Shown here piece by piece: positions 1 to 33,767 of a stretch of 33,767 nucleotides of DNA; within the stretch, counting starts at the first letter, position 1; the number at the start of each line of letters is the position of its first letter. A model generated the notes under the pieces. The model searched no databases, had not been told where the DNA came from, and worked only from the letters and a program-made list of their open reading frames with translations. Source of the DNA: an uncultured Clostridia bacterium (lineage in GTDB: Bacteria; Bacillota; Clostridia; Christensenellales; UBA1242); assembly GCA_949841045.1 (NCBI GenBank), contig CATKXS010000015.1, positions 1-33,767 of the forward strand. Direction: 5' to 3'. Position numbers and translations under genes: made by a program.

Positions 1-513
1 GACATAATCAAAAAGATACCACTAATCATTTTTGAAGGTGGTTCTCCTTATGGTGTGGAAGGCTTCCCAAATCACATTTCTTTCAATATAAGTTCTGACC
101 CTGAAGCATTCAAGATTATACTTGACAGCAAGATTCCTCTTGTTATGGTACCTTCTTATATGGGAAGAAACAGAGCTTATCTCACAGAAGATTATGTTTA
201 CTCAAAAGTTAAAGGCGTGAACAAAGTTGGCGACTTCTTATTTGAGATGTACGATAAATATTGGGAGCCTGGTTATTCTGACAAGAGAATTGCCACAAAT
301 GATACCTGTGCTTATATTTATCTAACTAATCCAGAATACTTTGACACCAGAAATATTGAGCTTGACGTTGACCTTGAGGATAAACCGGGAAAGACAATCA
401 TCACTTTCAAAGAGGACGGCAAACATAAGTTCGCTTATGACATAAATAGAGAAAAAGTTCTTGACTTCTTATACAAAAGATTAAGGAATTTTGACGGATT
501 TAAATTGAATTAA
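1..513 (+). CDS. Inosine-uridine preferring nucleoside hydrolase family protein, C-terminal part (5' end outside window)
   Basis: Frame is open from base 1 (DIIKKIPLIIFEGGSPYGVEGFPNHISFNISSDPEAFKIILDSKIPLVMVPSYMGR...). The EFN-like/DPEA/IPLVMVP segment matches IUNH C-terminal motifs. Intrinsic terminator follows. Confidence 0.75.
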   Translation, partial: DIIKKIPLIIFEGGSPYGVEGFPNHISFNISSDPEAFKIILDSKIPLVMVPSYMGRNRAYLTEDYVYSKVKGVNKVGDFLFEMYDKYWEPGYSDKRIATNDTCAYIYLTNPEYFDTRNIELDVDLEDKPGKTIITFKEDGKHKFAYDINREKVLDFLYKRLRNFDGFKLN

Positions 514-539
514 AAAAAGGGCTGAACGCCCTTTTTTTA
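512..539 (+). terminator. Rho-independent terminator after nucleoside hydrolase
   Basis: AAAAAAAGGGCTGAACGCCCTTTTTTT: GGGC/GCCC stem flanked by A and T tracts. Confidence 0.85.
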
Positions 540-631
540 TAGTCACGCAAAAATAACTCTCAATTTATTTAGTGTTTTAATAATGATAATTTAAGGTTTT
601 TAGCGTATTTTTAACGCTTTTTTAACGATTT

Positions 632-1711
632 TTATGTGTTTTTGCTTAAATTATCAAAATATTCTTGATTATTTTGCACCGCTTGGTCATTTGGCTTAAA
701 TCCTTTTGAGACCTCGTGATAATGCCTTGCCAAAGCAATCTGCCCAAGTTTATCATAACATACGCAAAGTTGCAGGGCTGGCAAAAATGTTACAGTGTCC
801 ATGTTTATAAAACCACCATTTTCTATTTGTGGGCTCATGTCTAAAGCAAGCTTATACCAGTAAATCGCCTTCCTATATTCACACTGCTCAAAGTAAACAT
901 TTCCTATTTCATAAAGTACTTCTCCGCGTGGCAAGTCATAAACAAAAGAACCATAAAGAGCTGTGAGAGAATTTGCATATTTCTTTTTGATTTTATAACA
1001 TTTTCCAATATCTAAACACGCTTCAATATTGTTTTCGCTCCACCCTTTTCCATCAGCGAGGAATCTTGAAAACTCATGGATTGCCTCGTCAATCAAGTTG
1101 TTGAAATATAGTTCTCGTGAATAGTAAAACTGGGCACGAGGCGACAACAGTTCACCCTCTTCAATCATCTTTTTGTAAATACTGAGATTTCTTTGCGACC
1201 TCTCTTTTCTATACTTGCCATGATAAATTTTTATATCATGATTTGTAACAATAATTCCACTTGGAGTAATCACCTCATGAACTCGTTCATGCCAACGGAA
1301 TGCTTTTGAGTTTTTTACAATTCTCTCACGTAGGTATGAAAATGTTGGAGTTAAATTTTCATCATAATCGGCAACGTATGGGCACATGAGAACATCAACG
1401 TCACCCTCCGCCTTCTTCCATTCTTTTATAGCCTTCGCACTTTCAATTGGGACCAGGTCATCACCATCAAGCCACATAATATATTCGTTTTCTGCTTTTT
1501 CAAAAGAAAAATTCCTTGCACTAGCAAAATCATCATTCCAGTCATAAGAATAAATCTTATCGGTATATTTTTTTGCAACCGAGACTGTCTTGTCATTTGA
1601 GCCAGTGTCAACAATTATAATTTCGTCAGCAAAAATGCTGGCATTTTCAAGTGCATGCCCCAGACGTTTTTCTTCATCTCGAACTATCATACATAGTGAA
1701 ATTTTTTTCAT
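632..1711 (-). CDS. GT2 family glycosyltransferase with C-terminal TPR-like repeats
   Basis: N-terminus MKKISLCMIVRDEEKRLGHAL...DEIIIVDTGSNDKT...NDDFASARNFSFEKAENEYIMWLDGDD is typical of GT2. C-terminal helical repeats (YEIGNVYFEQCEYRKAIYWYKLALDMSP) are TPR-like. Confidence 0.88.
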   Translation of the reverse strand: MKKISLCMIVRDEEKRLGHALENASIFADEIIIVDTGSNDKTVSVAKKYTDKIYSYDWNDDFASARNFSFEKAENEYIMWLDGDDLVPIESAKAIKEWKKAEGDVDVLMCPYVADYDENLTPTFSYLRERIVKNSKAFRWHERVHEVITPSGIIVTNHDIKIYHGKYRKERSQRNLSIYKKMIEEGELLSPRAQFYYSRELYFNNLIDEAIHEFSRFLADGKGWSENNIEACLDIGKCYKIKKKYANSLTALYGSFVYDLPRGEVLYEIGNVYFEQCEYRKAIYWYKLALDMSPQIENGGFINMDTVTFLPALQLCVCYDKLGQIALARHYHEVSKGFKPNDQAVQNNQEYFDNLSKNT

Positions 1712-1923
1712 ATTCTACCTCTTAAACTATGTATGATTTTTAAAAAAATTTTGACAATACAAAGTATGCTATTTAATCTTAAAAGCCCTTCCTTAATACT
1801 TAAGATTCGGCTCTAACATATATTAATATTATTTATTATAAATATTATTTAAATAATTACATAAAATTATTTTGTAATTTTTTTTTAATATGATAAAATT
1901 GAGGTATCTATAAGAGGTGTTTT

Positions 1924-4900
1924 ATGAAGAAATTTTTTGATTCTATAAAAAAACTATCTTTACCGCTTGTGCTTGCTATAGCTTTTTGCGTAGGCGGACT
2001 TGTCGCTTTTAAAAATAGTGACAATTTTCTTAATGCTTCTGCCGTGTTTCAGACAAAAAATGAACTGTCAAACAATCTGCCAGAGTATGTAACTTTTGAC
2101 TCCACTACTGAAAATGACGCATATAGGCTTAGTAATGTGGGCGACACCATTTATCTTTTCCAAAACGAAAGCCATAATGATGTCATCATCGGAAATCAGA
2201 AGATAGTAAGAGACACAATCTCTGTTGGCGGTATAGAAAAAACTGAAACAAACTATTACTATCAGCCAAGCCAAAGCAATGACCAAGTTTACTACTATTT
2301 TGATTTCACCTCTTCACTTTCGCTTTATTACAATTTAACAACAAGAGATTTAGAAAATGGAGAAATAGGAGACAATCTTCTTAGAAGTCAAAGTATTTCT
2401 AATTACATTTCAAGCGTTAATTCAGACACCGAAATTTCTTTCATCCCTCAAAACACTTCATTTACTCCAAAGCAATTCAATTTATCTTTCAAACTTAACA
2501 CACTTCAAGAAGCTATCAGCTTTGACGGAAATGTTGTAAACCTCAAAAATGAGGGTATTTACACCCTTGTCATTCCAGTAATTGAGTACTATACAACTAA
2601 TGGCGGAATAACTTTCACCTCCACTACTCGCGATATTTATTACAATTTCATGATATTTAACGCAAATACATATTTTGACGTTGTGACAGGCAAACCAAGA
2701 ATATCAAACTCAAGCAACGTTCAAGAGGCAATGCTTACAGCATCCAGCGCTTTCTCAACTTACTATTATTATAATTTCTCAAGTGCTGATATGATTGACA
2801 CCCTTCCAAGCATAAGCTTTGACCCAAATAAATTTGCCTTATCAGTTGAATACACTGACCTTGAATTAAATTCTCAACTCATATTCATTGAATACCAAAA
2901 CGAAAAACTTGTTGCTCTAGACGAACAAGGCAATGAACTTAGTGAAGAGGATAATTTCTTGGCTCTTGATATTAACACTCAAAATGCCAACTCAGCATCA
3001 ATTGCTTTCAGTAAAATAGGAAGCTATGATATGCACTTTTCATATCTCTACACTGTAAATAAAAATGGACAAAACCTTGTTTATAATCTTGACTTTGACA
3101 ATCTTTCTTCTAATTCTGTTTTTAGAAACAAGTCTCAAAGAATGTATGTTTACGGCTACGCAACGATGTATTCTGATTATGCCAATATAGACACTCTTAC
3201 AAATCAACCTAAAAATGTTGACTTAAAGACTTATGACACTTTCAATCATTATGTAAATTCTGCTGATATTACAAGCAAGGTAAACAATTACGCAAAAGAC
3301 AAAAATTATTCTTTCTCTAATGACCTTCGCTCTTCAAATCCTTCAAACGCCAATCCTTTTGATATAGTTGACTTAAAAGAGGCGACAGAAGCGGCTATTA
3401 AGAGTCTTAGCATTGTTCCAACTTCAACAAATCAAACACCTATCAAATTCTTGACGAACACAAGAAACACACCTTACAGCAAATTCTATAAGGTGACAAA
3501 TAATGAAGGCGTTGTTAAGCTTGATGAAGGAGTGGACTTTCAAGGTTTCAACCAAAACGACCCAGGCACTTATGTTTATATAATTCAATATCAATTTGAT
3601 TCATTCATGTCAACAAGTGGAACACTACAAAGTGCTTTGTATCATTATCAAATCTTCTACTTTACAGTTACAAACACCTTCCCTACTGTTAGTGTACTCG
3701 ATGGCAATTTCAATGAAGTTTACACAAACGGATTTACAAACAAGAATGTTTACATCTTAAATGATGCAGAAAACAACATTTATGATGCCAAAGTTGATAT
3801 TACATTATCAGCTCAAAACTATGAAACAAAAGCATACTATTTTCAGGATATAAGCATAAAAGAACTAGACGCTTACGGAATTCACTATCAAAACTTTATA
3901 AAATCAACTGATGAAGTTGGTGATAAGCTTTACAATGACAAAGTTGGCGGGAAAAGCGGTGTTTTAATTGAAAACACAAATAGATATGCAAATGCAAAAT
4001 TTACAATCAAAATCACCTCTGCAAACACTGATAAAGCTGGAAGCAGAACATTTACAATCGACACAAACGAAATTAAAAATATAACTTCAAGAAATGTTTC
4101 TCTTGTTTCTTCAACCACCTATCGAATTGGTGACACGTTCTCTAGTTATAACACAAATCAGCCTATGATTTTCTCTTGGGACGAAAAGGCAAGCGGAGCA
4201 AGAACTTATGGATATGTTTCATACATTCCAACAGAGGCAATCAACTACTATTCTTCTCAAGATAGCGACAACTTAAGTGACCTTCTTAGTAGGCTTAATG
4301 CAAGTGACATTCTTCCAGTCTCATACAAAATTGACCTTGCTTCTAAATCACAATGGACAGAATATTCAAACTCACTATCATTTAACAGTCTTATTCAATC
4401 AACTTATGTTAAGACAAATGACGGATTCTATATTTTGGAAGTCTATGACCAGGCCGGCAACTCAAGCTTTAATATCTTCTTAATTGATAAAAGTTCTCCT
4501 CTATTTATTCAAGAAATTTCAAGCCCAACTGGTGTTTCAAGGTCAATCTTCTCAAATAGCGATTGCATTTCAGTACCTGAAACAGGCGTGGACATTTCAA
4601 TTAAGTGGCTTAGTAATAAAGCAATAAAACTTGAAAATATTACCTCAATTTTATCATTACAATCATATCCATATAGTTATGACGTAAATAATGCAAACGA
4701 AAAACTTGGGACATTATTAAATGATTTCTTCAAACTTGAAAACAATGATAATATTACAACCTTAAGCGAAATCACAGTCAATGTTCAAACAGGCAGTAAC
4801 ACAGTAAGCACAGGCATTTCTTCATACAATGGCGAATATCTTGTTATGCCAATAAATAGTCGTGCTTATATCAAAGAAGGTGACTCACCTACTTTTAAAC

Positions 4901-7900
4901 CTTTTGACACAACCGAATATCAAATTAAATTCTTTGATGAGAATGGCAACTTAGTTGCTGACAATACAACATTTAAAATTTTAGTAAGAGATAGTTCAAA
5001 CACTCAAAATGCTGGAGATGAATCTCTCGCTTATAGAAATTATCCAAGCGGACACCTTTCTTTCAATGTAACTTCAGACGCGTCAAAACTCATGGTTTTG
5101 GCAAAAAATAGTTCTGGCGAATATGAATCTCTCGATTTCTCTACATATAGCCTATCAGGGAATTTATATTCGTTTGACAATGACGGGGTGATAAATTACA
5201 CTCATCTCTCAGGTGATGAGAGTTACACTTTGACCGATAAAATGTACAAATTCTCTTATTATACCCCTTCTAATAGCGCTCGCGAATTATACTTAAACTA
5301 CATTCCAGTCGCTGAAAATGGTTCAGTGCTTGAAAGCGTTATCCTCTACTACTACCCTTACGAGCGAAAAGTTCAAAGATATGATGGTGACAAAAATTAC
5401 TATTACTACTATGATTTGAAAGACACTTATACTCAAAAAATCAATATTTTCACTCATTCAGACAAAATTTACGAAACAGGAGCGGAAGAGTTATTCGAGA
5501 TAGCAATAGGCTCAGACAGTCTTCCACTTGCTGGAAAATATGTAATCGAAAGAATTTACAGAGATGATTCTACAACAAATCAATATGATTTCTTTAAAAG
5601 AACACTCTCTATCATCATTGATAATAAAAATCTTATCACTCCACTCGAAGCAGTTACTGACGAGAACAACAACGCTTCTCTTGAGAGTGTTGTTGGTGGA
5701 GATATTGTCCTTAGCATGTATAGCGGTGACAACAATGCATCAATTGAAGTCTCATTCCCTTCTTATAACGAGAATGGTCTTTCAACTGGTTCATTCTATA
5801 CTAAGGAAAACTTCAGCGAAAATGACAGTATTTCAAGTTTCTCAGTATCAAGCAACAAACTTCCATTATCGCTCTACATTCCTCAGTATAAATACACGGT
5901 TGCAAGCAGAAAATCAGTTAACATTTCAAATGGCGCAGAGTACAACGTAGTAAAAAATGATAACTTGTCATATTATGGAAATGCTTACTACACCTTTAAT
6001 TCAGAGACAAATCTTTATGACGTCTACGTTGAAGGCACTTTGGTTGACAGCTTTGGAAGAGAACAGCAAGCAATTGACTATCTCAGCACAACAGAAATAA
6101 AAGAATATCAGCTCCTCGTTGAAGTGAGAGCCACTGTTTACGAAAACAACAGAGAAGTAACTAAATATTACTATTCAAATGGCACAACAACAAATGGTTA
6201 TTTAAGACTTTATGAGGCAAGTGGTAAATTTGGAGCAATATCTAATAATGAACTTCAATATTTCTATCAAAGAGGAAATTATGTTGTAACAATGTACCAA
6301 GCATCAAACATTGGTACAACAAGCAGTTTCTACCTTCTTTATAAATTTGGATTTGAAATTATCTCACAAGCGCCTGATTTTGATGTTATTGGTGCAGATG
6401 GTTATAACCTTACTGCAACTAATCAGCCAAATATTTACTATACAAATTCTGATAGTCTAAAAGTGCAATGGGAAGTCCCAAAGAGCGAATATATAGCGAA
6501 AATTGACGAAAACAACATAACTATTAGAAGTTACCCTAGCGGTTTATTTACTAGGTCAGAAATTATAGATGAAACAACTTCAAAATATTTCACTATTGAC
6601 ACCTCTGCACTTTTAAATGCTAATAATAGTTACATTGAAATCACAATGCAGTATGAAGGTTATAACAGAAATTATTATTCTACTATTACAAAACGCATTT
6701 ACTTCGATAAGTCAATGCCAATTCAAAACCTTCAAAGTCTCATGACTCTCACAGAGCAAGCTACAAATGCATTTACAACCAATTATCAACTTATGTATAT
6801 GCGCGAATACTATGACTATAACAATGAAGAAGTCACACTTTCAAGCATAAGTGAGCTATCAAATATAAGTTATTCTTACTCGCTAAGCAGTGGTTATTTC
6901 AGATATTATAGTTATAACGTGACATCCGATTTCTTCACCTCTACCCTCACTCGCACAATCGCACAGGCGACAAATAATCCTTATGACACACAGTTTATCT
7001 ATTATAGAGAGGTAACAAATCTCAACACTTACATGCAAGTGGACAAAACTTCTTTCTCAGCAGGAAATTATTACTATATTTCAACAAATGAGACTATACT
7101 CGTAAATTGTGGTTACTACGAAATCGTAGAAATGGATTATGCTGGCAATATGGTGGTTTATCTAGTTCAAGTAACTTCATCTAATAGGGCCAATGACCCT
7201 GCCACTGAAAACACTGCTCTCACCTATTCAAACTTACAGACAGGCGAGAACATTGAAATTAGTAATGATGAAATCACAAATGGATACAACATCTATTCGA
7301 CAAGCGGATTTGAAATAAAATCTTTCAATTACAAATCTGACGATTGGGCTTACTTCACAGTTCGACTTGCAGGAGAAAGCGAAGTAAACTATATGAAATC
7401 ACCTTGGCTTGATGACAGTCAAGTATACAGACTCTCATATTCTACAAGTGGCATCAACTTTAGACAAACAAGTCTTGCTTCTATATTTGAAGAAATTCAA
7501 TCTTCTGCAAATAAGCATATGATGACTTTGACAAATAGAATAGAAGGGTCGTCACTTCCAATCTACATTTCAATTATGGACGCTTCACTTTCTACTCAAA
7601 AAGTTGAAGACCCAACCAAGACTTCTGCAATTTTGAACATTTCTATTCCAACCCCTGCCGAAGTTGAAAGTACAACGACAAGTTATATTTTCCCTCAGCA
7701 TATCACAATTTACCAATTTGACAACAATTTAACTGGCGAAAACAAATGGCGTACAATTATGATTGCTGACCAAAACAGTTATGGCACTTGGACACCAACG
7801 GCTGAATTCAGCTCTGCACTTTCTTACATTTCATTCAGGACTCTTGCAGGCAACAGGACTCTTCAGCTTACAATTAATCTTGGTGCAAACTCCTCTCAAA

Positions 7901-10302
7901 AAGTCAAGTATGAGATTGTTGACAATTTTGGAACGGTAACAACAGTTATCCAACTTGCAAATGAAGTAAGTTATAGAGAAATTTCAGGTAACAAGACTAT
8001 ACACAGCCTAACAGAAAATGATGGCTCTATTACCTACCTTTCATCTGATAAAATCAACTTCTCTTACAATGTGCTTCTTTACAATATTAGCGTATTTGAC
8101 AGAGATGGAATTGAAGTTACTGAAGAAATTTATTCAACTATAAATTCAAGCACAAACATTAGAACTCTTGAATTTAATCCAACAAAAGATGCATTCTTCG
8201 ATGATTATTATAAAATTATCGTAAAAGACCTTGAAGAGGACACCGAAATCAAAACTCTTCATGTGAGACTTTACAATAAACTTCCTTTCAGAACTAACAT
8301 TTCAAGTGAAGTTCAAGACGGCGGAATAATCTTCAATGATAAAAATCAACAACCTATTGACGAAAAGAATATTGGTCAAATTCCAAATGCAAGTGTTAAC
8401 TTCAATGGTAAAAATTACTATGCAACTGCCGATTATATTACAACTTTCTCATACAATGTTACTCTCCGTTTCTATAACGGACAAAGTCTTGGCTTTGAAG
8501 GACGTAACCACTATCAAGATGGATATGCATTCAGCGTATACCTCTCAAGCGATAACGGCCAGACATGGGTCAATATAAACAGCGTAAATTCTGATACAAA
8601 TGGTTATACAATTACTGGCGTTGGCGAATATATCGTGCTTGTTAAGTATGATAACGAAGACGTATTCACAGACATGTGCAAACTTTTCTTCTTATCAATT
8701 CTCGACTCTTCATCATCTTACTATTATATTACAGTTGATGGTCTAAATATTGATAAGTCAGATGTCAAATACACTTCTCTCGCTGGAAATACTTACGAAA
8801 TCAACTATATTGTAAGCGTTGATTATCAAGACAAGAACAACCGTCTTAAAATAACCACAAATGAAGATTTAAATGTTGCACTTTCACTTATCACAGTAGA
8901 TAGCACAGGAAGTAATGTAACTGTTGAAATTTATAGATATGAATGCACTGAATCAGTTGGAGAATTTACTATCATTTATATTGCAGAAACAAACAATATT
9001 ATAAGTACTTTCACGTACGAAACATCAACTGGCACTACAACTTCAATTAAAGATTTGAGTTCGGTAATTATTGTTGCTAACAGAGAAACAGAACCAAACT
9101 TTGATAAACTTAGAATCAACTTCTCTTCTAGCTATGGAATTGATTCAAATAAAATCAATATTGAAGTTACAAAACTATTTGATGGAACATATAAAACCAT
9201 TTACAGCCCAGTTTATTCAGACGGTGTTGATAGTTACATTTATCTGCCAGAACCTGGTAGTTACAGACTTAGAGTTTACGACTCATGTTCACCTGCCAAT
9301 GTTCAAACCTTTAATGGTAGCAGATTTATAGACGTAATATTCTTAAGTTCTGTTCCATTTACCGTTACAAGCACTAACGAAAATGGTGAGAATATCACAA
9401 CTGAGCCTATTCAAAAGGCTATATTCAATGGAAACGTTGTAATCAGACCAACTTATCTATCAAGCTATTATCAAGCCTCTAGAATGCCTTCTATAAGCGT
9501 TAAGAGGAATGGTACAGAATACACTGGTTATACACTCTCAAATAACACTTACACGTTCACAGCTTCTGGTTACTACTCTATAATATTCAATGCTACCTCG
9601 ATTACTGGTATTCCTGTTAGAACTGAAGAATATTTCTTCACAATAATAAACCAAAATGAATCAAGATATGCTTTTGAATTTACTGAGTTCGACAAATATT
9701 ACATTGAAAAAGTTGAAAAAAATGGCGTTGATATTACAGACGACCTTGTTTCAATCGGAAATTTCTCAAGTATCACAGTTGACGGAAAGAAATATATAAC
9801 TAATCTTACCCTCAATTATCTTGATGAAAAAACTGGCGGTGGAAGATATAAAATTACCATTAATCCAAACAACAACGAAATGAAAAACACCATCGGTGAA
9901 AACTTTACTTTCAGTCTCTGGATAAATATGGCTACCCCACCTATTAGTGTTTCAATCGGTGAAGGCGAGAAAACTACTAAAAACATTGTAATCACATTCA
10001 ATGTTCAAAATCTCTACCAAGCTGTTGGTGACTGCTATCTTCAAATAGGTACAACTATAAGACAATATAACCGTTCAAATATCAACTCTTATGGCACAAA
10101 CGAGAATATAACAATCCTAAACACTGGAACATATTATATTCAAATCTACACTGCAAGCGGTCAACTTCTCTACTCATATAAAGTAATTAAGTCTGAGCCA
10201 TTAAATGCATTCGCAATTATAGCCATTGTTGTTGGTGTAATCGCTGCTGGTGCAATAGTAGGTATCACCATCGCACTTAGAAAGAGACAAAAGATTAAAT
10301 AG
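1924..10302 (+). CDS. Giant (2792 aa) secreted, membrane-anchored surface protein with Ig-like/beta-sandwich-like repeats
   Basis: Uninterrupted ORF with SD (agaggtg). N-terminal signal-like MKKFFDSIKKLSLPLVLAIAFCVGGLVAF. C-terminal TM AFAIIAIVVGVIAAGAIVGITIALRKRQKIK. Recurrent Y..EV.D.AGN...F.ID type segments (YILEVYDQAGNSSFNIFLIDKSSP, YYEIVEMDYAGNMVVYLVQV). Confidence 0.9.
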   Translation: MKKFFDSIKKLSLPLVLAIAFCVGGLVAFKNSDNFLNASAVFQTKNELSNNLPEYVTFDSTTENDAYRLSNVGDTIYLFQNESHNDVIIGNQKIVRDTISVGGIEKTETNYYYQPSQSNDQVYYYFDFTSSLSLYYNLTTRDLENGEIGDNLLRSQSISNYISSVNSDTEISFIPQNTSFTPKQFNLSFKLNTLQEAISFDGNVVNLKNEGIYTLVIPVIEYYTTNGGITFTSTTRDIYYNFMIFNANTYFDVVTGKPRISNSSNVQEAMLTASSAFSTYYYYNFSSADMIDTLPSISFDPNKFALSVEYTDLELNSQLIFIEYQNEKLVALDEQGNELSEEDNFLALDINTQNANSASIAFSKIGSYDMHFSYLYTVNKNGQNLVYNLDFDNLSSNSVFRNKSQRMYVYGYATMYSDYANIDTLTNQPKNVDLKTYDTFNHYVNSADITSKVNNYAKDKNYSFSNDLRSSNPSNANPFDIVDLKEATEAAIKSLSIVPTSTNQTPIKFLTNTRNTPYSKFYKVTNNEGVVKLDEGVDFQGFNQNDPGTYVYIIQYQFDSFMSTSGTLQSALYHYQIFYFTVTNTFPTVSVLDGNFNEVYTNGFTNKNVYILNDAENNIYDAKVDITLSAQNYETKAYYFQDISIKELDAYGIHYQNFIKSTDEVGDKLYNDKVGGKSGVLIENTNRYANAKFTIKITSANTDKAGSRTFTIDTNEIKNITSRNVSLVSSTTYRIGDTFSSYNTNQPMIFSWDEKASGARTYGYVSYIPTEAINYYSSQDSDNLSDLLSRLNASDILPVSYKIDLASKSQWTEYSNSLSFNSLIQSTYVKTNDGFYILEVYDQAGNSSFNIFLIDKSSPLFIQEISSPTGVSRSIFSNSDCISVPETGVDISIKWLSNKAIKLENITSILSLQSYPYSYDVNNANEKLGTLLNDFFKLENNDNITTLSEITVNVQTGSNTVSTGISSYNGEYLVMPINSRAYIKEGDSPTFKPFDTTEYQIKFFDENGNLVADNTTFKILVRDSSNTQNAGDESLAYRNYPSGHLSFNVTSDASKLMVLAKNSSGEYESLDFSTYSLSGNLYSFDNDGVINYTHLSGDESYTLTDKMYKFSYYTPSNSARELYLNYIPVAENGSVLESVILYYYPYERKVQRYDGDKNYYYYYDLKDTYTQKINIFTHSDKIYETGAEELFEIAIGSDSLPLAGKYVIERIYRDDSTTNQYDFFKRTLSIIIDNKNLITPLEAVTDENNNASLESVVGGDIVLSMYSGDNNASIEVSFPSYNENGLSTGSFYTKENFSENDSISSFSVSSNKLPLSLYIPQYKYTVASRKSVNISNGAEYNVVKNDNLSYYGNAYYTFNSETNLYDVYVEGTLVDSFGREQQAIDYLSTTEIKEYQLLVEVRATVYENNREVTKYYYSNGTTTNGYLRLYEASGKFGAISNNELQYFYQRGNYVVTMYQASNIGTTSSFYLLYKFGFEIISQAPDFDVIGADGYNLTATNQPNIYYTNSDSLKVQWEVPKSEYIAKIDENNITIRSYPSGLFTRSEIIDETTSKYFTIDTSALLNANNSYIEITMQYEGYNRNYYSTITKRIYFDKSMPIQNLQSLMTLTEQATNAFTTNYQLMYMREYYDYNNEEVTLSSISELSNISYSYSLSSGYFRYYSYNVTSDFFTSTLTRTIAQATNNPYDTQFIYYREVTNLNTYMQVDKTSFSAGNYYYISTNETILVNCGYYEIVEMDYAGNMVVYLVQVTSSNRANDPATENTALTYSNLQTGENIEISNDEITNGYNIYSTSGFEIKSFNYKSDDWAYFTVRLAGESEVNYMKSPWLDDSQVYRLSYSTSGINFRQTSLASIFEEIQSSANKHMMTLTNRIEGSSLPIYISIMDASLSTQKVEDPTKTSAILNISIPTPAEVESTTTSYIFPQHITIYQFDNNLTGENKWRTIMIADQNSYGTWTPTAEFSSALSYISFRTLAGNRTLQLTINLGANSSQKVKYEIVDNFGTVTTVIQLANEVSYREISGNKTIHSLTENDGSITYLSSDKINFSYNVLLYNISVFDRDGIEVTEEIYSTINSSTNIRTLEFNPTKDAFFDDYYKIIVKDLEEDTEIKTLHVRLYNKLPFRTNISSEVQDGGIIFNDKNQQPIDEKNIGQIPNASVNFNGKNYYATADYITTFSYNVTLRFYNGQSLGFEGRNHYQDGYAFSVYLSSDNGQTWVNINSVNSDTNGYTITGVGEYIVLVKYDNEDVFTDMCKLFFLSILDSSSSYYYITVDGLNIDKSDVKYTSLAGNTYEINYIVSVDYQDKNNRLKITTNEDLNVALSLITVDSTGSNVTVEIYRYECTESVGEFTIIYIAETNNIISTFTYETSTGTTTSIKDLSSVIIVANRETEPNFDKLRINFSSSYGIDSNKINIEVTKLFDGTYKTIYSPVYSDGVDSYIYLPEPGSYRLRVYDSCSPANVQTFNGSRFIDVIFLSSVPFTVTSTNENGENITTEPIQKAIFNGNVVIRPTYLSSYYQASRMPSISVKRNGTEYTGYTLSNNTYTFTASGYYSIIFNATSITGIPVRTEEYFFTIINQNESRYAFEFTEFDKYYIEKVEKNGVDITDDLVSIGNFSSITVDGKKYITNLTLNYLDEKTGGGRYKITINPNNNEMKNTIGENFTFSLWINMATPPISVSIGEGEKTTKNIVITFNVQNLYQAVGDCYLQIGTTIRQYNRSNINSYGTNENITILNTGTYYIQIYTASGQLLYSYKVIKSEPLNAFAIIAIVVGVIAAGAIVGITIALRKRQKIK

Positions 10303-10351
10303 TGTTCTACTTCACATAATGTTTATTACAAGTTAAATAAACTTCTACAAG

Positions 10352-10452
10352 GTGCTTAAAGCACTACGAAGTGAACAAATTGTATCTAAGTCACACGAAG
10401 TAAACAAATTGTGTCTAAGACACACGAAGTAAACAAAAAGCGTCTAAGACGC
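10352..10452. repeat. Tandem array of four ~29-30 bp units, each with a 5-bp-stem TAA-loop mini-hairpin
   Basis: Hairpins GTGCT-TAA-AGCAC (10352-10364), GTATC-TAA-GTCAC (10382-10394, imperfect), GTGTC-TAA-GACAC (10411-10423), GCGTC-TAA-GACGC (10440-10452), separated by (t)acgaagtRaacaaaWW. Confidence 0.85.
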
Positions 10453-10457
10453 ACACA

Positions 10458-10488
10458 AAAAAACACGGAAATAATTTCCGTGTTTTTT
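10458..10488. terminator. Bidirectional intrinsic terminator between convergent genes
   Basis: AAAAAACACGGAAA-TAA-TTTCCGTGTTTTTT, 10-bp core stem extended by A/T tracts. Confidence 0.9.
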
Positions 10489-10489
10489 C

Positions 10490-11887
10490 TTATTGAATTT
10501 CATCCTCGGCAGCAATGAACTTACGTGCATAGTAAAGACTATCTTTTAATCTTAACTGACCATCAGTCACCCCTTTGCCAAAAGGTATACCATATCTTGG
10601 AGTTCTAGCGCTAAAATCTTTCTTTTCTTTAATATTATCCATTATATCGTCTATAAGTTTATTATCATTTTTATTTATAATATATTTTGTAAACTGATTT
10701 TCTATATTTTCATCGTAACGATTATTTACTGCTTTGAACAAATAACTAGATATTAAAACTATGCCTTCAACCTCTTTTGCATCTACAATAGACTTTGCAA
10801 GACACAGACGTTGCTCTTTATTTATTCCATTTACATTTACTGCCATGCTATAAATATTTACAATATCATTTGTATCAAGCATTGCCATAACAAGGTCATC
10901 CATTTGGTCAATATGCTTCTTACCTATTGCATGTGCACAATCGTAAATTTTTTCGCTATCATTACTATAAATAGTTAAATCTACAAATTTTTTAAATGTT
11001 ACTTTGCTTAAACTATCAACCATATCCCTTGCATAAGGTTCTTTTAATAAAACGAAAAAGTTCTCTTTATTTTCCTTTAAAAGTTTATCTACTGTGCGTT
11101 TTAAAGTTGATGTATACTCACCTCTTTTAGCATAATAATACTCTTGCAAAACCTTCAAGCGAGCTTCATCAACTGTTGGAGCCTGAACCTTAGATTTCTT
11201 ATTAACAATTTCTATCTTTTTAAGTTCCCAAGCTTCTTTAAGGGTTCTTTGGAATTTCAATTCTTCAGTACTTACAGCACGGCCAATAGGAATAGCATAG
11301 CCAGGTCTACCTCTGGTTGCTTCATGTCTTTCTTCTATCTTATCAATAATGTTTTTTACTAATTTATTATCATGTTTTTGCAAAATAAAATCGACATATT
11401 CATTCAAAATATCGTAACCATCGCCAGATAATCTATACCCACTTACATGAGAAGATAAAGCAATGATACCACCAATATCTTTTGAGTTTACAATAGTTTT
11501 AGCAAGTTTTGTAAACTGCTCTCTTGAAATGCCATATGTAGACCAAGCCACTCTATAAATATTTCCTAAATCTCTGGTTTTAATTAAAGCATCAACAAGC
11601 GGTTCAAGGAATTCTTTATATTTTCTTCCCATCAAATCAGCGCATTTTACTATCTTTTCTCCGTCGTGAGAAGCAATTGCTAAATCTACAAATTTTCTGA
11701 CACTTTCCCTGCTAAGCCCATCATTAACTATTTCCTGTGCAAACCATAAATCAGCAATTGCAAAAATATTTTTAGGGTCATCTTTAAGAAGTTGATTTAT
11801 AATTGTATATATATAAACATCTACTCTATGACCGTTTACTTTATAATAATTTTCTATACCTTTTAATAAAGCTTCTAATTCTCTCAT
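10490..11887 (-). CDS. Uncharacterised alpha-helical (HEAT/ARM-like) protein with full-length internal duplication
   Basis: 465-aa ORF. Halves align: ...SRESVRKFVDLAIASHDGEKIVKCADLMGRKY... with ...TFKKFVDLTIYSNDSEKIYDCAHAIGKKH..., and RGRPGYAIPIGRAVSTEELKFQRTLKEA with SARTPRYGIPFGKGVTDGQLRLKDSLYYA. Confidence 0.8.
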   Translation of the reverse strand: MRELEALLKGIENYYKVNGHRVDVYIYTIINQLLKDDPKNIFAIADLWFAQEIVNDGLSRESVRKFVDLAIASHDGEKIVKCADLMGRKYKEFLEPLVDALIKTRDLGNIYRVAWSTYGISREQFTKLAKTIVNSKDIGGIIALSSHVSGYRLSGDGYDILNEYVDFILQKHDNKLVKNIIDKIEERHEATRGRPGYAIPIGRAVSTEELKFQRTLKEAWELKKIEIVNKKSKVQAPTVDEARLKVLQEYYYAKRGEYTSTLKRTVDKLLKENKENFFVLLKEPYARDMVDSLSKVTFKKFVDLTIYSNDSEKIYDCAHAIGKKHIDQMDDLVMAMLDTNDIVNIYSMAVNVNGINKEQRLCLAKSIVDAKEVEGIVLISSYLFKAVNNRYDENIENQFTKYIINKNDNKLIDDIMDNIKEKKDFSARTPRYGIPFGKGVTDGQLRLKDSLYYARKFIAAEDEIQ

Positions 11888-11905
11888 ATTTAATCTCCAC
11901 TATTA

Positions 11906-11934
11906 AGTATATCATATAAAAGTCCTCTGGTCAA
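11906..11934 (-). promoter_or_regulatory. Predicted sigma-A promoter for the duplicated helical protein
   Basis: On minus strand TTGACC-N17-TATACT. Confidence 0.7.
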
Positions 11935-11944
11935 TATGCTCTGC

Positions 11945-11970
11945 AAAAAAAATCACGGATTTAATCCGTG
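11945..11970 (-). terminator. Intrinsic terminator on minus strand
   Basis: Minus strand CACGGAT-TAA-ATCCGTG followed by ATTTTTTTT. Confidence 0.75.
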
Positions 11971-12029
11971 CACTTCTCAAATCATACTCACTTATTATTT
12001 TTAGCAAATTCCTAGTAAAATAAATTTAC

Positions 12030-12062
12030 AACAAAAAAAGGTAGAAAAATTCTACCCTTTTT
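12030..12062 (-). terminator. Intrinsic terminator after rplA
   Basis: Minus strand AAAAAGGGTAGAATTTTTCTACCTTTTTTT. Confidence 0.85.
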
Positions 12063-12066
12063 ATCA

Positions 12067-12750
12067 TTACATTGTAACGTTAATTTTAAGTCCAGGACCC
12101 ATTGTAGAAGCAATTGAAACATTTCTGAAATATGTTCCTTTTGCTGCTGCTGGTTTAGCTTTAATGAGAGCTTCGATAACTGTATTGAAGTTGTCAATAA
12201 GTTTGTCTTTGCCAAAGCTTACCTTTCCTAAGATTACGTGAACATTGTTTGTTTTATCAAGTCTATATTCAACCTTACCTGCCTTAGAGTCAGAAATTGC
12301 TTTGGTTACATCCATAGTAACAGTTCCGCTCTTTGGGTTTGGCATAAGACCTTTAGGTCCAAGAACTCTTGCCACACGTCCTACAACACCCATCATATCT
12401 GGAGTTGTGATACAAACGTCGAAATCAAGCCATCCGCCTTGAATTTTAGCAACCATTTCTTCAGCGCCAACATAGTCTGCACCAGCTTTAACAGCTTCGT
12501 CAGCCTTGTCACCTTTAGCGATTACTAATACTCTAACACTTTTACCAGTTCCGTGAGGAAGTACGCACACACCTCTAACTTGTTGGTCAGCGTTCTTTCC
12601 ATCAACGCCAAGACGAACGTGTAATTCAACTGATTCGTCAAATTTAGCTTTAGGAAGCTCTAAAAGTTTATCAAAACCGTTTGAAATGTCATAAGATTTT
12701 TGGTCTACCATTGCAAGGCTTTGAGCATATTTTTTTGCTAATTTTTTCAT
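12067..12750 (-). CDS. rplA: 50S ribosomal protein L1
   Basis: [74 protein letters not shown] is characteristic of L1. Confidence 0.98.
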
Positions 12751-12760
12751 ATTGCCCTCC

Positions 12761-13189
12761 TTAGTCTACAACAGTAACGCCCATACTGCGAGCGGCACCA
12801 GCAATCATAGACATAGCAGACTCAACTGATGTGCAGTTAAGGTCTGGCATTTTTTGCTCTGCGATTTGTCTGATTTGAGCTTTAGTTATGCTACCGACTT
12901 TTGTTTTGTTTGGCACTGCTGAACCCTTATCAAGTCCAATAGCTTTCTTAATAAGAATAGCTGCTGGTGGGGTTTTGAGTACGAATGAGAAGCTTCTATC
13001 TGCATAGATAGTGACAACTACAGGAATGATAAGTCCTGCCTCTTTTGCTGTCTTGTCATTGAATTCTTTGGTAAATGCACCTAGATTGATTCCATGAGGT
13101 CCAAGAGTTGAACCAACTGGAGGTCCAGGAGTGGCTTTACCAGCTTCGAGTTGTAATTTAACAACTGCTGTAATTTTCTTTTCTGCCAT
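12761..13189 (-). CDS. rplK: 50S ribosomal protein L11
   Basis: [36 protein letters not shown] is characteristic of L11. Confidence 0.98.
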
Positions 13190-13204
13190 TTTTTCCTCCT
13201 TATT

Positions 13205-13301
13205 GTGGTGTATGAACGGTTGCAGTTCCGTTCTCCCACGATTTCAAGATAGTTTATAGTCATATCTAAAGGACTATATTTCAAGAGGCAACGCCTCGAA
13301 A
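13205..13301 (-). promoter_or_regulatory. Structured nusG-rplK intergenic leader (candidate r-protein autoregulatory site)
   Basis: Minus-strand stem-loops: GAGGC-GTT-GCCTC (13285-13297), TATAGTC-N10-GACTATA (13255-13278), and GTGG-gag-AACGG-aactgcaa-CCGTT-catac/a-CCAC (13205-13239) just upstream of the rplK SD. Confidence 0.55.
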
Positions 13302-13311
13302 TACCATATTA

Positions 13312-13968
13312 TTAGCCCTGAATTTTGTGAATTTGTGAAAGCTGAACATCAACTGTTGTATCTCTACCGAACATTTCAACAACAACTGATGCAACGCCCT
13401 CTTCTGTGTTTACTGAAAGGACAGTTCCAATCATGCTATTGAGAGCGCCTTCAATAATTTCAACTTTATCACCAGCAGTAATATCAACTTCAACTTTGAT
13501 TTTCTCAAGTCTAAGTTTGATAACCTCTTCCTCAGTAAGAGCAAGCGGACGCCCCTTAGGACCTACAAAACCAGTGATACCACGAGTACGAGTTACATTA
13601 TGCCAAAGGTCATCAGCATATTTCATCTTTACAAGAATATAGCAAGGCATCGCCTTTCTTTGAACAAGTTTTTTCTTGCCATTTTTTTCTTCAACAACAT
13701 CTTCCATAGGAATAATAACGTCAAAGATTCTATCTTGAAGATTAAATTTTTCTACAACCGTTTCAAGGTTCTCTTTTGCAACGTTTTCATAACCTGAAAA
13801 TGTGTGAAGAACATACCATTTTGCTTCCAAAGAGTCTACGAATTCTTTATAACCCATTTCGTCTTCGCTAAGTTCACGTTCAATTTCAGTTTGTGGCTCG
13901 CTGTTATCATTGGTCTCATGACTAACAGCTTCCTCATTATTAAAAGTTGTCATATCTTTTTCTTCCAT
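13312..13968 (-). CDS. nusG: Transcription termination/antitermination protein NusG with ~45-aa acidic N-terminal extension
   Basis: KWYVLHTFSGYENVAKENLE...MPCYILVKMKYADDLWHNVTRTRGITGFVGPKGRPLALTEEEV...GDKVEIIEGALNSMIGTV: NGN and KOW domains. Confidence 0.96.
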   Translation of the reverse strand: MEEKDMTTFNNEEAVSHETNDNSEPQTEIERELSEDEMGYKEFVDSLEAKWYVLHTFSGYENVAKENLETVVEKFNLQDRIFDVIIPMEDVVEEKNGKKKLVQRKAMPCYILVKMKYADDLWHNVTRTRGITGFVGPKGRPLALTEEEVIKLRLEKIKVEVDITAGDKVEIIEGALNSMIGTVLSVNTEEGVASVVVEMFGRDTTVDVQLSQIHKIQG

Positions 13969-13980
13969 GCTCTGCCACCT

Positions 13981-14322
13981 CTATCTATTTGTCAGAAGCT
14001 TCATAAGAGCTCCTAGACCATAGTCAATTCCAAATATAATAACTGCAAAAACGAGAACAACAACTAAAACAACACCAGTCTTTTTGCAAACTTCGCCAAA
14101 GCTTGGCCAAGTAACCTTTTTAAGTTCAGACAATGTTTCCTTTGTCTTTTTCTTTAAAGAGGTCTTATCTTTCTTTTCCTTACCGCCCTTTTTAGTTTTA
14201 TTTTTTTTGTTCTCTTGTTTTTTTACTTTATCGGTTTTGTCATTGTCTTTAACAGTTTTATTAGCTTCTTCATCTGTTATGTTTTCAGTCGCACTTAAGC
14301 TGTTTTTATTCTTCTTAGACAT
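13981..14322 (-). CDS. secE: Preprotein translocase subunit SecE with long Lys-rich N-terminal extension
   Basis: ETLSELKKVTWPSFGEVCKKTGVVLVVVLVFAVIIFGIDYGLGALMKLL; located between nusG and rpmG. Confidence 0.93.
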   Translation of the reverse strand: MSKKNKNSLSATENITDEEANKTVKDNDKTDKVKKQENKKNKTKKGGKEKKDKTSLKKKTKETLSELKKVTWPSFGEVCKKTGVVLVVVLVFAVIIFGIDYGLGALMKLLTNR

Positions 14323-14333
14323 ATAACCCCCAA

Positions 14334-14495
14334 TTATTTTGTTTCTTTATGAACAGTTCTTTTTCCACATCTTGAACAGAATTTTGTAATTTCAATTCTT
14401 TCAGGATTTGCAGCTGTGTTTTTGCTTGTAGCATAATTTCTTTCTTGACACTCTGTGCAAGCAAGTATGATATTTTTACGTTTTGGTAATGCCAT
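14334..14495 (-). CDS. rpmG: 50S ribosomal protein L33 (53 aa, below the ORF-track length cutoff)
   Basis: Hand translation [53 protein letters not shown] with two CxxC pairs; SD aggag upstream. Confidence 0.95.
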
Positions 14496-14511
14496 AATTC
14501 CTTCTCCTAAC

Positions 14512-14541
14512 AAAAAAAACTAACACCCCGAGAGATGTTAG
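14512..14541 (-). terminator. Terminator-like hairpin immediately before the rpmG SD
   Basis: Minus strand CTAACATCTCTCGGGGTGTTAG followed by TTTTTTTT. Confidence 0.85.
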
Positions 14542-14545
14542 CCTT

Positions 14546-14574
14546 ATTATAACATAACAAATATTTGTTGTCAA
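14546..14574 (-). promoter_or_regulatory. Perfect-consensus sigma-A promoter for rpmG-secE-nusG-rplK-rplA
   Basis: Minus strand TTGACA (14574-14569), 17-bp spacer, TATAAT (14551-14546). The spacer region contains the perfect palindrome AACAAATATTTGTT (14556-14569). Confidence 0.88.
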
Positions 14575-14602
14575 CTATTTAACCAAAATTTTTTATACTT
14601 AC

Positions 14603-14872
14603 TTAAGTCTCAATTTCAGCGTCAACAAGCATAACAATGTCTTCCTTTTCGCAAGAAGATTTTACTACTTCAAAGTCAGTCGGTTGATTGAAATCTAAGT
14701 CATATTTTTCGATATATGAAAAATAAGCTTTAAGCATTTCTTTCGCGTAAAGATAAGCCTCTTCCATGAAAGAGCCATCAGTTGTAAGCTCAAGGTCAGG
14801 AATTAATACACGATAAACGTCTTCGTCCCTATCCTTAATAAAAATCGCAGGGTAAACAAAACTTTTCATCAA
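14603..14872 (-). CDS. HicB-like small protein
   Basis: MMKSFVYPAIFIKDRDEDVYRVLIPDLELTTDGSFMEEAYLYAKEMLKAYFSYIEKYDLDFNQPTDF resembles the HicB fold (ypaif...d...y.v.iPDL...T.GdtleEA...A...l). SD aggagc upstream. No HicA seen beside it. Confidence 0.7.
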   Translation of the reverse strand: MMKSFVYPAIFIKDRDEDVYRVLIPDLELTTDGSFMEEAYLYAKEMLKAYFSYIEKYDLDFNQPTDFEVVKSSCEKEDIVMLVDAEIET

Positions 14873-15083
14873 AAGCTCCTTATGAGTATTTTAGCATATA
14901 ATTTATTTTTTTCAAAACAAATTTAAGAAATTTTATAACTTTTTTGTTAGGCTATAAATTTAAGATATGCCAAATTTTGACATTTATCCACTCACCCACA
15001 AAAATTTGAACTTTCGACTCATTTTATTTTAAATCTCTTAAAAACTAATAATAATTATTTTATGACAAAGTAAGGAGAATTTT

Positions 15084-15296
15084 ATGGAACAATTTGACCT
15101 TTATAATAAAGATAGAGTCCTTATCAGATAAAAATAAAGTGTAGAGGAAATTTTAAAACTTATTGAAGAAAAAAAATTATCAAATACAACCCTTCACTCA
15201 TTTCAACTATTTTTGACATGAAAGACAACAGAGGCGCTTTTAAAATCTAAAATTAATATGATGCCAACAATAGACTAATTGATTTCAAAAGATAAT
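15084..15296 (+). pseudogene. Decayed coding remnant, possibly NUDIX-like
   Basis: SD aggag then MEQFDLYNKDRVLIR*K*SVEEILKLIEEKKLSNTTLHSFQLF..., with stops and an apparent frame change to FDMKDNRGAFKI*N*YDANNRLIDFKR*. The N-terminus recalls NUDIX starts (DLYDKDR). Confidence 0.4.
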
Positions 15297-15298
15297 TA

Positions 15299-15332
15299 AC
15301 AAAAAAACACCGAATTTTCGGTGTTTTTTGTT
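15299..15332. terminator. Bidirectional intrinsic terminator
   Basis: AACAAAAAAACACCGAATTTTCGGTGTTTTTTGTT. Confidence 0.88.
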
Positions 15333-15346
15333 GTTTTTCATAAATT

Positions 15347-16858
15347 TTAAACCAAAATATACTCATCTTCTGGTGCTAGCGCTCTGTCGCGAACATTTTG
15401 AGATATTTTTTCAATCTGAGCTTTTATCTCATTTTCTGGAAGTTTTTCAAGTTCGCCGGCTTTCTTTGCTTCAATAATTCTTGAACATATATTATCAAGT
15501 TCTACAAGATTATCTTCTCCAAAGCGTCTATATACTTTATTAAAATCTTCACTGATTCCACATTCTTTCAAATCCTCTAAATTCTCTTCAAGAAAATCAT
15601 TTAAATAAGGGAATACGCTATGATAAACACTGGCATAAGATTTCTTATTGCAAATTTCAAAACCGTCTTCTCTCATGCGTGCACAAATTTTTTGAGTGAA
15701 GAATTCATTCATAATTTCATCTAAACCATGAAAATCATTGTTTTTATAGTATAGCCCGTTTTTAGCCATGCTTATACCAACTTTAAATTTTTCCATTTTT
15801 TCATCGCAAAACATAAAAGTCTGAACCGCATGCCCCATTTCATGAACAATAGTATCATCGGTAGTTGTCTTACTTGAACCGCCAACAAGAACATAAGACC
15901 TTTTAACTTTGTCGGTAAAACAACTAAAACATAAACCAACTGGTCCTTTTGGCTTATTTAACACACAAGCTCTTAAATCTTCTTCTACATCTTTTGCCTT
16001 TGTTTCAGGGAACACATTGCGTGCATCTAGACAGGCATCTGCAAATCCATTTTTAATGTTGTATAAAAGTTCCTTTCTTGCATGGTCTTCCTTTTGAAAT
16101 TCGGTCATAATCTTAAAAACTAAAAGTCCGCCAAGCACCTTTTTCCCCACAAGATTGTTTAAGTTTTCAGAAATCAAATATTCAGAAACAACATCTCCTG
16201 TTTGGATGTATTCAATTACATTTGCAGTAACTTTTTTAAGATTTACAAGATTTTCATCTGTCTTTGTAAGGTTATATTCTTTCAAAATCTTTTCACTGAT
16301 TTTTTCTTTCCACCTTGAATAGAAAGAACTTTCAATTAAATCAATTTCACTCTTCCAAGGAGCAACACAAAGGCGTTCACGCTCTTCATTAATTTTTCTC
16401 GTCTCATCACGATATTTTTTGTAAATTTCGTCAATTTTGCCGATTTTTTGTGAAAAATCCTTGAAATTATTGTCATTTTTAAGAAATTCTGCTAAATTTT
16501 CAGGTTTTATCCCAAATCCATAATAAGCAAACTGATAGATTTCTGTCTGATAATAACCATTTAAATCGATGTTGTCTTTCCACTTATCAAGGTCCTCAAA
16601 ATCACCAAACCCTAAGTCATTTAACTTTAAGCCCAACTCTTTCTTGCATTTTTTGAAGACATGTCTAAGACTATAATCTATCTTTTCTGCATAGCTCTCA
16701 GCAATTGTATCATGGTCATCTTTAAAAATGTATTTAACATCTTTAAATCTTTCAACAATCTTTTCCCTATTCTCTTCGCCAAAGAACTCGACAAAATATT
16801 CAATTACTTTGTCAAGTTTACCTTCTAATGGATTGTATTGATTTGTAATTTCTGCCAT
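15347..16858 (-). CDS. M3-like (oligoendopeptidase-type) zinc metallopeptidase, putative
   Basis: HExxH motif in DDTIVHEMGHAVQTFMF followed by GLDEIMNEFFTQKI as candidate third-ligand Glu region. Confidence 0.7.
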   Translation of the reverse strand: MAEITNQYNPLEGKLDKVIEYFVEFFGEENREKIVERFKDVKYIFKDDHDTIAESYAEKIDYSLRHVFKKCKKELGLKLNDLGFGDFEDLDKWKDNIDLNGYYQTEIYQFAYYGFGIKPENLAEFLKNDNNFKDFSQKIGKIDEIYKKYRDETRKINEERERLCVAPWKSEIDLIESSFYSRWKEKISEKILKEYNLTKTDENLVNLKKVTANVIEYIQTGDVVSEYLISENLNNLVGKKVLGGLLVFKIMTEFQKEDHARKELLYNIKNGFADACLDARNVFPETKAKDVEEDLRACVLNKPKGPVGLCFSCFTDKVKRSYVLVGGSSKTTTDDTIVHEMGHAVQTFMFCDEKMEKFKVGISMAKNGLYYKNNDFHGLDEIMNEFFTQKICARMREDGFEICNKKSYASVYHSVFPYLNDFLEENLEDLKECGISEDFNKVYRRFGEDNLVELDNICSRIIEAKKAGELEKLPENEIKAQIEKISQNVRDRALAPEDEYILV

Positions 16859-16877
16859 GACTCCCCCTTATAATTTG

Positions 16878-16906
16878 ATTATACAATAAAATTATATAGA
16901 TTGCAA
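16878..16906 (-). promoter_or_regulatory. Predicted promoter for the metallopeptidase
   Basis: Minus strand TTGCAA-N17-TATAAT. Confidence 0.6.
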
Positions 16907-16915
16907 TATGTATTC

Positions 16916-16951
16916 AAAAAATCACCTCCTTTCGAGATGATTATTTTTATT
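16916..16951 (-). repeat. 36-bp direct repeat copy A; doubles as XRE1 terminator and contains GAAAGGAGGTGAT (perfect SD) on minus strand
   Basis: aaaaaatcacctcctttcgagatgattatttttatt, 35/36 identical to 17796-17831. Minus-strand hairpin AATCATCTC-GAAAG-GAGGTGATT then TTTTT. Confidence 0.9.
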
Positions 16952-16987
16952 GACTTGAATAACCTAATTTAATGTGTTGTATTTAAT

Positions 16988-17194
16988 TTAAAAATCCGAA
17001 ATACCTAATAAATAATCTGCACTCACATCAAAAAATATTGCTATACTTTTTAGCATTGTCAAACTAGGTTCAATTTTGCCTGTCTCATACTTCGCGATAG
17101 TAGATTTGTCTACATTAAGTCTTTCTGCAAGTTCAACTTGCGATAACCCCTTCTCCTGCCTCAGGTATTTTAACTTTTGTCCAAATTTTTCCAT
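16988..17194 (-). CDS. XRE-family HTH regulator (XRE1)
   Basis: FGQKLKYLRQEKGLSQVELAERLNVDKSTIAKYETGKIEPSLTMLKSIAIFFDVSADYLLG. Confidence 0.93.
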   Translation of the reverse strand: MEKFGQKLKYLRQEKGLSQVELAERLNVDKSTIAKYETGKIEPSLTMLKSIAIFFDVSADYLLGISDF

Positions 17195-17220
17195 AATTAT
17201 TCCTCTTTTTCTTTACATTC

Positions 17221-17265
17221 TGACAGAAAATCAGTATAATTACTTTAAAACTGATTATAAATCAG
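17221..17265. promoter_or_regulatory. Candidate XRE operator cluster in divergent promoter region
   Basis: CTGACAGAAAATCAGT, then ACTGATTATAAATCAG (CTGATT-ATA-AATCAG). The second element recurs upstream of XRE2. Confidence 0.65.
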
Positions 17266-17281
17266 CGTAAAGGAGGAAAAA

Positions 17282-17542
17282 ATGGACAACTTTTTATATA
17301 CTGCAATAAAAAACGATGTCGAGAGACATCTAAAATATTTGAGAATTTTTGAAATTGATAAAGTATCATTACATATCTGTCCATGTAGATATATAAGAAA
17401 CAGATACTTATTAAAAAATAAAAATAATGTAAAAGAATTATGTGAAATTTTTAATGTCAACAATATTGATGACTTATCTTACGAAATACTAAAACAAATA
17501 TTAAGTGAAAATCAGTATATATCTTCTAAACCCAAAAGATAA
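17282..17542 (+). CDS. 86-aa uncharacterised protein of the XRE module
   Basis: Very strong SD (aaaggagg) 6-7 nt before ATG. MDNFLYTAIKNDVERHLKYLRIFEIDKVSLHICPCRYIRNRYLLKNKNNVKELCEIFNVNNIDDLSYEILKQILSENQ. 3' end overlaps XRE2 antisense by 31 nt. Confidence 0.75.
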   Translation: MDNFLYTAIKNDVERHLKYLRIFEIDKVSLHICPCRYIRNRYLLKNKNNVKELCEIFNVNNIDDLSYEILKQILSENQYISSKPKR

Positions 17543-17727
17543 TCAGTACTAACCCTAAAATAAATTGCTAGGGTTTTAACCATATTCACACTAGGCTCTA
17601 TTTTATCAGTTTCATATTTAGCTATTGTAGATTTGTCTACATTTAGTTCCTCTGCGAGCTGAACTTGTGTTAATCCTTTTTCAGCGCGAAGAAGTTTTAA
17701 TCTCTTTCCAAAAGTATTATCTTCCAT
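17512..17727 (-). CDS. XRE-family HTH regulator (XRE2), paralogue of XRE1
   Basis: FGKRLKLLRAEKGLTQVQLAEELNVDKSTIAKYETDKIEPSVNMVKTLAIYFRVSTDYLLG; shares NVDKSTIAKYET.KIEPS with XRE1. Confidence 0.93.
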   Translation of the reverse strand: MEDNTFGKRLKLLRAEKGLTQVQLAEELNVDKSTIAKYETDKIEPSVNMVKTLAIYFRVSTDYLLGLEDIY

Positions 17728-17765
17728 AATATTATTATGACAAAAAATAGGATATAAAAACCAAT

Positions 17766-17782
17766 AACTGATTATAAATCAG
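17766..17782. promoter_or_regulatory. Candidate XRE operator upstream of XRE2
   Basis: Perfect inverted repeat ACTGATT-ATA-AATCAGT, same core as at 17250-17265. Confidence 0.65.
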
Positions 17783-17795
17783 TATCAATATAAAT

Positions 17796-17831
17796 AAAAA
17801 ATCACCCCCTTTCGAGATGATTATTTTTATT
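17796..17831 (-). repeat. 36-bp direct repeat copy B; doubles as terminator of the nucleotidyltransferase gene
   Basis: aaaaaatcaccccctttcgagatgattatttttatt; one mismatch to 16916-16951. Confidence 0.9.
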
Positions 17832-18739
17832 TAGTTTTCCCACAATCTTTCTGGGTATTTTCCGTTGGCTTTTTGCTCCTTTATAAATTCTTTGAATTCT
17901 TTGAGGTCCTCAGCATATGTAATTCCTCGCCAAACGGATTTAGTTGGTATAACTTCTACTTTTGCTTTGCTATTTTTGACCAAATCACTTAATAATATTG
18001 GTAAAAGATATTCGACTGAAGATAAATCTTCTTTATTTTTCTCTAAGAAATCTATAAAACCTTTTTTTAAATGAGAAAAAATATCTTTGGAAAAAGCAAA
18101 CAAATTCATGTTGACTGGAGTGGCTTTATCTACAACTTGCCAAGCTTCTTGTTTGTTATCTAAAGGTCTCGATATAACCTCGCCATTCTCGTCATGTTTT
18201 ACTTCCGATTCAACCATTCCCATCAGCAAATTATTTTCAACTGAGCAAACTCCTCTTTTTACCGTACCTTTATCAGATAGCGTCTCTCCAAGACGATATG
18301 CAACTAAAGAAAACTCATTTTTCTTCAATTCTCTTTTAAGGAATTTACTTACATCTTCAAATGCTTCTCTGCCATAAAAATCATCTGCGTTTATAACCAC
18401 AAAATTGTCATCAATAGCCTCTTCTGCACAAAGTATGGCATGGGCTGTTCCTAAAGGTTTTACCCTATTTTCTGGTATAACATATTTTTCAGGGACATTT
18501 TTATTGTTTTGAAATGCGTAGACGGTTTTTATTCTTTTTTCTACCCTTTTGCCTACTGTTTCTCTAAAAATATCTAAATTTTCTTCTTTAATGATAAATA
18601 CGACTTTATCAAATCCGCTTTTTATTGCGTCAAAAATTGAGTAATCGAGAATAAAGTTCTTCTCTTCATCGACAGGTTGGAGCTGTTTAAGTCCACCAAA
18701 TCGGCTACCAAGTCCTCCCGCCATAATTACAAGTTCCAT
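17831..18739 (-). CDS. Sugar nucleotidyltransferase (NTP_transferase family)
   Basis: MELVIMAGGLGSRFGGLKQLQPV...PLGTAHAILCAEEAIDDNFVVINADDFYG. Confidence 0.9.
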   Translation of the reverse strand: MELVIMAGGLGSRFGGLKQLQPVDEEKNFILDYSIFDAIKSGFDKVVFIIKEENLDIFRETVGKRVEKRIKTVYAFQNNKNVPEKYVIPENRVKPLGTAHAILCAEEAIDDNFVVINADDFYGREAFEDVSKFLKRELKKNEFSLVAYRLGETLSDKGTVKRGVCSVENNLLMGMVESEVKHDENGEVISRPLDNKQEAWQVVDKATPVNMNLFAFSKDIFSHLKKGFIDFLEKNKEDLSSVEYLLPILLSDLVKNSKAKVEVIPTKSVWRGITYAEDLKEFKEFIKEQKANGKYPERLWEN

Positions 18740-18858
18740 AAAAACCTCTTAAATCTTATTTATATTCATTTATATTAAATTTAAATTAAATTTGTCAATA
18801 CTTCAATTTTACACATATTTTCATTTTTGTCAATAACAAAATGCTTGAAATTCTTGGC

Positions 18859-18897
18859 GAAAAAAGACATTACAAAATTAGTAATGCCTTTTATTTT
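18859..18897 (-). terminator. Intrinsic terminator of secA
   Basis: Minus strand GGCATTACTAATTTTGTAATGTCTTTTTT. Confidence 0.8.
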
Positions 18898-21624
18898 TTA
18901 ATCAGCATTTTGCCCACAGCAGTTTTTATATTTCTTACCACTTCCGCATGGGCATGGGTCGTTACGGCCTACTTTTGGCTCATTATTATAAACTGTCTTT
19001 TGAACTTGAAGTTTACCTTTTGCCTTTTGCTTTTCGCGTTCTTCTGGAGTGAGTTCTTTTCCAGTGAACATAATCTTGATTGGTTTTGGTTCTGGCTCAA
19101 CTGGCGCTTGTTGAATTTGAGCATTGAGAAGAATTTTACATGTATTTTCTCTGATTTTTTCAATCATTTTATCAAACATATCAAAGCCTTCTTTCTTGTA
19201 AGCAAGAACTGGGTCTTGTTGACCAAATTGTCTTGAAATAATCTCATCTTTCATAATCTGCATGTCTTCAATTTGGCTCATCCAGTTTATATCAACCATA
19301 CGAAGAAGCACATTTCTTTCGATGTCTTCAAAGTTGACACCAATTCCCGCCACCTCTTTCATACGCTCTTCATAGCGTTTATGAATATTGTCAAGAATTT
19401 TATCCACAACATCATCTACATCGCATTCTTCAACAAAGTCTTCATTGATAAGATTTGTATCTTTTTCAATAAGTCCATTTTCAAGTTCTTTTTTGAGCGC
19501 TTCAATATCCCATTCATAGTATGGTTTTTCATCGCTAATCACTTTTAAAACGCTCTTTCTTACAACGTCTGGGAACATATTCATAATTTGGTCATGAACA
19601 GGCTCGCCGTCAAGCACTTTGTTACGTTCTGCGTATATTATTTCTCTTTGCTTATTCATAACATCGTCAAATTGGAGAACGCTCTTTCTTATGCCAAAGT
19701 TTTGAATTTCAATCTTGCGTTGAGCTTTTTCAACTTGATTAGCTATCATTTTTACTTGGAAAGGTGTATCTTCATCAACTCTAAATATTGCGAAAATTCT
19801 CTTAAGTTTGTCAGAAGCGAAACGTCTTATAAGGTCGTCATCAGGTGAAAGATAGAATACGCTTGAACCTAAATCACCCTGTCTTCCAGAACGGCCTCTA
19901 AGCTGGTTGTCAATACGTCTTGACTCATGTCTTTCTGTACCAATAATGAATAATCCGCCAAGTTTTCTAACCTCTTCTTTCTCTGCATCTGTGACTTGTT
20001 TGTGTTTATCATAAAGTTTTCTATAAGTTTCGCGAGCTTCGTTAAGTTTTTCATCGTCAACAATATTGAAAGCAGTTGCATAAGAGATTTCCTCTTCGCT
20101 GTAACCTTTATCTCTCATTTCCTTTGTAGCCATAAATTCAGGGTTACCGCCAAGCAAAATATCGGTACCACGACCTGCCATGTTTGTGGCGATAGTGACA
20201 GCACCCTTTCTGCCCGCTTGAGCAACAATCTCACTCTCTCTTTCATTGTTCTTAGCGTTGAGAACTTGGTGTTTTATACCCTCCATTTTGAGCGCATGAG
20301 AAATAAGTTCTGATTTATCAATGTTGATTGTACCAACAAGCACTGGTTGTCCAGTCTCAGCACATTCTCTTATTTTAGCAATAATCGCCTTAATCTTTCC
20401 GCGTTCAGATGTGTACATAATGTCTGGATAATCTATACGCTGTTTTGTTCTGTTTGGTGGAATTACTACAACGTCAAGGTTGTAAATTGTTCTAAATTCG
20501 CTCTCTTCTGTCTTAGCAGTACCAGTCATACCAGAAAGTTTGCTATATAATCTAAAGAAGTTTTGGAATGTAATTGTTGCAAATGTTTGGTTTTCGTCCT
20601 TAATTGCAACCCCCTCTTTGGCTTCAATTGCTTGGTGGAGACCAGATGAGAAGCGTCTACCTATAGAAAGACGTCCAGTAAACTCGTCTACAATGATAAC
20701 TTCGCCGTCTTTGACAACATAGTTTTCATCAAGATGCATGATAAAGTTTGCTTTTAAAGCATTGTTGATATAGTGGTTAAGTTCAAGATTTTCAATATCA
20801 GAAAGATTGTTGAGGTGATAAAAAGCCTCAGCCTTTGTAACACCTTTTTCAGTAAGGTTTATCTGCTTAGTTTTAATATCAATTTCAACATCGTCACCCT
20901 CTCTGAGTGTTTTTACAAACTTTTGAGCCTCAACATATCCGTCAGAACTTTTTCCGCCTCTTCCGCTGATAATAAGTGGAGTTCTTGCTTCATCAATAAG
21001 AATGCTATCGACTTCATCGACAACGGCAAAGTTGAGTCCCCTTAAAACTCTTGCATTTTTATTGCCAGCCATATTGTCTCTAAGATAATCAAATCCAAGC
21101 TCGTTATTAGTACAATAGGTAATATCGCACATATATGCAGCTTTCTTCTGCTTGTCATTTTGTCCAGCAAGCGAAACGCCAACTGTAAGCCCTAAGAATT
21201 TATAAATCTTTCCCATCCATTCAGCGTCACGTTTTGCAAGGTAGTCGTTTACTGTAACAACATGCACGCCCTTTCCAGTAAGTGCATTGAGGTAAACTGG
21301 AAGCGTTGCCACCAAAGTTTTACCTTCACCAGTTGCCATTTCAGCAATTCTGCCTTGATGGAGTGCAATGCCACCTATAATCTGAACATAGAAATGTCTC
21401 ATATTGAGAACCCTTGAAGAAGCTTCTCTTGCAACAGCATAAGCTTCTGGCAAAATATCATTTAATGTTTCACCAACTTTGAGCCTATTTTTAAATTCAT
21501 CAGTACAAGCTCTGAGTTGTTCATTTGTATAATCCTTATACTTTTCCTCTAAAGCAATTACTTTATCGGCAATCTTTTTAAGTTTTTTAATTTGAAAGTT
21601 ATTTTCCTTTCCAAAAAGTCCCAT
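18898..21624 (-). CDS. secA: Preprotein translocase ATPase SecA
   Basis: [65 protein letters not shown]-terminal zinc motif [19 protein letters not shown]. Confidence 0.99.
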
Positions 21625-21760
21625 TTTTTCTCCTTTAATCTTCTCGTAAATAATATTGTAACTGATTTTTACAAAAAGTCAAAATAATTTTAAAAATAAA
21701 AAGCATTTTTATCACTATTTTTGCAAAATTTCAATTATTTTTGGCAGAGAATGACCTTTT

Positions 21761-21802
21761 TAAAGCGCTTTACTTGACAATGATATATAAATAAAGTATA
21801 AT
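21761..21802 (+). promoter_or_regulatory. Perfect-consensus promoter with adjacent 12-bp palindrome upstream of the 1779-aa gene
   Basis: TAAAGCGCTTTA (21761-21772), then TTGACA (21774-21779), 17 bp, TATAAT (21797-21802). Confidence 0.85.
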
Positions 21803-21843
21803 TTTAAATATATTATATTTATTAAATATAAGAGGAGATTATT

Positions 21844-24800
21844 ATGATAGCTTCAATCACTAATAATATTACACTTAAGAAAAAAGACGGAAATGAGGTT
21901 AAAATCGCTCAAGACCTCCGTATGAACACCGAAAATGAACACCTTTTAAGTCTTAAAGGTACTTTTCCTACTACTATTAAAGAAGAAGACGGCAGTGAAA
22001 GAGTTATGCTTGATTCAAAGTCTATTTTTGATGTTGACCGCAAGGAAGACGGAAAATATTCTATAGTCATAAATGACACTTCTATTTTGAAAGGTAAAGA
22101 CGGCAAGGACCTTGCCACCCTTCTTGGAATTAACACTGATGCCGAAAATAAAACTGCCACTTTGAATATTACCGCACCTCCAAGTACACTCACAATCGCA
22201 AAAAAACATGAGGAAATTTGTTTTAAGATTGTTGCAGAAAGTGGAAAACAATATGTTATAACTTCAAACGCAACTACTATCAGAGTTAAAACTGAAGGCG
22301 AAGAATTTAAATATAGTGCAACAGGCGACACTGCTATTTCAGTTGAAATGCACCCTGATATTATTGATGAATTTTTTGATAAAGATAAAAAATTCTGCAA
22401 AACTTTTGACCAGACAACTTTCACAAACCAAAAAAAGAAAAAAGACTTGCATCCAGAAGATACGTCTATAAAAGAGCCAGACGGTCTTACTGACATGCCA
22501 AAAGCTATCAATAACTTCCCTACAAAAATTCTATCCCTTTATGGTGCAACCATGAAAGGAAATAGCCATGTTATGTTTGGCGCTTCGAGCGAAGCAAATG
22601 GCTATACTCTCACTTCAATCGACCCGCTTGCTGATAAAGAAGGCAGAGCGGATGCTCAACCTTATATTTTTGTAACTAAGAACACAGAAGGCACATCAGC
22701 TTCACCTGCAAAACAAGATAATTATTTACTTATAAATGGTAAAATGCAAAAGTGCGACAATTTCTATCTACAATATGAACAAGAGGGTGAAATTAAAAAG
22801 CCTCAACTTGTTCTTGAAGTGCGTCCTCAAAATTCAAAAACAGGTTCGGTAAAATACTATTCAATTGACCTAAATTATGATAATAAAAAAAATCAACTAT
22901 CTGAAGAATCAATAAAAACCCTAAACCTTCTTGGTGATGTTGGAAATTTCGTTGATACAGCCGCAGATGAATCTCAAATAGTAAATATTCTTTCAAGTGA
23001 TGGCAAAAATCAAATTAAATTTGCAAAGAAAGATGATAGAGATTATGCAAAAGATTATTCATATTCATTAAAGAGCGACAATTACACCCTTGTATCTGAC
23101 GAGCCAAATGATGAAGATGAAACAGTTGGAGGAGATGATTTAGGACCAGAAGAGCCTGAACGCAACGATACTGGTGATACTGATGAACCAGAAAAAGGTA
23201 AGAAGAAAGAAGCCCCTGCTCCAATAATGAAACATAAAAAAGGGTTCAACTACGAAAAACAAGTTGAAGCTTTTGCTGGAGCAATAGAAATTCTTGCTTT
23301 CTTTCTTGGAATTGGCTCTATTCTCACTGGCGGTATTGCCCTTCTTATTGCCGGACTTGTTCTTGGCGGAATTGGCATCACTGGGCAAACATTTGCATCA
23401 AAATTTGTCGCTGAAGAACGCGATATTGCACTTAAAAGATTAGAAGAATACGAACAGCAACAAAGTGAAGATGAAAAATTTGAAGAAAACTTCATGGCAA
23501 ACGAAGCTGCTCTTGACAATGCAATGGGACTTGCTGAGGAAAAAGAAAGCGGACTTGCCGAGATGCTTGCAGATGAAAACTCTCCTGCTCATAAACTTGC
23601 AAATGCATTCGATGAATACGGTGTTGGCTTTGAAAGATTACCAGAAGGCATGACAAGAACAAATGCACTGTCGAGCATAAATGGTTATCAGGCTAAAACA
23701 AAAATGCTCAGTTCTCTTGAACAAATCACTTCAGCTCATGATATTGCAACAAGAAATCAAATGATTGCACAGTTTATGAATACAAACTTTGCTCCAATGC
23801 CAGAAGAAAAGAAAACAGAACTTACTACTGCCCTCTTTGGACCAGAAAAGGCAGATGCAAATACAATTTCTTCAAAAAATGAAGCACTTAAGCCTTTTAT
23901 CACTTCTTTAAGAGAAACAGTTGTATACGAAGAAAGAGAAAAACAACTTTTAGACAAGCAAAGAGATAGTTTGAGTTCTGCTCGTGACAGCTCTATTTTA
24001 AGAACTATTGGCTCAAAGAGTTTTGACAAAGCAAAACGCGAAAAGTTCTTCAATCGTTATTCAGATGTACTTGTAAGAAAAATGTCTACAGACAAGAGTC
24101 TTAATGAAGCAAAAATAAACAACCTTTTAAACAAGATTCCTGAAAATGAGAGGGCTTTTGCCATTGACAAGCTTGCTCTTTCATCAAAAAATATTGAAGA
24201 CACTTTGGCGCTTGTTGAAAAAACAGCTAATGAAAACAGAACAAAAGTTAACACTCTTCAAGATGCTATGGTTTATGTTAAAGCCTTAAACAATCTTAAA
24301 AATAAACCAAACGAATATGTTTCGTTTACAAAAACCCAAGACGACCTTGTTAAGTTATTAGATGCAAGAACTTTAACTTATCGCCAAAATAGTCTTATCG
24401 AAGATAAATATAAATTCCTTGAGACAATAGAAAATAACCTTACTAATTCAGCTGATAATAATGGAAAGAAGAATGTTTTACATGCACTACACTCTCTTAC
24501 TGGAACATATTCTTCAAATGACACCCATAATGATACTTCAAAAATTTTAGCACAAATTCAACAAAATCATCAAGAAATAAGAAATCTTCTCATTTCTCAT
24601 TTCAGCGAAGAGCTAACAGATATATCATGCCTATATGATTCCTCTACTGTACTTCCTAATTCTAAGAAATTAAACCAAGTAGGAAATGAAGGCAACTATA
24701 TTGAGATTGCATCTAAGTATATTAGCGAAAAAGACCCTAAAACTAACGAACTTACCCTTCGTGCAAAAAGACTAAAAGGTCTTATTGATGACTATAACAA

Positions 24801-27183
24801 AAATTCAAAAGAATATTTAAATAATCGTTATAACGCTAATGATTTCAATTCTCTACAAGCATATTTAAAGAGCGAAGTAAAAGACCAGCTCAAAGATGTT
24901 GAAAATGCTAATGAATATTTAGATAATATTGTTTCTGAAAAAGCCATCGAAGATAAAGTAAAATCCTTTAAATCGTCTTATGCAAAAGCTTATATTAATG
25001 AGGATACTAAAAAAGAAATTGCAAAAGCTATGCTTTATGCTGAGGCAGGTCTCAAAAATAAAAACATTTCAAATGTTGATAAAGCCATTTTTGAAAACAG
25101 CATTTCTACCCTTAATCTTGTATTAACAGGTAAATTATTACAAGCAAACATTGATAAAGCTGTTGTTTCATCTTTAGGAGATGAACTTGCAAACAAAAAT
25201 AGAGAAGATGCAATCAAATTGCTTAACAAGACAAGTCAAGACTTTACGAATTCTGCTAAAGGTTATAAAAAACTTTATAACTTAGTCTCTGACCTCAACC
25301 TTTCAAATGACGCCAAAAAAGAAATTAAATTTCAAACTGGCGATAAAAATATCGCTGAAAAAGCTTCAAACATTATAAATGAAGATTTAAAAGACAAAAA
25401 AGCTGACGAAAATGGCCTAACTTATGGAGATATTCTTGAAAAATCTTTATTCAATATGGAAATACTTGAAAAAGAAATTAATAATATGCAATTCTTAACA
25501 GGTGCAGAGCAGCGAAACATTATTGGCGACATCCGCAACATGAAAAATACTCCTGAACTGAAACACAACCCTGCAGCTAGAAAATCTAATTTGGAATTCT
25601 GTTTTTCTCGCCGAATTGACCCAAAAACTTATAAAGAACACAAGAAAGAACTTGATGCTCTAATAAAACTTGCTGGCACTTATGCGGAAGTTAGCATTGC
25701 TAAAGATTTGATTAATAATGAAATTAAGAATGTTAACGAAAGAAGCAAAGCAGTCCTTGAATCTTCTTGTGAAGATGTACTTGGTAAAGAGTATGCAAAC
25801 AGCGAATATAGACGTCTTCAAGTGACTAACGACAAGAACAAAAATGACGAAAAGACATTTGACAATGTTTACAAGCTTATGGTTGAACTTGCTCCTGGCG
25901 AAGATAAGGAAAAAGTTGAAGCAGACCTTAAAAAACTTGTACAAGAAAACCCTGACATGAAAGCTTCAAAAATAGCAAAAAAATTTGGAATTGATAAAGA
26001 TGCACTTGATAAAGGTTTAAAACAAGTTAAAAATAAGGGAATTGACGAAAATACTCAAAAATCAGTTTGGTTAAAAGAAAAAGAAGTAAATGATTCATTA
26101 ATAGTTGTCGAAGAATTTAAGGAAGCTTGGAAACAGGCACTTAGCGGAGATACAAAAAAACTTGAAACATTTATAGAAAACTCTAAGTCAAACAAAGAAC
26201 TTGAAAAACAGCAAAAGAAAGCCGATGAGCAAAAACTTAAAAACCTCAAAGGTGACGAATTAAAGAAGGCCAAAGCTGAAATTGAAGAAGCCAAGAAAGC
26301 TGAGCCTAAAAAGAATAAGAAAGAAATTGAAAAGCAAGATGAAAAAGCCATTGATTATGCTGAACTTTTAGACAATATTGGCCTTCCTGCTGAAGATATT
26401 GAAAAAGTTTTAAATGGTGAAAAGAGATTTGTAATAGACGGGCTCAAAAAGCTTGATAATCTCTCACCTGCCCTAAGAGCTGAAAAACTTCTTGCTGCAA
26501 AAAATGATGAATTAGATGAAATTAAACTTCAGTCTTCGCTTTTAACTGATGCTGATAGAAAAATTGCAAAGGCTTGCAAAAATCTTGAAAAATCAAACAA
26601 AGATGTTCAAGAATACAAAGCCAAAGTTGAACTTATCAAAAAGCTTGAAAAAAGTGGCGTTCCTGAAAAAGTCGTTGACGAAATTTATACAGCATTTGCA
26701 AATGGTGATAAAAAATATTTTGATAAAACAAAAATTGGTGACAAAACTATTAATGAACTACTTGCTGGCTATGAATTTGATGTTACTGATACTGCCCTTT
26801 TAAAACGTCTTGGAATTGACCCAAAAGACATTAAAAATGGAAAGACAAGAAATAGAACACTTAAAGACGCCGAAATGCAAATTCAGATTCAAAACATTTC
26901 AAATCAAATAAAAGTTAATTTCGCTCAAGATAATGCAACTAAAACAGATGTTCAACATGAAGGCGACCTGTCTAAAGAAAAACCTCAAGAGGCAAAAGAA
27001 GGTCTTGGATTCTTCAAAAAACTTATCGATATATTTAAAGATAAATCTGACAAAGCTATTGCAGAGCAAAAAGAAATTGATAAACAAGTTGAAGAAGCAC
27101 ATGCAAATGAACATACTGAAGAAAAAGATTATGAATCAAAGCCTGTAAAAGAAGTTGATGATAGGGAAGCTGAGGTTGAATAA
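21844..27183 (+). CDS. Giant (1779 aa) uncharacterised protein: beta-rich N-terminal region, acidic linker, Gly-rich membrane hairpin, long charged helical C-terminal region
   Basis: SD agaggag. No N-terminal signal peptide. Linker SDEPNDEDETVGGDDLGPEEPERNDTGDTDEPEKGKKKEAPAP, hydrophobic EAFAGAIEILAFFLGIGSILTGGIALLIAGLVLGGIGITGQTFASKFV, then >1200 residues rich in K/E/D/N. Confidence 0.88.
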   Translation: MIASITNNITLKKKDGNEVKIAQDLRMNTENEHLLSLKGTFPTTIKEEDGSERVMLDSKSIFDVDRKEDGKYSIVINDTSILKGKDGKDLATLLGINTDAENKTATLNITAPPSTLTIAKKHEEICFKIVAESGKQYVITSNATTIRVKTEGEEFKYSATGDTAISVEMHPDIIDEFFDKDKKFCKTFDQTTFTNQKKKKDLHPEDTSIKEPDGLTDMPKAINNFPTKILSLYGATMKGNSHVMFGASSEANGYTLTSIDPLADKEGRADAQPYIFVTKNTEGTSASPAKQDNYLLINGKMQKCDNFYLQYEQEGEIKKPQLVLEVRPQNSKTGSVKYYSIDLNYDNKKNQLSEESIKTLNLLGDVGNFVDTAADESQIVNILSSDGKNQIKFAKKDDRDYAKDYSYSLKSDNYTLVSDEPNDEDETVGGDDLGPEEPERNDTGDTDEPEKGKKKEAPAPIMKHKKGFNYEKQVEAFAGAIEILAFFLGIGSILTGGIALLIAGLVLGGIGITGQTFASKFVAEERDIALKRLEEYEQQQSEDEKFEENFMANEAALDNAMGLAEEKESGLAEMLADENSPAHKLANAFDEYGVGFERLPEGMTRTNALSSINGYQAKTKMLSSLEQITSAHDIATRNQMIAQFMNTNFAPMPEEKKTELTTALFGPEKADANTISSKNEALKPFITSLRETVVYEEREKQLLDKQRDSLSSARDSSILRTIGSKSFDKAKREKFFNRYSDVLVRKMSTDKSLNEAKINNLLNKIPENERAFAIDKLALSSKNIEDTLALVEKTANENRTKVNTLQDAMVYVKALNNLKNKPNEYVSFTKTQDDLVKLLDARTLTYRQNSLIEDKYKFLETIENNLTNSADNNGKKNVLHALHSLTGTYSSNDTHNDTSKILAQIQQNHQEIRNLLISHFSEELTDISCLYDSSTVLPNSKKLNQVGNEGNYIEIASKYISEKDPKTNELTLRAKRLKGLIDDYNKNSKEYLNNRYNANDFNSLQAYLKSEVKDQLKDVENANEYLDNIVSEKAIEDKVKSFKSSYAKAYINEDTKKEIAKAMLYAEAGLKNKNISNVDKAIFENSISTLNLVLTGKLLQANIDKAVVSSLGDELANKNREDAIKLLNKTSQDFTNSAKGYKKLYNLVSDLNLSNDAKKEIKFQTGDKNIAEKASNIINEDLKDKKADENGLTYGDILEKSLFNMEILEKEINNMQFLTGAEQRNIIGDIRNMKNTPELKHNPAARKSNLEFCFSRRIDPKTYKEHKKELDALIKLAGTYAEVSIAKDLINNEIKNVNERSKAVLESSCEDVLGKEYANSEYRRLQVTNDKNKNDEKTFDNVYKLMVELAPGEDKEKVEADLKKLVQENPDMKASKIAKKFGIDKDALDKGLKQVKNKGIDENTQKSVWLKEKEVNDSLIVVEEFKEAWKQALSGDTKKLETFIENSKSNKELEKQQKKADEQKLKNLKGDELKKAKAEIEEAKKAEPKKNKKEIEKQDEKAIDYAELLDNIGLPAEDIEKVLNGEKRFVIDGLKKLDNLSPALRAEKLLAAKNDELDEIKLQSSLLTDADRKIAKACKNLEKSNKDVQEYKAKVELIKKLEKSGVPEKVVDEIYTAFANGDKKYFDKTKIGDKTINELLAGYEFDVTDTALLKRLGIDPKDIKNGKTRNRTLKDAEMQIQIQNISNQIKVNFAQDNATKTDVQHEGDLSKEKPQEAKEGLGFFKKLIDIFKDKSDKAIAEQKEIDKQVEEAHANEHTEEKDYESKPVKEVDDREAEVE

Positions 27184-27232
27184 AACTTTACTCTTACTTC
27201 TCATGCTGCAATAACCAAGCAAAATCTATTTA

Positions 27233-27265
27233 GAAAGTTTAACTCCAAGCGGGTTAAACTTTTTA
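27233..27265 (+). terminator. Terminator-like hairpin after the 1779-aa gene
   Basis: AAAGTTTAACTCCAAGCGGGTTAAACTTTTT, about 12-bp stem including one G-U. Confidence 0.75.
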
Positions 27266-27381
27266 AAGTAGATGAAAAAATTAAAAATCTTTTATTGTTA
27301 ATCATTTTAACGTTTTGCTTAAACTTAATGCGAAACCCAAATTTAAAAATTTATAAATACAAAAATTTACTATTATAAAAA

Positions 27382-27417
27382 GAGCATAATGCTCAGAGCT
27401 TAAAGCTCCTTAAAAGG
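27382..27417 (+). repeat. Abutting mini-hairpins in the ychF leader
   Basis: GAGCA-TAA-TGCTC (27382-27394), GAGCT-TAA-AGCTC (27396-27408), CCTT-AA-AAGG (27408-27417) running into the SD. Confidence 0.8.
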
Positions 27418-27424
27418 AAAAACT

Positions 27425-28519
27425 ATGAAAATTGGAGTTGTAGGTTTGCCAAATGTTGGCAAAAGCACACTTTTTAATGCAATTACAAATGCTGGCGCTG
27501 AAAGCGCAAACTACCCTTTCTGTACAATCGAGCCAAACGTAGGAATTGTTGACGTACCTGACGAGAGATTAAAAGTTCTCGGCGAGATGTATAATACTCA
27601 AAAAATAACACCTGCCGCAATCGAATTTGTTGACATTGCTGGACTTGTTGCGGGAGCAAGCAAAGGCGAAGGTCTTGGAAATAAGTTCTTAAGTCACATT
27701 CGCGAAGTTGACGCAATTGTACACGTGGTAAGATGTTTTGAAAACGACAAAATAATCCATGTAAATGGCAATATTGACCCACTTCGTGACATTGAAATAA
27801 TAAACCTCGAACTTGCCCTTGCCGACCTTGAACAAGTTACGAAAAAACTTGAACGTGATGCAAAGCTCGTCAAAACTGGCGATAAAAGTTTGGCTATCGG
27901 GGTTAAACTTATGGAAAAAATCAAGAATGCTCTTGAGAACAATCTTCCAGCTCGTGCTGTTGAAATCGAAAACGATGAAGAAGAGAAAATTATCAAAAAT
28001 CTTCAACTTTTGACAGCAAAACCAGTGATTTATGTGGCAAATATAAGCGAAAACGACATTACAAAGGAAGAAAACTGTTTTGTAAAAGCTGTTCGTGAGT
28101 TTGCTGAAAAAGAAGGCTCTGGCGTAATCACCCTCGCAGCTAAGATTGAAGAAGAACTTGCAAGTCTTGACAGCGAAGAAAAAGAAATGTTTAAAGAAGA
28201 ACTTGGACTTAAAGAAAGCGGTCTTGAAAAACTTGTTAAAGCAAGTTATGACCTTCTTGGACTTATGAGTTACCTCACCGCTGGCGAAAAGGAAGTAAGA
28301 GCTTGGACAATCAAAAAAGGCACAAAAGCGCCTGGTGCTGCCGGCAAAATCCACACCGATTTTGAAAAAGGCTTCATTAAAGCTGAAATCGTATCTTATA
28401 ATGACCTAGTTGAAGCAGGCTCATTTGTCAAAGCAAAAGAAAAAGGTCGTGTCCGCATTGAAGGAAAAGACTATGTTGTTCAAGATGGCGATGTTATCCT
28501 CTTCAGATTTAATGTCTAG
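27425..28519 (+). CDS. ychF: Redox-regulated ATPase/GTPase YchF (Obg family)
   Basis: MKIGVVGLPNVGKSTLFNAITNAGAESANYPFCTIEPNVGIVDVPDERL...; TGS C-terminus ending KDYVVQDGDVILFRFNV. Confidence 0.98.
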   Translation: MKIGVVGLPNVGKSTLFNAITNAGAESANYPFCTIEPNVGIVDVPDERLKVLGEMYNTQKITPAAIEFVDIAGLVAGASKGEGLGNKFLSHIREVDAIVHVVRCFENDKIIHVNGNIDPLRDIEIINLELALADLEQVTKKLERDAKLVKTGDKSLAIGVKLMEKIKNALENNLPARAVEIENDEEEKIIKNLQLLTAKPVIYVANISENDITKEENCFVKAVREFAEKEGSGVITLAAKIEEELASLDSEEKEMFKEELGLKESGLEKLVKASYDLLGLMSYLTAGEKEVRAWTIKKGTKAPGAAGKIHTDFEKGFIKAEIVSYNDLVEAGSFVKAKEKGRVRIEGKDYVVQDGDVILFRFNV

Positions 28520-28526
28520 GTGGCAC

Positions 28527-28928
28527 ATGGAAAACAAGATTTTAGAAAAACTCCTAAATACCAATCTTCTTCCACTTGCATTCCTCGGCGACAGCGTTCA
28601 TACATTATTTGTTCGAGAATATTGCCTCAAAATTGCCAACTTAAAACTTGACGAATATAACCGAAGAGCTTCTTCACTTTGCAAAGCCTCATCGCAGGCA
28701 AAGGCACTCGAGGGCATTACGCCCTTCCTCAATGAAAATGAAGAAAATATTGTGAGACGTGCTCGAAATGCAAAATCAAAACATCATGCTAAAAATGCCT
28801 CTGTCAGCGATTATAGCCACGCAACGGCATTTGAAGCGTTAATCGGATATTTATATTTAAGTGGCGATAAAAAAAGGCTAAATGAAATTCTAGAAATTTC
28901 TCTAACCTCTTTAGAAAATAAAAATTGA
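28527..28928 (+). CDS. mrnC: Mini-ribonuclease III
   Basis: LLPLAFLGDSVHTLFVREY...RRARNAKSKHHAKNASVSDYSHATAFEALIGYLYLSGDKKRL. Start may be 28512 or 28527; the ORF-track start at 28410 lies inside ychF. Confidence 0.93.
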   Translation: MENKILEKLLNTNLLPLAFLGDSVHTLFVREYCLKIANLKLDEYNRRASSLCKASSQAKALEGITPFLNENEENIVRRARNAKSKHHAKNASVSDYSHATAFEALIGYLYLSGDKKRLNEILEISLTSLENKN

Positions 28929-28978
28929 TATTTTATTAAAGCTTTTTATTGAACTTGAATGATTAATTAAATCACAAA

Positions 28979-29010
28979 CAAAAAAGACTTGAAATTCAAG
29001 TCTTTTTTTA
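28979..29010. terminator. Bidirectional intrinsic terminator
   Basis: AAAAAAGACTTGAAATTCAAGTCTTTTTTT. Confidence 0.88.
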
Positions 29011-29012
29011 TT

Positions 29013-29342
29013 TTAATGGAAGCATACGTCACAAACGAATTCATATTCACTTTCTGATGGTCTAGTTTCAGATGCAACAAATTGACTTGTTGTTCTTGTA
29101 ATACCACAATTAAGTCTTATGTCTGGCGTTGGGAATATCCCTCCATCTCCCATAGGTAATGTCGCAATCAAATCTCCCTTATGCAAAGTGTTTTGATATA
29201 CAATAAATTGATTTTCCTTAAATCTATAAGAACTTGGGCTATTGCAACTCATTTCACAACCTGCAAGACCAAATGCAGAAAGTACAACTAAAACAGGAAC
29301 AATCACGGTTGGTGTTAATTTTTTAAGAATACCTTTTTTCAT
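29013..29342 (-). CDS. Small putative lipoprotein
   Basis: MKKGILKKLTPTVIVPVLVVLSAFGLAGC: signal plus lipobox LAGC; mature part of about 80 aa with several Cys. Confidence 0.75.
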   Translation of the reverse strand: MKKGILKKLTPTVIVPVLVVLSAFGLAGCEMSCNSPSSYRFKENQFIVYQNTLHKGDLIATLPMGDGGIFPTPDIRLNCGITRTTSQFVASETRPSESEYEFVCDVCFH

Positions 29343-29364
29343 ATATCTTTCTCCTTATATATAA

Positions 29365-29393
29365 ATTATACTAAAAAATATTTACAATGTCAA
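29365..29393 (-). promoter_or_regulatory. Perfect-consensus sigma-A promoter for the lipoprotein
   Basis: Minus strand TTGACA-N17-TATAAT. Confidence 0.85.
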
Positions 29394-29470
29394 TACTTTA
29401 TTTTTTAATAACGTCAAAAATAAATTGATATTTTTTCTTTTTTATGCTAAACTTTTTGTTGGAGAAAAAT

Positions 29471-30193
29471 ATGTTAATTGAAGGAAAAAATGCAGTTAGA
29501 CAGGCGCTTCTTAGCGAAAACACTATAAACAAAATATTTATTGATAAAAACTACTCATCTCGCAAAGACGAAATAATATCTCTTGCATCTCAAAATAGAG
29601 TTAAAATTGAATATATGCCAAAGGTTGCCCTTGACAAAATGTCAAAAACAAACCACCATCAGGGTTATATTGCCGAAATCACCGACTTTAAATACTCATC
29701 AGTTGATGAAATTTTAGAGCTTGCAAAAGAGAGAAATGAAAAGCCTTTTATAGTTCTTCTTGACGGGATTGTTGACCCACACAATTTTGGTGCAATTATT
29801 CGCTCTTGCGAGTGTGCTGGTGTGCATGGAATTATCATTCCAAAAGACCGCTCAATTTCAGTCAATGAAACAGTTATTCATACAAGCACTGGCGCAGTGT
29901 CAGAAATGAAAATTGCAAGAGTTGTTAATCTTAAATCAGCAATCACCTACCTACAAGAAAATGATGTTTGGGTTTTTGCGGCTGAGGCTGGTGGCGAAGA
30001 TATTTACAGCAAAAACTTAAATATTCCACTCGCAGTCATAATCGGCTCTGAGGGAAAAGGCGTTAAACAATCTATTCTCAATTATACTGACGGCGTGATT
30101 GCCCTTCCGCTTAAAGGCAAAGTCAACTCACTCAACGCAAGCGTCGCATGTGGAATTATAATCTTTGAAGCGTTAAGACAGAGGTTAAAATGA
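29471..30193 (+). CDS. rlmB: 23S rRNA (guanosine-2'-O-)-methyltransferase, TrmH/SpoU family
   Basis: IEGKNAVRQALLS...LLDGIVDPHNFGAIIRSCECAGVHGIIIPKDRS...IIGSEGKGVKQSILNYTDGVIALPLKGKVNSLNASVACGIIIFE. SD ggagaa supports start at 29471. Confidence 0.93.
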   Translation: MLIEGKNAVRQALLSENTINKIFIDKNYSSRKDEIISLASQNRVKIEYMPKVALDKMSKTNHHQGYIAEITDFKYSSVDEILELAKERNEKPFIVLLDGIVDPHNFGAIIRSCECAGVHGIIIPKDRSISVNETVIHTSTGAVSEMKIARVVNLKSAITYLQENDVWVFAAEAGGEDIYSKNLNIPLAVIIGSEGKGVKQSILNYTDGVIALPLKGKVNSLNASVACGIIIFEALRQRLK

Positions 30194-30777
30194 CAGACGA
30201 AGAACTTTCAATAAAAGCAAAACAAGGCAATGAAGATGCACTTAATACCTTACTCGCCAAATATAAAAACCTTGTAAACAAATTATCGAGAAGCTATTTT
30301 CTCATTGGCGGAGACATGGAGGACATTGTTCAAGAAGGAATGATTGGACTTTATAAAGCCATTATGCATTACGAACCGCAAAAATCTGCCACTTTTAAAA
30401 CTTTTGCTTACACCTGCATAAAACACCAAATACAAAATGCTGTTAAACTTGCAAGTTCAGAGAAAAATAAAGTCTTATCTTCTGCCTTCTTTATCGGTGA
30501 TGAATTTGGCGAAGAAAACGAAAATATTGAACTTGAACTCCCTTCTGATTTGCCTTCGCCAGACGATAAACTTCTCGAAAAGGAAAGATTTGAAGAGACA
30601 AAGGCGCTCATGCTTAAAACTCTTTCACCGCTTGAAGTCAAAATCTTACTCTTATATCTTGGTGGATATAGTTACAATGAGATTTCGCAAATGGCTGGAA
30701 TTAGCAAAAAAAGTATTGATAACGGGCTTAGCCGAATTAAAAACAAACTTTCATTTTTAAAAAATGACAACAAATAA
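30190..30777 (+). CDS. sigH: RNA polymerase sigma factor, SigH-like
   Basis: GDMEDIVQEGMIGLYKAIMHYEPQKSATFKTFAYTCIKHQIQNAVK plus region 4 HTH; follows rlmB as in Firmicutes. Confidence 0.85.
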   Translation: MTDEELSIKAKQGNEDALNTLLAKYKNLVNKLSRSYFLIGGDMEDIVQEGMIGLYKAIMHYEPQKSATFKTFAYTCIKHQIQNAVKLASSEKNKVLSSAFFIGDEFGEENENIELELPSDLPSPDDKLLEKERFEETKALMLKTLSPLEVKILLLYLGGYSYNEISQMAGISKKSIDNGLSRIKNKLSFLKNDNK

Positions 30778-30794
30778 CAAGTAAAACTTGTTTT
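30776..30794 (+). terminator. Hairpin at 3' end of sigH, weak T tail
   Basis: AACAAGT-AAA-ACTTGTTTT overlapping the stop codon. Confidence 0.5.
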
Positions 30795-30845
30795 AAAATA
30801 AAAAATATCAATTAAAAAATCATTAAAAAATTACTGGAGGAATAT

Positions 30846-32852
30846 ATGGAAAATTTTGTCAGACCAAGACCAACCTTTCCAAGTAAAGCCGTTATAACAT
30901 GCGGTATGCCGTACGGCAATAAAGAATTACACTTTGCACACGTTGGACTTTCACTTCGCGCTGATACTTTTGCACGGTTTATGCGTGACCGCATCGGCAA
31001 AGACAATGTCGTGTTTGTATCTGGAACAGACTGCTACGGCTCGCCTGCTCTTGAATATTTTAGAGCAAAAAAGGAAAGCGGCGAAATTGACGATGATAGC
31101 GTAAAAGATTTTGTTGAGCGTAATCATCATAGTCATGTAGACACCTTGAATGCTTTTGGCGTGAACTTCAACTTTTTTGGAGCATCTGCACTTGAACCTG
31201 CCAGCACAATTCATAACCAAATGAGCCATGATTTTATAACAAAACTTAGCGAAGCTGGCATGGTATCAACAAGACATTCTTGGCAATTTTATGACGAAGA
31301 ACACAAGTGTCTTTTGAATGGCAGGCAGGTAATAGGAAAATGCCCTATTGAGGGTTGCACAAGTGAAAAAGGTTACGCTGACGAATGCGACCTTGGACAT
31401 CAATATCTTCCTCAAGACCTCATTGACCCAATAAGCACGCTCAGCGGTAAGACACCAAAACTTGTAAAGTGCGAAAACTTATATTTCGACCTTGAAAAAT
31501 GTGGTGATTTATTAAACGAATGGATTGCATCAATCGAAAAAGAAAAGGAAACACCTTCATTTCTTGTTAAAGATATAAAAGAATTCTTTAAAAAGCCTGA
31601 AGTCTATATAAAGAAAGACTACTTTGAAAAGTTTAACGAAATTCGCGCCCTTCTTCCTGCTTTTGAAGAACTTGAACGCAAGCCAAGTACTCCAAGTATG
31701 ACAATCGTGTTTTCTAGTCTTGCCGACCGCGAAAAAGCATGCGAAATCATGGCAAAAAATGATATTCATTATAGAACAGGAAAGACACTCACCCCATTCA
31801 GACTTTCTGGAGACATTTCTTGGGGCGTGCCATGTCCAGAGATAAATGGCGTTAAAAATCAGACATTTTATGTATGGCCAGAAAGCCTTTGGGCACCTAT
31901 TTCATTTACAAAAACATACCTTAAAAGCATCGGCAAAAATGAGGACGAATGGAAAAAATATTGGTGCTCATCTGACGCACGCGTATTCCAATTTTTGGGC
32001 GAAGATAATATATATTTCTATGGTCCTGCCCAGCAGGCTATGTTCCTTTTCTCGCAAGGGAAAGAGCCTGTTTATCCAGCACCAAACGGAAGTCTGCAAA
32101 ATACAACTATTGTACCTATAAAATTCCTTTTATTTATGAACACTGTTGCCTCTTCTTCTGGCAAAATCAAGCCACCTCTTGCAAAAGAACTTCTGTCTTA
32201 TTACACCCCTGACCAATTCCGTCTACACTTCCTTGCAATGAATCTTGGAAACAACACTGTTTCATTCAATCCAAAACCATTCAATCCAAATGCAAAGGAA
32301 GATGATATTGACCCTGTTATAACTGAAGGCAATCTTCTCACAAATGTTTACAACCGCATACTCAGAACAGTTTTCTATTCAACTCAAAATTTTCTTAACG
32401 GCATTATCCCACAAGGAAAAGTGGACTATAGCGTTATGGAAGAATGCAAAAAGACAATCTTAAATTACGAAAGATTTATGTATGAGAGAAAATTCCACCA
32501 GGCCTACAACACTGTTGATGTGTTCGTGAGAAATATAAACAAATACTGGGTAAAAGAAATAAAAAATGACCTCGACATCGAGGCACTAGAAAAACTTACA
32601 ATCAATGCTATGCAATACATTTTTGTAGCAAACATTCTCCTTCACCCTATGACTAGTGGCACAGAAAAAGTCGCTGATTATATCGGCTTTGACAAAGATA
32701 AATGTTTCAGTTGGAATTATATATTTGATGACTTCTATAAAGTCCTTGACCCAACAAGAGAAAACAAACTCACCTTCTTAAAAGAAAGAGAAGATTTCTT
32801 CAAAAAACACCAAGCTCAACTTGATGAACTTGCTAAGAAAAACATGGCTTAA
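30846..32852 (+). CDS. Divergent class I tRNA ligase, methionyl-tRNA synthetase-like
   Basis: CGMPYGNKELHFAHVGLSLRADTFARFMRDRIGKDNVVFVSGTDCYGS; CPIEGC...CDLGH knuckle; SWGVPCPE...FYVWPESLWAPISFT; Met-type C-terminal helical domain. No canonical KMSKS. Confidence 0.82.
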   Translation: MENFVRPRPTFPSKAVITCGMPYGNKELHFAHVGLSLRADTFARFMRDRIGKDNVVFVSGTDCYGSPALEYFRAKKESGEIDDDSVKDFVERNHHSHVDTLNAFGVNFNFFGASALEPASTIHNQMSHDFITKLSEAGMVSTRHSWQFYDEEHKCLLNGRQVIGKCPIEGCTSEKGYADECDLGHQYLPQDLIDPISTLSGKTPKLVKCENLYFDLEKCGDLLNEWIASIEKEKETPSFLVKDIKEFFKKPEVYIKKDYFEKFNEIRALLPAFEELERKPSTPSMTIVFSSLADREKACEIMAKNDIHYRTGKTLTPFRLSGDISWGVPCPEINGVKNQTFYVWPESLWAPISFTKTYLKSIGKNEDEWKKYWCSSDARVFQFLGEDNIYFYGPAQQAMFLFSQGKEPVYPAPNGSLQNTTIVPIKFLLFMNTVASSSGKIKPPLAKELLSYYTPDQFRLHFLAMNLGNNTVSFNPKPFNPNAKEDDIDPVITEGNLLTNVYNRILRTVFYSTQNFLNGIIPQGKVDYSVMEECKKTILNYERFMYERKFHQAYNTVDVFVRNINKYWVKEIKNDLDIEALEKLTINAMQYIFVANILLHPMTSGTEKVADYIGFDKDKCFSWNYIFDDFYKVLDPTRENKLTFLKEREDFFKKHQAQLDELAKKNMA

Positions 32853-32871
32853 AATTTAAGCCTTGTTTTTT
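32846..32871. terminator. Convergent terminator palindrome containing both genes' stop codons
   Basis: GGCTTAAAATTTAAGCC followed by TTGTTTTTTT. metG-like stop TAA at 32850-32852; minus-gene stop at 32858-32856. Confidence 0.75.
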
Positions 32872-33257
32872 TGAAGTTCATACTCACTACAAAACTTTCG
32901 TCTAAGTTCATCAAGGCGGACAATCTCGATAATTATGGAAATAAGCTCACTGTTTGAAAATCTAAACTTATTATCGTATACAATCGCACCATAATATGTA
33001 TTAATACTAAGTAGCCCACCCGCGTCATATGCATTTTCAATACACTTTCTTATGTTCCGCTCAATTGACGCCTCTTTAGTGTTATACTGCTTAGCTAAAA
33101 TTGGATACACCTCAGTTGTCAGCTTTGAGCACCTTTTGTTTTCTTTTAAATAATAAAGCACCGCTGACCTTATAAAATCAAAGCCTTGTACCTGCGGTTG
33201 AATTTTAAAACTAAGCATAAGTTTAGTCACCTTCTCAAACAATTCGTCATCAGTCAT
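32856..33257 (-). CDS. Stand-alone Spo0A C-terminal-domain-like DNA-binding protein
   Basis: IQPQVQGFDFIRSAVLYYLKENKRCSKLTTEVYPILAKQYNTKEASIERNIRKCIENAYDAGG resembles the Spo0A effector domain. ATG at 33257 with SD aggagg is preferred over the track's GTG at 33266. Confidence 0.8.
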   Translation of the reverse strand: MTDDELFEKVTKLMLSFKIQPQVQGFDFIRSAVLYYLKENKRCSKLTTEVYPILAKQYNTKEASIERNIRKCIENAYDAGGLLSINTYYGAIVYDNKFRFSNSELISIIIEIVRLDELRRKFCSEYELQKNKA

Positions 33258-33276
33258 AATCACCACCTCCTGCGAT

Positions 33277-33307
33277 ATTTTACAAAATTAATAGATTTTT
33301 GTAAAAT
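33277..33307. promoter_or_regulatory. Inverted repeat upstream of the Spo0A_C-like gene
   Basis: ATTTTACAAAA-N9-TTTTGTAAAAT, perfect 11-bp arms. Confidence 0.6.
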
Positions 33308-33333
33308 AATTTTAACAAGTTTTTTCAAAAAAG

Positions 33334-33353
33334 GGCAAAATGCTCTTTTTTTG
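33334..33353. terminator. Small terminator-like hairpin between divergent genes
   Basis: AAAAAAGGGCAAAATGCTCTTTTTTT. Confidence 0.55.
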
Positions 33354-33475
33354 TTTATTTTTTTACTAGAAATTTATCGTAAAATTAAAAAAAATTGATT
33401 ATTATCAAAAAAAATCTCCCTATTTATTTTTTAATCTTAAAGTTTTTAAGTATACTTATCTTAAGGAGAAAAACT

Positions 33476-33767
33476 ATGAGTAAAATTTGGAATTATCAAA
33501 ATAGAGAAGAAATTTTTGATTTCTGCGAAGACTATAAAAAATTTCTGTCAGAGAACAAAACAGAACGCGAATGCGTAATGACAATTAGAGAAATGGCAAA
33601 AGAGCATGGTTATCGCGATTTGAAGGATTTAATTACAACAAACACACCGCTCTATCCTGGTGACAAGGTTTATGCAACAAATCTTGATAAATGCATCTTC
33701 CTTTTCCAAATCGGAAAACGTCCTCTCAGCGAAGGCATGAGAATTCTTGGAAGTCACATCGACTCGC
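33476..33767 (+). CDS. M18-family aminopeptidase, N-terminal part (truncated by window end)
   Basis: MSKIWNYQNREEIFDFCEDYKKFLSENKTERECVMTIREMAKEHGY...FQIGKRPLSEGMRILGSHIDS; SD aaggag. Confidence 0.8.
   Translation, partial: MSKIWNYQNREEIFDFCEDYKKFLSENKTERECVMTIREMAKEHGYRDLKDLITTNTPLYPGDKVYATNLDKCIFLFQIGKRPLSEGMRILGSHIDS

Follow-up and report, generated by a model that had tools for sequence, protein, structure and literature searches.

A genus-wide family of XRE/DUF6794 cassettes whose edges can carry duplicated terminators

Group IIC introns are mobile DNA elements that recognize terminator hairpins as insertion targets (PMC3898094). The sites of the small cassette described here would resemble theirs in this respect, although the cassette contains neither an intron RNA nor a reverse transcriptase. 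We know of no description of a duplicated terminator after the insertion of such an intron. In its gene content the cassette recalls the XRE-DUF397 pairs (Scr1/Scr2) and the XRE-type toxin-antitoxin (TA) loci, where an XRE regulator also adjoins a small DUF protein, but it differs from them in its divergent/convergent gene order, its two XREs and its unrelated DUF. The XRE-DUF397 pairs were proposed as TA systems and did not behave as such (PMC6262351). Lambda-type cI/cro switches share with the unit two small HTH proteins, divergent promoters and repeated palindromic operators inside these promoters; however, both XRE genes of the cassette run in the same direction around a third gene, their products consist of the HTH only, with no protease or oligomerisation domain, and no phage genes are present. 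To our knowledge, no member of DUF6794 (PF20594), the family to which the product of this third gene is related, has been characterised, and a full-text literature search returned no paper mentioning DUF6794. Outside the genus, DUF6794 proteins stand alone (some look secreted) or are fused, e.g., to a microbial PARG domain, and they are mostly not encoded between two XRE genes, unlike the unfused protein considered here, which itself scores below the family cut-off.

The window, i.e., the whole stretch of 33,767 bp from an uncultured Clostridia bacterium (genome G000) that was analysed, contains an 844-bp interval between two direct repeats, in which XRE1 (minus strand), ORF86 (plus strand) and XRE2 (minus strand) follow one another. 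XRE1 (16988-17194, 68 aa) is a repressor-type HTH_3 protein (PF01381, E=6e-20, 71.5 bits) and XRE2 (17512-17727, 71 aa) another HTH_3 protein (PF01381, E=1.6e-16, 60.5 bits), both well above the cut-off of 23. The two are 71% identical over 65 aa, and the Pfam search found in each the DNA-binding domain alone and nothing further; their PADLOC matches were dismissed as generic HTH matches. ORF86 (17282-17542, 86 aa) has the Shine-Dalgarno sequence AAAGGAGG (17269-17276, plus strand) before its ATG. XRE2 is convergent with ORF86 and overlaps its 3' end by 31 bp, and the overlap is the same in genome G062, whose XRE1 and XRE2 orthologues are 75% and 82% identical to those of the window. No recombinase ORF is present within the 844-bp unit. 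The flanking genes, both on the minus strand, encode a nucleotidyltransferase (17831-18739; NTP_transferase, PF00483, E=1e-13) and a peptidase-like protein (15347-16858) with a weak DUF6055 match below cut-off, which had earlier been called a peptidase. A preliminary description of this DNA had reported two paralogous minus-strand XREs around a plus-strand 86-aa ORF, a strong Shine-Dalgarno sequence for this ORF and the lack of an encoded recombinase, and on each of these points the coordinates and searches agree with it.

Against PF20594, ORF86 reaches 14.9 bits (E=0.028), below the curated cut-off of 27.1 bits, and four of the five further genus homologues tested reach 28.4-35.2 bits, above it. 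These relatives have the HF-x-LG-x-YIRN core in common with the family. Residues I9, H31, R39, N40, D63 and S66 are invariant in the genus alignment, and the conserved H...YIRN core (H31, R39, N40, with D63 and S66) is present in the alignment with above-cut-off members, ORF86 itself carrying an H-x6-IRN motif region. Judged from its sequence, ORF86 is a divergent DUF6794 member. Its AlphaFold model (pLDDT 82) comprises four helices and gave no match at E <= 0.001 in a fold search against the PDB and viral structures; a profile search against PDB sequences gave matches to SCIN-D at E 0.05 only, which were treated as chance. The HMM and structure search of the 86-aa protein that had been proposed earlier thus ended in a divergent DUF6794 relationship and no significant structural match. 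ORF86 matches no PADLOC or NCBIfam entry and no PHROG, and the phage, plasmid and viral-contig collections contain no homologue of the kind that a phage or plasmid module should have there. In Lachnospiraceae, one protein (L174, 2819-4132) combines a microbial PARG catalytic domain with a DUF6794-like C-terminal part, with an XRE gene adjoining, and at another Clostridiales locus (L175) a DUF6794 gene is followed by an XRE gene.

A promoter matching the consensus at 11 of 12 positions (TTTACA-17-TATAAT, 17212-17240, plus strand) precedes ORF86, and the 17-bp spacer between its -35 and -10 elements is filled by the palindrome CTGACAGAAAATCAG (CTGA-N7-TCAG, 17220-17234), the candidate operator O1, the position of which is conserved throughout the type I modules that have XRE1 (12/12). 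O2 (CTGATTATAAATCAG, 17251-17265) lies 31 bp from O1 and overlaps a putative XRE1 -35 element (17261-17256, minus strand), and O3, again CTGATTATAAATCAG, lies upstream of XRE2 (17768-17782) within a 17-nt match to the O2 region. Two types, which differ in their operators, can be told apart among the 24 modules examined: CTGA-N7-TCAG precedes ORF86 by about 62 and 31 bp where a type I XRE1 is present (12/12), and GCAC-N4-GTGC by about 57 and 27 bp in type II modules (9/10, one mismatch being allowed in one site), with no module among the 24 carrying the sites of the other type. The third site upstream of XRE2 was detected in 7/9 type I and in all six type II modules (two of them with one mismatch). 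The control region of ORF86 and XRE1 has changed little between the window genome and G062, with O1 and its surroundings almost unchanged, and ORF86 is 62% identical. At locus L048 (G085; 7767-8794), XREs of a different kind stand in place of XRE1, and both operators before ORF86 are gone; XRE2 retains its own CTGA operator there. At locus L053 (G036; 6433-6675), the ORF86 homologue next to secA is intact, no XRE gene was detected near it and the operators are missing, and the protein can thus persist without repressors. Because O1 lies inside the promoter spacer, repression of ORF86 by the XREs appears to be the best reading, and together with autorepression it would account for the conserved sites, their overlap with promoters and the match between site and regulator. 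The earlier proposal of a regulatory cassette or switch is borne out insofar as the unit is small, self-contained and of recurring architecture, with type-matched operators; the repression itself is predicted from these sites.

The direct repeats, copy A (16916-16951) and copy B (17796-17831), have the same orientation and are identical at 35 of 36 nt, and both were recognized by a terminator scan as minus-strand terminators with nine pairs plus a T-tail. Copy A, an intrinsic terminator 36 bp behind the XRE1 stop, forms the hairpin AATCATCTC-GAAAG-GAGGTGATT followed by a T-run (-11.5 kcal/mol, z -3.5), and copy B (-12.5 kcal/mol, z -6.0) is the terminator of the nucleotidyltransferase gene, including at 17831 the last base of its stop codon. 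In a pattern search of the 1.16-Mb genome allowing up to three mismatches, the core of the 36-mer had exactly two matches, both of them the window copies, and the reversed pattern used as a control had none. The earlier picture of an approximately 844-bp module bounded by 36-bp repeats differing at one position, one of them a terminator with the last nucleotidyltransferase stop-codon base, holds in full, and the 36-mer did not prove to be a common terminator repeated genome-wide, an outcome that had been named as fatal to it. Common terminators were likewise rejected by pattern searches in G002 and G078, paralogous coding repeats derived from XRE1 and XRE2 are excluded by position, and REP-like dispersed repeats, which do occur at locus L132, are unlike those of the window. 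The plus strand of copy A contains at 16920-16932 the sequence ATCACCTCCTTTC, which we take to be the universal 3' tail of 16S rRNA, so that the minus strand reads as a perfect extended Shine-Dalgarno sequence inside a terminator; the single base by which copy B differs falls within this stretch.

Homologues of ORF86 were found by profile search in 29 of 112 genomes of the same genus, a few of them weak or broken, and by single-protein search in 32 of 200 relatives (profile A1 was too diverse for the contig scan, for which profile A2 was used). Outside the genus, 197 sampled genomes of the family gave weak matches only, and a search of 250 genomes from the phylum with PF20594 gave one match, which indicates that DUF6794 is rare there. 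Most homologues occur in the arrangement XRE, ORF86, XRE seen in the window or in its XRE1-ORF86 half. Clustering of the neighbouring genes revealed recurrent sites beside secA, which is often the neighbour, next to the conserved gene block c6-c9, beside c4/c10, behind c56 and beside c57/c60, in addition to singletons, and one genome (G078) carries two modules. Broken or truncated copies of ORF86 in G130, G135, G006 and G064 are as expected of accessory genes. The window module belongs to a genus-wide, type-matched XRE/DUF6794 cassette family, the edges of which can carry duplicated terminators.

Near-identical terminators at both edges are present in 4/24 modules, namely those of the window (35/36 identical), G002 (30/31), G078 (26/28) and G116 (24/25), and their sequence is different in each species. 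The scores of these edge pairs (33, 28, 22 and 22, respectively) exceed the maximum of 18 among 552 control pairings of edges from different same-genus modules; the other 20 modules have no significant flanking repeat. When 658 kb of same-genus DNA were scanned for near-identical terminator-shaped repeats at most 4 kb apart, such pairs were almost confined to module edges, the further matches being a dispersed-repeat region (L132), a REP-like repeat (L055), a tRNA region (L061) and, to the left of another module, a pair at L054. The pairs are unique in the window genome and in G002, and local in G078. In G002, the repeat takes in the end of a Nudix gene, with its final codons and stop (KSTTK*), and at the opposite edge these five codons and the stop form the end of XRE1. 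In G116, a copy of the mnmA terminator stands on the tRNA side, directly behind ORF86. Its relative G127, with an MnmA 93% identical, has recognisably the same hairpin on the mnmA side, a lone XRE with one GCAC operator behind this terminator, and an unrelated tRNA-Ser terminator, a comparison that suggests that the tRNA-side copy of G116 is the derived one. A further difference between the two genomes is the loss of XRE2, and the copy could therefore stem from a rearrangement instead of an insertion.

Further repeats occur in G078, G113 and G119. In G078 (L049, 6390-6812), the edge terminator recurs as a third copy 420 bp outside the module, and the stretch that separates this copy from the one at the module edge contains a short minus-strand gene with no clear ATG, as though a second unit had boundaries of the same kind. 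In G113 (L054, 30-239), at the end of a contig and directly to the left of XRE1, there are two identical copies, 162 bp apart, of a 48-bp repeat that includes a terminator, and in G119 (L132, 460-930) dispersed repeat units fill the interval between secA and the 89-aa gene, including identical 31-bp hairpins 427 bp apart.

Related modules lie beside secA in deep branches of the genus, and the sister module of the window unit, in G062 (100/99 support), lies without repeats on the secA side of the nucleotidyltransferase gene, which is thus found on opposite sides of the module in the two genomes; these arrangements mark the neighbourhood as an old home of such modules with repeated gain, loss or rearrangement. 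In G067, the order is 89-aa gene, nucleotidyltransferase gene and secA, with neither the module nor the 36-mer, contrary to the possibility, raised earlier, that all relatives carry the module at this place; in G010, the interval is occupied by different genes. An empty site with one 36-bp copy, for which the preliminary description had called, was not found, as no such terminator lies behind the nucleotidyltransferase gene in G067, G010 or G062, and behind the c56 gene of G002 the comparison met different neighbours in G127, G116 and G094. The near identity of the two repeats marks an event in the window lineage as recent. For the whole module, "recently acquired" is too simple in view of the secA modules of deep branches and the sister module nearby. 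The peptidase-like gene, a multi-copy paralogue that is not in this interval in relatives, is an addition of the window lineage; matching stretches number at least 10 in its own genome and as many as 14 in relatives, and they form clusters at other loci. The 89-aa gene (14603-14872), which lies between secA and secE in many relatives, has weak HicB-like antitoxin similarity, and the interval from it to secA is a hotspot of gene turnover.

The reading of all this that we regard as somewhat probable is a small accessory cassette, carrying an XRE-silenced DUF6794 gene, that settles at gene 3' ends with duplication of the terminator. One or two XRE repressors would switch off the DUF6794 gene, their dimers presumably binding the three palindromic operators in the ORF86 promoter, in the XRE1 promoter and 5' leader of ORF86, and upstream of XRE2, so that the unit would be autoregulated and ORF86 normally silent. 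ORF86 could, with low confidence, be the effector of the switch or its anti-repressor. The cassette would settle between genes, at their 3' ends, and in recent cases the host terminator would end up on both sides, the neighbour keeping a terminator and the last XRE gene gaining one. Copy B of the nucleotidyltransferase gene and copy A of XRE1 would be such a pair, arisen by an insertion, with machinery that the unit does not encode, or by a local rearrangement, with duplication of the terminator. Support for the cassette comes from the recurring architecture at several sites, the matching of operators and regulators, the terminator pairs above controls and the comparison of G127 with G116. Insertion with terminator duplication is our first choice, and duplication with deletion at a resident module its main rival; against insertion stand the 20 of 24 modules that lack a significant repeat, the closest sister module in G062 among them, the missing single-copy empty site and the nucleotidyltransferase relatives without the 36-mer. 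In this main rival, which we consider rather unlikely, the module would be an old resident at which local copying, a tandem duplication with subsequent deletion, or gene conversion produced the second terminator, and the need of XRE1 or of the neighbour for a terminator would have preserved it. The old residence near secA, the position of the nucleotidyltransferase gene on opposite sides of the module, which duplication and deletion can explain, and the appearance of the G116 copy together with XRE2 loss all fit such a course, but general copying should also affect other genes, and the pairs in the 658-kb scan are almost confined to module edges. That two terminators, which share the A-tract/stem/T-tract form, are alike by chance, or that the genome reuses one terminator sequence, is contradicted by the two lone copies within three mismatches and by controls far below the observed pairs, which leave it hardly any probability.

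The repeats could also be attL/attR-like sites of an excisable cassette served by a trans-acting recombinase, as their direct orientation, near identity, clean predicted junction and a geometry common to three other species might suggest. We hold this to be very unlikely, as the four repeats have four entirely different sequences, each equal to the terminator of a local gene and unlike a conserved att core, no recombinase lies in the unit and most modules have no repeats. The earlier phrase "acquired or excisable" stands in part, in that the cassette comes and goes between related genomes, and three other species share the architecture with a different terminator; excision finds no support, as the search in G067, G010 and G062 gave no single-copy empty site. 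As to function, a type II TA system in which ORF86 is the toxin and the two XREs are the antitoxins would agree with the small size, the XRE partners, the patchy presence and the decayed copies in several genomes. It is nevertheless unlikely, since the genes are divergent and convergent, ORF86 lying on the strand opposite to both XREs in the window and likewise in relatives, instead of in one co-transcribed operon, the intact ORF86 of G036 persists with no detected XRE neighbour, ORF86 has no PADLOC or NCBIfam match, and the XRE-DUF397 pairs, which were also called TA, did not behave so (PMC6262351). Returning to insertion with terminator duplication, a bolder form of it, which we consider doubtful, would make the unit a non-autonomous mobile regulatory cassette that targets terminators as hairpins and copies the hairpin in its entirety when it inserts, with a DUF6794 effector under XRE control as its cargo.

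With the present comparison, DUF6794 gains a recurrent regulatory context and operators that can be tested. If the bolder proposal is true, each hairpin-duplicating insertion would preserve proper termination of the genes on either side and insulate the repressors, and if the terminator duplication belongs to the insertion reaction, it would represent an unusual mode of target duplication, 25-36 bp long, hairpin-shaped and independent of sequence. Arrival at a terminator, together with the copying of this terminator, may be a route by which very small genomes accept genes without disturbance of their neighbours.
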